A stretch of 64,000 bases of DNA from positions 1-64,000 of the forward strand of contig JAJFTJ010000002.1 of the NCBI GenBank assembly GCA_021373015.1, read 5' to 3'. Under the pieces are notes generated by a model. That model worked only from the letters and a program-made list of their open reading frames with translations. It ran no database searches and was not told the origin of the DNA. Numbering within the stretch: the first letter of the stretch is position 1; each line of letters starts with the position of its first letter. The DNA is from Nitrospiraceae bacterium (GTDB lineage: Bacteria; Nitrospirota; Thermodesulfovibrionia; Thermodesulfovibrionales; UBA1546). Both the position numbers and the translations under genes were made by a program. This document shows, one piece after another, positions 1 through 64,000 of the stretch.

Positions 1-120
1 GAGGAATTTAAAAGCATAATTAAAAAGAATAAGACAGTAACTCTGCTTTATTCTGCTTCGGATAAAGAACACAATAACGCTGTCGCGCTTGTAAAAATGC
101 TCAAGTGGCGCGCCAGCTGA
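1..120 (+). CDS. DUF488 family protein, C-terminal part (gene starts before the window)
   Basis: The frame is open from the first base to TGA at 118-120, giving the last 39 residues of a protein. The tail contains TLLYSASDKEHNNA, which closely resembles the conserved end of DUF488 proteins (usually around 115-180 residues, function unknown). The 5' part lies outside the window, so start and operon context cannot be judged. The assignment rests on one motif, but that motif is characteristic of the family. Confidence 0.75.
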   Translation, partial: EEFKSIIKKNKTVTLLYSASDKEHNNAVALVKMLKWRAS

Positions 121-223
121 AGCAATTCCACAGGCGCTAAAGGCAAGCCTGGCGCAGATAGGTTTGGGCGCTTATCAACAGTAAACATATTTTTGTAGTT
201 TTAATTTTAATTGAAAATATTGT

Positions 224-253
224 TTGACATTTGGTTATTCCTTTTTGTATATT
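224..253 (+). promoter_or_regulatory. Promoter of modE-like gene (copy 1 of a duplicated promoter)
   Basis: TTGACA at 224-229 and TATATT at 248-253, separated by 18 bp, form a strong sigma-70-type promoter. The predicted transcription start, about 7 bp past the -10 element, falls on the A of the ATG at 260. No ribosome binding site precedes that ATG, so the message looks leaderless. Nearly the same stretch (223-256, one mismatch) recurs at 1137-1170 before modA. Confidence 0.7.
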
Positions 254-259
254 ACGCTC

Positions 260-667
260 ATGAAAACATCAAAACCAAAATTCAAACCGTCTAAAAAGGA
301 TAAAAAACCTGCTGACAGCGCTGTAAAGAAAAACAGCTATGCACTTAAAGGTAGTATATGGATTGAAGGGGAAAGTGGAACATTTCTGGGTTATGGAAGG
401 GTTATCCTTCTTGAAAGGATAAAACAATACGGTTCAATATCAGAGGCAGCAAAGTCCATGGAGATGTCTTACAGGCATGCATGGGAGCTTGTGGATTCCC
501 TTAACCGTCAGGCAAAAAAACCTTTGGTTGAAACCTCTACAGGAGGCAGAGACGGCGGGGGTGCAGAACTTACAAATGCAGGAAAAAGAGCGATTGAAAT
601 ATTCTGGAGACTTCATGAGAGATTTAAGGGATTTTTAAAGAATGAGGCGAAAAATCTGAAGTTTTAA
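260..667 (+). CDS. modE: ModE-like single-domain molybdate regulator (winged helix-turn-helix)
   Basis: This 135-residue protein is the N-terminal DNA-binding domain of ModE/LysR-type regulators. After a lysine-rich tail of about 30 residues come GYGRVILLERIKQYGSIS, EAAKSMEMSYRHAWELVDS and the wing region with GGRDGGGAELTNAGK. The C-terminal MOP/TOBE molybdate-binding domains of E. coli ModE (about 260 residues) are absent, so how it would sense molybdate is not evident. I chose ATG 260 over TTG 224 because TTG 224 lies inside the -35 element and the promoter start point lands on 260. A Mo-box-like palindrome just downstream and modABC nearby support a role in molybdate control. Confidence 0.8.
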   Translation: MKTSKPKFKPSKKDKKPADSAVKKNSYALKGSIWIEGESGTFLGYGRVILLERIKQYGSISEAAKSMEMSYRHAWELVDSLNRQAKKPLVETSTGGRDGGGAELTNAGKRAIEIFWRLHERFKGFLKNEAKNLKF

Positions 668-680
668 AAAAATTTTCAAT

Positions 681-704
681 CGTTATAGCTAGTATAATAT
701 AACG
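681..704. promoter_or_regulatory. Candidate ModE operator (Mo-box-like palindrome)
   Basis: CGTTATA at 681-687 and TATAACG at 698-704 are perfect inverted half-sites separated by 10 bp. The half-sites match the ends of the known ModE consensus, which is built on CGTTATATA/TATATAACG-type arms. The palindrome lies between the modE-like gene and a truncated binding-protein gene, and an AGGAGGG ribosome binding site follows at 711-717. Binding itself is inferred. Confidence 0.6.
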
Positions 705-721
705 TTTAAAAGGAGGGTTTC

Positions 722-973
722 ATGTTTGGAGGCTCAGGCTATCTTCCTTCGCATATAATTCTTGAAAAACAGGGTTATATCTATTCCCCTGGTTCATCTG
801 ATTGCATGGAACTTGTCAAAAAGCTCATTGATTTTGTCTTATCAGAAGAGGGCAAGGCAATATACAGGAAATATCATTATTTCATGTCGCCTGATGAGGT
901 ATTTGCTTATATAGGAGAAAATAGGCCTGTCGGCGGAGAATATGTTGTTCCACAGGAGTGGCTTAAAAAATAA
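722..973 (+). pseudogene. Remnant of a periplasmic substrate-binding protein (molybdate/tungstate-type candidate)
   Basis: An 83-codon ORF with a good ribosome binding site (AGGAGGG, 711-717). From about residue 35 it reads like the C-terminal end of an ABC transporter binding protein: KKLIDFVLSEEGKAIYRKYH, then PVGGEYVVPQEWLKK. Whole proteins of this kind have 250-350 residues with a signal peptide. Here there is no signal peptide and the ligand-binding lobes are missing, so I read it as an internal-deletion remnant. A Mo-box-like palindrome upstream suggests it was a ModE-controlled molybdate or tungstate binding protein. It could instead be a small expressed protein. Confidence 0.55.
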
Positions 974-1014
974 AGGACCTTCTGCTAAGTGTCTATTCAT
1001 GCCACCCCTTTTCA

Positions 1015-1042
1015 CCCTCCTCCATGAATCTATGGAGGAGGG
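1015..1042. other. Perfect 11-bp hairpin between binding-protein remnant and modA
   Basis: The arms 1015-1025 and 1032-1042 are perfectly complementary, with a 6-nt loop (GAATCT). One arm is purine-rich and contains GGAGGAGGG. Only a short T run follows (1049-1052), so it is a poor intrinsic terminator. It may end the upstream transcript or protect an RNA end; the role is unknown. Confidence 0.5.
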
Positions 1043-1137
1043 AACCCCTTTTATGCTGAAGGATATTTATTCCTATGATAATATAGCGGCGAAGAAATGG
1101 TGAAAAGGCTTGTCAGCTGGATTTTAAGATGTAATAT

Positions 1138-1167
1138 TTGACATTTGGTTATTCCTTTCTGTATATT
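1138..1167 (+). promoter_or_regulatory. Promoter of modABC (copy 2 of the duplicated promoter)
   Basis: TTGACA at 1138-1143 and TATATT at 1162-1167 with an 18-bp spacer. The surrounding 34 bp (1137-1170) match 223-256 with one mismatch. The predicted start of transcription is at about 1174, which is the A of an ATG opening an 18-codon ORF ahead of modA. Confidence 0.7.
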
Positions 1168-1173
1168 ACGGCT

Positions 1174-1230
1174 ATGACTGGGAAGGTGGAATTTATGGAT
1201 TTTAAGGAGGGTGAAAAATGCGGGCAATGA
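1174..1230 (+). CDS. Possible 18-residue leaderless leader peptide overlapping modA
   Basis: ATG at 1174 coincides with the predicted transcription start and opens an 18-codon frame (MTGKVEFMDFKEGEKCGQ) ending at TGA 1228-1230. It runs through the modA ribosome binding site (1204-1211) and overlaps the modA start by 13 nt, so its translation could influence modA initiation. The modE ATG stands in the same place relative to its twin promoter, which makes this more than a chance ORF. It is short and unproven. Confidence 0.3.
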   Translation: MTGKVEFMDFKEGEKCGQ

Positions 1231-2000
1231 AAAAGCTAAGAAGATTTTTCGCGGTTGTTTTTTTTATTTATTTACTCGTCCCATCTAATTTATCTGCAGA
1301 TCCAGTAAAAGACATTACCATTTCGGCCGCAGCAAGTTTAAAAAATGTATTTGAAGAAATAGGAAGGCTCTATGAGGCTAAATACGGCGCGAAGTGCATC
1401 TTTAATTTCGCTGCATCGGGCGACCTTGCGAGACAGATTATCGGCGGCGCTCCGGTGGATGTTTTTGCGTCTGCGTCTCAAAAAGATATGGATGAATTAG
1501 GAAAACGTGAGCTGATCATATCCATGACTCGCGCAGACTTTGCCGCTAATAGTATTGTTTTAATAGTTCCCGCCGGTTCAAAAGCAGTGCTCAAATCTTT
1601 TGAGGGTTTGAACAAAGCGGAAATAAAAAAGATCGCTCTAGGAAATCCAAAAACTGTTCCGGCAGGCAGATATGCAGAAGAGACCTTAAATTTTTATAAG
1701 ATAATTCCTTTGATAAAGGATAAACTTATATATGCAGAAAACGTCAGGCAGGTGCTGGATTACGTTGCTCGCGGAGAAGTTGACGCGGGGATTGTATATT
1801 CAACCGATGTTGTTGCCAGATCAAATGAGATCAAGGTAATTACTATTGCGCCAGTTGAAAGCCACAAACCGGTTGTTTATCCAATCGCAGTTGTTAAGGG
1901 AACAAAGAACGAAACAGAAGCAAAGGCTTTTATATCTCTGGTGCTGTCGCAGGATGGCAGAAAAATATTAGAAAAGTACGGTTTTAAGACCATTAAATAA
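1218..2000 (+). CDS. modA: Molybdate ABC transporter, periplasmic binding protein ModA
   Basis: The protein captures molybdate (and probably tungstate) in the periplasm and delivers it to ModBC. Its 260 residues fit the family. A Sec signal peptide covers about residues 1-27 (basic start, then FFAVVFFIYLLVPSNLSA). ISAAASLKNVFEEI, FAASGDLARQI and GAPVDVFASAS are ModA signatures, including the anion-binding Ser residues. Start 1218 has AAGGAGGG at 1204-1211, 6 nt away; a second Met at 1227 is less well placed. It is the first gene of modABC. Confidence 0.93.
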   Translation: MRAMKKLRRFFAVVFFIYLLVPSNLSADPVKDITISAAASLKNVFEEIGRLYEAKYGAKCIFNFAASGDLARQIIGGAPVDVFASASQKDMDELGKRELIISMTRADFAANSIVLIVPAGSKAVLKSFEGLNKAEIKKIALGNPKTVPAGRYAEETLNFYKIIPLIKDKLIYAENVRQVLDYVARGEVDAGIVYSTDVVARSNEIKVITIAPVESHKPVVYPIAVVKGTKNETEAKAFISLVLSQDGRKILEKYGFKTIK

Positions 2001-2005
2001 AAACA

Positions 2006-2671
2006 ATGGACAATTCAATTCTTTTTTCAGTCCGTCTCTCATTGCAGGTAGCATCAGTGTCAACGGCGCTTATTATGCTTGTCGGAATCCCGATCGCATA
2101 TTTTCTCGCTAGAAAAAACTTCAAGGGCAGAGAAATGCTTGATGTTATTTTCACTCTGCCACTGGTTCTTCCTCCTACTGTAACAGGTTACTATCTTATC
2201 GTAATCTTCGGAAGAAACGGCTTTATCGGCAGACTGATTTATGAATGGACAGGCTGGACTATAATGTTCACATGGTATGCAGCTGTTCTGGCTTCTTTTA
2301 TTGTAGCCCTGCCTCTGATGATAAAGACTGCAAGGGCTGCGATTGAATCTGTTGACAAGAGCCTTATCAACGCATCATTCACACTCGGACACTCTGAGTT
2401 CGATACCGCATTAAAAGTAATTCTCCCTCTTGCGAAGCGCGGGATTGTTGCAGGCACTGTATTGTCATTTGCACGCGCAATGGGAGAATTCGGAGCAACA
2501 CTAATGCTTGCAGGCAATCTGCCCGGCAGAACAGATACGATGCCGATCGCGATTTACAGCCTTGCATCCGGCGGCGAATGGACCAAGGCGCATTTTATGG
2601 TCTTGCTCATGACATTAATGTCCGGAGTATTTTTATACATTGCTAACAGATATGCGAAAAGGATTATATAA
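2006..2671 (+). CDS. modB: Molybdate ABC transporter permease ModB
   Basis: Inner-membrane permease of the molybdate transporter, 221 residues with about five hydrophobic segments, typical of ModB. LPLVLPPTVTGYYLI near residue 50 and the EAA-type loop (GHSEFDTALKVILPLAKRG, about 127-145) contact the ATPase. GEFGATLMLAGNLPGRT is a ModB signature. It begins 5 nt after modA ends and its stop codon directly abuts modC, so the three genes form one operon. Confidence 0.93.
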   Translation: MDNSILFSVRLSLQVASVSTALIMLVGIPIAYFLARKNFKGREMLDVIFTLPLVLPPTVTGYYLIVIFGRNGFIGRLIYEWTGWTIMFTWYAAVLASFIVALPLMIKTARAAIESVDKSLINASFTLGHSEFDTALKVILPLAKRGIVAGTVLSFARAMGEFGATLMLAGNLPGRTDTMPIAIYSLASGGEWTKAHFMVLLMTLMSGVFLYIANRYAKRII

Positions 2672-3454
2672 ATGAGAGTTAAGATCAGACTTCAGAAAAA
2701 GATCAATGATTTTTTCCTTGATGTAGAATGGCAGATCGGCAATGAGCTGGCTGTGCTCTTCGGTTTTTCAGGAGCCGGCAAATCAATGACTCTCCAGCTG
2801 ATAGCAGGTCTTATGAAACCTGACAAAGGGAATATTAGTTTAGATGATATTATATATTTTGACAGCTCATCAGGAATAAATTTTCGTCCGCATAAGCGGC
2901 CTTTCGGTTATGTGTTTCAGGATCTGGCGCTCTTTCCGCACATGACAGTCTTAGATAATATTATTTACGGCGCAGTAGATCTTCCCAAAAATGAAAAGCT
3001 GGACAAGGCGCACGAGATGATCCGAGCGTTTAAACTTACAGGACTTGAAAACAGATATCCTTCTGAAATATCCGGCGGACAAAAGCAGAGAGTGGCATTT
3101 GCGAGGTCATTGATACGCCGTCCGAAAATGCTTTTGCTGGATGAACCTTTTTCCGCGCTTGATAGGCCTCTTCGTTTAGAGATGAGAAACTTTCTGCGTG
3201 AGATTAGAGACAATTTCAGCATTCCTGTTTTTCTTGTGACGCATGACTTTGAAGAAGCGGATATGATTGCTGACAAAATAATCATTTATGAACACGGCAG
3301 GATCGCTCAAGTTGATCCGCCTCATAAGATCAAAAACAGCCCTGCAAATAAATATGTTTCAGAACTCATAGCATGCAATGGAACCTGTGGATATAACAAG
3401 AAAACACAGAAAGCAAATCCATGTGACTTACATAATCCCTCGTTTTTGATTTAG
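2672..3454 (+). CDS. modC: Molybdate ABC transporter ATPase ModC, lacking the TOBE domain
   Basis: ATPase that powers ModAB. Walker A GFSGAGKS, Q-loop FQDLALFPH, signature ISGGQKQRVAFARSL, Walker B MLLLDEPFSALD and the switch histidine in LVTHDFEEAD are all present. At 260 residues it is about 90 shorter than E. coli ModC (about 352): the C-terminal MOP/TOBE domain is missing and replaced by a short tail with three cysteines (CNGTCGYNKK...NPCDLHNP). It starts at the base after the modB stop. A paralogous ATPase role is possible, but operon position makes ModC by far the best call. Confidence 0.9.
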   Translation: MRVKIRLQKKINDFFLDVEWQIGNELAVLFGFSGAGKSMTLQLIAGLMKPDKGNISLDDIIYFDSSSGINFRPHKRPFGYVFQDLALFPHMTVLDNIIYGAVDLPKNEKLDKAHEMIRAFKLTGLENRYPSEISGGQKQRVAFARSLIRRPKMLLLDEPFSALDRPLRLEMRNFLREIRDNFSIPVFLVTHDFEEADMIADKIIIYEHGRIAQVDPPHKIKNSPANKYVSELIACNGTCGYNKKTQKANPCDLHNPSFLI

Positions 3455-3543
3455 ATTGTTTTAACTTCGACATATGAATGTTAAATAAATTTTCTTGTGC
3501 TAAAATACTGCACATACCGTGTGAATAATATTTTTTATTAAAA

Positions 3544-3571
3544 TTGATTTGCAGCAATTATTCACTATTTT
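3544..3571 (+). promoter_or_regulatory. Candidate promoter of the SRP RNA gene
   Basis: TTGATT at 3544-3549 and TATTTT at 3566-3571 with a 16-bp spacer place transcription start at about 3577-3578, the first base-paired position of the RNA. Confidence 0.4.
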
Positions 3572-3576
3572 ATTGC

Positions 3577-3685
3577 AGCCAGGGGACAGCCCTGCGCAGC
3601 AGAGTGGTGTGAACTCCGCCAGGTCCGGAAGGAAGCAATGGTAAGCATTTACTCTGGGTGCCGCAGCAAGTTGTCTCCTGGTTGG
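3577..3685 (+). ncRNA. ffs: Signal recognition particle RNA (bacterial small type, 4.5S-like)
   Basis: The central part carries the invariant SRP domain IV signature, AGGTCCGGAAGGAAGCA at about 3621-3637, which binds Ffh. The ends pair over a long stem: CCAGGGGACA near 3579-3588 with TGTCTCCTGG near 3672-3681. Length (about 109 nt) fits the small bacterial SRP RNA. The order ffs then dnaX then ybaB is a common bacterial arrangement. Exact ends are estimated from pairing. Confidence 0.93.
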
Positions 3686-3841
3686 AGTAAAATAAAAAAA
3701 ATTAGTGTTAAAAATGAAAACATTGTTCAAAATTTATTTAATTCAATAAATTTTTAAATTATGAATAGAACAAACAGACTCAAAATTTTTATAATCGACA
3801 GGACAAGCAGTTAAATTCTTTAACAGAATTATAGTGTTATT

Positions 3842-3859
3842 ATGAAAGCAGGAATATGA
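3842..3859 (+). CDS. Possible 5-codon leader ORF overlapping the dnaX start
   Basis: ATG 3842 opens MKAGI and its TGA (3857-3859) overlaps the dnaX ATG (3856-3858). A TATAGT at 3830-3835 would start transcription on this ATG. The dnaX start itself has only a weak AGGA two bases upstream, so reinitiation from this mini-ORF is conceivable. No good -35 element is visible and the ORF is tiny. Confidence 0.2.
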   Translation: MKAGI

Positions 3860-5451
3860 GCTATCTTGTGCTTGCAAGAAAATGGAGACCCCAGGGGTTT
3901 GAAGACCTTACTGGTCAGGAACCTATTATCAAGATCCTCAAAAATTCCATATCACAGAATAAGATCGCGCATGCATATATCTTTTCAGGTCCTAGAGGAG
4001 TCGGGAAAACAACTACTGCAAGAATTCTTGCAAAGGCTCTTAACTGTGAAAAAGGCCCGACAGATAATCCATGCGGCATATGCGGATCATGTATATCAGT
4101 AAAAGAAGGGACAGCCATTGATGTTATGGAAATAGACGGAGCTTCCAACAATAGCGTTGATGATATCAGAGATCTGAGGGAGAAAGTTAAGTACACGCCT
4201 TTAGGAGGCAAAAACAAGATATATATAATTGATGAAGCGCATATGCTTTCTGTTGCTGCGTTTAACGCGCTCTTAAAAACTCTTGAGGAACCTCCTCCAC
4301 ATGCGGTCTTCGTTCTCGCAACAACAGCGCCAAAAAAAATACCAGTAACAATTTTTTCAAGGTGCCAGCATTTCCCATTCAGAAGGATATCAGTTCACAA
4401 GATAAAGGATAGGCTTAAGCATATAACAACATCAGAGAAGATAAATATCACTGATTCAGCTCTTGAGATGATTGCAAGGGCTGCTGACGGAAGCATGAGA
4501 GATTCACTGACGATTCTTGACCAGATTGCATCTTTCTCATCAGACATAAATGAAGATGAGGTAAAAGATCTGCTAGGCGTAACTGATATTACGATGCTCT
4601 CGAAAGTTGCATCTGCGACAATCAATGGGGACAGGGAAGAGATCATTAAGATGATTGCAGAGCTTGTGGATAAGGGAGTTGATCTAAAAACATTTGCAAA
4701 AGACCTTGTCGAATTCTTCAGGAGTCTTCTCGTTGCAAAGATTGTTAAGAATCCGGAAGATATACTGGAACTTGCTGAGAATGAAATAAAGGCAGTGAAG
4801 AATATCCTGCCTGATGTAAACACTGACATCCTCACGCTAATTATGGCAGAGATTATAAAAGCAGAATCAGATGCAAGGTCTGCTTTTTCCCCGAGAGTAG
4901 CGCTGGAGATGGCGCTTATCAAGGCAAGTTTCCTTTCAAGTTTAAAACCCGTAAAAGAAGCAATAGAAAATATAGACAGGCTTGTAAAAGAATTAGGCTC
5001 AAACATTCAGCCTCAGCCTGTTTCAAAAGAAGAACCAAAGACAGTCAGGCCGCCTGTCGCGGAGCAGGATTTAAAAAAAACACTAAATCCTGAAAATATC
5101 GAAGATGGAAAGTCACTTCTTGATGCAATCTTAAACAAGATCGATGACCCAAGAATTTCATCAAAGCTCGAAAAGGGGAAACCTGTTCTGAGCGGCAATA
5201 TATTGAAACTCACATTCAACAGCAGCGAGGCTGAAATTTTTGCTGATGCTATAAAAAAGAATTCCTCTCTTATCGAAGGCATTGCCTCGGATATTCGTGG
5301 AAACGCTGTAAAGATCGAGATACATACTGAAACAAGAAAACTTGTACGCAAACAAGATCTTCAGGACAAGGTAATCGCAGATCCTGCAGTAAAAGAAATA
5401 GTCGATTTGTTTGACGGAAGAATTGTTGATGTGAAGATTAAAGAAAATTAG
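3856..5451 (+). CDS. dnaX: DNA polymerase III subunits gamma and tau
   Basis: Clamp-loader ATPase that loads the beta sliding clamp. Walker A GPRGVGKTTTAR lies at about residues 45-56, the zinc module at about 64-79 (CEKG...PCGICGSC), Walker B IIDEAHML near 124, and the SRC motif FSRCQHFPF near 167. Domain III follows to about 370, then a linker and a weakly conserved tau tail (total 531). An A8 run at codons 406-409 may produce a shorter gamma form. The start is preceded only by a weak AGGA. ybaB follows 40 nt later, as in many genomes; recR, often next, is not here. Confidence 0.96.
   Translation: MSYLVLARKWRPQGFEDLTGQEPIIKILKNSISQNKIAHAYIFSGPRGVGKTTTARILAKALNCEKGPTDNPCGICGSCISVKEGTAIDVMEIDGASNNSVDDIRDLREKVKYTPLGGKNKIYIIDEAHMLSVAAFNALLKTLEEPPPHAVFVLATTAPKKIPVTIFSRCQHFPFRRISVHKIKDRLKHITTSEKINITDSALEMIARAADGSMRDSLTILDQIASFSSDINEDEVKDLLGVTDITMLSKVASATINGDREEIIKMIAELVDKGVDLKTFAKDLVEFFRSLLVAKIVKNPEDILELAENEIKAVKNILPDVNTDILTLIMAEIIKAESDARSAFSPRVALEMALIKASFLSSLKPVKEAIENIDRLVKELGSNIQPQPVSKEEPKTVRPPVAEQDLKKTLNPENIEDGKSLLDAILNKIDDPRISSKLEKGKPVLSGNILKLTFNSSEAEIFADAIKKNSSLIEGIASDIRGNAVKIEIHTETRKLVRKQDLQDKVIADPAVKEIVDLFDGRIVDVKIKEN
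5073..5080 (+). other. A8 run in dnaX: candidate slippage site for the gamma form
   Basis: Eight consecutive A residues span codons 406-409 of dnaX, in the linker after the clamp-loader domains. Shifting by -1 (or inserting one A) reaches TGA at 5091-5093 after four codons. Shifting by +1 (or losing one A) reaches TAA at 5084-5086 after one codon. Either would give a product of about 409-412 residues, close to the 431 residues of E. coli gamma. Thermus dnaX uses transcriptional slippage on an A run in this way. Confidence 0.45.
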
Positions 5452-5491
5452 ACGATAATTCATTTGACATATAATAGGAGGAAATTAAAAG

Positions 5492-5848
5492 ATGTCTAAA
5501 AAAATGTTAGGCGACATAATGCGCGAGGCACAGAGGCTTCAGGCCGAGATGCAGAAAATGAAAGAAGAAGCAAAAGCAAAAAATGTTGAGGCATCTGCCG
5601 GCGGAGGAATGGTGACTGTTACTGCTAATGGCAGCGGAGAAATAGTTTCTATAAAAATCGAGAAGGATGTTGTAAATCCGGATGATATTGAAATGCTTCA
5701 GGATCTTATAATTGCAGCAGTAAATGAAGCAGTAAGACGTTCACAAGAGATGATGAACGAGGAAATGTCCAAGCTTACCGGAGGCCTTAATATCCCGGGA
5801 TTCGGAGGATTAGGCGGCTTGGGCGGAGGACTCGATAAGCTGCTTTAA
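5492..5848 (+). CDS. ybaB: YbaB/EbfC family nucleoid-associated protein
   Basis: A 118-residue DNA-binding protein of the YbaB/EbfC family. The N-terminal helix (LGDIMREAQRLQAEMQKMKEE) is followed by VTVTANGSGEIVSIKI and the conserved LQDLIIAAVNEAVRRSQE segment. A glycine-rich tail (GFGGLGGLGGGLDKLL) ends the protein. The ribosome binding site AGGAGG is strong. It follows dnaX in the usual dnaX-ybaB pairing, and probably shares its transcript. Confidence 0.93.
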   Translation: MSKKMLGDIMREAQRLQAEMQKMKEEAKAKNVEASAGGGMVTVTANGSGEIVSIKIEKDVVNPDDIEMLQDLIIAAVNEAVRRSQEMMNEEMSKLTGGLNIPGFGGLGGLGGGLDKLL

Positions 5849-5873
5849 TTTTAATTAAATTTAAATCTCTTTT

Positions 5874-6203
5874 TTATTTTCCTTTGCTGTAAGCTGTTAC
5901 TAAATAATTTATTATTGTCGGGACATCTTTATCCGGTATGTCAGCTCCAAATGTCTTAATCATTTTATTGACTGTGTTTTCCCATTGTATACGTGAAGGA
6001 TTCGGCTGCATGGTTATATAGTCAAGACTGTGGCAGACGCTGCAATGATGTTTAACTGTTTCCACTCCTGAGGCATTCTTAAGTTCTACCTTGATCTCGG
6101 GCAGATCAATCGTAAGTTTCGTTCCCTGCGAATATGAATACCGGGCAGCAATGAAAACAGCGCTCATGATTAAGATGAGAGAAATTATAAATATCTTTTT
6201 CAT
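5874..6203 (-). CDS. sorB: Cytochrome c subunit of sulfite dehydrogenase (SorB-like)
   Basis: A 109-residue periplasmic monoheme cytochrome. A signal sequence (FIISLILIMSAVFIAARYSYS) is followed by one heme site CSVCH at residues 54-58; Met65 in ITMQPNPSR is a plausible axial ligand. SorB is the electron acceptor of the molybdenum sulfite dehydrogenase SorA in Starkeya-type enzymes. It starts 10 nt after the end of the sorA-like gene, with a GGAGG ribosome binding site, so the two are co-transcribed. The sulfite role is inferred from this pairing. Confidence 0.8.
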   Translation of the reverse strand: MKKIFIISLILIMSAVFIAARYSYSQGTKLTIDLPEIKVELKNASGVETVKHHCSVCHSLDYITMQPNPSRIQWENTVNKMIKTFGADIPDKDVPTIINYLVTAYSKGK

Positions 6204-6213
6204 TGGCTCCTCC

Positions 6214-7401
6214 TTATCTGACTACCACAGTGGTTTTTTCTATTTTATTCCATAGGTAGCCCGCAGGATTCCAAAGACTATCGAACGGCTGTGATTCGCC
6301 GATGCTGTTGGTTGCCCGCGCCATCAAAGTATAGTTTCCAGGTTTTTGCGGCTTCCACTGATAGAACCACTGAACCCACGAGTATTTCCCCATATCTTTA
6401 CCGAGTGATGCTTCGTTCCAGGTCTTACCGTTGTCAGTAGAAACTATCACATCTTTAATCCCGTATCCGCCTGAAAATGCTATCCCCATGACTGTCACAG
6501 GATTCTTTGCCTTTATCACAGTCTGAGATGCAGGGTCAACAATGACAGAGCGCGTTGTCATTCTATTGATCGGGATTGTTTTCTTTGGATCAGTGCCGCC
6601 TGGAATACAACCACAGGGGTTAGCAGGAATTCTGTAAGCGGTTTTCATCCAGAAGCCTGTAAACTCCTTAGACAACACAGTGATATTATTCAATGACTTC
6701 ACCCAGTATGTTGCGTACCATCCCGGCACAATAAGGCGAGCAGGAAATCCGTTCAGCATTGTGAGCTGTTCACCGTTCATCTCATATGCGACCATAATAT
6801 CATCTTCAAGAGCTTTATCCACAGGAAGACTCTTCAAAAAATCCGGTGTCTCAGGCAGCTCTGCACTGTCGAGGCCGTTAAAGCTTATATCAACAGAATC
6901 AGGTTTAAGTCCTGCACTGTTAAGGATGTCTTTAAGACGAGCTCCTTTCCATTGCACATTACCCATTGCGCCGTTTCTCCACTGTCCGCCTAAAACTCTG
7001 GGTTCAAAAAAACTTCTTCCATTTCCTGAACATTGGATGACTGCTGTATAAGAAATCTGCGGAAATTTTTTCAGATCTTCCATGGAAAGCTTTAGTTCTT
7101 TGTCTACATTTCCGTTTATGATAAGCCTCCATTCATTGAGGTCTACTGAGAACGGTATTTCTGATATATGCCAGCGCACAAATAGCGCGTTGTTTGGCGT
7201 TAGTAATTCTTTAAAATACTTTAAAGGTGTTTCAAGCTGCGGCGGGTTTGAGGTCAGAAGGATCAAATCCGTCTTTTGAGGAAATTTCGCGATCCTCTGT
7301 TCATCTGCAAAAAGATAATGAGGGATCCCATCCAGAGCAGCAGCAGCAGTTATAACTCCTGCTGTTTTTAAAAAATGACGTCTGCTAAAGATTTTTTTCA
7401 T
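6214..7401 (-). CDS. sorA: Periplasmic molybdopterin sulfite oxidase/dehydrogenase (SorA/SoxC family)
   Basis: Molybdenum-cofactor enzyme of the sulfite oxidase family, 395 residues. It begins with a twin-arginine signal (SRRHFLK at residues 6-12, then a hydrophobic stretch), so it is exported folded. Cys124 in VIQCSGNGR is the expected molybdenum ligand. The second half (VIVDPASQTVIKAKNPVTVMG, then GIKDVIVSTDNGKTW) is the Mo-co dimerisation domain. The probable reaction is sulfite to sulfate with electrons passed to the adjacent cytochrome. SoxC-like or other Mo-oxidoreductase activity cannot be excluded, but no sox genes are nearby. Confidence 0.88.
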   Translation of the reverse strand: MKKIFSRRHFLKTAGVITAAAALDGIPHYLFADEQRIAKFPQKTDLILLTSNPPQLETPLKYFKELLTPNNALFVRWHISEIPFSVDLNEWRLIINGNVDKELKLSMEDLKKFPQISYTAVIQCSGNGRSFFEPRVLGGQWRNGAMGNVQWKGARLKDILNSAGLKPDSVDISFNGLDSAELPETPDFLKSLPVDKALEDDIMVAYEMNGEQLTMLNGFPARLIVPGWYATYWVKSLNNITVLSKEFTGFWMKTAYRIPANPCGCIPGGTDPKKTIPINRMTTRSVIVDPASQTVIKAKNPVTVMGIAFSGGYGIKDVIVSTDNGKTWNEASLGKDMGKYSWVQWFYQWKPQKPGNYTLMARATNSIGESQPFDSLWNPAGYLWNKIEKTTVVVR

Positions 7402-7509
7402 AGCTTTCCTCCTTACATTTATGGGAAATCTATCTGTAATTTATAGCGTCTGAAACAAAAGGCGTAATCTATAAGCCAATACTATCACAAAATATGATTA
7501 GATGACAGT

Positions 7510-8205
7510 CTAAGAGGATTGTTCAGCTTGAGCCGCAGATTCAATAAACTGTCTTAATTCTTTTTCCTCTATCTGAAGTTCCTTTGCAAGAAGGCTCGGG
7601 GTTGCTCCTGTTTGCTTGAGTACTTTTTGCAGATATTCTTTATGAGTTATATTGCTGTCCCAGCAGGAATGAAAGTGTTCTTTTAAGATTGATGCAAGGC
7701 CTTCAGAAGGTATCTTATGACCTTTTTTTGTTGCCTCTTTTTCGCCTGTGCTTGCAGGAACGCCGATTATTGTAAGCCTGTCATCAATAACTATATAGCG
7801 GAAATCATGGGCTAGAGGGTATGCGCTGTATCTTACCTCTGCGCCGGCTTTTGAATATAGATAGCCGATATGCAGTCTGTCAGGAAATTTTGGCACGAGA
7901 TATTTAACAACAATGCCTTTCTTTGTTAGTTTCTCGATATTGTTCATTAAAGTTTTTGTCCTTTTCCTGTCTTCACCAAGGGGAAGCCTGCCTGTAATGC
8001 ATCCAATGACATAGGAATTGGCATTCATCATGGATTCAGTTACTGCAAAAAAATATTCCTGTCTGGAGAGAATCTTGACCGCCCTTTTAACTTCAACAAG
8101 CAGGTGCTTTCTGCTTTTGCCTTCTTTCAGGCTGTAAAGGATGAGTACTATTGTAAATAGAAGCAGCACTGATTCGATTATCAATAATAATTTTTCTATT
8201 GACAT
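7510..8205 (-). CDS. Membrane-anchored protein with degenerate PLD-like domain
   Basis: This 231-residue protein has one N-terminal membrane helix (LLLIIESVLLLFTIVLILYSL), so the rest is probably cytoplasmic. The middle part resembles one half of a phospholipase D-like fold: residues reading AHDFRYIVIDDRLTIIGVPAS stand where HxKxxxxD-xxx-GS would be, but the lysine is missing. It is therefore probably non-catalytic, like the effector domains of TrmB-type proteins. The last 45 residues (GATPSLLAKELQIEEKEL) look like a small helix-turn-helix. Function unknown; it is a single gene divergent from lepA. Confidence 0.6.
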   Translation of the reverse strand: MSIEKLLLIIESVLLLFTIVLILYSLKEGKSRKHLLVEVKRAVKILSRQEYFFAVTESMMNANSYVIGCITGRLPLGEDRKRTKTLMNNIEKLTKKGIVVKYLVPKFPDRLHIGYLYSKAGAEVRYSAYPLAHDFRYIVIDDRLTIIGVPASTGEKEATKKGHKIPSEGLASILKEHFHSCWDSNITHKEYLQKVLKQTGATPSLLAKELQIEEKELRQFIESAAQAEQSS

Positions 8206-8307
8206 ATAACAATTTTAGATGATTATTGGATGTCTGGCAAGTGTTTAATAAAACAAATAAATATTTTATGATAGACTATAAAGCTAAATTAAAACGGAAT
8301 AACAATT

Positions 8308-10095
8308 ATGCCAAAGAAAATACGCAACTTTTCAATCATAGCCCACATTGACCATGGTAAGTCCACACTTGCGGACAGGCTCCTTGAATATACAGGCGCG
8401 CTCAGTTCAAGGGAGATGATGGAGCAAGTGCTTGATTCAATGGATCTCGAAAGAGAAAGGGGCATTACAATAAAAGCACATTCAGTCCGTCTCCTTTACA
8501 AGGCTGATGACGGCAATGAATATATCCTTAATTTAATAGACACACCCGGACACGTTGATTTCTCGTATGAGGTGTCAAGAAGCCTGGCTTCATGCGAAGG
8601 CGCGCTTCTTGTTGTTGATGCTTCCCAGGGAGTTGAGGCCCAGACACTTGCCAATGCATATCTTGCAGTAGAACACAATCTCGAGATTATTCCGGTAATA
8701 AACAAGATAGATCTTCCGAGCGCTGACCCTGAAAAGACAAAAGAACAGATAGAAGACGCAATCGGCATTGATTGTTCTGATGCAATACTTGCGAGTGCAA
8801 AAGAAGGAATCGGAACAAAAGAGATTCTTGAGGCAATTGTTAAAAAAATACCTTCACCAAAAGGCAGCGATGAAAAGCCGTTGAAGGCGCTGCTATTCGA
8901 TTCGTGGTTTGACAATTATCAGGGAGTTATTGTGCTTGTCAGGGTATTTGAAGGAGTTATAATGCCGGGACAGAAAATAAAGATGATGGCAGCAGGAGGA
9001 GTGTTCGAAGTAGGACAGGTTGGGATTTTTACACCTAGAATTACGCCTGCCGAGAAACTTTCTTCCGGAGAAGTCGGTTATGTAATCGCAGGAATGAAAA
9101 GCGTTACAGATACAAAGATCGGAGATACAATAACCGATGTCTCTAATCCTGCGTCAACACCATGTCCGGGTTACAAAGACATTAAGCCGATGGTCTTCTG
9201 CGGATTGTATCCGACAATTCCGCATCAGTATGCAAATTTGCGAGATGCGCTTGACAAGCTTGTACTCAATGATTCCTCTTTCAGTTTTGAGCCTGAGACA
9301 TCGCTTGCGCTTGGTTTTGGTTTCAGATGCGGTTTCTTGGGACTGCTTCACATGGACATTATCAAAGAGAGACTCGAAAGAGAGTTTGACCTTTCACTGC
9401 TCAGCACTGCTCCGACAGTTGTATACAGGATCACAAATGCAAAAGGAGAAAAAACATATATTGATAACCCCGCTCTGCTTCCTGATAAGTATGAGATGAT
9501 CGAAGAGCCTTATGTTGTCGTGACCCTTTTTGTTCCTCAGGATTTCATAGGACCGATCCTTGATCTCTGCCAGGAGAAAAGAGGAGTCCAAAAGAGTTTT
9601 GCATACATAGGCAAAGACAGGATAAAAGTAGAGTACGAACTCCCTTTAAACGAAATACTCTGGGATTTTTATGACAGGCTTAAGTCTGTGTCAAAAGGAT
9701 ATGCATCGATGGATTATGATTTTCTTGGCTACAGGGAATCAGATCTTGTAAAGCTGAACATACTTTTGAATGGAGAGCCTGTGGATGCTCTTTCTCTTAT
9801 TGTTCACGAAGAGAAATCTTACTATAAAGGAAGACAGCTGACAGAAAAACTAAGGGAGATAATCCCGAGGCAGATGTATGAAGTCGCTATACAGGCAGCA
9901 ATCGGAAATAAGATCATTGCGCGCGAATCTGTAAAGGCAATGAGAAAAGATGTCTTGGCAAAATGCTACGGCGGCGACATAACAAGAAAGAGAAAACTTC
10001 TAGAGAAACAGAAAGAGGGCAAAAAGAGGATGAAGCAGGTTGGGAGAGTGGAGCTTCCTCAAGAGGCTTTTCTCGCAGTTTTGAAGGTTAAGTAA
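8308..10095 (+). CDS. lepA: Elongation factor 4 (LepA), ribosomal back-translocase GTPase
   Basis: LepA acts on the ribosome and is conserved in nearly all bacteria. At 595 residues it matches the family (about 600). G1 is [14 protein letters not shown], the switch region includes [18 protein letters not shown]3 is DTPGHVDF and G4 is [10 protein letters not shown]. The LepA-specific C-terminal domain ends with [20 protein letters not shown]. No strong ribosome binding site precedes ATG 8308. Confidence 0.97.
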
Positions 10096-10109
10096 TCGCG
10101 CTGTTGATT

Positions 10110-10520
10110 TCATCCTGCCAAAAGATGCACCCACATGCCTGCTGCAACTGCCTGTGAAAATGCAATAAGATAAAGCGGCAGAAAAGCGATCCAGTATCTT
10201 TTTTTTCTCTTTAACCAGTTTTTAGTCATGCGCGTAAGCGCCAGATAATATACCCAGTCAGAGTCTCTATGAATGCCGATATAACACACGACCGCTGTCA
10301 GCGCTGCTAATGAGAGGACAATGCCTTTTCCTAAAATCAGTCCTGCTGTTATGCCGAAGCTGGTCATCATATGCCTTAGAACAGGATTGCCTTCCATATG
10401 TATATCGCCGTCAATCCCTTTTAATGTTAGCAGGATATCAAACGATGCGAAAATAATATAAAGCAAGATGGATATGCTCAGATGCAGAAGCAGATTTCGC
10501 TTGGTAGCAGGCATTTGCAT
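10110..10520 (-). CDS. Small integral membrane protein, DUF5658-like
   Basis: A 136-residue protein with about four hydrophobic segments. The pattern FDILLTLKGI...MEGNPVLRHMM...LGKGIVLSLAAL resembles DUF5658-type membrane proteins (D...LT then E-NP then K). Function unknown. It converges on lepA with a 14-nt gap and is the last of a reverse-strand group that includes crcB; the 24-nt gap from the upstream gene suggests co-transcription. Confidence 0.65.
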   Translation of the reverse strand: MQMPATKRNLLLHLSISILLYIIFASFDILLTLKGIDGDIHMEGNPVLRHMMTSFGITAGLILGKGIVLSLAALTAVVCYIGIHRDSDWVYYLALTRMTKNWLKRKKRYWIAFLPLYLIAFSQAVAAGMWVHLLAG

Positions 10521-10544
10521 TTAATTTGTATTTTTACAACTATA

Positions 10545-11018
10545 TTACTTAAGCACTCTTACCAGCGAGAAAAGTCCGCGCCAGTCACCATGATTTGAAG
10601 TTATGCCTCCGATTACCTGATTGTTATCCGAGAGTATCAGTCTGTATTTATCTAAGCCGATTACAATATTCGGATCGTCTTTTCTGTAGCCTTCAAAAAT
10701 CAGCACTCTGCTTTGAGTGTTGTAAGTTCCCCTGATATATTCGGTTCCTTTTAATCCTATTTTCGTAATGTCAGAGTCTTGCGGAGAATTATTCATCGTC
10801 CAAATGATATCGCCGCTGATAATTCCATCAGGCGAAACATCTAAATGCATTTCTGCAAAATAAACATAGCCCTTTGGACTGTACCATGTGCCTCTCCATG
10901 TTCCATTTAGATTTGTTGCAGAAGGAACTGAGCTTAAGGTGTTTTGGCTGAAAGCAATCGGAGCTAAAAAAAACTGAGATAAAATCATAATTGCAAAAAA
11001 TATACGGACATGTTTCAT
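10545..11018 (-). CDS. Exported hypothetical protein, beta-rich
   Basis: A 157-residue protein with a clear Sec signal peptide (FFAIMILSQFFLAPIAFSQ). The mature part is rich in alternating hydrophobic strands and aromatic/Gly turns (LNGTWRGTWYSPKGYVYFAEM, IRGTYNTQSRVLIFEGYRK), suggesting a small lipocalin-like or beta-sandwich periplasmic domain. I do not recognise the family. It lies 29 nt after the DUF190 gene in the same direction. Confidence 0.65.
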   Translation of the reverse strand: MKHVRIFFAIMILSQFFLAPIAFSQNTLSSVPSATNLNGTWRGTWYSPKGYVYFAEMHLDVSPDGIISGDIIWTMNNSPQDSDITKIGLKGTEYIRGTYNTQSRVLIFEGYRKDDPNIVIGLDKYRLILSDNNQVIGGITSNHGDWRGLFSLVRVLK

Positions 11019-11047
11019 CGTTTTACCCCCTCCATATTCCTAAAATT

Positions 11048-11389
11048 TTATTTCTTGCCTCCACTGCGATAAAAACGCACATGGGCTTTTTCCATCGTAG
11101 CCAAGCCTTCTTTTATTACATTGTCTATTATGGATAAATAGTTCTCAAGCTTTTCCTGCGTATCGACTATCTCGACAATAACAGGGAGATCTTCGGATAA
11201 TCGTTCGATCTTGAAGGTGTGCAGACGGCTGTGCGCTCCAAAACCAGTCATGCCTCGAAGGACTGTTGCGCCTGCAAGTCCAAGTTCTCTGGCTTTGATT
11301 ACAAGCCATTCGTAGAGTAGTTTGCCTTCATGTTTGTCGCTTTCTCCTATGAAAATTCTGAGGAGATATCCTTCTTCAGGAAGAACCAT
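11048..11389 (-). CDS. DUF190 family protein (CrcB-associated)
   Basis: A 113-residue DUF190 protein; this PII-like fold is very often encoded beside crcB. GYLLRIFIGESDKHEGKLLY, LGLAGATVLRGMTGFGAHS and PVIVEIVDTQEKLENYL are family hallmarks. Some DUF190 domains bind nucleotides, and a regulatory role for the fluoride channel is often assumed but not shown here. It begins 3 nt after crcB ends, so translation is tightly linked. Confidence 0.9.
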   Translation of the reverse strand: MVLPEEGYLLRIFIGESDKHEGKLLYEWLVIKARELGLAGATVLRGMTGFGAHSRLHTFKIERLSEDLPVIVEIVDTQEKLENYLSIIDNVIKEGLATMEKAHVRFYRSGGKK

Positions 11390-11392
11390 ATG

Positions 11393-11776
11393 TCACCTCC
11401 ATACCAAAAAAGCTGATGATCTGCCTAACCAGACAGAGACGAAACAGATTATGACCTGACCAAAAATATTAATCAGTGCCAGGGCTGTTTCCCTGTCGCG
11501 GAACAGATTAAATGTTTCATTTGAAAAAGCAGAAAAAGTTGTGAATCCCCCCAAGATTCCCACAAAAACAAAAGCGCGCGTTGAATCAGAGAACAGACCT
11601 TTTGTTTCAGACAGTTGGGAGAAGAGACCGATAAAAAAACAGCCTATGACATTTACGACAAAAGTACCATAAGGAAATGAGATGCTTTTTGAGAGCATCT
11701 GCACATTACCGCTGATAATATAACGGAGTATTGCCCCTATGAATCCGCCTGCCCCAATGATTATAAGCTTATGCAT
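11393..11776 (-). CDS. crcB: Fluoride ion channel CrcB/Fluc
   Basis: A small membrane protein that exports toxic fluoride as a dual-topology dimer. Its 127 residues and four membrane helices fit the family. IGAGGFIGAILRYIISG at the N-terminus, FPYGTFVVNVIGCFFIGL and GILGGFTTFSAFSNET are characteristic, the last containing the phenylalanines and Thr/Ser that line the pore. I looked upstream for a fluoride riboswitch and did not find one. It is co-transcribed with DUF190 downstream and probably with two small genes upstream. Confidence 0.93.
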   Translation of the reverse strand: MHKLIIIGAGGFIGAILRYIISGNVQMLSKSISFPYGTFVVNVIGCFFIGLFSQLSETKGLFSDSTRAFVFVGILGGFTTFSAFSNETFNLFRDRETALALINIFGQVIICFVSVWLGRSSAFLVWR

Positions 11777-11792
11777 TTTTTGATTGAATTTT

Positions 11793-12290
11793 TTACTGTT
11801 CTGGTTTTTTTGTGTTGTCTATTATTTCTTCTCTTATCAATCTGCCATTTTCTATAGTCAACAGCAGCTCTTTTTCATATACAGAACCATATCCCATATG
11901 GATATACTGTAACAGCTTGCCCTGCTGGATGCGTAATGTTCCATTAAACCAGACTGCTTTTATCGGAGCCTTTTGTTCATGAAAGATTTTTGATATAGGA
12001 ATTTCCTTGCTGTCGCTTCCGCATGTTCCTTCGGATATTTTTGTGAGATATAAGTACCCATCCTCGATTTTCCATGTTGCAACGTATCCACGCCAGCATG
12101 CAGTGCAGGAAAAAACAAAGAGACTATTGGGCCGCGGGTTTTTTGTGCTGAAATATGATTCCAGAGGATTACTGAAGATAGAGAGGGTTTCACCTTTATA
12201 AACAATATAATCAGGGATCTGAGCAGTGGCAAATGCCGTGCTGTGCAGCAGCAGTACAAATAAAATTACTAAAAGCTTTTTTAAATTCAT
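11793..12290 (-). CDS. Exported hypothetical protein
   Basis: A 165-residue protein with a Sec signal peptide (LLVILFVLLLHSTAFATA). The mature part contains DYIVYKGETLSIFSNPLESYF, a WRGYVATWKIEDGYLYLTKI repeat-like beta stretch and two cysteines in CTAC. No family recognised. It overlaps the preceding membrane-protein gene by 4 nt and ends 17 nt before crcB, so it belongs to that operon. Confidence 0.6.
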   Translation of the reverse strand: MNLKKLLVILFVLLLHSTAFATAQIPDYIVYKGETLSIFSNPLESYFSTKNPRPNSLFVFSCTACWRGYVATWKIEDGYLYLTKISEGTCGSDSKEIPISKIFHEQKAPIKAVWFNGTLRIQQGKLLQYIHMGYGSVYEKELLLTIENGRLIREEIIDNTKKPEQ

Positions 12291-12628
12291 TTAATAATAA
12301 TATATGTAATTAATAAGAAAATTGCTATAAGAATTGAGAATGTCATCCATGAGATGATATTGACCTGAGTTTGATCTTTTTGTTCAGGCGCTGAATTGAT
12401 ATCTCTATTAACCTGTTTTTCGAGCAACTTGGAAGACAAAATAAAAATACAAATACCCAATATCCCAGCAGCAAAAAAGGTGATTATTGCTGACAATGAT
12501 TGATCGGGTTTTCTCGTGATTACAAATATACCTCCGGTAAAACCAATTACAGTCATAACACCGCCTATTAATTTCCCAAGCATAAAAGGCAGCTGTTTTA
12601 GTTCCGATACAAAGTGTCTAGTTATCAT
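12287..12628 (-). CDS. Small membrane protein of unknown function
   Basis: A 113-residue protein with three hydrophobic segments (LIGGVMTVIGFTGGIFVIT, IITFFAAGILGICIFILSS, WMTFSILIAIFLLITYIII). No family recognised. It is the first gene of the crcB group, and its end overlaps the next gene by 4 nt (translational coupling). Confidence 0.55.
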   Translation of the reverse strand: MITRHFVSELKQLPFMLGKLIGGVMTVIGFTGGIFVITRKPDQSLSAIITFFAAGILGICIFILSSKLLEKQVNRDINSAPEQKDQTQVNIISWMTFSILIAIFLLITYIIIK

Positions 12629-12775
12629 CTTAAGTGAATCTTAAGTTAACTAAATGGAGCTGTCAAGAGCGGTTTGTGGACAGTCTAAAAATCATATTAA
12701 ATTTGTTTGATTTTGTTTATAATATTCGCTAACCTTAAATTCCCCCTGAATTAAGGATAAGGATTAAAATCTGTT

Positions 12776-13909
12776 ATGAAGGCTGAATTTCTCTACATAC
12801 ATATTCCTTTCTGTCTGAAAAAATGCAGTTACTGCGATTTTTTTTCTGCGCCGTACAATGAAGCCTTATCCAAGTCTTATGTTAATGCGCTCTGCAAAGA
12901 ACTATTTTTGAGAAAAAATTCAGCAGGCGCATTGAAGGCGGTTTATATCGGAGGAGGGACCCCCTCTTTGTTAACGGAGAACTGCTTTAAAAAGATTTTT
13001 AAATTCTTAAATGAGAATTATAAGATTTCTTCTTCTGCTGAAATAACAGTAGAGGTTAATCCTGCGACAATAAGCGAGTCGAAGATTCGCTCACTTGTAG
13101 AATTTGGGGTTAACAGGATAAGCATGGGAGTGCAGTCATTTAATGATGATGAGCTGAAAACTCTTGGAAGAATCCACAATTCATACGATGCCTTGAAGAC
13201 GATAAAATTGATAAAGAAAAACGGGATCGATAATTTATCACTCGATTTAATTTACGGCATACCAGGCCAGACGCTAAAGACGTGGCATGATTCATTGGCT
13301 CATGCGATCGAGTTTGTGCCTTACCACATTTCTTCTTACGAGCTGACACCTGAAAAAGACACCATGCTTTACGGATTGATAGAAACAAAAAGATTTAAGA
13401 TGCCTAATGAGGATAGTATTCTCAAAATGTATGACAGGACAATAGATTTTCTTGGAGATTCAGGTTATGTGCATTATGAGATTTCTAATTTTTCATTCCC
13501 AGGCTACAGATGCATTCATAATCTCAATTATTGGGAAAGAGGCGCATATCTTGGAGTTGGCGCAGGAGCACATTCATTTGTAAAAGGCACAAGAACAAAA
13601 AATTTTGCTGATATAAAAAAATATATAGAAGATCTTAATAACAACATTCTGCCTCAAGTAGAGGCTTCAAAGATTACCGAAACAGAAGCTGCAAAGGAAT
13701 TCATATTTCTGGGACTTAGAAAAACAGAAGGGATAAGTCTTACCGGCGCAAAAACACATGGGCTCGATCTGCAGAAACTTTCAAAGAGCAGTCTGATAAA
13801 AGAAAAATATCTGGAAATAAAAGAAGACAACCTGATGCTTACAAGAAAAGGAAGAGTTTTATCAAACACTGTGATAGTCAAGCTCTTCGATCAACTCCTG
13901 CCTGAGTAA
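12776..13909 (+). CDS. hemW: Radical SAM heme chaperone HemW
   Basis: HemW is the HemN-like radical SAM protein that carries heme; it was formerly annotated as oxygen-independent coproporphyrinogen oxidase. The cluster motif is CLKKCSYC (Cys13, Cys17, Cys20). GGGTPSLL, GVNRISMGVQSFND and DLIYGIPGQT follow in family order. Length 377 fits HemW rather than HemN (about 455). A TAAAAT at 12765-12770 would start transcription on or next to the ATG. uvrA follows 37 nt downstream. Confidence 0.9.
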   Translation: MKAEFLYIHIPFCLKKCSYCDFFSAPYNEALSKSYVNALCKELFLRKNSAGALKAVYIGGGTPSLLTENCFKKIFKFLNENYKISSSAEITVEVNPATISESKIRSLVEFGVNRISMGVQSFNDDELKTLGRIHNSYDALKTIKLIKKNGIDNLSLDLIYGIPGQTLKTWHDSLAHAIEFVPYHISSYELTPEKDTMLYGLIETKRFKMPNEDSILKMYDRTIDFLGDSGYVHYEISNFSFPGYRCIHNLNYWERGAYLGVGAGAHSFVKGTRTKNFADIKKYIEDLNNNILPQVEASKITETEAAKEFIFLGLRKTEGISLTGAKTHGLDLQKLSKSSLIKEKYLEIKEDNLMLTRKGRVLSNTVIVKLFDQLLPE

Positions 13910-13946
13910 ATCTTCTCCTAAAGCCTTCATATGTTAAAATATCAAA

Positions 13947-16757
13947 ATGTCTCAGGAAGAACTCATAATTGAGGGTGCGAGGCAGAATAATCTCAAAAAC
14001 ATTACTCTCCGGCTACCTCATAATAAAGTAATTGCAGTCACAGGCGTATCTGGTTCTGGAAAGTCATCACTTGCATTCGATACTGTTTTTGCAGAAGGCC
14101 AGTGGAGATTTATCGAATCTCTTTCAACATATGCAAGACTGTTTCTTGAAAAACTGGACAGACCTGATGTTGATGCGATACATAACATAAGACCTGCAAT
14201 AGCGCTCGAGCAGAAAAATCCTGTTAAGGGTTCTCGTTCAACAGTGGGAACGCTCACAGAGATATACGATCTGCTAAGACTTCTCTATTCTAAAATATCG
14301 GTTCCATTCTGCCCAAAATGCAATAAAGAGATAAGAAAATGGGATGCCTCACAGATTGCTTCAGAGCTTGTAGAGAAATACAACGAACAGAAGGCTGTCA
14401 TAATTTTCAATTCAAATAAATCTCCTGAATATCTGATAAAACAGGGTTTCCAGAGAATATGGCTCAATGGAGAAATACTGGAACTGCAAACAGAAGCTGA
14501 AAAATACGGAACCGTTATTAAGACGAAAAAACAAACAGAAAGCACAAAGTCTTATGATGTTGTGCTGGACAGGCTTGTTATAAAAGATGAACCCAGACTT
14601 GCAGACTCTGTGGAGATGGCATGGAGAGAAGGACATGGGAAGATTAAAGTAATAATAATCAATGCTGAAAATATAATCCGTATTTTCAGTTCAGAAAATA
14701 CATGTGAAGAATGCGATATTGAACTTCCTGAACCCTCACCGCTTCTTTTTTCTTTTAACCATCCTGTGGGCGCATGTCCTGAATGCAGGGGATTCGGAAA
14801 TGCATTGATATATGATGAAGATCTCATTGTGCCTGATAAATATATCTCTATTTCTGAAGGCGCAGTTGATATATGGGAAAAGGCTGGCTACAAGTGGTGG
14901 AGAAAACAACTTATTGCAGGCGCAAAAAAATCAGGGATAAGCCTTAAAAAACCTTACAATGAACTTTCAGCTGATGAAAAAGAAAGGCTTTTTAAGGGGA
15001 CAGATGATTTTTACGGCATAGATGATTTCTTTAAGGAGCTTGAGGGCAAGCGTTATAAGCTTCATGTGAGAGTATTCCTGAGCAGATACAGAAAGCCTGT
15101 TATATGTCCGTTATGCAAAGGAAAAAGACTGAAACGTGAAGCGCTGGCATATAAGATTTCAAATCTTGATATTGCTGAATTATGCGATCTGCCGATTTCA
15201 GAGATGGTAGGATTTTTCAAAAATTCAGACATGAGTTTTTTTCAAAGAGATATAGCAAAGGAACTTCTCAGACAGATCAATTCAAAACTTCAGTTTCTAA
15301 GCAGAGTTGGGCTTGATTATCTGAGCCTCAACAGACAGGGTAAAACTCTTTCGGGAGGAGAATACCAGAGAATAAATCTTTCCAACCAGCTTGGTTCATT
15401 TCTGACAGGAACGCTTTATGTGCTGGATGAGCCTACAGTTGGTCTGCACCCAAGGGATACAGAAAGGATTGCAAAGATAATGGCGGAGCTTTCTGATCTT
15501 GGCAATACGATAATCGTTGTAGAACATGACAGGGAAATTATTGAATCCTCTGACTGGATAGTTGAACTCGGCCCAGAAGGAGGGCATAAAGGCGGAGCTG
15601 TTATTTTCTCCGGGACAATAAAAGACTTTCTCAAGAGTGAAACCCTGACAGCTGAATTCATAAAAAACAAAGGCGTTGAAAATTCAGAGATTTGGATTCA
15701 CAAAGCCAAAGTTTCATATCCGCTTTCACGTACAAAATATCTAACGCTTTATGGCGCTTCCGGCAATAATCTTAAATCAGTTGATCTGAAGATCCCCTTG
15801 GGCACATTAACTTCGGTCACTGGTGTTTCAGGTTCAGGCAAGAGCAGTCTTGTTGTAGAAACACTTTACAGGGCGCTTGCAAGACATTTTAAGGTTGAAC
15901 CTGAAATCTCTCTGCCTTACAGGGATATTCAGGGCGCTGAATTTATAAAAAACATTAAACTTATTGACCAGACATCTCTTGGAAAAAGTCCGCGCTCAAA
16001 TGCTGTAACGTATCTTAAGATATTTGATTCGATAAGGAAGATTTTCTCAGAACAGCTAGAGTCAAGATCGCATGGATATAGTCCTGGATTCTTCTCATTT
16101 AATGTTCCAGGCGGAAGATGCGAGACATGCAGGGGTGAAGGCTATGAAAAAATGGAGATGTATTTTTTCGAAGACCTGTATGTAAAATGCGAAGAATGCA
16201 GCGGCAAGAGATACAAACCTGCAGCCTTGAATGTTCACTACAGAGGGAAAAACATAAATGATATCCTTAATATGACGGTTGATGAAGCAGCTGAGTTTTT
16301 TCATGACATTCTCCAGATAAAGAGCAGACTCTCGCTTATGCAGGAAATAGGGCTGGGTTATTTAAGAATTGGCCAGCCTGCAACAACATTCTCTGGAGGA
16401 GAGGCGCAGAGGATTAAGATTTGCGGAGAATTAATAGGCGCTGGAAGTCCCGGAACTTTTGCAAATAAAAACAAACCTCAGTATTTATACATCCTTGACG
16501 AACCCACAGTCGGACTTCATTTCAGGGACGTAAAGGCGCTGCTTATCGTGCTTCAGAAACTTGTAGATGCAGGAAATACAGTTCTAGTTATAGAGCATAA
16601 TCTTGATGTCATAAGATTATCAGACTGGATTATAGATTTAGGACCAGAAGGCGGAGAAAAAGGCGGAAGGATTATCTTCGAGGGAACACCGGGAGAATTA
16701 ATTAAATCAAAGGAATCTTATACAGGGAAATATCTTAAGAAATATTTTGAGCAATAA
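13947..16757 (+). CDS. uvrA: Excinuclease ABC subunit A
   Basis: DNA damage-recognition ATPase of nucleotide excision repair, 936 residues (typical about 940). There are two ABC modules: Walker A GVSGSGKSSL occurs near both the start and the middle, and signatures are LSGGEYQRINLSNQLGS and FSGGEAQRIKICGEL. Two Cys4 zinc modules are intact: CEECDIEL with CPECRGFG, and CETCRGEG with CEECSGKRY. No ribosome binding site is visible; an extended -10 (TGTTAAAAT, -10 at 13935-13940) puts transcription start on the ATG. Confidence 0.97.
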   Translation: MSQEELIIEGARQNNLKNITLRLPHNKVIAVTGVSGSGKSSLAFDTVFAEGQWRFIESLSTYARLFLEKLDRPDVDAIHNIRPAIALEQKNPVKGSRSTVGTLTEIYDLLRLLYSKISVPFCPKCNKEIRKWDASQIASELVEKYNEQKAVIIFNSNKSPEYLIKQGFQRIWLNGEILELQTEAEKYGTVIKTKKQTESTKSYDVVLDRLVIKDEPRLADSVEMAWREGHGKIKVIIINAENIIRIFSSENTCEECDIELPEPSPLLFSFNHPVGACPECRGFGNALIYDEDLIVPDKYISISEGAVDIWEKAGYKWWRKQLIAGAKKSGISLKKPYNELSADEKERLFKGTDDFYGIDDFFKELEGKRYKLHVRVFLSRYRKPVICPLCKGKRLKREALAYKISNLDIAELCDLPISEMVGFFKNSDMSFFQRDIAKELLRQINSKLQFLSRVGLDYLSLNRQGKTLSGGEYQRINLSNQLGSFLTGTLYVLDEPTVGLHPRDTERIAKIMAELSDLGNTIIVVEHDREIIESSDWIVELGPEGGHKGGAVIFSGTIKDFLKSETLTAEFIKNKGVENSEIWIHKAKVSYPLSRTKYLTLYGASGNNLKSVDLKIPLGTLTSVTGVSGSGKSSLVVETLYRALARHFKVEPEISLPYRDIQGAEFIKNIKLIDQTSLGKSPRSNAVTYLKIFDSIRKIFSEQLESRSHGYSPGFFSFNVPGGRCETCRGEGYEKMEMYFFEDLYVKCEECSGKRYKPAALNVHYRGKNINDILNMTVDEAAEFFHDILQIKSRLSLMQEIGLGYLRIGQPATTFSGGEAQRIKICGELIGAGSPGTFANKNKPQYLYILDEPTVGLHFRDVKALLIVLQKLVDAGNTVLVIEHNLDVIRLSDWIIDLGPEGGEKGGRIIFEGTPGELIKSKESYTGKYLKKYFEQ

Positions 16758-16801
16758 ATTTGATTTAACAAAATCAGCAAGATGTTGTACATTCTAAGAA
16801 T

Positions 16802-17233
16802 ATGGCAAAGAAGAAAAATATATTTCAAATCGCACTTTTGTTCTCAATAATTCTTTTTTCCTTGACTGGGTGCGCATCTCAGGGCGGACCGGTTCTTTAT
16901 CCTAATAATTATTTAAAAGAAGTCGGGAAAGAACAGGCTCAGAAAGACATCGAAGAGTGCGAACTTCTGGCCAGCGAATATGTACAGAAAAATCCCGGAG
17001 GCGATGTTGCAGGAAGCACTGCGGCAGGCGGAGTTTCGGGCGCAGTTATAGGCGGAGCCGGAGGAGCTGTTTTGGGGAATGTCGGAAAAGGCGCTGGTGT
17101 GGGTTCTGCAACCGGAGCTGCTGCTGGTCTGATACGAGGAATATCAAAGGCGTCAAAACCAAGTCCTGTTTATAAAAATTTTGTGAACCGCTGCCTTAAA
17201 GAAAAAGGCTACGAACCAATCGGCTGGCAGTAA
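16802..17233 (+). CDS. Glycine-zipper lipoprotein
   Basis: A 143-residue lipoprotein: signal peptide then lipobox SLTGC with Cys24 as the lipidated residue. Residues about 65-105 are a glycine-zipper (GGVSGAVIGGAGGAVLGNVG KGAG-type repeats) as found in outer-membrane-associated lipoproteins of the Rick/OmpA-linked type. The end (FVNRCLKEKGYEPIGWQ) resembles glycine-zipper family proteins. It stands alone between uvrA and gspE. Confidence 0.75.
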   Translation: MAKKKNIFQIALLFSIILFSLTGCASQGGPVLYPNNYLKEVGKEQAQKDIEECELLASEYVQKNPGGDVAGSTAAGGVSGAVIGGAGGAVLGNVGKGAGVGSATGAAAGLIRGISKASKPSPVYKNFVNRCLKEKGYEPIGWQ

Positions 17234-17276
17234 TTTCATAAGTACCACTTCTTAGGCTTTTTAGTATAATATTCCC

Positions 17277-19067
17277 ATGGTAAGAGAGAAGGTTTTTACA
17301 TTGGAATTTGCGGCGAAAGTTCTGCTTAAACGAGGGCTTATTTCAGATGATCAATACAAGGATATCATTGCAAAGGGCAATGTACAAAAAATAAGGGTAC
17401 AAAAATTACAGGATACCGCTCATCCGAGAAGACTTCATCAAACAACCTTTTCAATCCTTCCTGCAGAAATAATCGCTTCATTTGATATTGAGATCCCTGG
17501 CAAGAACGGCAGGATTCTAACAGAAGATGCAATTACAGAGGCTATTGCAGATGAAGTGAATATGGAATATAGAAAAATTGACCCGTTAAAACTTGATCTC
17601 GATGTGATTACCTCTCACGTATCAAGACCTTTTGCACTCAGACATTTGTTCATCCCAATAGAAGAAAAAGACGGTGTTGTAACAATAGCAGTTGCTGATC
17701 CTTTCAATCTCGATGCAGTTGAAAGTCTCAAAAGCGCAAGAAAGATCAAGATTAAGATTGTTTTAAGTTCCAAGTCAGATATTCTCAAGATCATCCGCGA
17801 GTTTTTCGGATTTAGGATGTCAGTGAAGGCGGCAGAGGCAGAGATGGACAGCGGGTTTGAACTCGGCAATCTTGAGCAGTATATGAAGCTCAAAGGGCAG
17901 GGCGAGATAGAGGCCAATGACCATCATATAATCAATGCTGTTGAATATCTTCTGCATTATGCATTTGACCAGAGGGCAAGTGACATACATATCGAACCAA
18001 AAAAAGAAAAATCTCATGTACGGCTGAGAATAGACGGATTACTGCATTACATACATACGATACCTAAATCAATTCATGCGCCTATTATCTCCAGAATAAA
18101 AATGCTTTCTAGAATGGATATTGCTGAGAAGCGCAGACCGCAGGATGGAAGAATAAAAACAAATTACAATGGCAAGGATATAGAGATAAGAGTATCCACT
18201 CTTCCTGTTGCATTCGGAGAAAAAATTGTCATAAGAATATTCGACCCTGAGATATTGCTTCAGGATCTTGATCAGCTGGGATTCTATCCAAGGGAGTTTC
18301 AGCTCTATAGTTCATTCATCAGAAGACCAAGCGGGATAATACTGGTTACAGGACCAACAGGAAGCGGCAAGACAACAACTCTTTATTCTACGATGAAAGA
18401 ATTATCGTCACCTGATGTGAATATCATTACCATAGAGGAACCGATCGAGATGGTTGTCGAGGAATTCAATCAGGTTGGAGTTCAGCCTGCGATCAATGTC
18501 ACATTTGCAAATATTTTAAGAACTGTGCTTCGTCAGGACCCTGATATTATTATGGTTGGTGAGATTCGAGATAAAGAGACTGCCGAGAACGCTGTGCAGT
18601 CTGCCTTAACAGGACATCTTGTGCTTTCAACTCTTCACACTAATGACGCTCCTTCTTCAGTAATAAGACTTCTTGATCTGGGCGTGCCTTCGTTTTTATT
18701 GTCGTCAACAATAATAGGAATAATTGCGCAGAGGCTTGTAAGAAAAATATGCCCGCACTGCAAAAAAGAAAAAATACTGACCGAAGAAGAAATAGAACAT
18801 CTGCAGCTAGTAAAAAAGTCTTATAAAGTTTATTTTGGCGAAGGTTGTTTGGAATGCAGAGGTACAGGTTATAAAGGCAGAACAGGGATATTTGAGATAA
18901 TGGAATTTTCGGACAAACTTAAAGCTGCCCTTACAGACAAGATAGAACTCCCTTTAATTTATGATATTGCAAAGTCAGACGGCCTTATAAATCTCAGAAA
19001 AACAGCTGTTAGAAAGATGCTGGAAGGGATCACAACATACGAAGAAGTGGTCGCGGTAACAGGATAA
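17277..19067 (+). CDS. Type II secretion / type IV pilus assembly ATPase (GspE/PilB family)
   Basis: A 596-residue secretion ATPase. The N-terminal MshEN-type domain covers roughly residues 40-165. Walker A GPTGSGKTTT is near 358-367, the Asp box IITIEEPIE follows, and then Walker B PDIIMVGEIRD and the His box LSTLHTNDAPSS. The Cys4 zinc module (CPHCKKEK near 491 and CLECRGTG) is intact. No other secretion or pilus gene is adjacent, so GspE and PilB cannot be told apart. The start has no ribosome binding site, and TATAAT at 17265-17270 makes a leaderless message likely. Confidence 0.88.
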   Translation: MVREKVFTLEFAAKVLLKRGLISDDQYKDIIAKGNVQKIRVQKLQDTAHPRRLHQTTFSILPAEIIASFDIEIPGKNGRILTEDAITEAIADEVNMEYRKIDPLKLDLDVITSHVSRPFALRHLFIPIEEKDGVVTIAVADPFNLDAVESLKSARKIKIKIVLSSKSDILKIIREFFGFRMSVKAAEAEMDSGFELGNLEQYMKLKGQGEIEANDHHIINAVEYLLHYAFDQRASDIHIEPKKEKSHVRLRIDGLLHYIHTIPKSIHAPIISRIKMLSRMDIAEKRRPQDGRIKTNYNGKDIEIRVSTLPVAFGEKIVIRIFDPEILLQDLDQLGFYPREFQLYSSFIRRPSGIILVTGPTGSGKTTTLYSTMKELSSPDVNIITIEEPIEMVVEEFNQVGVQPAINVTFANILRTVLRQDPDIIMVGEIRDKETAENAVQSALTGHLVLSTLHTNDAPSSVIRLLDLGVPSFLLSSTIIGIIAQRLVRKICPHCKKEKILTEEEIEHLQLVKKSYKVYFGEGCLECRGTGYKGRTGIFEIMEFSDKLKAALTDKIELPLIYDIAKSDGLINLRKTAVRKMLEGITTYEEVVAVTG

Positions 19068-19070
19068 AGA

Positions 19071-20045
19071 ATGCTTTTTTATACAGCTAAAAGACTGATG
19101 ATGATAGTCCCTCTTGTCTTAGGCATTACACTCATAACATTCATAGTCATTCACCTTGCTCCAGGGGATCCTGTTGAAGTTCAAACAGAGATGTCATTGA
19201 AAGCTTCGGCACAGGCAAAAGAAAATCTTAGAAAACTCTATGGTCTTGATAAGCCTGTGCATATCCAATATTTTGAATGGATCAAGAGATTCATAAAATT
19301 AGATTTTGGGAAATCGATGGTAGACGGACAAAAGGTAATAAATAAGATATTCGAAACAATCCCGATCACCTTAATTATAGCTTTACTGTCTCTGATTCTT
19401 ATATTTATTGTTGCAATACCTCTTGGGGTTTATTCTGCAACAAGACAATATTCTTTATTCGATAAAATTTCTACTGTAGGAGTATTCATAGGCTTTTCCG
19501 TGCCTGAATTTTGGCTTGCTCTTTTATTGATGATACTTTTCGGTGTTCATCTCGGATGGCTTCCGATCTCGGGAATTCAGAGTATAGATGTCTCGAATAT
19601 GAACAGCTTTGAAAGAATTCTCGACTGGATAAAACATCTGATACTTCCTGTAAGCATTACTGCATTCGGAGGACTTGCGAGCCTCAGCAGATACAGCCGT
19701 TCGAGCATGCTTGAAGTAATAAAACAGGATTACATAAGAACCGCATATGCAAAAGGATTAAGGGAACATGATGTTGTCTTCAAACATGCATTAAGAAATG
19801 CGCTTCTTCCTATTATCACAATACTCGGTCTTTCGATACCCGGGCTTATTGGCGGAAGCGTTATATTCGAGCAGATTTTTTCAATCCCAGGAATGGGAAG
19901 ATTATTTTTTTCATCAGCAATGTCGCGAGATTATCCTACTATAATGGGCATACTTACAATAGGAGCAGTGCTTACCCTCATAGGAAATCTGGTGGCTGAC
20001 ATCTCTTATGCATTTGTTGATCCAAGAATAAGGGTGAGAAAATGA
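19071..20045 (+). CDS. Oligopeptide/dipeptide-type ABC transporter permease (DppB-like)
   Basis: A 324-residue inner-membrane permease of the DppB/OppB family with six membrane helices. [11 protein letters not shown] near the N-terminus is the typical loop, and [19 protein letters not shown] is the ATPase-contact (EAA) loop. It begins 3 nt after the gspE-type gene and overlaps the next permease by 4 nt. The ATPases and the binding protein are not in the window, so the substrate (peptide, nickel or other) is unknown. Confidence 0.88.
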
Positions 20046-20890
20046 AACTCGGTGTAATAGTTGCTAAAAGATTTTCCAGAAACAGACTGGCCTTAATAGG
20101 TTTTTGTGCAGTTGCTCTGCTCCTGTTTTCAGCTTTGGCAGCTCCTGTTATTACGCCTCACAGCCCGACAAAAATAGATGTTCATAATATACTTTCTCCG
20201 CCTTCAATGAATCATATTTTCGGAACAGACGAACTAGGCAGAGACGTGTTTTCAAGAATGATATTTGGAAGCAGAGTTTCATTGCAGGTCGGATTTGTTG
20301 CTGTGGGAATCGCTGTAATAATCGGTATTATTGTTGGAGCAATAGCCGGTTATTACGGAGGATGGATGGATTCGATACTAATGAGATTCGTGGATGTAAT
20401 GCTTGCCATCCCGACGCTTTTTCTAATTCTTGCAGTGATAGCTGTTGTCGAGCCGAGTATTATCGTGATTATGGTTGTTATCGGAGTTACAAGCTGGATG
20501 GGAATAAGCCGTCTTGTAAGAGCGGAGTTCCTTAGCCTCAAAGAAAGAGACTTTGTTCTTGCAGCTAAATCTTTAGGGGCAAATGACATGAGAATAATAT
20601 TCAAACATATACTGCCTAATGCGCTTGCACCTGTGTTTGTCTCTGCAGCATTCAGGATTGCCGGTGCAATACTGCTTGAATCAGGACTTTCATTCCTTGG
20701 CCTTGGCGTTCAGCCGCCGACTCCAAGCTGGGGCAATATTCTTACATCAGGGAAAGACAACATTACTGTTGCGTGGTGGCTGTCGTTTTATCCGGGGATT
20801 GCAATACTAATTGCAGCCTTGAGTTATAATTTAGTCGGCGAGGGATTAAGGGATGCACTTGACCCTAGGCTATGGGATATGGAAGTATAA
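20042..20890 (+). CDS. Oligopeptide/dipeptide-type ABC transporter permease (DppC-like)
   Basis: The partner permease of the DppC/OppC family, 282 residues. [21 protein letters not shown] is the family hallmark, and [21 protein letters not shown] is the EAA loop. [15 protein letters not shown] follows near the C-terminus. ATGA overlap with the upstream permease implies coupled translation. leuD begins within 6 nt of its stop, so leucine biosynthesis genes may share the transcript. Confidence 0.88.
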
Positions 20891-20896
20891 GTGACT

Positions 20897-21397
20897 ATGA
20901 TAATAAAAGGCAAAAACTGGAAATTCGGAAATGACATCGATACTGACGCAATTATTCCTGCAAGGTATCTGAATACCTCAGTCCCTGCAGAACTTGCAAA
21001 GCACATTATGGAGGACGCAGACAAAGACTTTCCTTCAAAGGTAAAGCAAGGAGACATCATTGTTGCCGGGAAAAATTTTGGATGCGGTTCTTCAAGAGAA
21101 CATGCGCCTATTGCAATCAAGGCAGCAGGGATTCAGGCGGTAGTGGCAAAAAGCTTTGCCAGGATTTTTTATCGAAACTCATTTAACATTGGTCTTCCCA
21201 TATTCGAGTCAGAAGAGGCATCTGAAAAAATATCTCAAGGCGATGAGATTGAGATAGACGCTGATAATGGGATAATAAAAAACATCTCTAAGAATGAGAC
21301 CTATAAGGCAAAGCCAATACCTCCATTTATGCAGGAGCTTATCTCAGAAGGCGGGCTTGTAGAATGGACGAAGAAAAAACTGGCATTTCAAAAATAA
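20897..21397 (+). CDS. leuD: 3-isopropylmalate dehydratase small subunit
   Basis: LeuD forms isopropylmalate isomerase with LeuC in leucine synthesis. At 166 residues it is the short, archaeal/anaerobe-type Leu[21 protein letters not shown] and the swivel-domain motif [10 protein letters not shown] are diagnostic. ATG 20897 gives the usual [10 protein letters not shown] start; a GTG at 20891, one base after the dppC stop, is an alternative that would be 2 residues longer. leuC is not in the window. leuB follows after 32 nt. Confidence 0.92.
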
Positions 21398-21429
21398 AAG
21401 CTTAAAAAGAAAGAGGAGAAGAAGAAATA

Positions 21430-22494
21430 ATGAAGTCTTATAACATTGCAGTTATTCCTGGAGACGGCACAGGGCCAGAGGTGATAGCAGAAGGAATAAA
21501 AGTTCTGGATGCGGCCTCTGAAAAATTCGGTTTTAAATTAGAGTATAAATATTTTGATTACGGAGGGAACAGCTATCTTAAGACAGGAGAGGTTCTGCCT
21601 GAGAATGCCGTATCAGAACTGAAAAAACATGATTCAATTTTTCTAGGGGCAATAGGCCATCCGGATGTAAAGCCCGGGATTCTGGAAAAAGGAATACTTT
21701 TGAAACTCAGGTTCGAACTTGACCAATATATAAACTTAAGACCGGTAAAACTCTATCCGGGTGTTGACTGTCCCTTAAAAGATAAAAAACCTGAAGATAT
21801 AGATTTTGTTGTTGTAAGAGAAAATACCGAGGGGCTTTATGCAGGAGCAGGCGGCGTATTAAAAAAAGGCTCGCCTGATGAAGTTGCTATTCAGGAATCA
21901 ATAAATACAAGAAAGGGTGTTGAGCGCTGCATAAGATATGCATTCGAATACTGCAAGAAGAGGAATAAAAGAAACAAACTTACTTTGTGCGGAAAGACTA
22001 ATGTCCTGACGTTTGCATTTGATCTTTGGGAAAGGACTTTTTACGAGGTCGCAAAGGAATATCCTGACATAAAAGTAGATTATGCTCATGTTGATGCAAC
22101 AACAATGTGGTTTGTGAAAAATCCCGAGTGGTTTGATGTGATTGTTACTGATAACATGTTCGGTGATATTATTACTGACCTCGGAGCAATGATTCAAGGA
22201 GGAATGGGAATTGCTGCAGGCGGCAATATAAATCCAAAGGGTGTTTCTATGTTCGAACCTATCGGTGGTTCAGCTCCTAAATACACAGGGAAAAACATTA
22301 TCAATCCATTGGCTGCAATATGCGCAGGCGGAATGATGCTTGAGCATCTGGGTGAGGATAAGGCAGGAAAGAACATTGAAGAAGCTGTAATGAAAATCAC
22401 GGGCAAACATCTTAAGAGTCTTGCTGCAGGAAAAATGGGCTATTCAACAACTGAAGTAGGAGATATGGCAGCAAAAATTCTCAAGGGAAAATAG
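21430..22494 (+). CDS. leuB: 3-isopropylmalate dehydrogenase
   Basis: NAD-dependent oxidative decarboxylase of leucine biosynthesis, 354 residues. [15 protein letters not shown] opens the fold, [16 protein letters not shown] carries the substrate-binding arginines, [11 protein letters not shown] follows, and [17 protein letters not shown] is the metal-binding segment. The phosphate-free NAD preference cannot be read with certainty; tartrate or isocitrate dehydrogenase relatives are possible, but position after leuD makes LeuB the clear choice. The ribosome binding site is AGAGGAGAAG. Confidence 0.93.
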
Positions 22495-22508
22495 AGGAAC
22501 TTTTAATC

Positions 22509-23195
22509 ATGGGGATTGAGCATAGAGATAAAAAAAGGATTCCATTCAATCAGCAGGTGCTGATAAATAACTCCATGAAAGTTAATGCGATCGATATAAG
22601 CGAGGGTGGAATTTATGTTCATACAGGAAGGATGTTTCCTGTTGGCGATATAGTTGATGCCATGATATATGTAGGATCTTCTTCTGTTAATCTCAAGGCA
22701 AGTGTTCAACACTGTCAGTTAGGCGTGGGAATGGGGCTGGAATTTGTTGAATTAACCCTGGAGCAGCAGGAAAAGCTCAGAATTCTCATGAAGGAATTAG
22801 AGACAAAGAGTTCTGCTTCAGATAAAAAACATGTTTTAATTGTTGATGATAATGATATGGTCAGAAGGATGAACAAGAGCAGGCTTGTTCTTGACGGCTA
22901 TACTGTTTTCGAAGCAAAGAACGGTCCGGAGGCAATAAAGGTATTTCAGTCCGAACATATTGACCTTGCAATAGTAGATCTTTATATGGAACCAATCGAC
23001 GGCTTTAAGCTGACAAACTTTATAAGACAGATGCCTGAGCATACAAATACCCCTGTAATAGTATTCTCAGCGCGCAGCACCCCTGAAGTAATAGATCAGG
23101 CAATGGGCGTAGGTGCAAATCTTTTCCTTGTAAAAATGACAACCTCTCCTGTAAAACTCAGCGAGAGTGTAAAATCACTTCTAAAACAAAAATAA
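22509..23195 (+). CDS. PilZ domain plus response-regulator receiver protein
   Basis: A 228-residue signalling protein. Residues about 5-98 are a PilZ domain (RDKKRIPFNQQVLI, AIDISEGGIYVHTG), which usually binds cyclic di-GMP. The second half, from about 107, is a CheY-like receiver: VLIVDDNDMVRR, phospho-acceptor Asp in DLAIVDLYMEP, and PVIVFSARSTP. No output domain follows. It lies 14 nt after leuB and 2 nt before cdd. An HD-GYP cyclic di-GMP phosphodiesterase is encoded elsewhere in the window. Confidence 0.85.
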   Translation: MGIEHRDKKRIPFNQQVLINNSMKVNAIDISEGGIYVHTGRMFPVGDIVDAMIYVGSSSVNLKASVQHCQLGVGMGLEFVELTLEQQEKLRILMKELETKSSASDKKHVLIVDDNDMVRRMNKSRLVLDGYTVFEAKNGPEAIKVFQSEHIDLAIVDLYMEPIDGFKLTNFIRQMPEHTNTPVIVFSARSTPEVIDQAMGVGANLFLVKMTTSPVKLSESVKSLLKQK

Positions 23196-23197
23196 AC

Positions 23198-23587
23198 ATG
23201 ACCCCTGAAGAAATCGATCTATTTATAGAAACCGCAAAAAAAGCAAAAGATAATGCGATTGTTCCATATTCAAGATTCAGGGTGGGCGCTGCTCTTATGA
23301 CTGCTGAAGGTGGGATATACAGAGGATGCAATATTGAAAATCCTTCTCTGATGCTGAGTTTCTGTGCAGAAAGGGCTGTGATCATTAAAGCGTTATCAGA
23401 AGGTGAAAGGCATTTCAAGGCTATGGCAATCGCATCTGACAGCAAAGACTATTGTTTCCCATGCGGCGCTTGCAGGCAGATGATCGCTGAATTTGCGCCT
23501 GACATAGAGATATATCTTGTGTCAGAAAAAGGCATTAAAAAATTCTCTATAAAAGAACTCCTTCCTCATCAGTTCAAACAAAAATAG
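23198..23587 (+). CDS. cdd: Cytidine deaminase
   Basis: Pyrimidine salvage enzyme that converts cytidine/deoxycytidine to uridine/deoxyuridine. At 129 residues it is the short homotetrameric form. PYSRFRVGAALMT binds substrate; zinc ligands and the catalytic glutamate are in SFCAERA and PCGACRQM. It starts 2 nt after the PilZ-receiver gene and is the last gene of the forward run, converging with the polyferredoxin gene. Confidence 0.95.
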   Translation: MTPEEIDLFIETAKKAKDNAIVPYSRFRVGAALMTAEGGIYRGCNIENPSLMLSFCAERAVIIKALSEGERHFKAMAIASDSKDYCFPCGACRQMIAEFAPDIEIYLVSEKGIKKFSIKELLPHQFKQK

Positions 23588-23613
23588 CGCCCTGCCCATT
23601 TTTTTCTGATTGC

Positions 23614-24633
23614 TTATGGGTGTTTCAAGATATCTGCCTGAGGGATTATCTTTGAATATTCTTCATGGGTGACTGCTGAATTCCACTTGCTTGTTGTTTT
23701 CCCGATACTGATTGCTCCAAAGAACAAAATAAGAACCAAAATTGAAAATAATATTGGATTTAAAATCTTGTTTTTAGCCATTGCAATATCGAGCGCGCCT
23801 TTTGCAGGACAATAACTAACGCAAACAAGACAACCTGTGCATTCAGGAGAGCTAATTCTGACTTTTTTATCTACAGGTAGAAATGACAGACAGTTTTTCG
23901 AACACTTCCCGCAATTAATGCACGCATCTGTATTTCTCGTTATCTTTACAGGGCTAAAAAGGCTTACTGTGCCGACCAATGCTCCATATGGACATAAATA
24001 TCTGCACCAAAAGTTTCTAAAGAATAAAGAACCTATAAAAAGAATCAAGAGTGTGATAAAAGTCATAGATGTCATCTTTGTAAAAAAATAAAGCATCTTA
24101 ACATCAGCAATCTTGTAATAATCTTCGCTAAGGAATTTTAAGATATCCCCCGAATCCATTTTTATCGCGATCACATAAATAAAAAAAGAAAGAAGAAGAT
24201 ATTTTATTGCTCTCAAAGGATGATCAATGTACTTATTCATGATAATATTTCTTTTGAATATCTTTTCGCCAAGTTTAGATACAGTTTCTGATATCGCTCC
24301 AACAGGGCATATCCATCCGCAGAAACTTTTCCTGAGTATTAGCGAGGTTAAAATAGCTGCTATGAATATTACAAGCCCGGCAGGATGAATTCTGTCAAGT
24401 ATCCCTGTTGTTATCCAAAGCTTAAGAGACATTAAAGCTCCGATTGGGAGGAAACCTTCGATTGAAGGATATCTTTTGGAAAGAATATCTGTGTTGTCAA
24501 TTGTTAATCCTGGGGAATTAAAATATTCAACAAAAAGATATAGCTGATATCCTGCAAAGATTAAAAAAATCAGTATTCCCCACTGGACTGTATATCTCAT
24601 ATATCTGATATACGAACGATTGAATTTTTCCAT
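23614..24633 (-). CDS. Membrane polyferredoxin (NapH/CcoG-like 4Fe-4S protein)
   Basis: A 339-residue membrane iron-sulfur protein. Several membrane helices surround two cytoplasmic-loop motifs, CGWICPVGAISE and CRYLCPYGAL, as in NapH/YccM proteins. Two [4Fe-4S] ferredoxin sites follow: CINCGKCSKNC and CTGCLVCVSYCP. It probably moves electrons between the quinone pool or a cytoplasmic donor and a periplasmic enzyme. No nap, nos or cco partner is adjacent, so its partner is unknown. It is transcribed divergently from the DUF1015 gene. Confidence 0.85.
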   Translation of the reverse strand: MEKFNRSYIRYMRYTVQWGILIFLIFAGYQLYLFVEYFNSPGLTIDNTDILSKRYPSIEGFLPIGALMSLKLWITTGILDRIHPAGLVIFIAAILTSLILRKSFCGWICPVGAISETVSKLGEKIFKRNIIMNKYIDHPLRAIKYLLLSFFIYVIAIKMDSGDILKFLSEDYYKIADVKMLYFFTKMTSMTFITLLILFIGSLFFRNFWCRYLCPYGALVGTVSLFSPVKITRNTDACINCGKCSKNCLSFLPVDKKVRISSPECTGCLVCVSYCPAKGALDIAMAKNKILNPILFSILVLILFFGAISIGKTTSKWNSAVTHEEYSKIIPQADILKHP

Positions 24634-24781
24634 ATGAGCTATGATAAACTTTTTTTAATTCTAAAAACATGATTTTTATCAGAAAAACAATAGCAGAATA
24701 ATATGTTTAGAAAATATGGCAATTAAATAATATCATGTGCTAAAATAATCAGAATTTTTTATCGCTTTTCCGTGGGGAAAT

Positions 24782-27053
<2,272 letters not shown>

Positions 27054-27054
27054 G

Positions 27055-28308
27055 ATGATTAAGAAGAACAACAATAATAATCATAATCCTAATGCGCCTA
27101 TTATCGATGTTCTTGGCAAACTGACAATAGAAGAGCTGAATATAAAAGGAAAGAGGATATTTATAAGGGCAGACTTTAATGTTCCTCTTGATGATAATCT
27201 CAGCATCACAGACGACAGAAGAATACGCTCAACACTTCCCACAATCGACTATGCAATAGACGAAGGCGCAAAGATAATAATCGGCTCTCATCTTGGAAGA
27301 CCAAAGGGCAAGGTTGATCCCAGATTTTCTCTTGCGCCTGTGGCAAAAAGACTTCAGAGGCTTCTTGGCAAAGAAGTTACATTTGCGCATGACTGTATAG
27401 GTCCGCAGGTCGAAAGCCTTGTATCAAAAATGAAGGAAGGCGACGTTGTTCTTCTTGAGAATCTGAGATTCCATCCAGGTGAAGAAAAAAACGATCCTGA
27501 ATTTTCGAAATCTCTTGCAAAACTCGCAGATTTTTATGTGAATGATGCATTTGGAGCTGCGCACAGGGCTCATGCGTCGACTGCAGGGATAGCAAAACTT
27601 CTTCCATCTGCAGCGGGATTTCTGATGAGAAAAGAGATTGAATATCTAAAAGGCACGATTCAAAATCCTGTCAGACCGCTCGTTGCCGTGCTTGGAGGAG
27701 CAAAGGTTTCAGGAAAGATTGGAGTGTTAGAAAATCTTGTTGATAAAGTTGATAAGGTTATAGTCGGCGGCGGAATGGCTTATACATTTATAAGAGCGAT
27801 GGGTTATGAAGTAGGCGATTCTCTGGTTGAAGATGATATGCTTGATTTTGCAGAGAAGATACGAAACAAACTCATAAAAAACAATGTAAAGTTTTATCTG
27901 CCTGTAGACAGCGTTATTGCCCAGACAATTGAGGCTGGCGCAGAGACAAAACTTGTTACAACGCAGGAGATACCAAAAGGATGGAGGGCGCTTGATATCG
28001 GCCCCGCATCAGCAAAACTTTTTTCAGAGGCTATTCAGGATGCAAAGACGATAATCTGGAACGGCCCGATGGGTGTGTTTGAGATGGATGCATTTTCAAG
28101 AGGGACATTTGCTGTAGCGCGCGCAGTTGCCGATGCATATGCATTAACAATAGTCGGAGGCGGAGATACTGACCTTGCTGTTCATAGGGCAGGCGTATCA
28201 GACGCCATATCATTTATATCAACAGGGGGCGGAGCATCGCTCCAGCTTCTTGAAGGCAAAGAGCTTCCGGGCATAGCGGCTTTGACAGACAGAAAAAAAG
28301 AAGAATAA
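27055..28308 (+). CDS. pgk: Phosphoglycerate kinase with Asn-rich N-terminal extension
   Basis: Glycolytic kinase, 417 residues. [58 protein letters not shown] and [14 protein letters not shown] are all in place. ATG 27055 is one base after the gap stop; a TTG at 27037 inside gap is a worse alternative. The first about 20 residues ([16 protein letters not shown]) are an unusual asparagine-rich extension; normal Pgk starts close to the [15 protein letters not shown] segment. tRNA-Val begins 8 nt after its stop. Confidence 0.95.
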
Positions 28309-28316
28309 TTTCGGAA

Positions 28317-28391
28317 GGGCGATTAGCTCAGTGGTAGAGCGCTTCCTTCACACGGAAGAGGCCGTAAGTTCGATCCTTACATCGCCTACCA
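28317..28391 (+). tRNA. tRNA-Val (anticodon CAC), CCA encoded
   Basis: The cloverleaf is complete. The acceptor arms 28317-28323 and 28381-28387 pair (one G-U). The D stem is GCTC/GAGC, and the anticodon stem CTTCC/GGAAG closes the loop TTCACAC with anticodon CAC. The T arm is GTAAG-TTCGATC-CTTAC. Discriminator A and genomic CCA end at 28391. It reads GUG codons. Its 3' half serves as the left repeat of the adjoining insertion. Confidence 0.96.
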
Positions 28392-28392
28392 T
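28347..28392 (+). repeat. Left attachment-site repeat (tRNA-Val 3' half)
   Basis: From the anticodon loop to one base past CCA this stretch recurs at 29954-29999: 44 of 46 positions match and the last 32 (28361-28392) are identical. Confidence 0.85.
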
Positions 28393-28435
28393 ATACTTTG
28401 TTTTTGCCTTCTCATAATTTTGTATCAATTATTTT

Positions 28436-28645
28436 CTAGTCCCAATCCCATAAACCATGTTGAACATTACTGGTTTTATTCGTTGAAGCTGAATTTAACT
28501 TATTTTTAACAGTCAATTTGGTTTGAACAGTTTTAATGGTTAAATCCAAATTATAATTTTCTTTTGCTCTGCAACGACTTTTAATTGTCAAAGTAGAATG
28601 AACCATTTTGCATATTCTAGAATTTATAAGCTCTGTTTTCGTCAT
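28436..28645 (-). CDS. Hypothetical 69-residue protein of the tRNA-Val element
   Basis: No family recognised. Evidence for reality is a good ribosome binding site (GGGGAG, 5 nt before ATG) and ATGA overlap with a preceding 22-codon ORF that has its own site. The protein has three spaced copies of a short pattern (TLTIKS, DLTIKT, KLTVKN) and an acidic aromatic end (HGLWDWD). It is basic in the middle and has no signal peptide or membrane segment. It could be a small toxin, antitoxin or precursor peptide; the sequence does not decide. Confidence 0.4.
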   Translation of the reverse strand: MTKTELINSRICKMVHSTLTIKSRCRAKENYNLDLTIKTVQTKLTVKNKLNSASTNKTSNVQHGLWDWD

Positions 28646-28710
28646 ACAATCTCCCCTTCATTCTTACAGAAAGCAACTATTGTTGCATTTTCAAGGATGG
28701 TTTCTTCCAT
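28642..28710 (-). CDS. Hypothetical 22-residue ORF coupled to the 69-residue ORF
   Basis: The ORF encodes MEETILENATIVAFCKNEGE plus two residues. An AGGGGAA ribosome binding site lies 5 nt before the ATG. Its TGA overlaps the next ATG (ATGA), and its last codons contain the ribosome binding site of the following gene, as in translationally coupled pairs. It may act as a leader peptide or a tiny protein. Short length keeps confidence low. Confidence 0.3.
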   Translation of the reverse strand: MEETILENATIVAFCKNEGEIV

Positions 28711-28896
28711 AACTATTCCCCTATTAATTCGAACTTTATTCTCATTTTTATGCTATGCAATATGATAGCGTTTTGAATTGCGAAAGGTTGGAGACAACCC
28801 TTTAGTCAGCTGTTCAGAAAAAACGAAAAAACGTTTAAAATCAACTAGGGAATTTTTAAATGCAGGAAAATATCACAACAAAACAGGAAATTTTTG

Positions 28897-29676
28897 TCAC
28901 ATCTTTGGCGGTGAGAAATCACAAGAATTTTTGAGGTAATTTCTAAGTTCTTCTAAAATAGAATTTGTAGGTTTATTTTTAAATAAAACCATAAATTTTT
29001 TTCTAAATTTTTCATGTTGTTTTGTTATGTCTCCTACAATGGGTGATTTTTCAATGATGCTTCTTATACGCAAATCAAAATTAAAAAATAGGTCTAGACT
29101 TTTACATAAAGGCAAGGAACTGGCAAGTCTCCTTTTCTGACTCTTATAAAAGAAATGAAAAAATTCCCATTCAGCAAGTTTTTCTTTGTAGGCAATCTGC
29201 TTTGATAGATTTACAGGCATCATCGGGAATTCTTTTTTTAATCTAGAGAGTATCTTCTTGGGATACTTTTTATTCATGCCAAAGTATTTTGCTATTTCAG
29301 ATATTCCAAGTATGCAGTTTCTTTTTATCTTGTTAATGTCTTTTTTAAGCATATAAGAGCGATTTCTCATAAGGTCTTCCCTTATATAATCATCAAAAAA
29401 GCCATATCGTTTCATTTTTCTTATAAATGCTATTCTATTTGCTTCGGATATTGTTGTCTTGCTCCTTTCAGCTTTTCTTGGGTTGCTCTGTATAGAAAAT
29501 ATCTTGCATAAATTTTTATAACCGTAAACTTTTTGTTGTCTATTTTCTTGTCTACGTTTTTCGTAAAATTCATTGAGATATTTAATGTACTGAGGAGAAA
29601 AACCAAAATAGTCTTTCCCATCTGTTACATGCTTGTTGAAAATCTTTCTTGAAGGAAATCCGCTAACCTTTCTCAT
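28897..29676 (-). CDS. Basic hypothetical protein of the tRNA-Val element
   Basis: A 259-residue, lysine- and arginine-rich protein with no signal peptide or membrane helix. The segment CILGISEIAKYFGMNKKYP followed by KKILSRLKKEFPMMP looks like a helix-turn-helix, and the overall charge suggests nucleic-acid binding. I do not recognise the family, and the tyrosine-recombinase residues are absent. The upstream ribosome binding site is weak (AGAGTGG). It is AT-rich like the rest of the element. It may be an element-encoded DNA-binding or maintenance protein, or cargo. Confidence 0.6.
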   Translation of the reverse strand: MRKVSGFPSRKIFNKHVTDGKDYFGFSPQYIKYLNEFYEKRRQENRQQKVYGYKNLCKIFSIQSNPRKAERSKTTISEANRIAFIRKMKRYGFFDDYIREDLMRNRSYMLKKDINKIKRNCILGISEIAKYFGMNKKYPKKILSRLKKEFPMMPVNLSKQIAYKEKLAEWEFFHFFYKSQKRRLASSLPLCKSLDLFFNFDLRIRSIIEKSPIVGDITKQHEKFRKKFMVLFKNKPTNSILEELRNYLKNSCDFSPPKM

Positions 29677-29738
29677 TTTTCTGCCACTCTTTTTTTGTGG
29701 TTTGCTCCTGCTCCAATAAATTGAAGTTTATTTAGGGG

Positions 29739-29759
29739 AAGGTGTAGGAGTTACACCTT
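29739..29759. other. 8-bp hairpin upstream of the element's 259-codon gene
   Basis: AAGGTGTA at 29739-29746 pairs perfectly with TACACCTT at 29752-29759 around a 5-nt loop. No T run follows on either strand. It lies 63 nt before the start of the 259-residue ORF and may be a protein-binding or regulatory site. Confidence 0.35.
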
Positions 29760-29953
29760 GTCAGCCTATATTGCCTATCTTCTAAAATTATAACGCTTTA
29801 TGCTTCAAAATATAATCCTTAACTGCCTCAGCTGAATTGTACTGTTCTTGTATAGTAGACAAGCAAAAAATAGGGAAAAGGGCAAAACGCCTTTTCTATT
29901 AATTTGCAAAGATTTGGGAAAACTTGGTATGTGGAATAATTGTTACAGGATAA

Positions 29954-29999
29954 TTCACACGGAAAAAGCCGTAAGTTCGATCCTTACATCGCCTACCAT
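29954..29999 (+). repeat. Right attachment-site repeat (partial tRNA-Val copy)
   Basis: A copy of the 3' 46 bp of the tRNA-Val region with two G-to-A differences in the anticodon-stem/variable part. The D arm and 5' acceptor strand are absent, so it is not a functional tRNA. It ends 11 bp before the moaA stop codon. Confidence 0.85.
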
Positions 30000-30010
30000 T
30001 TAAAATTTTT

Positions 30011-31000
30011 TTATCCGCCGATCTGTGACATTGTGCGGATGAGTTTTAAGGTTTTACTGCTGCTGTTGATATTATGCTTTTCGGGTTTTACTGCTATTGC
30101 AAGATTCAGAAGTCTTCTGGTTTCTTCTTCAATGTTTGTTCCTCTTAATGCAGGCTTAAGGTCGATTTCTGTCTCGGAAAAAAGACAAGGCCTTAGTTTA
30201 CCATCAGCTGTGAGCCTTAGACGATTGCATTCCTCGCAAAAGTGATGTGTTATTGCGCTTATAAAACCTACGACGCCTTTTGCATTTTCTATCCTGAAAT
30301 ATTTTGAAGGCCCGTTCTTTCTAACCTTAACAGGAGTGATTCTGCCGATCTTTTCTACTTCGGACATTATCTCATTGCACGGAACATATTTTTCAGGACT
30401 CCAGAATCCGTCTTTTCCAAACGGCATAAATTCGATGAATCTTACATGACAATCTCTGTCAATAGTTAATCTTGCAAAGTCCTGTATCTCATCAGCATTA
30501 ATATTTCGGATTGGTATCATATTTATCTTAATGGGCAGAAGACCTGCCTTTCTTGCAGCTTCAAGTCCTTTAAAAACAACATTTATGTCGCCAAGTCTTG
30601 TTATTTCTTTGTAACGCTCAGGTTTCAGAGTGTCAAGGCTGACATTGACCCTGTCAACGCCTGAATCTGCCAGCGCTTGTGCATATTTTTCCAGCAGAAT
30701 TCCATTTGTAGTGATGCTAAGATCTTCTATGCCTGCAATTTTTTTTATTTCGGATGTTAATGATGTCACATCTTTTCTTGCGAGAGGCTCTCCGCCTGTT
30801 ATCCTGATTTTTTTCACGCCAAGTTCAACAGCAGCTTTTATAACCCTGATGATCTCTTCATAAGAAAGAATGTCTTTATGCTCGATCGGATTGATTCCTT
30901 CTGAAGGCATACAGTATACACAGCGCAGGTTGCACCTGTCTGTGATCGAAATGCGCATGTAATCGATGACTCTGTTGAATCTGTCTTTTAGGCCTGACAT
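30011..31000 (-). CDS. moaA: GTP 3',8-cyclase MoaA (molybdenum cofactor biosynthesis)
   Basis: Radical SAM enzyme that starts molybdopterin synthesis from GTP, acting with MoaC. The first cluster site is ITDRCNLRCVYC (Cys23, 27, 30); the second is CEECNRLRLTADGKLRPC near residue 260. The C-terminal double glycine (QIGG), needed for activity in the family, is intact. 329 residues is normal. It begins 3 nt after cpoB, so it is read from the tol-pal transcript, an unusual position; moaC is not in the window. It would serve the molybdenum enzyme SorA. Confidence 0.95.
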   Translation of the reverse strand: MSGLKDRFNRVIDYMRISITDRCNLRCVYCMPSEGINPIEHKDILSYEEIIRVIKAAVELGVKKIRITGGEPLARKDVTSLTSEIKKIAGIEDLSITTNGILLEKYAQALADSGVDRVNVSLDTLKPERYKEITRLGDINVVFKGLEAARKAGLLPIKINMIPIRNINADEIQDFARLTIDRDCHVRFIEFMPFGKDGFWSPEKYVPCNEIMSEVEKIGRITPVKVRKNGPSKYFRIENAKGVVGFISAITHHFCEECNRLRLTADGKLRPCLFSETEIDLKPALRGTNIEEETRRLLNLAIAVKPEKHNINSSSKTLKLIRTMSQIGG

Positions 31001-31003
31001 TTT

Positions 31004-31873
31004 CTAGCGGCTTTTCTTTGCTGATGGTTTGTTTATTTCATCGAGTTTTTTCTTTGCAATGCCTGCTTCTTTGGACTTGGGATATTTTGTCCTTAACTGC
31101 TCAAAGATGCCTTTTGCAGCTTTTTTGTCTGTCATTTCCAGGAATGCCAGTCCCTGTTTGAGCATTGCGCCGGGACACTTGTCACTTTTCGGATATTTTT
31201 TTATTAGTGCATCATATTCAACAATTGCTCCTGCATAGTCCTCTTCTGCGTAAAGCGTCTCTGCGATCCAGAACTGAGCATTTGCCGCAAGATTATCTTT
31301 TGGATGTTGCTTAAGAAATGTTTCGAATTTTGCACGTGAGTCTTTATATTTTTTCTCTTTGTAGAGGTTATATGCTGATTCATAAAGTTTCTTAGGTTCT
31401 TTTGCATCAGTGGTTTTTGTTTCTGTTGAAGCTGTTTCTTCTCCATCAGCTTTTTTTTCTTCAGATATTTCGGTTTTGTTTTTTTGGGTGTCTGTACCTG
31501 ATTTTGAAGAAGTTTTTGGCTGCATCTCTTTTATCTGATTCTCAAGCGCAGTGATCTGTGCGCGCAATACTTCTATTTCCGAGGTCATTTTCTTGAGAGA
31601 ATTATCCTGATTATATTTGTTTTCGTCGAATCTCCCTGTAAGGGTCTGAAGGTCTTTTGATACGGATGAGACCTCAGAGCGGAGCGTGGCTCCGCTCTCT
31701 CTCATTGCATTAAAAGATTCATCTTTGTTTAATTTGAGATCAGAGGCCTGTTTCTGAAGTTCATAGATATCCCTTTTCAGCTGGTTAATTTCAGCTCTGA
31801 GCATAGACATATCGCTCACTGACGCACACCCTATGATGAGCAGAAGCGGCATAAGAAGGAATATCTTTTTCAC
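31004..31873 (-). CDS. cpoB: Tol-Pal system coordinator CpoB (YbgF), lipoprotein form
   Basis: CpoB links the Tol-Pal machine with peptidoglycan synthesis. Its 289 residues have an N-terminal signal with lipobox LLIIGCAS (Cys16), a long coiled coil (about 25-120), a charged linker and TPR repeats in the C-terminal half (YESAYNLYKEKKYKDSRAKF, NAQFWIAETLYAEEDYAGAI). E. coli CpoB is a soluble periplasmic protein, so the lipobox is a difference. It follows pal by 32 nt in the tol-pal operon. Confidence 0.9.
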   Translation of the reverse strand: MKKIFLLMPLLLIIGCASVSDMSMLRAEINQLKRDIYELQKQASDLKLNKDESFNAMRESGATLRSEVSSVSKDLQTLTGRFDENKYNQDNSLKKMTSEIEVLRAQITALENQIKEMQPKTSSKSGTDTQKNKTEISEEKKADGEETASTETKTTDAKEPKKLYESAYNLYKEKKYKDSRAKFETFLKQHPKDNLAANAQFWIAETLYAEEDYAGAIVEYDALIKKYPKSDKCPGAMLKQGLAFLEMTDKKAAKGIFEQLRTKYPKSKEAGIAKKKLDEINKPSAKKSR

Positions 31874-31905
31874 TTTATTCTCCTGATGGTCTTAAGATCG
31901 TTTAT

Positions 31906-32424
31906 TTATTTTGCTACTTTAAACTCAACTCTTCTGTTCTCCTGCCAGCACCCTTCTGTTTTTTCTGTGCAGAGAGGTTTCTCTTTGCCAAAGCTTATTG
32001 TGCTTAGCATGTTCTTACTTGTGCCGAGTGATACAAGATAATCTCTCACTGACTTTGCTCTCTTTTCTCCAAGTGCCAGGTTGTATTCGTTTGTGCCTCT
32101 CTCGTCACAATTTCCTTCGAGAACTATCTTTGCTGTTTTGTTGCTGATTGCCCAGTCTGCAACACTCTTGAGAGTTGGTTTTGCATCACTTCTGATGTTG
32201 TATTTGTCGAAATCAAAAAGAACATTACTAAACATGGAACCTGCGGCAGACTCTTTTACAGCCATTGTCTCAACTTTTGGAGCTTCAACCTTTTTTTCGC
32301 CTTCAACAGCTTTCTGGGTTGTTGCCGGCTGTTCAGGAGCAGTTGAAACTTTCTTCTGCTGCGCACAACCTGCAAATGCAATTACTAAAAATAAAGCAAA
32401 TACCAAAGCTGAAAATCTCTTCAT
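31906..32424 (-). CDS. pal: Peptidoglycan-associated lipoprotein Pal
   Basis: Outer-membrane lipoprotein that binds peptidoglycan. Lipobox AFAGC (Cys20) follows the signal sequence. The OmpA-like domain occupies the C-terminal 110 residues, with LEGNCDERGTNEYNLALGEK holding the diaminopimelate-binding Asp and Arg. Length 172 matches the family. It lies between tolB and cpoB in the standard order. The ribosome binding site is AAGGGAGGG. Confidence 0.95.
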   Translation of the reverse strand: MKRFSALVFALFLVIAFAGCAQQKKVSTAPEQPATTQKAVEGEKKVEAPKVETMAVKESAAGSMFSNVLFDFDKYNIRSDAKPTLKSVADWAISNKTAKIVLEGNCDERGTNEYNLALGEKRAKSVRDYLVSLGTSKNMLSTISFGKEKPLCTEKTEGCWQENRRVEFKVAK

Positions 32425-32499
32425 AATAAACCCTCCCTTATTTTATGAAATATGTAGCCTGAGTTATTACAAACTCACCAATGACTACTGTATAACAAT

Positions 32500-33792
32500 T
32501 TAATTAGGAGACCACCTCGGACCGGTTGCCTTTAACCAAGCTGGTGTAATCCTTTTCTGGATCTCCCCATTATCCCGCATTATATATATGCCGGTTGCGC
32601 CGTCCCTGTCTGACGAGAATATTATAAACCTTCCGTTAGGAGAAAATGAAGGGTCTTCGTTGTTGCCTATGTTGGTAAGTCTTGTTAGTCCCGAACCTTC
32701 AGGCTTGACAGTAAAGATATGATGTTTTCCTTCAAATCTGCCTACAAACACAATGTTGTCGCCAACTGGCGACCAGATAGGCGATGTATTATAATTTCCT
32801 TCGAAGGTGATTCGTCTCACATCATAGCCGTTTTTTTCCATAATATATATCTGAGGTGTTCCGCCTCTGTCAGAGACAAAGGCAATCTTTTTACCGTCTG
32901 GCGAGAATGAAGGCGAGATTTCTATCCATCGTGTTAAAGAAATCTTTGTGATCTTGAATTTAGAAAGCTTCAATGTATAAATGCCATAATCCTCGTCTTT
33001 TGATGAAGCAAAAACTATCTCATCTCCTTCAGGTGAAAAATTGCCTGTTATATTCAGACCTATAGAATTAAATATGCTTCTTTCTGTCATCTTTGTAAAG
33101 TCTAGCAGATATATGCCCCATTGTATGCCTCGCTGTGATGAATATACAATCCGAGTGCCGTCTTTTGACCAGTGAGGAGCAAGGACGAAATTTCCCCTAA
33201 TGCCAAGACGCTTTATGTTTGAACCGTCCCAGTCCATGATATAAAGTCCTTTTTTGCCTTCATCTTCAGCAACAAAGGCGATTTTTGTTGTGAATATGCC
33301 TTCCTCGCCGGTGATCTGTTTATATAGATCATTTGCAATAGAATGAGCAACTTCTCTAAGAACAGTTTTTTTGCCTTCATATTTTTTCTTTAAAATTTCT
33401 TTTCCATCAGTAACATCGTATAGCGCAACATTTATTGTTAGGTCCTGATCTCCGGTTACGGTTCCTTTAACAACTGTCTCAGCGCCTATTATGCTCCAGT
33501 TCTCGGGATTAAACGGATGAGTTGATTCTTCGATATATTTTTTTCTGTCAATACACAGGAAAAATCCAGTGAACTCAAGGTCAGCTTTTATTATGTCTGA
33601 TATTGCCTTTCCTTCACTGCCTGTGAATTCAGAAATTGCTATAGGAAGCTTTCTCATGCCCGGGGAATTTATATCAATGTAAGTCTTTGCCTCGCTTTTG
33701 GAGATCAAGAAGTTAAAACATAAAAATGAAATAAGAACAATCAGCGCTAAATTTTTTAAATTCAAATTCATAGTTTTTAATTTATTTATCAT
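32500..33792 (-). CDS. tolB: Tol-Pal system beta-propeller protein TolB
   Basis: Periplasmic partner of Pal, 430 residues. The signal sequence (LALIVLISFLCFNFLISKSEA) is followed by an N-terminal alpha/beta domain (about 45-160) and a six-bladed propeller whose blades repeat the pattern SPDGKKIAFVSDRGGTPQIY. The start at 33792 overlaps the tolA-like gene by 4 nt; the Met at codon 8 is an alternative that leaves a shorter signal peptide. Confidence 0.95.
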   Translation of the reverse strand: MINKLKTMNLNLKNLALIVLISFLCFNFLISKSEAKTYIDINSPGMRKLPIAISEFTGSEGKAISDIIKADLEFTGFFLCIDRKKYIEESTHPFNPENWSIIGAETVVKGTVTGDQDLTINVALYDVTDGKEILKKKYEGKKTVLREVAHSIANDLYKQITGEEGIFTTKIAFVAEDEGKKGLYIMDWDGSNIKRLGIRGNFVLAPHWSKDGTRIVYSSQRGIQWGIYLLDFTKMTERSIFNSIGLNITGNFSPEGDEIVFASSKDEDYGIYTLKLSKFKITKISLTRWIEISPSFSPDGKKIAFVSDRGGTPQIYIMEKNGYDVRRITFEGNYNTSPIWSPVGDNIVFVGRFEGKHHIFTVKPEGSGLTRLTNIGNNEDPSFSPNGRFIIFSSDRDGATGIYIMRDNGEIQKRITPAWLKATGPRWSPN

Positions 33793-34439
33793 GGTGTAAA
33801 CCTCAATCCAATTTCTTCCATGTCATATGGAGGCGGTGTTACGGGGCTTGCCTTTGTTATTGCCCTTAAAACGGATTTATCAAAAAGAACATCTCCTGAA
33901 CTTTTCTCAATTCGGTTGATTTTTACTGCTCCGTCTTTTTTTATTGTTACTGTGATTATCGCCTCGAGTGTCATGTCGCTTTTTGACGGGAATGCCCAAT
34001 TCTGCCTTATTTCTTCTCCTATTTTTTTCTCATAGCTTCCCATGGAGATCCCGCTACCTGTTGTGTCTTGTGTATTTGAAGAAGTCACAGTCTCGGAATT
34101 ACCTGAAGCCTTGAGTGAAATTATATTTCTCAGTTTTACAGTTTCGGCAGCTTTCTTTTTTCCTTTTAAAGCAGCAATTCTGTCAGAGGCATATTGTTTT
34201 TCATCTTCTTTAGAATCCACATTTTTTGAGCCGTTGATTGACGCTGAGTCAGAAGATGTTTTTGGTATTGCTGCAGGTGCAGATGCGCTTTCAACTTCGG
34301 GACCAACAAGATTTACGATGTATGAGGCGGGCCTGATAAAGTGATTTGTCTGCTTGATTATTATTACTGCTACGAGGAAAAAAGTTATATGAAGTGCGAG
34401 CGATATAATCGCTGTTGTGCGAAGTTCGGGCTTCCTCAT
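33789..34439 (-). CDS. tolA: TolA-like / TonB C-terminal domain protein
   Basis: A 216-residue inner-membrane protein that spans the periplasm. One N-terminal membrane helix (AIISLALHITFFLVAVIII) is followed by a low-complexity linker, and the TonB/TolA-type C-terminal domain (NWAFPSKSDMTLEAIITVTI, IEKSSGDVLFDKSVLRAI). It is shorter than E. coli TolA (421) and lacks the long alanine-lysine helix. Position between tolR and tolB, with 4-nt overlaps at both ends, identifies it as the TolA of this system. Confidence 0.9.
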   Translation of the reverse strand: MRKPELRTTAIISLALHITFFLVAVIIIKQTNHFIRPASYIVNLVGPEVESASAPAAIPKTSSDSASINGSKNVDSKEDEKQYASDRIAALKGKKKAAETVKLRNIISLKASGNSETVTSSNTQDTTGSGISMGSYEKKIGEEIRQNWAFPSKSDMTLEAIITVTIKKDGAVKINRIEKSSGDVLFDKSVLRAITKASPVTPPPYDMEEIGLRFTP

Positions 34440-34843
34440 TTTTCACTTAAGTCAATCTTTGGTTCAGTAATCATCCCGAGTTTTTCTATTCCGGCTGCTT
34501 TTATATCACCCATTACCGCAACAACAAAACCGTATGACACATCCTTGTCAGCCTTTAAAAAAACATTAGGTCTGGAAGAGCTTAATGCCAGGAGTTTTTC
34601 TTTCATTGAAGAAAGTGATACAGAGATGTCATTCATGTAAATGCTGCCGTCTTTTTTCACTACAACAGTTATTCTTTCTTCAGGAGGAAGATCTTTGCCT
34701 TTAGCCTTTGGAAGATTGACATCGATTCCCTGCTGTAGCAGTGGAGCTGTAACCATGAATATTATTAACAGCACCAGCATTACATCAACGAATGGCGTTA
34801 CATTTATTTCTGATAATACGCTTTTGTTTCGTTCAGTCTTCAT
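34436..34843 (-). CDS. tolR: Tol-Pal proton-channel subunit TolR (ExbD family)
   Basis: A 135-residue ExbD/TolR protein. INVTPFVDVMLVLLIIFMVT is the single membrane helix with the conserved proton-carrying Asp; the rest is periplasmic. It works with TolQ to power TolA. It begins 3 nt after tolQ and overlaps tolA by 4 nt. Confidence 0.95.
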   Translation of the reverse strand: MKTERNKSVLSEINVTPFVDVMLVLLIIFMVTAPLLQQGIDVNLPKAKGKDLPPEERITVVVKKDGSIYMNDISVSLSSMKEKLLALSSSRPNVFLKADKDVSYGFVVAVMGDIKAAGIEKLGMITEPKIDLSEK

Positions 34844-34846
34844 TTT

Positions 34847-35467
34847 TTACTCTTTAGCAAAGAAATCGAGGAGTTCTTCTGAAAAATCCTCCATCTCTAT
34901 AATCATCTCTCTTGCCCTGCTAAGATAGTAGTTGTATGCAATAACAGCTGGAATTGCCGCAGCAAGTCCTGCCGCTGTTGTAATAAGCGCCTCTGCGATT
35001 CCGGGCGCTACAACTGCAAGCGATGCTGAACCTGCAGCCCCGATTCCCCTGAATGCGTTCATTATTCCCCATACAGTTCCGAATAAACCGATGAATGGAG
35101 TTGTTGAGCCTGTTGTCGCAAGGAAGTTCAGGTATTTCTCGAGTTTTGCGGATTCTAGCGCTTCATACCGCCTTAATATTCTTTTTATTTCAGTTTTATC
35201 CTGAGTTTGCTCGCTTGCTGTGTATTTAAATACATTAGCCAGAGGGCTTAGATTAAGTGTCCTTGTGATGCCTGACAGTGCTTTTACATCACGTCCTGCC
35301 CTGTATGCCTCGAGGAAAATGTCTGTTTCCTTGTCTGCCCGTGACATATAGCGTTGTTTATAAAATATTATTGCCCATGAAACAACCGAGAAGAAAACAA
35401 GGATGAGAATGACGAATTTAACGACAAGACTTGCCTGTAATATTAATTGAATGACAGAATGTTGCAT
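34847..35467 (-). CDS. tolQ: Tol-Pal proton-channel subunit TolQ (ExbB/MotA family)
   Basis: A 206-residue membrane protein with three helices. PFIGLFGTVWGIMNAFRGIG and GIAEALITTAAGLAAAIPAVIAYN are the conserved channel-forming segments of the MotA/TolQ/ExbB family. It is the first gene of tolQRAB-pal-cpoB-moaA, with AGGAGA as ribosome binding site. The 110-nt gap upstream should hold the operon promoter; I could not pick a convincing one. Confidence 0.95.
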   Translation of the reverse strand: MQHSVIQLILQASLVVKFVILILVFFSVVSWAIIFYKQRYMSRADKETDIFLEAYRAGRDVKALSGITRTLNLSPLANVFKYTASEQTQDKTEIKRILRRYEALESAKLEKYLNFLATTGSTTPFIGLFGTVWGIMNAFRGIGAAGSASLAVVAPGIAEALITTAAGLAAAIPAVIAYNYYLSRAREMIIEMEDFSEELLDFFAKE

Positions 35468-35577
35468 TGATATTCTCCTGTTTTAAGATTGAGAAAATAC
35501 TGATTTTTAAAAACGTTTCTATTATAAGTCAAACGAATTTTTTATTCCATAGCCATAAGATAAAATATTAGGTATGA

Positions 35578-36249
35578 TCAATGGGGCTTTCTTGCCTGTG
35601 CTAGTTTTTTTGCCGCTGTTCTGAGCGCATCTGATATATTCCTGTTTTTTTCGATTATAGAAAGGTCTTTGAGTTTTAAACTTGTAAGCATCGGGATTGC
35701 TACGCCGGCCGGAGTTTTCGGGTTTGTTATAACTGCAAGGAGGATTTCATACTTTTTCATCCATTCCCTGTTTTTCATTATAGCGCGCAAAAGTTCGTCA
35801 GGTATTGAACGCTGGTGTGCAAGTATCTCTATCTCGGATTCGGATATTTTGGGGTTCTCAATTACTGCCAGCATTATTTGTTTGTTCGGATCTTTTAAAA
35901 GAATAGACCTTGCTTCTCTGCCGCCTCTCATAGCCAGCATTCTTTTTTCAGATATGTTTAGACTATGGATTCTCTGAAGAATGCTGTCAGAACGCATAGA
36001 GTCTTCTCCTGCTGTCTGAGACTCTGAACTGACATTTACAGGTATCTGCAATTGTTTTGCGGCTTCTTCCTTAATATTCTGCGGAGCAGACGGATGCTCT
36101 ACAAGTAAAAATAATATCTCAGGTCTCTTCCTGTTTGCGTTTAATATCTCTTCAAAAAGATTATCGTCATCTACCTCAGCGAGCAAAGCCTCTATAGCAT
36201 CTTTTGAAGCCAATGAAAAGTCGACTCCAATGGCAATTTGTTCGTCCAT
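35578..36249 (-). CDS. Helical-repeat hypothetical protein
   Basis: A 223-residue protein without signal peptide or membrane helix. Short helical units with N-P turns recur: LVEHPSAPQNIKEEAAKQL, VIENPKISESEIEILAHQ, VITNPKTPAGVAIPMLTSL. This is the look of HEAT/leucine-rich-variant or DUF2336-like repeat proteins, which usually bind other proteins. Function unknown. Its start codon lies directly at the tlyA stop, so it is translated with the tlyA-dxs-ispA group. Confidence 0.7.
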   Translation of the reverse strand: MDEQIAIGVDFSLASKDAIEALLAEVDDDNLFEEILNANRKRPEILFLLVEHPSAPQNIKEEAAKQLQIPVNVSSESQTAGEDSMRSDSILQRIHSLNISEKRMLAMRGGREARSILLKDPNKQIMLAVIENPKISESEIEILAHQRSIPDELLRAIMKNREWMKKYEILLAVITNPKTPAGVAIPMLTSLKLKDLSIIEKNRNISDALRTAAKKLAQARKPH

Positions 36250-36987
36250 TTACGATTGCTCCTTTTTCATATATATAAAATATTCTACATTGCCTTTTTG
36301 TCCTTTTACAGGAGATTCGAAAACTCCGACTGTTGTCAATCCTGAACCCTCAAGGCTTTTTCTTGTTAACTCAACGCATTGTAATCGTTTTTCCTCATTT
36401 CTTACAATGCCGCCTTTTCCGACATCTTTTTTCCCAACTTCAAACTGAGGTTTGATAAGACATAGAATCTCACCGTTATTTTTTACGAATTCGGCTGTTT
36501 TAGGAATAATCTTTGTAAGTGATATGAAAGACACATCAGCGGTTGCAAAATCGATATCATCAGAAATTTTTTCTCTTCCAATATGTCTCATATTTGTTCT
36601 TTCAAGGAGTATTATCCGCGGGTCATTTCTCAAAGACCATGCTATCTGGCCGTAGCCAACATCAATGCAGTAAATTTTTTTTGCTCCCATCTTGAGCATG
36701 CAGTCAGTAAACCCGCCTGTTGATGAGCCCACATCCATCGCAATCTTATCTTTCAGGTCAATTTTGAAAAAATCTATTGCAGATTTAAGTTTGAGTCCGC
36801 CTCTGCTGACAAAAGGGATGTCGTCTTTTTTTAGGCTGATATCTGAATCATCTGATATCAATGTGCCTGCTTTTGTAATGGTCAGTCCATTAACAGAAAC
36901 AGCACCTTCCATTATCAGGGCTTTCGCCCTTTCCCTGCTTTTTACAAATCCTTTATCTGTAAGTATCTTATCTAACCTTTCTTTCAT
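36250..36987 (-). CDS. tlyA: TlyA family RNA methyltransferase (S4 plus FtsJ-like domain)
   Basis: A 245-residue protein. An N-terminal S4 RNA-binding domain (RLDKILTDKGFVKSRERAKAL) precedes a Rossmann methyltransferase with SAM motif AMDVGSSTGGFTDC. This matches TlyA, a 2'-O-methyltransferase of rRNA cytidines in Mycobacterium, also called hemolysin A in older annotation. It overlaps dxs by 4 nt, an arrangement seen in many bacteria. Confidence 0.9.
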   Translation of the reverse strand: MKERLDKILTDKGFVKSRERAKALIMEGAVSVNGLTITKAGTLISDDSDISLKKDDIPFVSRGGLKLKSAIDFFKIDLKDKIAMDVGSSTGGFTDCMLKMGAKKIYCIDVGYGQIAWSLRNDPRIILLERTNMRHIGREKISDDIDFATADVSFISLTKIIPKTAEFVKNNGEILCLIKPQFEVGKKDVGKGGIVRNEEKRLQCVELTRKSLEGSGLTTVGVFESPVKGQKGNVEYFIYMKKEQS

Positions 36988-38876
36988 TGTTCAATTTTCA
37001 GCTCTAAGTCTTTAAGCATAGAGACCGCAGTATTATAAATCCCTTCCTCATCAATGCTGTATTTTTTTCTAAGGATTATCTGCGAACCCTGCTCCACAAA
37101 TTCATCAGGTATGCCGAGCAGTTTTATCCTGACATCACGAATATCCAGCTCATTCAGGCATTCCAAGACTGCGCTTCCGAACCCGCCAGCAACAACATTG
37201 TCCTCTATTGTTAGCAGCCGCTTTGTTTTTGCCGAGATTGAAGATATGAGTTTTTTGTCTATCGGTTTTATAAACCTTGCATTTATTACTGCTGCCATAA
37301 TGCCTTCTTTTTTAAGACGTATTGCTGCCCCCAGAGCAGGATAAACAGTGTTGCCTATTGCAATTAATGCAATGTCGTCCCCTTCTATTAATATTTCTGC
37401 CTCGCCTGTACTAAATCGTCCTGATAAATGAATCCTTGATTCAGGGGATGGTATTTTTCCTCGGGGATATCTTATTGCAGAAGGACAATTGCAATTTAAG
37501 GCGAGCTTCAGCATTTTTTTTAATTCAATATCATCTTTTGGCGCCATCACGATCAAATTTGGGATATGCCTTAGATAGGAGATATCAAATACACCCTGAT
37601 GTGTTGGCCCGTCCTCGCCGACTATGCCTGCACGGTCAATAGCAAAGATAACCGGCAGATTCTGAACACAGACATCATGAATAATTTCATCGTATGCTCT
37701 CTGTAAAAAAGTAGAATAAATCGCAACAACAGGCCTTAAGCCCTGTGTTGCAAGTCCGGCTGCAAATGTTACAGCATGGGGTTCTGCAATCCCCACATCG
37801 TAAAATCTTTCAGGATATTTTTCTGCAAAAGGCTCAAGCCCTGTCCCTTCTTTCATCGCTGCTGCTATAGCGATAATTCTTTTATCATCCTCTGCAAGTT
37901 CTATAAGCGCATCCCCGAAAACCTTGCTGTATGAGGTTGTCCTCTGGTCGCTGAGCGGGTCTCCGGTCTCGACCTCGAATGGACCAATGCCGTGATAAAT
38001 GCACGGATCTTCTTCTGAAAATTTATATCCTTTTCCTTTTTTTGTGACGATATGCACCAGAGAAGGTTCTTTAATTTCTTTTATCCCTTTAAATGTCTCG
38101 ATAAGAAGATGTATATTATGTCCGTCAATTGGGCCGACATAATTAAACCCAAGATCTTCAAAAAGTCCGCCTGGAAGAAAGAATCCCTTTAGGCTTCCTT
38201 CTGCGCGCTCTGCAATTTTTGCTACTGAGCCTCCGATCTTTGGTATGCCTTCAAGCAGAGCCTTTGTCTCTTTCCTGAATTTTTGATATGCACTGCTGGT
38301 CAGAACTTTGCTCAGATAATTAGACATGGCTCCAACATTGGGTGATATGGACATCTCATTGTCATTCAGTATTACTATCAAGTCTTTTTTAAGATGCCCT
38401 GCCTGATTAAGTCCTTCATAGGCAAGCCCTGCAGTAAGAGCTCCGTCGCCAATTACAGCAATGACCTTGAACTTTTCACTGTTCTTATCTCGTCCTGCTA
38501 TTATTCCGAGCGCTGCAGATATCGAGGTTGAACTGTGGCCGGAGCCGAATGCATCGTGAATGCTTTCATCTCTTCTTGGAAATCCTCCGATGCCTTTATA
38601 TTTTCTCAGGGTTGAGAATTTTTCGTATCTGCCTGTCAGGAGTTTATGGCTGTATGACTGGTGTCCAACGTCCCATATGATTTTATCTGTTGGCGAGTCA
38701 AACGCAAAATGAAGCGCGATTGTGAGTTCTATTACTCCCAGATTTGACGATAAATGTCCGCCATTCATTGCAACCTGTTTTATAATCAGACTTCTGAGTT
38801 CTTCTGACAAACGATTCAGGTCTTCGATCTTGAGAGATTTTAAATCCTGCGGCGAGTTTATGTTTTCTATTAACAA
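36984..38876 (-). CDS. dxs: 1-deoxy-D-xylulose-5-phosphate synthase
   Basis: Thiamine-diphosphate enzyme at the entry of the MEP isoprenoid pathway: pyruvate plus glyceraldehyde-3-phosphate to DXP. Its 630 residues fit. GDGALTAGLAYEGLNQAG...NDNEMSIS is the cofactor-binding segment, and YSTFLQRAYDEIIHDVCVQ with FAIDRAGIVGEDGPTHQG lies in the pyrimidine-binding domain. It follows the prenyl synthase gene by 28 nt. Confidence 0.97.
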   Translation of the reverse strand: MLIENINSPQDLKSLKIEDLNRLSEELRSLIIKQVAMNGGHLSSNLGVIELTIALHFAFDSPTDKIIWDVGHQSYSHKLLTGRYEKFSTLRKYKGIGGFPRRDESIHDAFGSGHSSTSISAALGIIAGRDKNSEKFKVIAVIGDGALTAGLAYEGLNQAGHLKKDLIVILNDNEMSISPNVGAMSNYLSKVLTSSAYQKFRKETKALLEGIPKIGGSVAKIAERAEGSLKGFFLPGGLFEDLGFNYVGPIDGHNIHLLIETFKGIKEIKEPSLVHIVTKKGKGYKFSEEDPCIYHGIGPFEVETGDPLSDQRTTSYSKVFGDALIELAEDDKRIIAIAAAMKEGTGLEPFAEKYPERFYDVGIAEPHAVTFAAGLATQGLRPVVAIYSTFLQRAYDEIIHDVCVQNLPVIFAIDRAGIVGEDGPTHQGVFDISYLRHIPNLIVMAPKDDIELKKMLKLALNCNCPSAIRYPRGKIPSPESRIHLSGRFSTGEAEILIEGDDIALIAIGNTVYPALGAAIRLKKEGIMAAVINARFIKPIDKKLISSISAKTKRLLTIEDNVVAGGFGSAVLECLNELDIRDVRIKLLGIPDEFVEQGSQIILRKKYSIDEEGIYNTAVSMLKDLELKIEQ

Positions 38877-38904
38877 CTTAATATCCTTCTTTTATTGCTT
38901 AAAG

Positions 38905-39792
38905 CTAATTTTTTCTTTCCAGCAGATACTTGGCAACAGCCCTTAAAGGTTCTGCTTTTTTATCAAATGCTGAAAGTGCATCTATTGCGTTGTTTATTAA
39001 TTCTTTTGCTTTTTGCTTGGATCTCTCCAATCCGTACAACTTGGGATAAGTCATTTTTTGTTTTTTTTCATCAGAACCTTTTGGTTTGCCCAGCACCTCA
39101 GTCTCACCCTCTACATCAAGTATATCATCAACAACCTGAAAGGCAAGGCCGATATTTTCAGCGTATTCTGAAAGTTTTTTCAGCATATCATCTTTGCATC
39201 CTGCAAGAATTCCGCCAGTGCGTACGGAGGCAATTATTAGTGCTGCGGTCTTGCGGTTATGCATGAACAATAGCGTTTCCTCATCAGGTTCAGAATTTTC
39301 TGAAAGAAGATCCTGTGCCTGTCCTCCGACCATTCCCAGAACCCCGGATGCCTTTGATATCTCTTCTATGACTTTTAGCAGTGCAGATTCAGTTATTTTT
39401 GGAGATTTATTTTTTGACAGAAGATAAAATGCCTCTGTAAGAAGTCCGTCTCCGGCAAGTATTGCCATCCCTTCGCCAAAAACCTTGTGGTTTGTCGGCT
39501 TGCCCCGCCTTAGATCATCGTTATCCATTGCAGGAAGGTCGTCATGAATTAAGGAATAGGTATGAATAAATTCGAGTGAAGATGCATAAGGGATGATTCC
39601 CTCTGTATTTCCCCCACATGCCTCATAAGATGCAATGCAGAGTATCGGCCTTATTCTTTTGCCTCCTGCAGAAAGGGAATACACAATCGAATCTCTTAAA
39701 GTCTCTGGTTTATAGGAGACATCAAAATAACTTCCTATGAATTGGTCAACAAGCCTGCGCCTGTCATTGAGATAAGACTTTAAATCGAACAT
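38905..39792 (-). CDS. ispA: Polyprenyl diphosphate synthase (farnesyl/geranylgeranyl type)
   Basis: Condenses isopentenyl diphosphate with allylic diphosphates. The first Asp-rich motif is HDDLPAMDNDDLRRGKPTNH and the second DDILDVEG; 295 residues fits IspA/GGPP synthase. Product length cannot be decided from sequence alone. It precedes dxs in an ispA-dxs-tlyA arrangement; xseAB, often upstream, is absent and sdhB is there instead, 19 nt away. Confidence 0.93.
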   Translation of the reverse strand: MFDLKSYLNDRRRLVDQFIGSYFDVSYKPETLRDSIVYSLSAGGKRIRPILCIASYEACGGNTEGIIPYASSLEFIHTYSLIHDDLPAMDNDDLRRGKPTNHKVFGEGMAILAGDGLLTEAFYLLSKNKSPKITESALLKVIEEISKASGVLGMVGGQAQDLLSENSEPDEETLLFMHNRKTAALIIASVRTGGILAGCKDDMLKKLSEYAENIGLAFQVVDDILDVEGETEVLGKPKGSDEKKQKMTYPKLYGLERSKQKAKELINNAIDALSAFDKKAEPLRAVAKYLLERKN

Positions 39793-39811
39793 GCAGTATT
39801 TTAACTCAAAA

Positions 39812-40552
39812 TCAAGGAAGAAGTGACTTGATAAACTCCCTGTTCAGTTTTGCAATAAATTTTACCTTTATGCCTTTGGGACAGACAGCCTCGCATTCGT
39901 AGTGATTGCTGCAATTTCCAAATCCCTGTTTTAGCATTTCTTCTGTCATTGCGCAGACTCTGCGTTTTGCCTCTGCTTTTCCCTGTGGAAGCATTGCAAG
40001 ATGTGATACCTTTGCTGATGTGAAAAGCATTGCAGAACCATTAGGACATGCTGCAACACATGCGCCGCATCCAATGCACTCAGAGGCATCCATTGCAGTT
40101 TCGGCATCATCTTTTGGAATTAAAATTGTATTTGCATCTGGAACCCCGCCTGTATGAACTGATATATAACCGCCTGCCTGTATCAAACGGTCTAAGGTGC
40201 TTCTGTCAACAATAAGGTCTTTTATAACAGGGAATGCCTTTGCACGAAAAGGCTCGATGTAAACGGCATCTCCGTTTTTAAAATTTCTCATATGCAGTTG
40301 GCATACAGTAGTTTTTTTCTGAGGTCCGTGGGGAATTCCGTTGATGACCTGCGAACAAGCTCCGCATATTCCCTCTCTGCAGTCATGGTCGAATGCTATG
40401 GGTTCTTTGCTGTTTTTTATCAGGCCTTCATTTACAACATCAAGCATTTCAAGAAAAGACATATGTTCGCTTATGTTTTTTGCCTCATATTTTTCGAATC
40501 TGCCTTTATCTTCAGGATGTTTCTGGCGCCATACATATAGTGTAAGATTCAT
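39812..40552 (-). CDS. sdhB: Succinate dehydrogenase/fumarate reductase iron-sulfur subunit
   Basis: A 246-residue electron-transfer subunit. [20 protein letters not shown] with the later cysteine in TTVCQLH binds the [2Fe-2S] cluster. [13 protein letters not shown] and [13 protein letters not shown] bind the [4Fe-4S] and [3Fe-4S] clusters. The sequence is of the non-classical (Bacillus/Bacteroides-like) type, matching the neighbouring flavoprotein. Third gene of sdhCAB. Confidence 0.93.
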
Positions 40553-40590
40553 GATTATACCCCTTTATAAAAACTTCACAGCCTTGATAA

Positions 40591-42504
40591 TTATTTGTAG
40601 CTCCTTGTTGCCAAAGATATATTCTCGAATGCAAGCAGTTCTTTATGAAGTTCAGGTTCTTTGCCAATCCCTTTAAACTCCCAGGCAGCTACGTGGCAAT
40701 AACCGTTGTCATCTCTTTTTGCCTCGCCGTCCGGCATTTGATACTCTGTTCTGAAATGTCCGCCGCATGATTCTTTGCGGTTAAGAGCATCTATTGACAG
40801 AAGTTCACTGAATTCCAGAAAATCAGCAACGCGTGCCGCTTTTTCCAATTCCTGGTTAAGTCCTTCGCCTGATCCGGTTATCTTTACATTTTCCCAGAAT
40901 TCTGCTCTTAATTCAGGAATCAACTTCAGTGCTTTTTTAATGCCTTCTTCATTTCGAACCATTCCTACATTTTCCCACATGATTTTCCCAAGCTCTCTAT
41001 GAAATTCATTAACTGTTTTTCTTCCATTGATAGAAAGAAGCTTTTTGACTGTTGAATTTATCTCTTCACCGACTTTTTTGAATTCCTCATGGCTTGTGTT
41101 TACAATCCCGGGTTTTGTCCTGCTGAGATAATTTGCGATTGTGTAAGGTATTACAAAATAACCGTCTGCAAGCCCCTGCATCAATGCGCTTGCGCCCAGC
41201 CTGTTTGCCCCATGATCTGAAAAATTTGCCTCGCCTAGAACAAATAATCCCTTGATATTGCTCTCAAGATTATAATCAACCCAAAGTCCTCCCATTGTAT
41301 AATGCGGAGCAGGATAAATTCTCATCGGCTGATTATATGCATTTTCACCTGTAATTCTTTCATACATTTCAAAAAGATTACCGTAGCGTTCTTCGATTGT
41401 GTTTTGCCCAAGTCTGGTTATTGAATCAAAAAAATCAAGATATACACCGTAACCTCCTGGGCCAACACCTCTGCCTTCATCACAGACTTCTTTAGCAGCT
41501 CTTGATGAAATATCTCTCGGCGCAAGATTTCCGAAGCTCGGGTATTTACGTTCAAGATAGTAATCGCGACCATGCTCCGGAATGTCGTTAGGATGTCGCT
41601 TGTCATTCTTATTTTTAGGAACCCATATCCTGCCGTCATTTCTTAGAGATTCAGACATGAGAGTCAGTTTTGACTGATAATCTCCTGTTGCCGGGATGCA
41701 TGTAGGATGTATTTGTGTAAAACATGGGTTTGCAAACAAGGCGCCTTTTTTGTATGCTCTGTAAGTTGCAGTGACATTTGATCCCATCGCATTTGTCGAG
41801 AGATAAAAAACATTCGAATAACCGCCAGTGCATAAGCAGACCGCATCACCAGAAAAAGAGGATATTTCCCCTGTTATTAGATCGCGCACAATAATTCCTT
41901 TTGCCTCTCCATTAACTACAATTAAATCAAGCATTTCTGCGCGCGGATGAAATGTTACATTGTTGGCTTTGATCTGTCTTGAAAGAGCTGAATAAGCTCC
42001 GAGCAGAAGCTGTTGTCCTGTCTGCCCTCTGGCATAAAATGTTCTTGATACCTGTGCTCCGCCGAATGAGCGGTTATCAAGATAACCAGCATAATCGCGT
42101 GCAAAAGGAACGCCTTGAGCAGTACACTGGTCGATTATGTTATTGCTCAACTGAGCAAGACGATATACATTTGCCTCGCGGGATCTGAAATCTCCGCCTT
42201 TTACCGTGTCATGAAAAAGACGCCAGATATTGTCCCCGTCATTTGGATAATTCTTTGCTGCATTTATGCCGCCCTGTGCTGCAATGCTGTGTGCCCTTCT
42301 CGGGCTGTCTTGATAGCAGAAGACCTCCACATTGTATCCGAGTTCTCCGAGTGATGCAGCAGCAGATGCGCCTGCCAAACCTGTTCCGATAACAATTATT
42401 TTATATTTTCTTCTATTTGCAGGGCTTATTAGTTTTAATTCATTGCGTCTCTTATCCCATTTTTCTGAAATCGGACCTGATGGACATTTTCCGTCGAGCG
42501 CCAT
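40591..42504 (-). CDS. sdhA: Succinate dehydrogenase/fumarate reductase flavoprotein subunit
   Basis: A 637-residue subunit with covalent [23 protein letters not shown] is the FAD-binding fold, and [15 protein letters not shown] supplies the histidine-flavin region. [20 protein letters not shown] and the catalytic Arg in [11 protein letters not shown] follow. It belongs to the long SdhA type found in Bacillus and Bacteroides, paired with a single cytochrome b subunit. Direction (succinate oxidation or fumarate reduction) cannot be read from sequence. Starts 5 nt after sdhC. Confidence 0.95.
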
Positions 42505-42509
42505 TTTCT

Positions 42510-43181
42510 CTACCTCCCTAATATTCCGATGAAAATGATTACCGGGATAGAAACGTAACCGCAGAATATTATTACTGCTGCCAGTACAGAAGCCTTTTGA
42601 AATACCGGCAGTGTCTTTTCATTATTAAGGCCTATTGTCTGAATGATACTCTGAATTCCGTGCATAAGATGGAAAAGCAGCGCCAGTATCCCTGCAGTAT
42701 AAAGCAGGGAAATTCCTGTTTTTTTGAAACCAGTAAAGATCATTGCACTGATATCAGGTTTTCCAAAAATATCTTTATTCATCTGTGCTGATGCAGCAGG
42801 GTCGATTGTCTGTATTGTGAAGTGCTGAAGATGATAGACAAGGAATGCACCGATGATTAATCCTGTCCATATCATGTATTCTGATGAAAAAGTAGTATTG
42901 ATCTTTTTCTTTATTTTGTATTTTTTTGGTTTTGCAAAATAATTTTCGAGTTTAAGAAGTATTCCTAAGAAGATGTGTATGGATAAGAGGACAGCTATCA
43001 CAATACGAAAAAGCCACACAATAACGGGAAACTTATGAAGATTTTCTGCGTAGGTATTAATAAATCCAAAATATATAGTGGTATTTCCCAAAAGATGAAT
43101 AATAACAAAAGACAAAAGAGATGCTCCTGTAAAAGCCATGATGAGCTTTTTAACTATGGGATTTCTGAAAAATTTGAGCAT
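42510..43181 (-). CDS. sdhC: Succinate dehydrogenase cytochrome b subunit (type B, diheme)
   Basis: A 223-residue membrane anchor with five hydrophobic helices. [34 protein letters not shown] and [17 protein letters not shown] place conserved histidines that ligate two b hemes. One large cytochrome subunit, rather than SdhC plus SdhD, is typical of type B enzymes. It starts 2 nt after the malic enzyme gene, so four-carbon metabolism genes are co-transcribed. Confidence 0.92.
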
Positions 43182-43183
43182 GA

Positions 43184-44590
43184 TTATTTCCTGGCCAACC
43201 CGGTTTTCTTCGCAGCCTCGGCAACAGCAGAAGCCACGGCAGATACAACAGATTTATCAAAGGGATTCGGGATGATATAGTCTTCATGAAGTTCGTCGTC
43301 TTTTATGTTATTTGCAATTGCCTGAGCAGCAGCAAATTTGATTTCTTCATTTACACCGCGGGCTCTGACATCCAGGAGCCCCCTGAAGATTCCGGGATAA
43401 CCAAGCATGTTGTTGATCTGATTTGGATAATCAGAACGGCCTGTTGCAAGTATTCTCGCAATAGGGAGCGCTTCTTCAGGTGCGATTTCTGGTTCTGGGT
43501 TTGCAAGTGCAAATACAACAGGACCGTTTGCCATCAGGTTTATATCATCGACTGTTACAGTGTTTGGACCTGAGAGACCGATAAAAACATTCGCTCCTTT
43601 CATTGCATCTTTGAGCGCACCTTTGATTTTTCTCGGATTTGTTTTTTTTGATATAGACTCTTTGTATGGGTTCATGTTGATTGTTCTTCCGCCATAAATA
43701 GGCCCTGATTTATCACAAAGTATTATGTCATTTATTCCATATGACGACAGCATAATGGCATTTGCTATTCCAGCAGCTCCAGCACCCAGTATTACCACTC
43801 TGAAATTTTTGATATCTGTTTTAAAAAGTCTTGAAACATTAATTAATGCTGCAAGCACAACAACTGCAGTGCCATGTTGGTCATCATGAAATACTGGTAT
43901 ATTGCATGTCTCTCTCAGCTTTTTTTCGATCTCGAAACAGCGGGGTGCAGATATATCCTCAAGATTTATTCCGCCAAACGGAACTGTAATATTTTTAATA
44001 GTTGATATTATCTCATCTGTATTTTTTGTATTCAGTGCAATAGGGAAGGCATCGATATCAGCGAGCTCTTTGAATATCATTGCCTTGCCTTCCATCACAG
44101 GCATTGCCGCTTCAGGTCCAATATCGCCCAGCCCGAGCACTGCGGTGCCGTCTGTTATTATTGCAACACTGTTGCCTTTTATTGTGTAACGATATGCATG
44201 ATCCGGATTGTGGTTAATATCCATGCATATGCGTCCAACTCCGGGAGTATAAACTTTAGAAAGGTCGTTCCTGTCACGAATAGTAATTTTATTGTGTATC
44301 TCGATTTTGCCGCCCTCATGTGCAGAAAAGGTGCGGTCTTTGACCTGAATGACCTTTACACCGCTTATATTTTTTAAGGCTGCTACAATATCTTTTTCAT
44401 GTTCATCATCGCGGGCATTAACAGTGACATCCCTTATCATTTTTCCTTTTTCTACTCTTACGATATCAACTGAGCCGAGGTCTCCACCCACATTGCTTAT
44501 GGTTGAGGCAATACCAGCGAACATTCCAATGCGGTTTTCTATCTCTAGTCTTATTGTGATGCTGTAACTTGGACTTGGTGTTTTTATCAA
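43184..44590 (-). CDS. Malic enzyme with N-terminal ACT domain
   Basis: Oxidative decarboxylation of malate to pyruvate, 468 residues. Residues about 9-80 are an ACT domain (SITIRLEIENRIGMFAGIAS), usually an allosteric amino-acid sensor. Catalytic part: KVYTPGVGRIC, the Lys/Asp-containing FGGINLEDISAPRCFEIEKK, DDQHGTAVVVLAAL, and the nucleotide-binding VILGAGAAGIANA. NAD versus NADP preference is not clear. First gene before sdhCAB, suggesting linked malate-fumarate-succinate metabolism. Confidence 0.92.
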   Translation of the reverse strand: MIKTPSPSYSITIRLEIENRIGMFAGIASTISNVGGDLGSVDIVRVEKGKMIRDVTVNARDDEHEKDIVAALKNISGVKVIQVKDRTFSAHEGGKIEIHNKITIRDRNDLSKVYTPGVGRICMDINHNPDHAYRYTIKGNSVAIITDGTAVLGLGDIGPEAAMPVMEGKAMIFKELADIDAFPIALNTKNTDEIISTIKNITVPFGGINLEDISAPRCFEIEKKLRETCNIPVFHDDQHGTAVVVLAALINVSRLFKTDIKNFRVVILGAGAAGIANAIMLSSYGINDIILCDKSGPIYGGRTINMNPYKESISKKTNPRKIKGALKDAMKGANVFIGLSGPNTVTVDDINLMANGPVVFALANPEPEIAPEEALPIARILATGRSDYPNQINNMLGYPGIFRGLLDVRARGVNEEIKFAAAQAIANNIKDDELHEDYIIPNPFDKSVVSAVASAVAEAAKKTGLARK

Positions 44591-44619
44591 TTTTTGTTTT
44601 TCACTTCAGGTCATCCTTG

Positions 44620-45324
44620 CTACATCCCAAGGTATGCCTCTTTTATCTTAGGATTTTTTAATAAATCTTTGGAATCACCGGAAAGTGTAATTGCGCCCAC
44701 TTCCATTACATACGCTCTACTTGCCATTTCGAGCACCATTTGTACATCCTGTTCAACTATCAGAATACTTACTCCAGCCTTATTTATTTCAACAACTACG
44801 TTTATCAGAGATTCTACAACAGCCGGAGCAAGGCCCAAAGAGAATTCGTCTATAAGAAGCACTTTGGGTTTGCTCATCAATGCCCTTCCTATTGCGCACA
44901 TTTGCTGCTCACCGCCTGATAAATCGCCTGCAAGATGGTCCCTTCTGTCATGCAGACGAGGCAGAATCTGGAATATATAATCAATTCTTTTCTTTATATT
45001 ATCTCTTTTGCAGAATGCGCCCATCTCGAGATTTTCTTCTACGGTCATTCCTGCAAATAATCTTCTGCCTTCAGGAACAATGCTTATCCCGGATTTTACA
45101 ATTTTCTCTGAGGGGGCATTTTTAATGCTGTGGCCTTCCATTTTTACACTTCCACTCCAAGCCCAGTTTAGACTTACGACTGTGCGCATAAAGGTAGATT
45201 TCCCAGCGCCATTTGAACCGAGCAGAGCAACTATCTCGCCCTGATCAACATCCATGCTTATATCTCTTAATATTTGAAGGTCGCCATATCCTGTGTTTAA
45301 CCCTTTGATCTCAAGCAGTGCCAT
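44620..45324 (-). CDS. livF: Branched-chain amino-acid-type ABC transporter ATPase LivF
   Basis: ATPase of a LivFGHMK-type importer. Walker A LLGSNGAGKSTFMR, signature LSGGEQQMCAIGRALM, Walker B VLLIDEFSLGLAP (Phe in place of the usual Pro) and the switch His/Gln region IVEQDVQMV. I chose ATG 45324 (234 residues, MALLEIKGLNTGYG, GGGAG 8 nt upstream) rather than a longer frame from 45357, because LivF normally begins there. It overlaps livG by 14 nt. Confidence 0.92.
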   Translation of the reverse strand: MALLEIKGLNTGYGDLQILRDISMDVDQGEIVALLGSNGAGKSTFMRTVVSLNWAWSGSVKMEGHSIKNAPSEKIVKSGISIVPEGRRLFAGMTVEENLEMGAFCKRDNIKKRIDYIFQILPRLHDRRDHLAGDLSGGEQQMCAIGRALMSKPKVLLIDEFSLGLAPAVVESLINVVVEINKAGVSILIVEQDVQMVLEMASRAYVMEVGAITLSGDSKDLLKNPKIKEAYLGM

Positions 45325-46093
45325 GATGTTGTCTCCCAGCGTGATGAGCATGTTCATATTTGCTTCCGAGGTATGCCTCGATAACTGCTGGCTGTTTGAC
45401 TACCTCTTGCGGGTTGCCCTCGAATATTTTTCTACCAAGATGAAGAACAACAATCCTGTCTGAAATTCCCATGATAGCCTTCATGACATGTTCGATTACA
45501 ATCAATGTTATTCCTTTTTCCTTGAGTTTGAGTATCTCTGTCATCATATCTTCAAGCTCGCGGTTGTCAAGCCCGGCCATAACCTCGTCAAGAAGCAAAA
45601 GATCGGGATTCATCGCAAGCGCCCTTGCAACTTCAAGTTTCTTGCGCTGTGCAAGAGGAAGAGTTCGCGGATCTTTATTCCTGACTTTTGTAAGAGTCAC
45701 TATCTCCAGAGCTTCTTCAGCAGCTTCTCTTGCTTCATTTTTTGTTTTTGCTCCTCTTTTGCCGTAGAAAGCGCCGACCATAACATTTTCGAGTACGGAA
45801 AGCCCTCCAAAAGGTTTTACAACCTGGAATGTGCGGGCTATCCCCATTTTTGATATCTCGTAAGGTTTTAGATAATTTATCGTCTGGCCTTTATATATAA
45901 TAACTCCGCCTGTAATAGGTGTTAGCCTTGATATAAGATTCATGAATGTTGTTTTACCAGCGCCGTTAGGTCCGATTACTCCGACTATCTCGCCTTTTTT
46001 AACATCAAAGTTTACATCAATGAGGACTGAAAGTCCTCCGTAGCTTTTCGCTATATTCTTTGCTTCAAGTAATATCATGGACTCATCTTTCAT
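45311..46093 (-). CDS. livG: Branched-chain amino-acid-type ABC transporter ATPase LivG
   Basis: Second ATPase of the system, 260 residues. Walker A IGPNGAGKTTFMN, the LivG-specific RTFQVVKPFGGLSVLENVMVG segment, signature-like LPLAQRKKLEVARAL (LAQ in place of LSGG, as usual for LivG), and Walker B LLLLDEVMAGLD. A histidine-rich tail (YEHAHHAGRQHHG) is unusual. It overlaps livM by 4 nt. Confidence 0.92.
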   Translation of the reverse strand: MKDESMILLEAKNIAKSYGGLSVLIDVNFDVKKGEIVGVIGPNGAGKTTFMNLISRLTPITGGVIIYKGQTINYLKPYEISKMGIARTFQVVKPFGGLSVLENVMVGAFYGKRGAKTKNEAREAAEEALEIVTLTKVRNKDPRTLPLAQRKKLEVARALAMNPDLLLLDEVMAGLDNRELEDMMTEILKLKEKGITLIVIEHVMKAIMGISDRIVVLHLGRKIFEGNPQEVVKQPAVIEAYLGSKYEHAHHAGRQHHGTA

Positions 46094-47052
46094 AGACTGT
46101 TCTCTCGAAGATTGGTTAAGAGTTTTTTAAAGGAGAAGCCTCCCCTGAATGTCTCGAATATTCCTTTAGGTAAAAAAAGAATTATGAAGATAATCAAAAG
46201 TCCAAGTACCATTCCGTGGATGGCAATAAATTTGGACCATATGATCTCTGATATTAGTTCAAGAATGAACGCTCCAAATATTGGGCCGATAACTGTGCCG
46301 GCCCCGCCAAGCAGAATCATTGCAAACATTTTTACCGAATACGAGTTTACAAAGACTGTATTTGGGTCGATATAACTTAACCAATAGGCATATATACCGC
46401 CTGAAATTCCAACCAGACCTGCGCTGAGAGCCCATGCAAATGTCTTATATAAAGGTGTGTTTATTCCCATAACGCTTGCTGCGTCTTCATCAACCTTTAT
46501 TGCCCTGAGAGCATAGCCGAATTTTATTTTTGATATTATGAATGACACCAGAAGCGCAAAGACCATGCATGCCAGCATAGCGTAATAAAAGAATTTGTAG
46601 ATATGCGCCGGGTCCCCCTGCATTATGGGCAGTGTTAGCCCGAGTCCCCCGCCTGTCAACTCAGTCAAATTGTCAATAATTTCTCGTATTGTTTCCATTA
46701 CTCCGACTGTTGCTATTGCAAAGTAATGTCCTTTAAGTCTCAAAATTGGGATGCCAAGCAGTGTCGCAAGAATAATTCCTGATAGTGCACAGAATGGCAG
46801 AGTATAGAAAAAAGACATTCCGTATTTAGTCATGAGCACTCCAGTAACATATGCGCCTACGCCAAAAAATGCAATATTACCGAATGCCGGATATCCGGTG
46901 TAGCCTATGATTATATTGCTTCCTGTTGCTATTGCTCCGAATAAAAATGTCTGGGTTAAAACCCTGAGCCAGTATCCTGATATTATATAAGGCAGAACCA
47001 TAAGTATGGCAAAGAATATTATGAGAAGTATTATGTTTTTTTTAGTTTTCAA
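46090..47052 (-). CDS. livM: Branched-chain amino-acid-type ABC transporter permease LivM
   Basis: A 320-residue permease with about eight helices. GYTGYPAFGNIAFFGVGAYVTGVL is the LivM N-terminal signature, AIKVDEDAASVMGINTPLYK the cytoplasmic ATPase-contact loop and MILLGGAGTVIGPIFGAF the conserved end. It overlaps livH by 4 nt. Confidence 0.93.
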   Translation of the reverse strand: MKTKKNIILLIIFFAILMVLPYIISGYWLRVLTQTFLFGAIATGSNIIIGYTGYPAFGNIAFFGVGAYVTGVLMTKYGMSFFYTLPFCALSGIILATLLGIPILRLKGHYFAIATVGVMETIREIIDNLTELTGGGLGLTLPIMQGDPAHIYKFFYYAMLACMVFALLVSFIISKIKFGYALRAIKVDEDAASVMGINTPLYKTFAWALSAGLVGISGGIYAYWLSYIDPNTVFVNSYSVKMFAMILLGGAGTVIGPIFGAFILELISEIIWSKFIAIHGMVLGLLIIFIILFLPKGIFETFRGGFSFKKLLTNLRENSL

Positions 47053-47927
47053 TGTTTCACCTCTGCATAATACTTTCTGCCCATAAGTCCGGAAGGCTTA
47101 ACTATGAGAACAATTACCATCAGACCAAAGGCAATAGCATTTTTGTAGCTTTCGCCTATGAAATATGAGCTTGAAGTTTCAAGAACGCCGAGTAATAGTC
47201 CGCCTATCAGCGCGCCCTCGATTCTTCCAAGCCCTCCAAGTATGCTGACTATGAATGCCCTGAGGGTAAGGCCTCCTGCGATATTTGGAGAAAACGACTG
47301 CGTTAATGTGAGCAGTGTTCCACAGACTCCAGCGAGTCCTGATCCCAAGGCAAAAGTAAGAGCGTATATTTTTGCAGGGCTTATGCCGGTCATCATTGCT
47401 GCCTCAATATCAAGCGAGGTGGCTTTAATAGCTTTACCGCGCCATGTCTTGTCAAGAAAAATTCCCATTGAAACGCAGAGGATAACGCAAATCCCAAAAA
47501 CAGCAAGCCTGATATAGGGGATAACAATATCGCCCAGCATCAGACTATTGCCGGCATAAACCGGCGTTACTGATCTGAAATCAGCGGAGAAGAAAGTTGT
47601 CATAAAATTAACAAGAAATATTTCAAGCCCGAAGGTGAGAATAAGGAGCATTAATATCTGTGCTTTAACAATACGGTTCATCACATATCTCTGCAGCGCA
47701 TAACCGAATAAAAAAGTTGCGATGAAGCTGACAGGGATTGTGAGAAAAGGATCGATATGCCAGTTCTGGAACATATAAAAAGTAATATAGGCGCCAAGCA
47801 GCGCTATGGCGCCATGAGCTAGATTTAGTATATTTGTAACGCCCCAGACTAGCGAGAATCCGACTCCTATCAAGGCGTAAAATGCTCCTAAGAGCAGCCC
47901 GTTTACCAGAATCTGTACTATTGTCAT
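47049..47927 (-). CDS. livH: Branched-chain amino-acid-type ABC transporter permease LivH
   Basis: A 292-residue permease. LLGAFYALIGVGFSLVWGVT NILNLAHGA-type N-terminus, the ATKLDIEAA-like loop TSLDIEAAMMTGISPAKIYA, and LGGLGRIEGALIGGLLLGVLE are family features. Starts 7 nt after the binding-protein gene ends. Confidence 0.93.
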   Translation of the reverse strand: MTIVQILVNGLLLGAFYALIGVGFSLVWGVTNILNLAHGAIALLGAYITFYMFQNWHIDPFLTIPVSFIATFLFGYALQRYVMNRIVKAQILMLLILTFGLEIFLVNFMTTFFSADFRSVTPVYAGNSLMLGDIVIPYIRLAVFGICVILCVSMGIFLDKTWRGKAIKATSLDIEAAMMTGISPAKIYALTFALGSGLAGVCGTLLTLTQSFSPNIAGGLTLRAFIVSILGGLGRIEGALIGGLLLGVLETSSSYFIGESYKNAIAFGLMVIVLIVKPSGLMGRKYYAEVKH

Positions 47928-47934
47928 ATAATCC

Positions 47935-49131
47935 CTATTTCCACTGAGGCTTAGGGTAAACTACTTTTAATTCTGCTACATCTTCAGGATACACTGTTTT
48001 TTGTGTTCCTTTTTGTATCTGGATAACAGGCATTCCTTTTCCAATTACTTTTCCTGTTTTATCGAATTTTATTCTGCCGTAAAGCGTTTCTTCGTTAAAG
48101 TTGTAAAGCGCTTCTCTTATCTTATCTATGTCGTCTTTTGTCCCGGCTTTTTCTATCGCTCTTTGGAATATGACTCCTGCTGATGTTCCTCCTGCAGAAT
48201 GATAGTTAGGGTCTTCATTGTATTTTGCCTTGTATGCTTTTACAAATGCCTGATTACTTCCAAACACTTGATCTTTATATTTCAAAGTCTGTGTCCATTG
48301 CGCTGAACCTAAAACATATTCAGAGTCAGCTTTCAATGAATCTACAAAATCAGGAAGTGTTGGGCCGACTGAAAATGCGATCGCCTTTGGATTGACTTTA
48401 TAGTCTTTGGCTTGTTTTATGATGATTATTGTATCTTGAAAGTGTCCGCATCCCAAAATGATATCAGGTTTTTTAGCTTTGATCTGAACAATAACAGTAG
48501 AAAGGTCCTGCGTGCCTTTTGGGTAGTCCTGATAGAAAACAACTTTATATCCAAGTTTTTCAGCTGATACCTTTGCTCCCTGAGCAACCTGTGCGGAAAA
48601 CAGGTCGTTTGAATAAACAATTGCAACTGTCTGCGGTTTTGGATTCTTGTTCTTAAGCATTTCAAGAGTGTCGTTCATATAGTCTGTTGCAACAGTGTAA
48701 ATACCAAAAAGATTTTTGAATCCGCGTGAATAAAGTTTGTCAGCAGCGGCGCCGCCCTGAACCATCAATGCTCCATATTTCTCAGTTATAGCGCTTGTTG
48801 CGAATACTGATTCACTTCCGTACGGGCCGAGTATAAGTTTTATTTTATCTTCTGTTACAAGTTTCTCAACGAGCTTTGCTCCTCTATTAGGATCGCTTTC
48901 ATCATCGTAAATCTTGATATTTACTATGTAGGCTTTGCCATTAATCTTAATGCCGCCTTTTTTATTAACAGTCTCCTTCCAGAGTTCGTAACCATTTTTT
49001 ACAAGGTTACCTTCTTTTGCAAGCTTTCCAGTAAGAGATAGAGCTGCTCCAAACCAGATTTCATCAGCAGCGTAGGTTAAGACAGGGGCAAGTAAAAGGC
49101 ACAAGATAAAAATAATAGTTTTTCTAAACAT
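47935..49131 (-). CDS. livK: LivK-type periplasmic ligand-binding protein
   Basis: A 398-residue periplasmic binding protein of the type I (Leu/Ile/Val) fold. Signal peptide IIFILCLLLAPVLTYA. IWFGAALSLTGKLAKEGNLV at the start and IYDDESDPNRGAKLVEKLV are typical. The true ligand could be an amino acid, amide, urea or aromatic acid; nothing here decides. AGGAGG ribosome binding site. First gene of livKHMGF. Confidence 0.9.
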   Translation of the reverse strand: MFRKTIIFILCLLLAPVLTYAADEIWFGAALSLTGKLAKEGNLVKNGYELWKETVNKKGGIKINGKAYIVNIKIYDDESDPNRGAKLVEKLVTEDKIKLILGPYGSESVFATSAITEKYGALMVQGGAAADKLYSRGFKNLFGIYTVATDYMNDTLEMLKNKNPKPQTVAIVYSNDLFSAQVAQGAKVSAEKLGYKVVFYQDYPKGTQDLSTVIVQIKAKKPDIILGCGHFQDTIIIIKQAKDYKVNPKAIAFSVGPTLPDFVDSLKADSEYVLGSAQWTQTLKYKDQVFGSNQAFVKAYKAKYNEDPNYHSAGGTSAGVIFQRAIEKAGTKDDIDKIREALYNFNEETLYGRIKFDKTGKVIGKGMPVIQIQKGTQKTVYPEDVAELKVVYPKPQWK

Positions 49132-49231
49132 AGCAGCCTCCTATTTTTTACAGGTTAAGTTAACCTTTTGTGGAAACTCTAAATCTATTTAAAACTCAGT
49201 CTTAAAGTCAAGAAAAAAGCAGCCGATAAAT

Positions 49232-50773
49232 TTATTCCCACTCGATCGTGCCTGGCGGCTTTGAGGTTATATCGTAAACAATCCTGTTTACTCCCTTCAC
49301 CTCATTTATTATTCTATTTGAAATTTTTCCCAATACATCATATGGCATTTTTGCCCAGTCAGCAGTCATACCGTCAAGACTTGTAACTGCCCTCACTGCT
49401 ATGACATTGTCATAGGTTCTTTCGTCTCCCATGACTCCGACGCTTTTTACAGGAAGAAGCACTGCAAATGCCTGCCATATCTTGTTGTAAAGTCCTGCTT
49501 TTTTAATCTCCTCAAGCACAATCACATCTGCTTTTCTCAAGAGGTTCAATCTTTCTTTTGTCACATCGCTGATGCATCTTATTGCAAGGCCGGGTCCAGG
49601 GAACGGCTGTCTGTTTATTATTTCATCAGGCATACCAAGCTCGCGGCCAAGCAGTCTGACCTCATCTTTGAATAGTTCTCTCAAGGGCTCGATCAGCTTT
49701 AACTTCATCTTTTTTAAAAGTCCGCCGACATTGTGATGGCTCTTGATTGTTGCTGAAGGGCCTTTGAATGAGACGCTCTCTATAACATCAGGATAGAGAG
49801 TTCCCTGCGCAAGGAAACCAGCATTTTTTATTTTTAAAGCCTCTGCTTCAAATACTCTTATAAATGTATTGCCGATGATCTTTCTTTTTCTCTCAGGGTC
49901 TTTGACGCCTTTGAGTTTATCAAGAAATCTTTTTGATGCGTCAACACAGCGTATTTTCATATGAAAATTTTTTCTGAGCATCTCTTCGACTTTTTTTGCC
50001 TCGCCTTCTCTCAGAACGCCGTTATCAACGAATATGCATGTGAGCGCATCTCCTATTGCCTCGTGCACGAGCACTGCTGTTACTGATGAATCAACTCCGC
50101 CGCTTATTCCGCAAACAACCCTCTGATTTCCGACTTTTTCTTGTATCTCTTTTTTTGCTGTTTCTATAAAGGACTTCATTGTCCATGTAGAATTGCAGTT
50201 GCAGATCTCAAAGATAAAATTCTTTAGAATCGCACTTCCTTTTTCTGTGTGCGCTACTTCAGGATGGAATTGAAGCGCATAAAAATGTTTTTTTCTGTCT
50301 GCCATTGCAGCAACAGGAGAGTTTTCTGTATGCGCAATCGGGATAAAGCCATCGGGATATTTTTCTATCCTGTCTCCATGACTCATCCATACAATAGTGC
50401 GGATTTCGGAAATGTTTTTAAACAAATCTGAATCATCGTCAATAAAGATTTCTGCTCTGCCGTATTCTCTTTTTAAAGCCTTTGCAACTTGTCCTCCAAG
50501 CATGTGTGCCATGAGCTGCATGCCATAGCATATCCCGAGCATTGGGATGCCAAGTTTGAATATCCTCGAATCAGGAATAGGAGCTTTTTTGTCGTATACA
50601 CTCGAAGGCCCGCCTGAAAGGATGATGCCTTTTGCATTGAAATTCCTTATTTTTTCAAAAGGCGCATTATATGGAAATATCTCGGAATAAACATTTTTTT
50701 CCCTGACCCTCCGCGCAATGAGCTGGGTGTACTGAGAGCCAAAATCCAGAACCAGAATTTTATCTTCTTGCAT
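49232..50773 (-). CDS. guaA: GMP synthase (glutamine-hydrolysing)
   Basis: Converts XMP to GMP, 513 residues. Class I glutaminase domain: [12 protein letters not shown], the nucleophile Cys in [13 protein letters not shown], and [13 protein letters not shown]-pyrophosphatase domain: PP-loop [18 protein letters not shown]. The C-terminus [11 protein letters not shown] is diagnostic. There is no ribosome binding site; TATAAT (reverse strand, 50787-50782) would start transcription 1-2 nt before the ATG. Confidence 0.97.
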
Positions 50774-50880
50774 GGTTATTAATTATAAAAGATTAAGTGG
50801 AGAAATGTCTAAGGGAGAGATAACTGTAGTTTGTCAAAGAATTTGCATAAATTTCTTGCTTCAGAAACTAAATTTGTTTA

Positions 50881-51105
50881 TTAAGCGATTTTTCGCATCA
50901 ATTTATTATCAAGCTCAAGTTCATAAGAGAGAATTGTTTTGATATTCATCTTTCTAGAAGCATTAAGAATTTCTATGCCTACTATCTTATTTTCGCACGT
51001 TGTGTCTAAATTAACGCACTCTGAAATTTCAATTACACCTTTAGGTTTTTGATTGCCTAATTTAATATATACGGCATCAACCTTATTGTCGTAATGTACT
51101 CTCAT
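50881..51105 (-). CDS. DUF2283 family protein
   Basis: A 74-residue protein of family DUF2283: YDNKVDAVYIKLGN and IVGIEILNASRKMN fit the family pattern, which is often found near toxin-antitoxin or mobile genes but has no proven function. It overlaps the upstream membrane-protein gene by 4 nt. The two genes are more AT-rich than their neighbours. Confidence 0.75.
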   Translation of the reverse strand: MRVHYDNKVDAVYIKLGNQKPKGVIEISECVNLDTTCENKIVGIEILNASRKMNIKTILSYELELDNKLMRKIA

Positions 51106-51572
51106 TTATTCCTCTCTTTTTTAGCGGATAGTTTGTTATTACTGTCATTTCTTTGTACTAACTTCTTGTACGTTATAATGCCTAAATAAATCGCTAGTCC
51201 AGCACATAACGCGTATATAACATAACCTATCCAATCTGGCAACATTACCTTTATTGCAAGAAAAACTATTAGACCAGAAAGTAGGGAAAAAGTAAATATA
51301 ACAACCATAAATGAAACAATAGTTATAACAATTTTTTTAGGTAATAGTTTTAATTCTTTGTGTAATAGATCAAGTGGTTGACCACGTCTTATTTTCCAGA
51401 AAAATAATGTAAGGTATAAGAAAACTCCCATACCCAAAAAAGAAACTGGGAATATCCATATGCCAATAGTTGTTGGAGGATGACCACTACAAGAAACAAT
51501 TAAAACACTAAAACAGAGGATACTTAGTACTAATGATAATAATGCAAGTATTATATAAATAACAATTCTCAT
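51102..51572 (-). CDS. Hypothetical membrane protein
   Basis: A 156-residue protein with four hydrophobic segments (IYIILALLSLVLSILCFSVLI, GIWIFPVSFLGMGVFLYLTLF, KIVITIVSFMVVIFTFSLLSG, WIGYVIYALCAGLAIYLGII). No family recognised. It overlaps DUF2283 by 4 nt. The 185-nt gap to nikR holds the nikR promoter and operator. Confidence 0.6.
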   Translation of the reverse strand: MRIVIYIILALLSLVLSILCFSVLIVSCSGHPPTTIGIWIFPVSFLGMGVFLYLTLFFWKIRRGQPLDLLHKELKLLPKKIVITIVSFMVVIFTFSLLSGLIVFLAIKVMLPDWIGYVIYALCAGLAIYLGIITYKKLVQRNDSNNKLSAKKERNK

Positions 51573-51707
51573 TTAATTTTAAAATATGTCTTAACCGACA
51601 ATATTTGTTAGTAGCTTATACATGACCCTCTTTATAGTTTCCTGCATTATATAAATGTGCCTCTGCGCTGTCAAGGACAGCGAGACTAAAATTTTACAAT
51701 TTCACTC

Positions 51708-51736
51708 TTGACAAACCCTTACTGACTCTGTAACAC
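51708..51736 (+). promoter_or_regulatory. nikR promoter
   Basis: TTGACA at 51708-51713 and a weak -10 TAACAC at 51731-51736, 17 bp apart. The -10 element lies within the first GTAACAC half-site, so a bound repressor would block it. Confidence 0.5.
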
Positions 51737-51756
51737 TAAATTATAGAAAGTAACAC
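51730..51756 (+). promoter_or_regulatory. Candidate NikR operator: GTAACAC direct repeat
   Basis: GTAACAC occurs at 51730-51736 and again at 51750-51756, 20 bp apart (two helical turns), just before the nikR ATG. A weaker pair with the same spacing lies before the next gene. Half-sites of the GTGTTAC/GTAACAC kind have been predicted for NikR outside enterobacteria, normally as inverted repeats; here they are direct. Confidence 0.55.
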
Positions 51757-51757
51757 T

Positions 51758-52174
51758 ATGGCCATAACAAGATTCGGCATATCACTCGACGACACGCTCC
51801 TTGCGGAGTTTGACAGGCTTATTGCGAAAAAAGGCTATGCAAACAGGAGCGAGGCGATACGCGACCTTATCCGCGACAACATAGTAAAACAAGAATGGGA
51901 AGCTGGAGACAAAGAGGCGGTGGGCACAATAACAATCGTTTACTCCCATCATACAAGAGAGCTCGCAGATACACTCACTGACATTCAGCATGAATATCAC
52001 GCCTCTATAGTTTCGGCAATGCATGTTCATCTTGATGCGCATAACTGTCTTGAGGCGCTTGTTGTGAGAGGAAGAGGGAAAGACATAAAAAAAATTGCTG
52101 ACAGATTGATAGGCACAAAAGGGGTAAAGCACGGAAAGCTTATCGCAACAACAACAGGAAAGCATCTGAAATAA
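51758..52174 (+). CDS. nikR: Nickel-responsive regulator NikR
   Basis: A 138-residue ribbon-helix-helix regulator. The N-terminal DNA-binding domain ([18 protein letters not shown]) is followed by an ACT-like metal domain. All four high-affinity nickel ligands are present: His78, His89, His91 and Cys97 ([20 protein letters not shown]), equivalent to His76, His87, His89 and Cys95 of E. coli. It stands at the head of a nickel-uptake cluster, and probably represses it and itself when nickel is plentiful. Confidence 0.95.
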
Positions 52175-52188
52175 TTTTTTTCCTGCTG

Positions 52189-52215
52189 GTAGCACGATAT
52201 TGTAATTTGTAACAT
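52189..52215 (+). promoter_or_regulatory. Second candidate NikR half-site pair (degenerate)
   Basis: GTAGCAC at 52189-52195 and GTAACAT at 52209-52215 each differ by one base from GTAACAC and have exactly the same 20-bp spacing as the pair before nikR. They lie in the 56-nt gap between nikR and the outer-membrane protein gene. Confidence 0.4.
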
Positions 52216-52230
52216 GAATAAGGAGGTTTC

Positions 52231-53001
52231 ATGTTTTTTCTCAGGGTTGCACAAGTTTTGGCCTGCTTCACAATGATGCTGAGTTTTACATCTCGTGCTT
52301 TTGCTTTATATCCATTGGTTACAGATGATACGGGTGTCCAGGGGAAGGGGAATACGCAGGTTGAATTTTGCTCGGAGTATTCAAAGAAAGAAGAGGATGG
52401 AGTTAAGGAAAAGAGCTTCGCATTATCAACAACAATCGCATACGGATTAAATAACAGTATGGATTTGATAATTGGAGTGCCTTTTCAGAATATCAGAACA
52501 AAAACATCTGATTCTGTATCTTCAGAGGACGGGCTTTTAGATATTTTACTGGAACTCAAGTGGAAGTTTCATGATAAAGATGGTTTGAGTTTTGCGCTTA
52601 AACCGAGCATCACGCTTCCTTCTGGAGATAAAAAGCGGGGGCTTGGAAATGGAAGAGCAACATATGGGATATATTTCATTACTACAAAAGAGATTGATCC
52701 TCTGGCTTTTCATTTTAATTTGCAGTATAAAAAGAATGAGAACAAGACAGACAGCAAACTGGATATATGGAATGCCTCAATTGGATCAGAGTATAGAGCA
52801 ACGGAAAAGCTGAAGTTTTGCGCTGATGCCGGAGTAAGCACTAACGAGAGCAAAGATTCAACAAAGGCTGTCTCATATGTTTTAGGAGGGCTTATCTATT
52901 CCATATTAAAGGATATGGATATTGAGACGGGATATAAACACGGCTTGACCAAGCCTGCAGACGACAGAGCATTCTTAGCAGGCATCACATACAGGTTTTA
53001 A
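52231..53001 (+). CDS. Outer-membrane beta-barrel protein in the nickel cluster
   Basis: A 256-residue protein with a Sec signal (VLACFTMMLSFTSRAFA). The mature part alternates hydrophobic and polar residues and ends GITYRF, with the terminal phenylalanine recognised by the Bam machinery. It resembles the MetA-pathway-of-phenol-degradation/transporter-like barrel group rather than a TonB-dependent receptor. It is placed between nikR and nikMN (13 nt to the latter), so a role as a nickel-permeable outer-membrane channel is a reasonable inference. AAGGAGG ribosome binding site. Confidence 0.75.
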   Translation: MFFLRVAQVLACFTMMLSFTSRAFALYPLVTDDTGVQGKGNTQVEFCSEYSKKEEDGVKEKSFALSTTIAYGLNNSMDLIIGVPFQNIRTKTSDSVSSEDGLLDILLELKWKFHDKDGLSFALKPSITLPSGDKKRGLGNGRATYGIYFITTKEIDPLAFHFNLQYKKNENKTDSKLDIWNASIGSEYRATEKLKFCADAGVSTNESKDSTKAVSYVLGGLIYSILKDMDIETGYKHGLTKPADDRAFLAGITYRF

Positions 53002-53013
53002 GGAGGTTTAATC

Positions 53014-54093
53014 ATGCATATGTCAGATGCTTTAATTTCTCCTGCTGTTGGAACAACATTCTGGGCAGGCACGATCGCTGTTATAGGATATTGTTCGAGA
53101 AAGCTGAAAGAAAAAATAGATGACAAACTTATCCCTTTAATGGGAGTGATGGGCGCTTTTATTTTTGCTGCGCAGATGATAAATTTCACAATCCCTGGAA
53201 CAGGCTCGAGCGGGCATCTTGGAGGAGGCATGATCCTGGCTGCCATGCTTGGGTCATGTCCTGCTTTTATTGTGATGGCTTCTGTGCTTGTTGTGCAGGC
53301 ATTATTTTTTGCTGACGGAGGTCTTGTTGCTTTAGGCTGTAATATATGGAATCTGGGCGTATATCCATGTTTTATTGCGTATCCTCTGATATACAGACCG
53401 CTGGTGAAGGATGCCAGCAGTGCAAAAAGAATTGTTTTTGCCTCTGTTGTAGGCGCAGTCATAGCATTGCAACTCGGAGCTTTTTCGGTTGTTATACAGA
53501 CTTTGCTTTCCGGACAAAGCGAACTGCCGTTTGGCTCTTTTGTGCTTGCTATGCAGCCGATACATCTTGCCATAGGAATAATCGAAGGCATAATAACAGC
53601 AGGGGTTATAAACTTTGTCAGGACTGCAAGGCCTGAAATAATCAAAAATGTAATCTTGCAGCAGCAGCTTTCACCAAATATTTCGATAAAAAAAATTATT
53701 GTCATTCTCGGCATAGCTGCTCTGCTGACAGGAGGAATTTTTTCGTGGTTTGCATCTTCGCATCCTGACGGACTTGAGTGGTCTATTAAAAAAGTTTTCG
53801 GAAAACCTGAACTTGCTGATAAAGATTCGAGCGTTCATTCAGCTGCAAAATCAGTTCAGGAAAAAACAGCGGTGATGCCTGATTATGATTTCAAAAAATC
53901 CGACAGCCTGTCTGAGAGCGAACAGCCTGGCAATTCAGGCGCTGACGAAGGGAAATCAAAATGGCCTGCTGTCAGGACTGGAACATCAATTGCTGGAATT
54001 ATCGGTTCTCTGTTTGTTGTTACGGTTGTTGTTGCATTCGGATTTTTAATAAGGTTGATTCGTAAAAAGCAGGCAGAGAGTCGCAATGTATGA
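53014..54093 (+). CDS. nikM: ECF nickel transporter substrate-binding component NikMN (CbiM plus PDGLE domain)
   Basis: S-component of an energy-coupling-factor metal importer, 359 residues. The N-terminus MHMSDALISPAVG supplies the metal-binding His2, so the start is fixed; residues 1-205 are the CbiM-type membrane domain (IPGTGSSGHLGGGMILAAML). From about 230 a PDGLE domain follows (WFASSHPDGLEWSIKKVFG) with a polar linker and a final membrane helix, the NikN function fused on. Nickel rather than cobalt is inferred from nikR. Confidence 0.9.
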   Translation: MHMSDALISPAVGTTFWAGTIAVIGYCSRKLKEKIDDKLIPLMGVMGAFIFAAQMINFTIPGTGSSGHLGGGMILAAMLGSCPAFIVMASVLVVQALFFADGGLVALGCNIWNLGVYPCFIAYPLIYRPLVKDASSAKRIVFASVVGAVIALQLGAFSVVIQTLLSGQSELPFGSFVLAMQPIHLAIGIIEGIITAGVINFVRTARPEIIKNVILQQQLSPNISIKKIIVILGIAALLTGGIFSWFASSHPDGLEWSIKKVFGKPELADKDSSVHSAAKSVQEKTAVMPDYDFKKSDSLSESEQPGNSGADEGKSKWPAVRTGTSIAGIIGSLFVVTVVVAFGFLIRLIRKKQAESRNV

Positions 54094-54156
54094 TTTTTAG
54101 AAACTGGGAATATAATATTAAATATATAAAGCAGAGCCAGGGAGGTATGCACATTA

Positions 54157-54966
54157 ATGGCCTTTGATAGAGAATATTTTAACCTTGGACATCTTGATGC
54201 GCTTTCGTATCAGGACACATTTGTGCACAGGCTTGACCCAAGGGCAAAGATCATCACGATTATTTTTTTTATATTCACGGTCATCTCTTTCCCGAAATAC
54301 GAGATTTCCGGATTGATACCTCTTATATTTTTCCCTGTAACTTTTTTCATGTTCGGCGATATTCCGGTTTTGTTTATCATGAAAAAAGTTTTGATTGTCT
54401 CCCCGTTTGTGATATTAGTAGGAATATTCAATCCGATTCTTGACAAAAGAGAGATGTATCAAATCTTCGGCATATCTTTGTCTGCAGGATGGGTTTCTTT
54501 TTTTTCTATTATTTTAAAGTTCTTTCTTGCAATTACCTCGGCGCTTCTGCTTATTGCAACAACATCTTTCCCGCGTGTATGCTACGGCTTGAGAAAACTC
54601 GGTGTTCCGCAGATATTCATATCCCAGATGCTTTTTCTCTACAGATATATGTTTGTTCTTGCCGACGAAACAATGAAGATAATAAGAGGAAGAGAGATGA
54701 GAACGTTCGAAAAAAATAAAATAAACATAAAGGCTTTTGCACAGATGATAAGCATAATATTCATCAGAACACTTGAAAGGGCGGAGAGAATATACAAAGC
54801 CATGCTTGCAAGAGGATTCAACGGAGAGATAAACATAGAAAGAAAATATAAGTTCAACTCATATGACATGCTGTTTATTGTTTTTTCAGTGTTGTCAATA
54901 TATCTTGCAAGAAGGTATGATTTGCCTGATATTATAGGCAGGCTTATAATGAAAGGCATAGGATGA
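54157..54966 (+). CDS. nikQ: ECF transporter membrane component NikQ (CbiQ family)
   Basis: The T-component that couples the S-component to the ATPase, 269 residues with about five helices. HRLDPRAKIITIIFF near the N-terminus, REMRTFEKNKINIK and LERAERIYKAMLARGFNG (the coupling Ala-Arg-Gly motif) are CbiQ hallmarks. It overlaps nikO by 4 nt. Confidence 0.92.
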   Translation: MAFDREYFNLGHLDALSYQDTFVHRLDPRAKIITIIFFIFTVISFPKYEISGLIPLIFFPVTFFMFGDIPVLFIMKKVLIVSPFVILVGIFNPILDKREMYQIFGISLSAGWVSFFSIILKFFLAITSALLLIATTSFPRVCYGLRKLGVPQIFISQMLFLYRYMFVLADETMKIIRGREMRTFEKNKINIKAFAQMISIIFIRTLERAERIYKAMLARGFNGEINIERKYKFNSYDMLFIVFSVLSIYLARRYDLPDIIGRLIMKGIG

Positions 54967-55700
54967 GCCACCATATAGTGGATTTTAATAATGTTTTTTT
55001 TGAATATCCTGACGGCATTGAGGCGCTGAGAGGAATATCTTTCCGCATTACGCACGGCGAATCTGTAGGCATTGTCGGAGCAAACGGCTCCGGCAAATCA
55101 ACACTTCTCATGCATGCAAATGGATATCTGCTTCCTGATTCAGGAACTATCACTATCGGAGATCTTCAGCTTGATAATGATACACGCAGGGATATAAGAA
55201 AAAAAGTCGGAGTTGTTTTCAGTTCTCCTGATGACCAGCTTTTTATGCCTACGGTATACGATGATGTTGCTTTTGGACCTTTGAACCTTGGACTGAGCAC
55301 TGAGAAAGTGAAACAGAGGGTTTATGATGCACTGAATACAGTTGGATGCCTTCATCTCAAAGACAGGCCTCCGCATCATCTGTCAAACGGCCAGAAGAGC
55401 GCTGTTGCAATAGCATCAGTAATTGCAATGCAGCCTGATATCCTTGTCATGGACGAGCCGGCATCGAGCCTTGACCCAAAATCAAGAAGACATCTTATCA
55501 ATTTATTAAAAAGTTTTGAACATACTAAACTTGTTGCATCGCATGACCTCGATCTCATACTCGATGTCTGCGAAAGATGCATGGTGATAAAAGAAGGCAG
55601 GATTATCGCAGATGGGCCGGCTCAGAAAATACTTTCTGACAAGACACTGCTTGAAGAAAACAACCTTGAACTGCCTTTATCTTTACAGAGGAGTCTTTAA
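54963..55700 (+). CDS. nikO: ECF transporter ATPase NikO (CbiO family)
   Basis: ATPase of the nickel importer, 245 residues. Walker A IVGANGSGKSTLLMH, Q-loop SSPDDQLFMPTVYDDVAFGP (typical of CbiO), signature LSNGQKSAVAIA (N in place of the second residue) and Walker B ILVMDEPASSLD. Switch His in VASHDLDLI. It is coupled by ATGA to nikQ. Confidence 0.93.
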   Translation: MSHHIVDFNNVFFEYPDGIEALRGISFRITHGESVGIVGANGSGKSTLLMHANGYLLPDSGTITIGDLQLDNDTRRDIRKKVGVVFSSPDDQLFMPTVYDDVAFGPLNLGLSTEKVKQRVYDALNTVGCLHLKDRPPHHLSNGQKSAVAIASVIAMQPDILVMDEPASSLDPKSRRHLINLLKSFEHTKLVASHDLDLILDVCERCMVIKEGRIIADGPAQKILSDKTLLEENNLELPLSLQRSL

Positions 55701-55712
55701 TAAGGAGGAATA

Positions 55713-55910
55713 ATGCAGGACATGGCTAAACTAAAACATCTTCTTGAACACTGGATGGAACACAATCAGGAGCACGCAAAGACATATTTAGAATGGGCTG
55801 AAAAAGCAGGGAATTCAGGCAACAGCGAACTAAAAGAAATACTTAAAGAGATTGCTGAAAATACCATGAGAATGGATAAAATATTCGAGAGGGCAAAAAA
55901 GATTCTATGA
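55713..55910 (+). CDS. Small helical protein at the end of the nickel operon
   Basis: A 65-residue, highly charged helical protein (LKHLLEHWMEHNQEHAKTYL, then AGNSGNSELKEILKEIAENT). It has a strong AAGGAGG site 12 nt after nikO. Four histidines lie in the first helix (HLLEHWMEHNQEH), a possible metal-binding face. Similar small proteins accompany cbiMQO clusters in other anaerobes as I recall, with no proven function. A role as nickel carrier or transporter accessory is speculation from position. Confidence 0.7.
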   Translation: MQDMAKLKHLLEHWMEHNQEHAKTYLEWAEKAGNSGNSELKEILKEIAENTMRMDKIFERAKKIL

Positions 55911-55916
55911 TATTTC

Positions 55917-57968
55917 TCACAAATCTACAGATTTTTTTTCATTTTCAATTAATAGTAGAAAATTTTTGACAACTTCTGGGTCAAATTTCTTGCCTGATTG
56001 GTCTTGTATATATTTTTTAGCTTTTTTCTCCGGCCATGCCTTTCTGTAAGGCCTGTTGCTTCTCAGAGCATCCCATACGTCTACTACTGCAAATATTCGC
56101 GCTGAAAGGGGAATCTCCTCTGCCTTTAACCCTCTAGGATAACCTTTCCCGTTCCATCTCTCATGATGACAATAAGGTATAGCCAGCGCAGGTTTTAGAT
56201 ATGGACTTGCGCTGAGCAGTTCATATGCATATGAAGGATGTTTATGAATTAATATCCTTTCTTTTGATGTAAGCGGACCTTTTTTCAAAAGAATGCTGTC
56301 AGATATTGCCATCTTGCCAATGTCATGCAGAAGTGCACCGCGTCGTATATTCATGAGCTCATTATTATTGACACCCATTATTTTTGCCAGATGTACTGCC
56401 ATGACACTTACTCTCTGTGTGTGTCCTTCTGTTTCATGATCTCGGAGATCAAGTGTTCGTATCCAGCCCTCAAGTGTGCGCTCATAAGCCAGCACCAGTT
56501 CCTGATTTGTACGCTGCAGGTCCTGAAACATCTCAGCATTATCAATAGCTATTGCAGCTTGTGTGGCAAGCGTATCAAGAAACTCATGCCAATCCGCATC
56601 AGCCTTTAACGGCGAGCGTTTAAGGACTTCAAGCACTCCTTTTACTTGACCTTTGGATATTAGAGGCACAGCGCAATAACTTACAAATCCTTCAGATATA
56701 AGATGTTTTAGATAATCAGAACCATCAGATTTTTTGTTTATATCGGTTATGAATATTGAACTGTGTTCCAATGCTGCTTTCCCAGCATATATTTCATCAA
56801 AATGAAAATACTGAAATTGCGGACAGCCTTTTTTAAATCCTTTGCATACAATAATCTCCAATAACTGAGTATGGGGAGAAATAAGCATTACTGTTACAGC
56901 ATCGACACCTAAAAGCTGGGTAACCTGTTCAATAAATATTTTCAAGGTCAGCCTGAGGTCGAGGCTTGAGGTTATTGTATTGTCTATGGTCCGGAGCGCA
57001 TTAAGGCGGTCCATTTGCAATGTAAGCTCCTGAGCCTGTTTCTGCAGCATGACTTCCGTATGTTTTTCATCAGTTATATCCTGACGGAATTCAACTACAC
57101 TGACGACTTTGCCTTCATTGTTTTTAACAGGATAACCTCTTATGAACCATTCTTTTCCATCAGGGCTTTTTATCTCTGATTTCTCGGGTTTGCCGGTTTT
57201 TATGGCTAGCAGCACAGGGCAGTCAAAACACGGTTTTTTACGGTTGTGCCATATTTCCCAGCAATATTTGTCTTTAAGTTCTTCTGATGTTTTATTTACT
57301 GAATTGCCTGCTTCTGCATTTGCCCATATTATCTTCATGTCGGGAGTGTAATGGACAATAATATCAAGTGAACTGTTAAGAACAAGAGATTTTTCTTCTT
57401 CTGAAGTCTTAAGGGCTTGTTCAATTCGTTCCCGTTTTCTAATCTCATCTGTAAGCTGTTTGTTTATTTTTGTCAGTTCTTTTGTCCGTTCGTCTGCAAG
57501 ATTCTCACGCAGAGCTTTTTCTGCCTGTTTCCGTTCAATAATTTCTTTTTCCAGTTGTTTGTTAAAAGCTTTGAGTTGGAACTGCATTGAAGATGTTAAG
57601 AGATGCGTTTTGATTCTTGATAATAATTCCGGAGGGTCTAGGGGTTTGACAATATAATCAACAGCTCCAAGATCAAATGCCTTGACCTTGTCAGATATCT
57701 CAAATTGAACTGTTGCAAAAATAACAGGTATATTTTTAGTTATCTCATCTGATTTCAGCTTTTTGCATATATCGAATCCATTTATATCAGGGATTTTTAT
57801 GTCCAAAAGTATAAGATCAGGCATATTCTGCAGAGCTTTCTGGATGCCTTCTATGCCGGTTTGTGCTGCAATCACATCGTAGTTTTCAGCTGTGAGAATG
57901 GTTTTGACAAGGCCGTTAAAATCTGGTGAATCATCTACAACAAGTATAACTGGTTTTGTTCTTTTCAT
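55917..57968 (-). CDS. Response regulator with PAS, GAF and HD-GYP domains
   Basis: A 683-residue signalling protein. Domains: receiver (ILVVDDSPDF...LILLDIKIPDINGF, about 7-125), coiled coil (130-195), PAS (about 205-320, with CWEIWHNRKKPCFDC), GAF (about 345-490) and HD-GYP (about 505-670). The catalytic HD is in LLHDIGKMAI, and GKGYPRGL is the GYP motif, so cyclic di-GMP hydrolysis is expected. A cognate histidine kinase is not adjacent. It converges with the nickel operon, 6 nt away. Confidence 0.9.
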   Translation of the reverse strand: MKRTKPVILVVDDSPDFNGLVKTILTAENYDVIAAQTGIEGIQKALQNMPDLILLDIKIPDINGFDICKKLKSDEITKNIPVIFATVQFEISDKVKAFDLGAVDYIVKPLDPPELLSRIKTHLLTSSMQFQLKAFNKQLEKEIIERKQAEKALRENLADERTKELTKINKQLTDEIRKRERIEQALKTSEEEKSLVLNSSLDIIVHYTPDMKIIWANAEAGNSVNKTSEELKDKYCWEIWHNRKKPCFDCPVLLAIKTGKPEKSEIKSPDGKEWFIRGYPVKNNEGKVVSVVEFRQDITDEKHTEVMLQKQAQELTLQMDRLNALRTIDNTITSSLDLRLTLKIFIEQVTQLLGVDAVTVMLISPHTQLLEIIVCKGFKKGCPQFQYFHFDEIYAGKAALEHSSIFITDINKKSDGSDYLKHLISEGFVSYCAVPLISKGQVKGVLEVLKRSPLKADADWHEFLDTLATQAAIAIDNAEMFQDLQRTNQELVLAYERTLEGWIRTLDLRDHETEGHTQRVSVMAVHLAKIMGVNNNELMNIRRGALLHDIGKMAISDSILLKKGPLTSKERILIHKHPSYAYELLSASPYLKPALAIPYCHHERWNGKGYPRGLKAEEIPLSARIFAVVDVWDALRSNRPYRKAWPEKKAKKYIQDQSGKKFDPEVVKNFLLLIENEKKSVDL

Positions 57969-58100
57969 CTTACTTAACCATTTATATACTCAAATTATAC
58001 CATTATTGGCGTTTAGAGAGTCTTTACTTTTAAAAATATGCACTAAAGGAGTAATTCTGCAATAATAGTCAATTGGGAGAATTTATGAAAAAATTTAAAT

Positions 58101-59942
58101 TTAAAGACTGATATTTAAGGTGTCGTTATTTTCAACAAACGGCTCAAAAAATGAGGACTCTATACCTTTGCCTTCAAAATGTTCTTTTTCGACCATTTCT
58201 ATATAAAATCTGTCAAGCCCGCTGTTTTTTATAAAATCTTCTCGCAGGCTTATGTCTTTTTTCTCGATAATTATTGGGAGAAGGTGATTAATGTAGAACG
58301 ATTCTTTCTTAAGATCAAATAACGCTTTTTCAAAAAGCCTTTGGGGGATTCTTTTAGGAAAACCTAATTTTGAGACTTCATTCTCAATATCTGTGCGTAT
58401 CTCTGTCCTGCCTTCTTTTGTGTTTAGTCTTGGATAGAAACTTCGCATCCTATCTTTCATTGCGTCTCTTATTAAGTGGTAGAGCTTTGCTTCATCTTTG
58501 ATTGCCTTTATTTCAGATACAACATCTTTTATGGATAACTCGCTTACGGATATTTTTGTAATTCCCTTTGAAAGGGCAGTGATCTTTTTCCTTCCGTAAG
58601 AAGTAATGTATTTGTTCTGGAGAAGCCCTGTTATTATTACATTGTCGAAGAGTGTTGGATCCAACCTGTCAAAGTGCTTTTTATTCCCTATAAGGCTTCG
58701 GAGAGAGTCTTCAGTGAAATCAACATGCTCCATAAAAGCGAGCTGGCTTAGGATCGATTGTGTATTGTCATATCTGTCGAAATATGTGACTATCGAACTG
58801 AATTCTTCGAATATGCTGAAATCGCCTGTTTCCCTTGCAAGATCATCGCAGGTCTTTCCCGTATCCAGCAGTATCTGTTCAAAACCTTTTTCACTTTGGG
58901 AAAATGCCTTGTGCTTTGCTTTTAACAAACGGATGATGTCTTCGTTTGTTATATGTTTTTTCAATGATGGTTCCTTGAAAAAAAGCGTTCCAAGGATTGC
59001 CCGCGCTTCTTTTAGGTATTCAGGTTCTTTGGTCTCATGTATTTTTTTGCCTTTAAGCAAAAGATCATCGAGCGTATCAAAGAGTATGCTTGGGATATTA
59101 TTTCTGATACTCAGGGTTCTTAATCTTCCGAGTCTGGATATCTCTGATTGTTTAAGGCTGTCTTTTGACAGGCTGTTCAGAAGAATATCTCTGTATTCGT
59201 CAACAACAGCCTTATTATCAAGATTCCTGTACATGACATCGATTTTCATCCTCTCCTGCTGATAACTGTCAATCATGTATCTGGCTGCTATATCATCAAG
59301 TATAAGCTGTTCTTTTGATGTTAAAGTCTTATTGTTTAAATAGAAAGTTTCAAAAATCTTATAAAACTCATAATTTTCCTTATGAATCAGTTTAAAAATA
59401 AATACTGAGGATTTAGACTCGTTCAATTCCAGTACAAAATTTTCCATGAGTTCCGAATCGTCGTCTCCATGGATGAGTTTCGTGCGTTTTAGAAATTTCC
59501 CCAAAAGTTTAAGTATCTGCTGCTGCCGCTTTTTTATTTCGCCTTTAAATTCCGAGGAAACAATGAAATAATAATTTTTAACAGCGTTTCCCTGCAGAAA
59601 AATTTTATCAAATGATTCTCTTCCTTCTGTGTCGTTTGTGAATGTTATTTTTTCATTTGTATCCAGGAATGCTCCGAATGTGATAAGTCTGTTTGATACA
59701 TCAGGCTTTACCATGTCAGTAAGCGGTTTTTCAACTCCAAACATATATTCGCAGAAACTGCCTCCTGCGCCTTTGTAGTATACCCCGTCGTTTGATATCG
59801 TGAATTCGTTGCCTTTGGAGAAAAATCTTATCTGGGACGGTGTTTCCTCATAGAAATATGTGCCGTCGAAGCTCTGACCGCCGACATATGCAGAAAAATC
59901 CACAGGTCCGATTTCACCGTGGAATCTGAGGTCTTTAATCAT
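58101..59942 (-). CDS. Large conserved-looking protein of unknown function
   Basis: A 613-residue protein with no signal peptide or membrane segment. The first about 110 residues are beta-rich (FHGEIGPVDFSAYVGGQSFD); the rest is mainly helical, with many charged residues. It reminds me of a long uncharacterised family (TIGR04442-like) from Deltaproteobacteria and Nitrospirota, but I cannot confirm that. No catalytic motif recognised. It is a single gene, divergent from slt. Confidence 0.65.
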   Translation of the reverse strand: MIKDLRFHGEIGPVDFSAYVGGQSFDGTYFYEETPSQIRFFSKGNEFTISNDGVYYKGAGGSFCEYMFGVEKPLTDMVKPDVSNRLITFGAFLDTNEKITFTNDTEGRESFDKIFLQGNAVKNYYFIVSSEFKGEIKKRQQQILKLLGKFLKRTKLIHGDDDSELMENFVLELNESKSSVFIFKLIHKENYEFYKIFETFYLNNKTLTSKEQLILDDIAARYMIDSYQQERMKIDVMYRNLDNKAVVDEYRDILLNSLSKDSLKQSEISRLGRLRTLSIRNNIPSILFDTLDDLLLKGKKIHETKEPEYLKEARAILGTLFFKEPSLKKHITNEDIIRLLKAKHKAFSQSEKGFEQILLDTGKTCDDLARETGDFSIFEEFSSIVTYFDRYDNTQSILSQLAFMEHVDFTEDSLRSLIGNKKHFDRLDPTLFDNVIITGLLQNKYITSYGRKKITALSKGITKISVSELSIKDVVSEIKAIKDEAKLYHLIRDAMKDRMRSFYPRLNTKEGRTEIRTDIENEVSKLGFPKRIPQRLFEKALFDLKKESFYINHLLPIIIEKKDISLREDFIKNSGLDRFYIEMVEKEHFEGKGIESSFFEPFVENNDTLNISL

Positions 59943-60029
59943 GTTATAGAATATAACACATGCTTTTAAGAATATCTATCAGGTGTATTATTCATTGCTC
60001 ACAACTCAAAAATTGAGTTATCATAGGCC

Positions 60030-61943
60030 ATGAGGAAGATGCTTATAGCAGCAGTTGTTTTTGCTTTTTTGACCCCTGTTTATGCGCAGGATTTAGATAT
60101 CAAAACCCTTATTGCCAACGGCAGGATTGAACTTCAAAAAGGCAGATACAAAGATGCAATAGAGATGCTTTCACAGGCATATGAGAAAAGCCCGATTATC
60201 GGAGATTATATTCTTTTCTGGCTGTCAAAGGCATATCGGGAACAAGAGGATTTCAATAGTTCGAATATAAAATTAAAAGAGCTTCTGAACAGATATCCTG
60301 ATACTCCATTAAAGAGAAAAGTACGCGCAGCAGAGATTAAAAACAATATTGCCTTGGGAGATAATTATGTAAGCATAGAGACTTTTGAATCTTATGTTAA
60401 GGACTATCCTGATGATCAGGAGATGAAATTTATTCTGGCGTATGTATACAAAAGTCAGGGGAATTATGAAAAATCCAGACAGTTTTTCAAAAATATATAT
60501 ATTGCAAATGGAGGCATTTATTCAAGGGTTGCATATAATGAGATAACATTGTCTGATATCACTGTAAGTGATCTTATAGAAAAGGCAACAAATCTAATAA
60601 ATGCAATGGAATTCAAAGAGGCCGAGTCAGTGCTCAGAGAGGCTTTATTCAAGGACTCAAATAAACAGTATAGTGTTGTGATATCGAAAAAGCTTGGGAA
60701 TTCATTATTCAGGCAGAGAAAATTCAAAGAGTCTGCCGAGATTTATGATAAGACCGGTGATTATTACTCAAAGGCTAAGGCGCTTTATAGATCAGGTGAC
60801 AAGCAGGCATTTGATCAGACATTAAAAAAACTTTCTGCTACAAATGATCCAAAGACAGGAGCCATAATGCTCCTGGCAGCAAATGATAAGAAGAGGAATA
60901 ATGAAATCGATGAAGCACTCGCCATTTATAAAAAAATAAAAGATAGTTATCCTTCAGAAATGGAAACCGCTTTATGGGAAACAGGGTGGCTTTATTACCT
61001 GAGAGGTTCTTATAAAAAAGCTTCAGATATATTTTCAGAGCTCTATTCCGGCTATGGAAATGTAAAATATCTTTACTGGCAGGCAAGGTCTTTCGAAAAA
61101 GAAGGCAGAGATGTTACGGATATTTATAAAAATATTGTTGAGAAAAACACTAATTATTACAGCATGCTCGCAGGTTCAAAAATAGGCACATTTAATATAA
61201 CAAGCCAAGAGACATCAAGAAAAATTAAAGCCAATTTTAGTTCTACTTCGAAAATTTTTTCTTCTGAAAGGATTAATTTGCTTGTTGAACTTGGAATGAA
61301 GAAAGAGGCAGCAACAGAGCTTTCCATGGTCGCAAAAAAAACAGGAGCCCCTGATGATGTTATTGAGGTTTGTAAAAAACTTCATGAGACCGGTGAATAC
61401 AGGCTGCCGCTGCTACTTGTTTCAAGAGTAATTGACAGAGATGCAGCAAGAGATATTTTATATCCTCTGGCACACTGGGATATAATCAAAGAGGCATCTG
61501 ACAGATATAATTCCGATCCTCTGGTTATAATTTCTATTATAAGAGAAGAAAGCCGTTTTGATCCTGAGGCGCGTTCTATTGCAGGTGCGCTTGGTTTAAT
61601 GCAGCTGATGCCTCAGACTGCTTATTCTATAGCGAAAAAGATAAATTTTACTGTCACAAAACCTGTGCATATATACGATGTCAAGACAAACATTAATCTT
61701 GGTTCCTATTATATAGGGCGGCTTGTAAATGAATTCAACTCTCTGCCCCTTGCGATTGCATCATACAATGCAGGAGAAAATGCTGTAAAAAAGTGGCAAA
61801 AGGCTAATGAATACAAATCATACGACGAGTTCATTGAAGACATTCCATATGATGAGACAAGAAATTATGTAAAGCGGGTGCTTACAACCTATTTTGAATA
61901 TCTAAAATTATCAGGTGAAGAAACACCGCCTAAGATATTTTAA
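60030..61943 (+). CDS. Soluble lytic murein transglycosylase (Slt70-like)
   Basis: Periplasmic enzyme that cleaves peptidoglycan to 1,6-anhydro products, 637 residues. Signal peptide LIAAVVFAFLTPVYA. Residues about 25-450 form TPR-like helical repeats (GRYKDAIEMLSQAYEK). The SLT domain follows from about 490: IREESRFDPEARSIAGALGL with the catalytic Glu, MQLMPQTA, and AIASYNAGENAV. The gene has no ribosome binding site; TATCAT at 60019-60024 suggests a leaderless message. Cell-division genes follow. Confidence 0.92.
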   Translation: MRKMLIAAVVFAFLTPVYAQDLDIKTLIANGRIELQKGRYKDAIEMLSQAYEKSPIIGDYILFWLSKAYREQEDFNSSNIKLKELLNRYPDTPLKRKVRAAEIKNNIALGDNYVSIETFESYVKDYPDDQEMKFILAYVYKSQGNYEKSRQFFKNIYIANGGIYSRVAYNEITLSDITVSDLIEKATNLINAMEFKEAESVLREALFKDSNKQYSVVISKKLGNSLFRQRKFKESAEIYDKTGDYYSKAKALYRSGDKQAFDQTLKKLSATNDPKTGAIMLLAANDKKRNNEIDEALAIYKKIKDSYPSEMETALWETGWLYYLRGSYKKASDIFSELYSGYGNVKYLYWQARSFEKEGRDVTDIYKNIVEKNTNYYSMLAGSKIGTFNITSQETSRKIKANFSSTSKIFSSERINLLVELGMKKEAATELSMVAKKTGAPDDVIEVCKKLHETGEYRLPLLLVSRVIDRDAARDILYPLAHWDIIKEASDRYNSDPLVIISIIREESRFDPEARSIAGALGLMQLMPQTAYSIAKKINFTVTKPVHIYDVKTNINLGSYYIGRLVNEFNSLPLAIASYNAGENAVKKWQKANEYKSYDEFIEDIPYDETRNYVKRVLTTYFEYLKLSGEETPPKIF

Positions 61944-61988
61944 ATGTATGCTTGAATTACAGCATGACATCTGGTATTTTATGAAAAT

Positions 61989-62309
61989 ATGAAAGAAGAA
62001 AGAGGACTTTTCGACGATAAACCAAGCTCTGCGCCTGTTATAAAAACAAAACAGGCGGCGAGCCAGATAAAAAAGGAGGTTGGTCCATTGGAAAGACTCA
62101 AAAACCTTGAGGAAAAGATAACAACTGCAATAGAAAAGGTTAAGGTTTTAAAAGAAGAAAAGCTGGCAGTAGAGCGTAAGGTTAAAGAGCTTGAGACAAA
62201 GCTTGTTTCAAAAGATAAGGAGATAGAAAAGATTCAGGCTGAAAAAACAGCAATTAAAACTCAAGTAGAGGGACTGCTTAACGAGCTTGAGAACATAGAG
62301 GCTGTATAA
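61989..62309 (+). CDS. Coiled-coil protein, ZapB-like
   Basis: A 106-residue protein whose residues about 35-102 are an uninterrupted coiled coil (LERLKNLEEKITTAIEKVKV, LAVERKVKELETKLVSKDKE). It lies one base before zapA, so it is probably the ZapB-type partner that links ZapA-FtsZ assemblies. TTGAAT (61952-61957), 17 bp, TATTTT (61975-61980) forms a promoter starting 1-2 nt before the ATG. Homology to ZapB cannot be proven from a coiled coil. Confidence 0.75.
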   Translation: MKEERGLFDDKPSSAPVIKTKQAASQIKKEVGPLERLKNLEEKITTAIEKVKVLKEEKLAVERKVKELETKLVSKDKEIEKIQAEKTAIKTQVEGLLNELENIEAV

Positions 62310-62310
62310 A

Positions 62311-62580
62311 ATGGGAAGTGTTGATGTTTATATCCTCGGCCAGAAATATACTATAAAAGGCGAAGAAGCTGAAGAACATATCAAGAAAATTGCATCATAT
62401 GTTGATACAAAGATAAAAAATATTCACAGCAATTCACCGAATATCACCCCTCTAAAAGCCTCGATACTAGCTTCACTGGAGATTGCGGATGAACTTTACA
62501 AGATAAAGGCATCACAGGATATTATCTCGGAACGTATTGAAATAAATGCTGAACTTATAGCTAATCTGTTCGAAAAATAA
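62311..62580 (+). CDS. zapA: Cell division protein ZapA
   Basis: An 89-residue FtsZ-binding protein. SVDVYILGQKYTIKGEEAEE is the ZapA globular head; the C-terminal half is a helix for dimer and tetramer formation. It starts one base after the coiled-coil gene's stop codon (TAAAATG), implying coupled translation. Confidence 0.9.
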   Translation: MGSVDVYILGQKYTIKGEEAEEHIKKIASYVDTKIKNIHSNSPNITPLKASILASLEIADELYKIKASQDIISERIEINAELIANLFEK

Positions 62581-62595
62581 AAAACTTCCGCATAT

Positions 62596-63972
62596 TCAGG
62601 TATTAAGCCCGTATTTTTTCATCTTATTAAATAGGTTTTTCCTGCTTATGCCCAGTAGCTCTGCTGTTTCAGTCCTGCTCCACTTTTTCTCTGTAAGCGC
62701 CTCAATGATAAGTTTCCTTTCTTCTTCAGATTTTGCTGTCTCAATTCTTTCTTTTGCTTTTCCCACTGCGTAGGGTTTCTTAAAGTTGTTTATATCAATA
62801 AGTGCAGAGATTGTGTCACCTGCTATCACTGTGCTTTCCTCGAGTATTATTGCTCTTTGTATCAAATTTTCCATTTCTCTCACATTTCCGGGCCATTCAT
62901 AGCCAAGAAAAAACTTTATTGCAGATGAAGAAATGCCCTTAATATTCTTGCCGATACTTTTATTGTATTTTTTTAAAAAATGGTCTGCTAAAAGAGGGAT
63001 GTCTTTTTTTCTGTCTCTTAAGGGAGGAACATGTATTTCAAAAACCTTTATTCTATAGAAAAGGTCGTCTCGGAATTTCCCCTCTTCAACAGCAGAGGAA
63101 AGATTTTTATTGGTTGCAGATATAAGTCTAAGGTCAACCTTTATTGTTTTTGTGCCGCCGAGCCTTTCTATCTCTTTGTCCTGAAGAGCCCTGAGAAGTT
63201 TTGCCTGAAGCCCAAGAGATAAGTCTCCGATTTCATCCAGGAAAATAGTACCGCTTGAAGCTCTTTCGAACTTTCCGATATGCTGCTTTGCAGCCCCGGT
63301 GAAAGAACCTCTTTCATATCCGAAAAGTTCTGATTCAAGGAGTGTCTCTGGTATTGCCGCACAGTTTACACCTACAAACGGTTTGTCTTTTCTTTCACTC
63401 AATCTGTGTATCGTTTTTGCAATAATTTCTTTTCCTGAACCGCTCTCGCCTGTTATCAATACCGTAACATCAGTTGATGCTACTTTTTTTGAAAGTTCTA
63501 CTGCCTGTTTCATTTCATCGCTTTCTGCAATAATATTATCACTTAAAGTTTTTTCGAGACTTTCTTTTTTAAGAGCCTCGAGTTCTTTTTGCAGTATATA
63601 TTTTTCTATTGCCCTTTTTATGATTATTCTTACTATTTCTATGTCAATTGGTTTTGTGAAAAAGTCATATGCTCCGTGCTGCAGCGCCCTGATAGCGAGT
63701 TCTTTTGAAGCAAATGCAGTTATCATTATTACAGGCATCGAATGTGTTTCTCTTATTTTTTCCAGCACTTCAATGCCGCTCATCCCTGGCATCCTCTCAT
63801 CAAGCAGCACCAGGCTGTAATCCTGTTGTTTGATAAGGTCTAAGGCTTCGGATCCATTGCCAGCTATATCAAACGGGAATCCGTCTTTTTTAAGCAGTTC
63901 TGCAAGAAAAAACTGGATACTTTGATCATCATCAGCAATAAGAATTCTATTTTCCTGAATTTGATGCGCCAT
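62596..63972 (-). CDS. NtrC family sigma-54-dependent response regulator
   Basis: A 458-residue regulator. Receiver domain 1-125 with acidic pocket ADDDQ and phospho-acceptor Asp in LVLLDERMPGMSG. AAA+ domain about 145-385: Walker A GESGSGKE, sigma-54 contact loop ERGSFTGA, Walker B GTIFLDEIGDL. A Fis-type helix-turn-helix ends the protein (TETAELLGISRKNLFNKMKK). AAGGAG precedes the ATG. A kinase gene probably lies just beyond the window's end. Confidence 0.95.
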   Translation of the reverse strand: MAHQIQENRILIADDDQSIQFFLAELLKKDGFPFDIAGNGSEALDLIKQQDYSLVLLDERMPGMSGIEVLEKIRETHSMPVIMITAFASKELAIRALQHGAYDFFTKPIDIEIVRIIIKRAIEKYILQKELEALKKESLEKTLSDNIIAESDEMKQAVELSKKVASTDVTVLITGESGSGKEIIAKTIHRLSERKDKPFVGVNCAAIPETLLESELFGYERGSFTGAAKQHIGKFERASSGTIFLDEIGDLSLGLQAKLLRALQDKEIERLGGTKTIKVDLRLISATNKNLSSAVEEGKFRDDLFYRIKVFEIHVPPLRDRKKDIPLLADHFLKKYNKSIGKNIKGISSSAIKFFLGYEWPGNVREMENLIQRAIILEESTVIAGDTISALIDINNFKKPYAVGKAKERIETAKSEEERKLIIEALTEKKWSRTETAELLGISRKNLFNKMKKYGLNT

Positions 63973-64000
63973 TAAGACTCCTTTTGTATCCTAAATATTC

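Follow-up and report, generated by a model that had tools for sequence, protein, structure and literature searches.

A 1.6-kb insertion behind tRNA-Val in a Nitrospirota genome that keeps both recombination sites and probably derives from a larger element

We analysed a stretch of 64,000 nucleotides (hereafter the window, whose positions are used below unless another contig is named) from a Nitrospiraceae bacterium; it lies on contig C2 of a 1.69-Mb assembly in 22 contigs. When pgk was compared with named records, the best matches were bins from Nitrospirae metagenomes (top match MnB_6, 78% identity), which would place the host in Nitrospirota. The sole tRNA gene of the window, a tRNA-Val(CAC) at 28317-28391, stands at one end of an insertion located between two chromosomal genes, with the following features:

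27037-28308, forward strand: pgk (phosphoglycerate kinase), the left chromosomal flank
28317-28391, forward strand: tRNA-Val(CAC), intact; the target gene
28347-28392, forward strand: attL, the 3' portion of tRNA-Val that runs from its anticodon loop through CCA and one further base
28393-29953, no strand assigned: interior of the insert, 1561 bp, 31% GC, single copy
28436-28645, reverse strand: 69-aa ORF, doubtful
28440-28456, forward strand: 17-mer TCCCAATCCCATARACC, shared with the relative G002
28897-29676, reverse strand: 259-aa orphan ORF, pI 10.1, 15% Lys
29874-29897, reverse strand: terminator-like hairpin with a T tract, close to the right end
29954-29999, forward strand: attR, the displaced tRNA-Val 3' end, with two G-to-A changes
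30011-31000, reverse strand: moaA, the right chromosomal flank

The two att copies form a direct repeat (28347-28392 and 29954-29999) that is identical at 44/46 positions. Its two mismatches, 28358/29965 and 28360/29967, are both G to A and fall, on the distal copy, in the anticodon-stem/variable-loop part; the final 32 bp, up to 28392/29999, are identical. The alignment scores 41 against a null of at most 15 across all 43 tRNA genes of the assembly, so the repeat is not a chance resemblance, and no further copy turned up in the 1.69-Mb genome when as many as three mismatches were allowed (reversed control, 0). Alignment and genome-wide count thus confirm the repeated tRNA-Val 3' half and 32-bp core given in a preliminary description of this DNA. 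The distal copy carries two changes from the tRNA sequence and the proximal copy none, which is the expectation if attR is the displaced copy, free of tRNA constraint. Both copies contain the T-stem version GTAAG/CTTAC, a version of tRNA-Val found in 0/175 further genomes from this order with two mismatches allowed in 26 bases, and therefore either the incoming att matched the lineage's own tRNA or the two copies have been homogenised.

The state of the locus before insertion is preserved in two relatives, G006 and G008, where the order is pgk, tRNA-Val, 16 bp and moaA; pgk lies upstream of tRNA-Val in all 13 of the family's tRNA-Val loci examined besides the window. At these empty sites 16 bp separate the end of the tRNA-Val repeat from the conserved end of moaA, CCGCCGAT, and the corresponding distance in the window, from the distal copy to this moaA end, is 15 bp. 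The matching junctions show that the 1561 bp were inserted precisely, by site-specific recombination, and the comparison of the tRNA-Val-moaA interval proposed in the preliminary description thus comes out in favour of insertion.

As had been described, the interior is about 1.56 kb long and more AT-rich than its surroundings (30.9% GC, against 39.7% and 39.3% in the 5 kb on each side). A search for other copies, also proposed at that stage, found the 1561 bp to be single copy in the genome and without detectable relatives. The three ORFs originally attributed to the interior reduce to one gene that exceeds chance: the 259-aa ORF is far longer than the longest ORF in 2000 shuffles (157 aa), whereas 33% of shuffles hold an ORF as long as 69 aa, and the remaining ORFs of 53 and 55 aa are shorter still and within chance. 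For the 259-aa protein nothing related was found in 60 relatives, 396 Nitrospirota genomes, IMG/VR, plasmids or phages, nor in GTDB contigs searched with six exact peptide patterns, and it had no match in Pfam, PHROGs, NCBIfam, PADLOC or PDB sequences. A structure prediction from the single sequence was poor and not usable (mean pLDDT 43); judged by eye, residues ~135-180 possibly resemble a helix-turn-helix. The reported lack of a recombinase motif holds up, as profile and sequence searches of the interior for a recombinase were empty (Pfam, PHROGs, NCBIfam, PADLOC and PDB sequences). Searches by tblastn with integrases and their neighbours returned only noise (best E ~0.02 among the matches listed), and nothing in the 1561 bp can be recognised as left over from an integrase or another phage gene.

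We checked all 43 tRNA genes of the assembly for a repeated 3' end up to 9 kb downstream (less at contig ends), and found one at three of them: Val(CAC), Ala(GGC) and Leu(GAG). The tRNA-Leu(GAG)-nfo locus is present in two 80%-identical versions, on contigs C20 and C1, and for this reason the assembly probably mixes two related organisms. Each version holds an interval between tRNA-Leu 3'-end copies:

C20, 1-1384: tRNA-Leu(GAG) scar, 1.33 kb between the two 3'-end copies
C1, 1970-2252: tRNA-Leu(GAG) scar, 166 bp, with both att copies and the same integrase tail as on C20

The interval on C20 contains an integrase C-terminus (phrog_216, 5e-8), a phage regulator (phrog_9665, 3e-16) and a fragment of a terminase large subunit (phrog_15524, 2e-28), and both intervals are clearly prophage scars in which the two att sites have been kept and which have shrunk until they are no larger than the window element. 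At tRNA-Ala(GGC) (contig C10, ~1099-1519), 0.3 kb with an intact 81-aa GIY-YIG ORF precedes an att-like 3'-end copy.

A genome outside the family supplies an integrase at the same att site:

G084, contig C19, 176-1688: tyrosine integrase gene with a copy of the tRNA-Val 3' end

In this genome, which belongs to another family of the order, a 446-aa tyrosine integrase gene ends 124 bp before a 48-bp copy of the tRNA-Val att; within the 12 kb examined, the tRNA-Val gene did not appear. This arrangement implies that autonomous elements using tRNA-Val exist, and together with the precise empty sites it supports the earlier proposal of integration into tRNA-Val by a tyrosine recombinase. A G084-like integrase was sought within the family and the candidates were set aside, long alignments being only ~25-31% identical and mostly to Xer-sized proteins.

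Within the genome itself, a search with the Pfam Phage_integrase profile gave matches in four places. Two of these are proteins of 295 and 315 aa, which would correspond in size to XerC/XerD. The only intact phage-type integrase (453 aa, contig C3) abuts a copy of the 3' end of tRNA-Sec, the gene for which is on contig C12, and we rejected it as a helper on the grounds that the att belonging to it is the end of another tRNA; the integrase piece on C20, a 72-aa C-terminal fragment at the tRNA-Leu att, was likewise rejected. The first of these belongs to an island that uses the selenocysteine tRNA gene (C3 7118-8560 and C12 114-211), and its N-terminus looks zinc-ribbon-like by eye. No integrase with a tRNA-Val att was found in the genome, so that the suggested search for one whose att matches the 32-bp core came back empty, and no tRNA-Val att was found in viral contigs (IMG/VR).

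Direct att copies also lie behind tRNA-Val in two further members of the family, with different contents. In G001, the 1.09 kb between the copies consists of a TumE-type toxin and an HVO_A0114-type antitoxin, and a ParE-like toxin with an HTH protein comes after this packet. In G010, three att copies, the middle one partly decayed, delimit two tandem packets: one of 0.94 kb with a Gp49-type toxin and an HTH antitoxin, and one of 2.6 kb with an XRE regulator and small ORFs, the two having ~55 bp in common beyond the att (81% over 92 bp). The 2.35 kb from tRNA-Val to moaA in G014 starts with the ParE packet of G001, with no second att copy detectable between tRNA-Val and moaA; this packet is 96% identical between the two genomes, against 90.6% for pgk (Fisher p = 2e-5). 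A Gp49/HTH pair also follows tRNA-Val in G002. No tyrosine integrase was seen in the packets of G001, G010, G014 and G002, and the packet ends at the relatives' tRNA-Val loci show truncated neighbouring genes. G015 has a serine recombinase gene a short way behind its tRNA-Val (contig C139, 8465-9202); no further copy of the att was detected there.

One short sequence connects the window insert to these loci. Among 176 genomes of the order, the 17-mer TCCCAATCCCATARACC occurs exactly only in the window and directly behind the tRNA-Val of G002, and in each of the two it forms the end of a short ORF (...GLWDWD); the 3' end of the 69-aa ORF in the window (...GLWDWD*) resembles the tail of a G002 gene (...NKTGLWDWDL*) at the same position. 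Since the 17-mer is an ORF tail in both genomes, some of the window DNA beside attL probably shares its origin with G002 DNA, and on this sequence likeness the 69-aa ORF is probably the remnant of a gene.

Our preferred explanation, which we hold to be probable with room for doubt, is that the insert is a CIME-like remnant of a larger tRNA-Val element that lost its integrase through internal deletion. An integrative element (a prophage or island) would have entered the 3' end of tRNA-Val(CAC) through an attP x attB exchange catalysed by a tyrosine recombinase, with the crossover presumably near the anticodon loop; attP would have restored the tRNA, and the old 3' end would have been pushed away to become attR. 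An internal deletion would then have taken out the integrase together with almost everything else, so that only attL, attR and one intact gene, that for the basic 259-aa protein, remained, and a new element using tRNA-Val could excise such a remnant in cis or supply it with an integrase in trans. The window segment would on this account once have been larger, and may retain some mobility. We infer decay because of the tRNA-Leu precedent and because no helper with a tRNA-Val att was found. Against it, the insert contains no integrase or phage debris, whereas the tRNA-Leu scars keep an integrase tail beside attL, and the relatives hold compact, intact toxin-antitoxin packets at tRNA-Val and not obvious debris.

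These packets are the chief reason to consider a non-autonomous mini-element, consisting of tRNA-Val att ends and one cargo operon, moved in trans by visiting integrases and able to stack, which we regard as possible but rather unlikely. It would account for the three att copies bounding packets of 0.94 and 2.6 kb with a shared ~55 bp beyond the att in G010, for the toxin-antitoxin pair between two att copies and the second packet after it in G001, for a packet that is more alike in G001 and G014 than their pgk genes are (96% against 90.6%, p = 2e-5), and for the use of a second tRNA, Ala(GGC), where the 0.3 kb ahead of the att-like copy include an intact GIY-YIG ORF. However, neither the genome nor IMG/VR yielded a helper integrase with a tRNA-Val att, the truncated neighbour genes at packet ends are what deletion predicts, addiction modules would outlast decay in any case, and the packets could also have spread by homologous recombination through shared flanks. 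Of the two alternatives raised in the preliminary description, the scar of a larger island is therefore the better supported, with the tRNA-Leu scars of 1.33 kb and 166 bp as precedent, while a compact unit mobilised in trans is suggested by the small tandem cassettes of G010 and G001, but no helper integrase with a tRNA-Val att was found in the genome. A stronger form of the latter, in which tRNA-Val anchors an integron-like array across the family, with integrase-free kilobase-sized cassettes (toxin-antitoxin pairs or lone orphan genes between att ends derived from the tRNA) inserted, stacked and exchanged in trans by visiting integrases and the window insert as one cassette, we consider unlikely. 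The two accounts may also apply in sequence, decay yielding att-bounded packets in which addiction modules persist and which later elements stack with or carry.

Explanations that dispense with site-specific integration fare worse. Partial duplications of tRNA genes occur, and the insert has no integrase, so illegitimate recombination could have duplicated the tRNA-Val 3' end together with local DNA; we judge this very improbable, as the interior is missing at the empty sites and compositionally foreign, the repeat starts at the anticodon loop and stops right after CCA, repeats of this type have arisen independently around other contents in G001 and G010, and an integrase gene lies beside such a repeat in G084. 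A chimeric join at the tRNA repeat would be conceivable in an assembly fragmented into 22 contigs, where the tRNA-Leu locus is present twice, in versions that come from related organisms, but pgk on the left and moaA on the right are the neighbours expected from G006, G008 and G014 and there are just two att copies in the assembly, and we give such an artefact hardly any credence.

Decay of a larger element would place the insert near islands already described. CIMEs of Streptococcus are att-bounded, have lost their integration and transfer genes, lie at the 3' end of a target gene and accrete in tandem, and are defined as decayed ICEs or IMEs (PMC5704250). The preliminary description held that a trans-mobilised mini-element with its own small cargo would be new; att-bounded islands without an integrase are already represented by CIMEs. 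The window insert resembles them in retaining attL and attR (the 46-bp repeat, with precise empty sites) and in having neither integration nor transfer genes, but differs in being very small, with one orphan gene and no conjugative or mobilisation ancestry seen; no ancestor with the same interior was found, and the analogous tRNA-Leu scar is prophage-derived. It is most likely a very small member of the known class of CIME-like islands, the strict definition of which requires descent from an ICE or IME. An autonomous tRNA-integrated island or prophage differs in having a tyrosine integrase next to the att, which the window insert does not. Integron gene cassettes are marked by attC sites and an integron integrase, and the repeats here are 3' ends of a tRNA gene.

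Among small mobile packets, dif modules of Acinetobacter are site-flanked, often carry toxin-antitoxin or resistance genes and are moved by the host recombinase XerC/D (PMC12907356, PMC13141974); they likewise have no recombinase of their own, but use dif-like sites, mainly on plasmids, where the insert uses a tRNA att, with no sign of Xer acting. Tycheposons, as characterised in PMC10872708, are tRNA-bounded cargo elements of 4-200 kb marked by a tyrosine recombinase, from which the insert, at 1.56 kb and with no recombinase, departs on both counts.

If the reading as a decayed element is correct, the locus shows for an uncultured Nitrospirota family how tRNA-gene islands shrink to kilobase scars that keep both recombination sites. 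In this family, small toxin-antitoxin packets have also made use of one and the same tRNA gene time and again; should such packets move in trans, tRNA genes would serve as simple cassette arrays without a dedicated integrase. In Dehalococcoides, 15 genomic islands at ssrA lack integration modules and were proposed to be mobilisable in cis, with a serine-recombinase module proposed and reductive dehalogenases as cargo (PMC3146451). Those loci are alike in having tandem islands behind an RNA gene, parted by direct repeats of its 3' end and in some cases without a recombinase, but the target there is ssrA, whereas here it is a tRNA, the integrase is of the tyrosine type and the cargo in relatives is mainly toxin-antitoxin. 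The additive flexible islands of Methylopumilus are also marked by tRNA-end repeats (PMC10872708) and resemble this locus in having repeated tRNA 3' ends with contents that vary among strains, but they are multi-gene regions, and the window insert is a single 1.6-kb unit.
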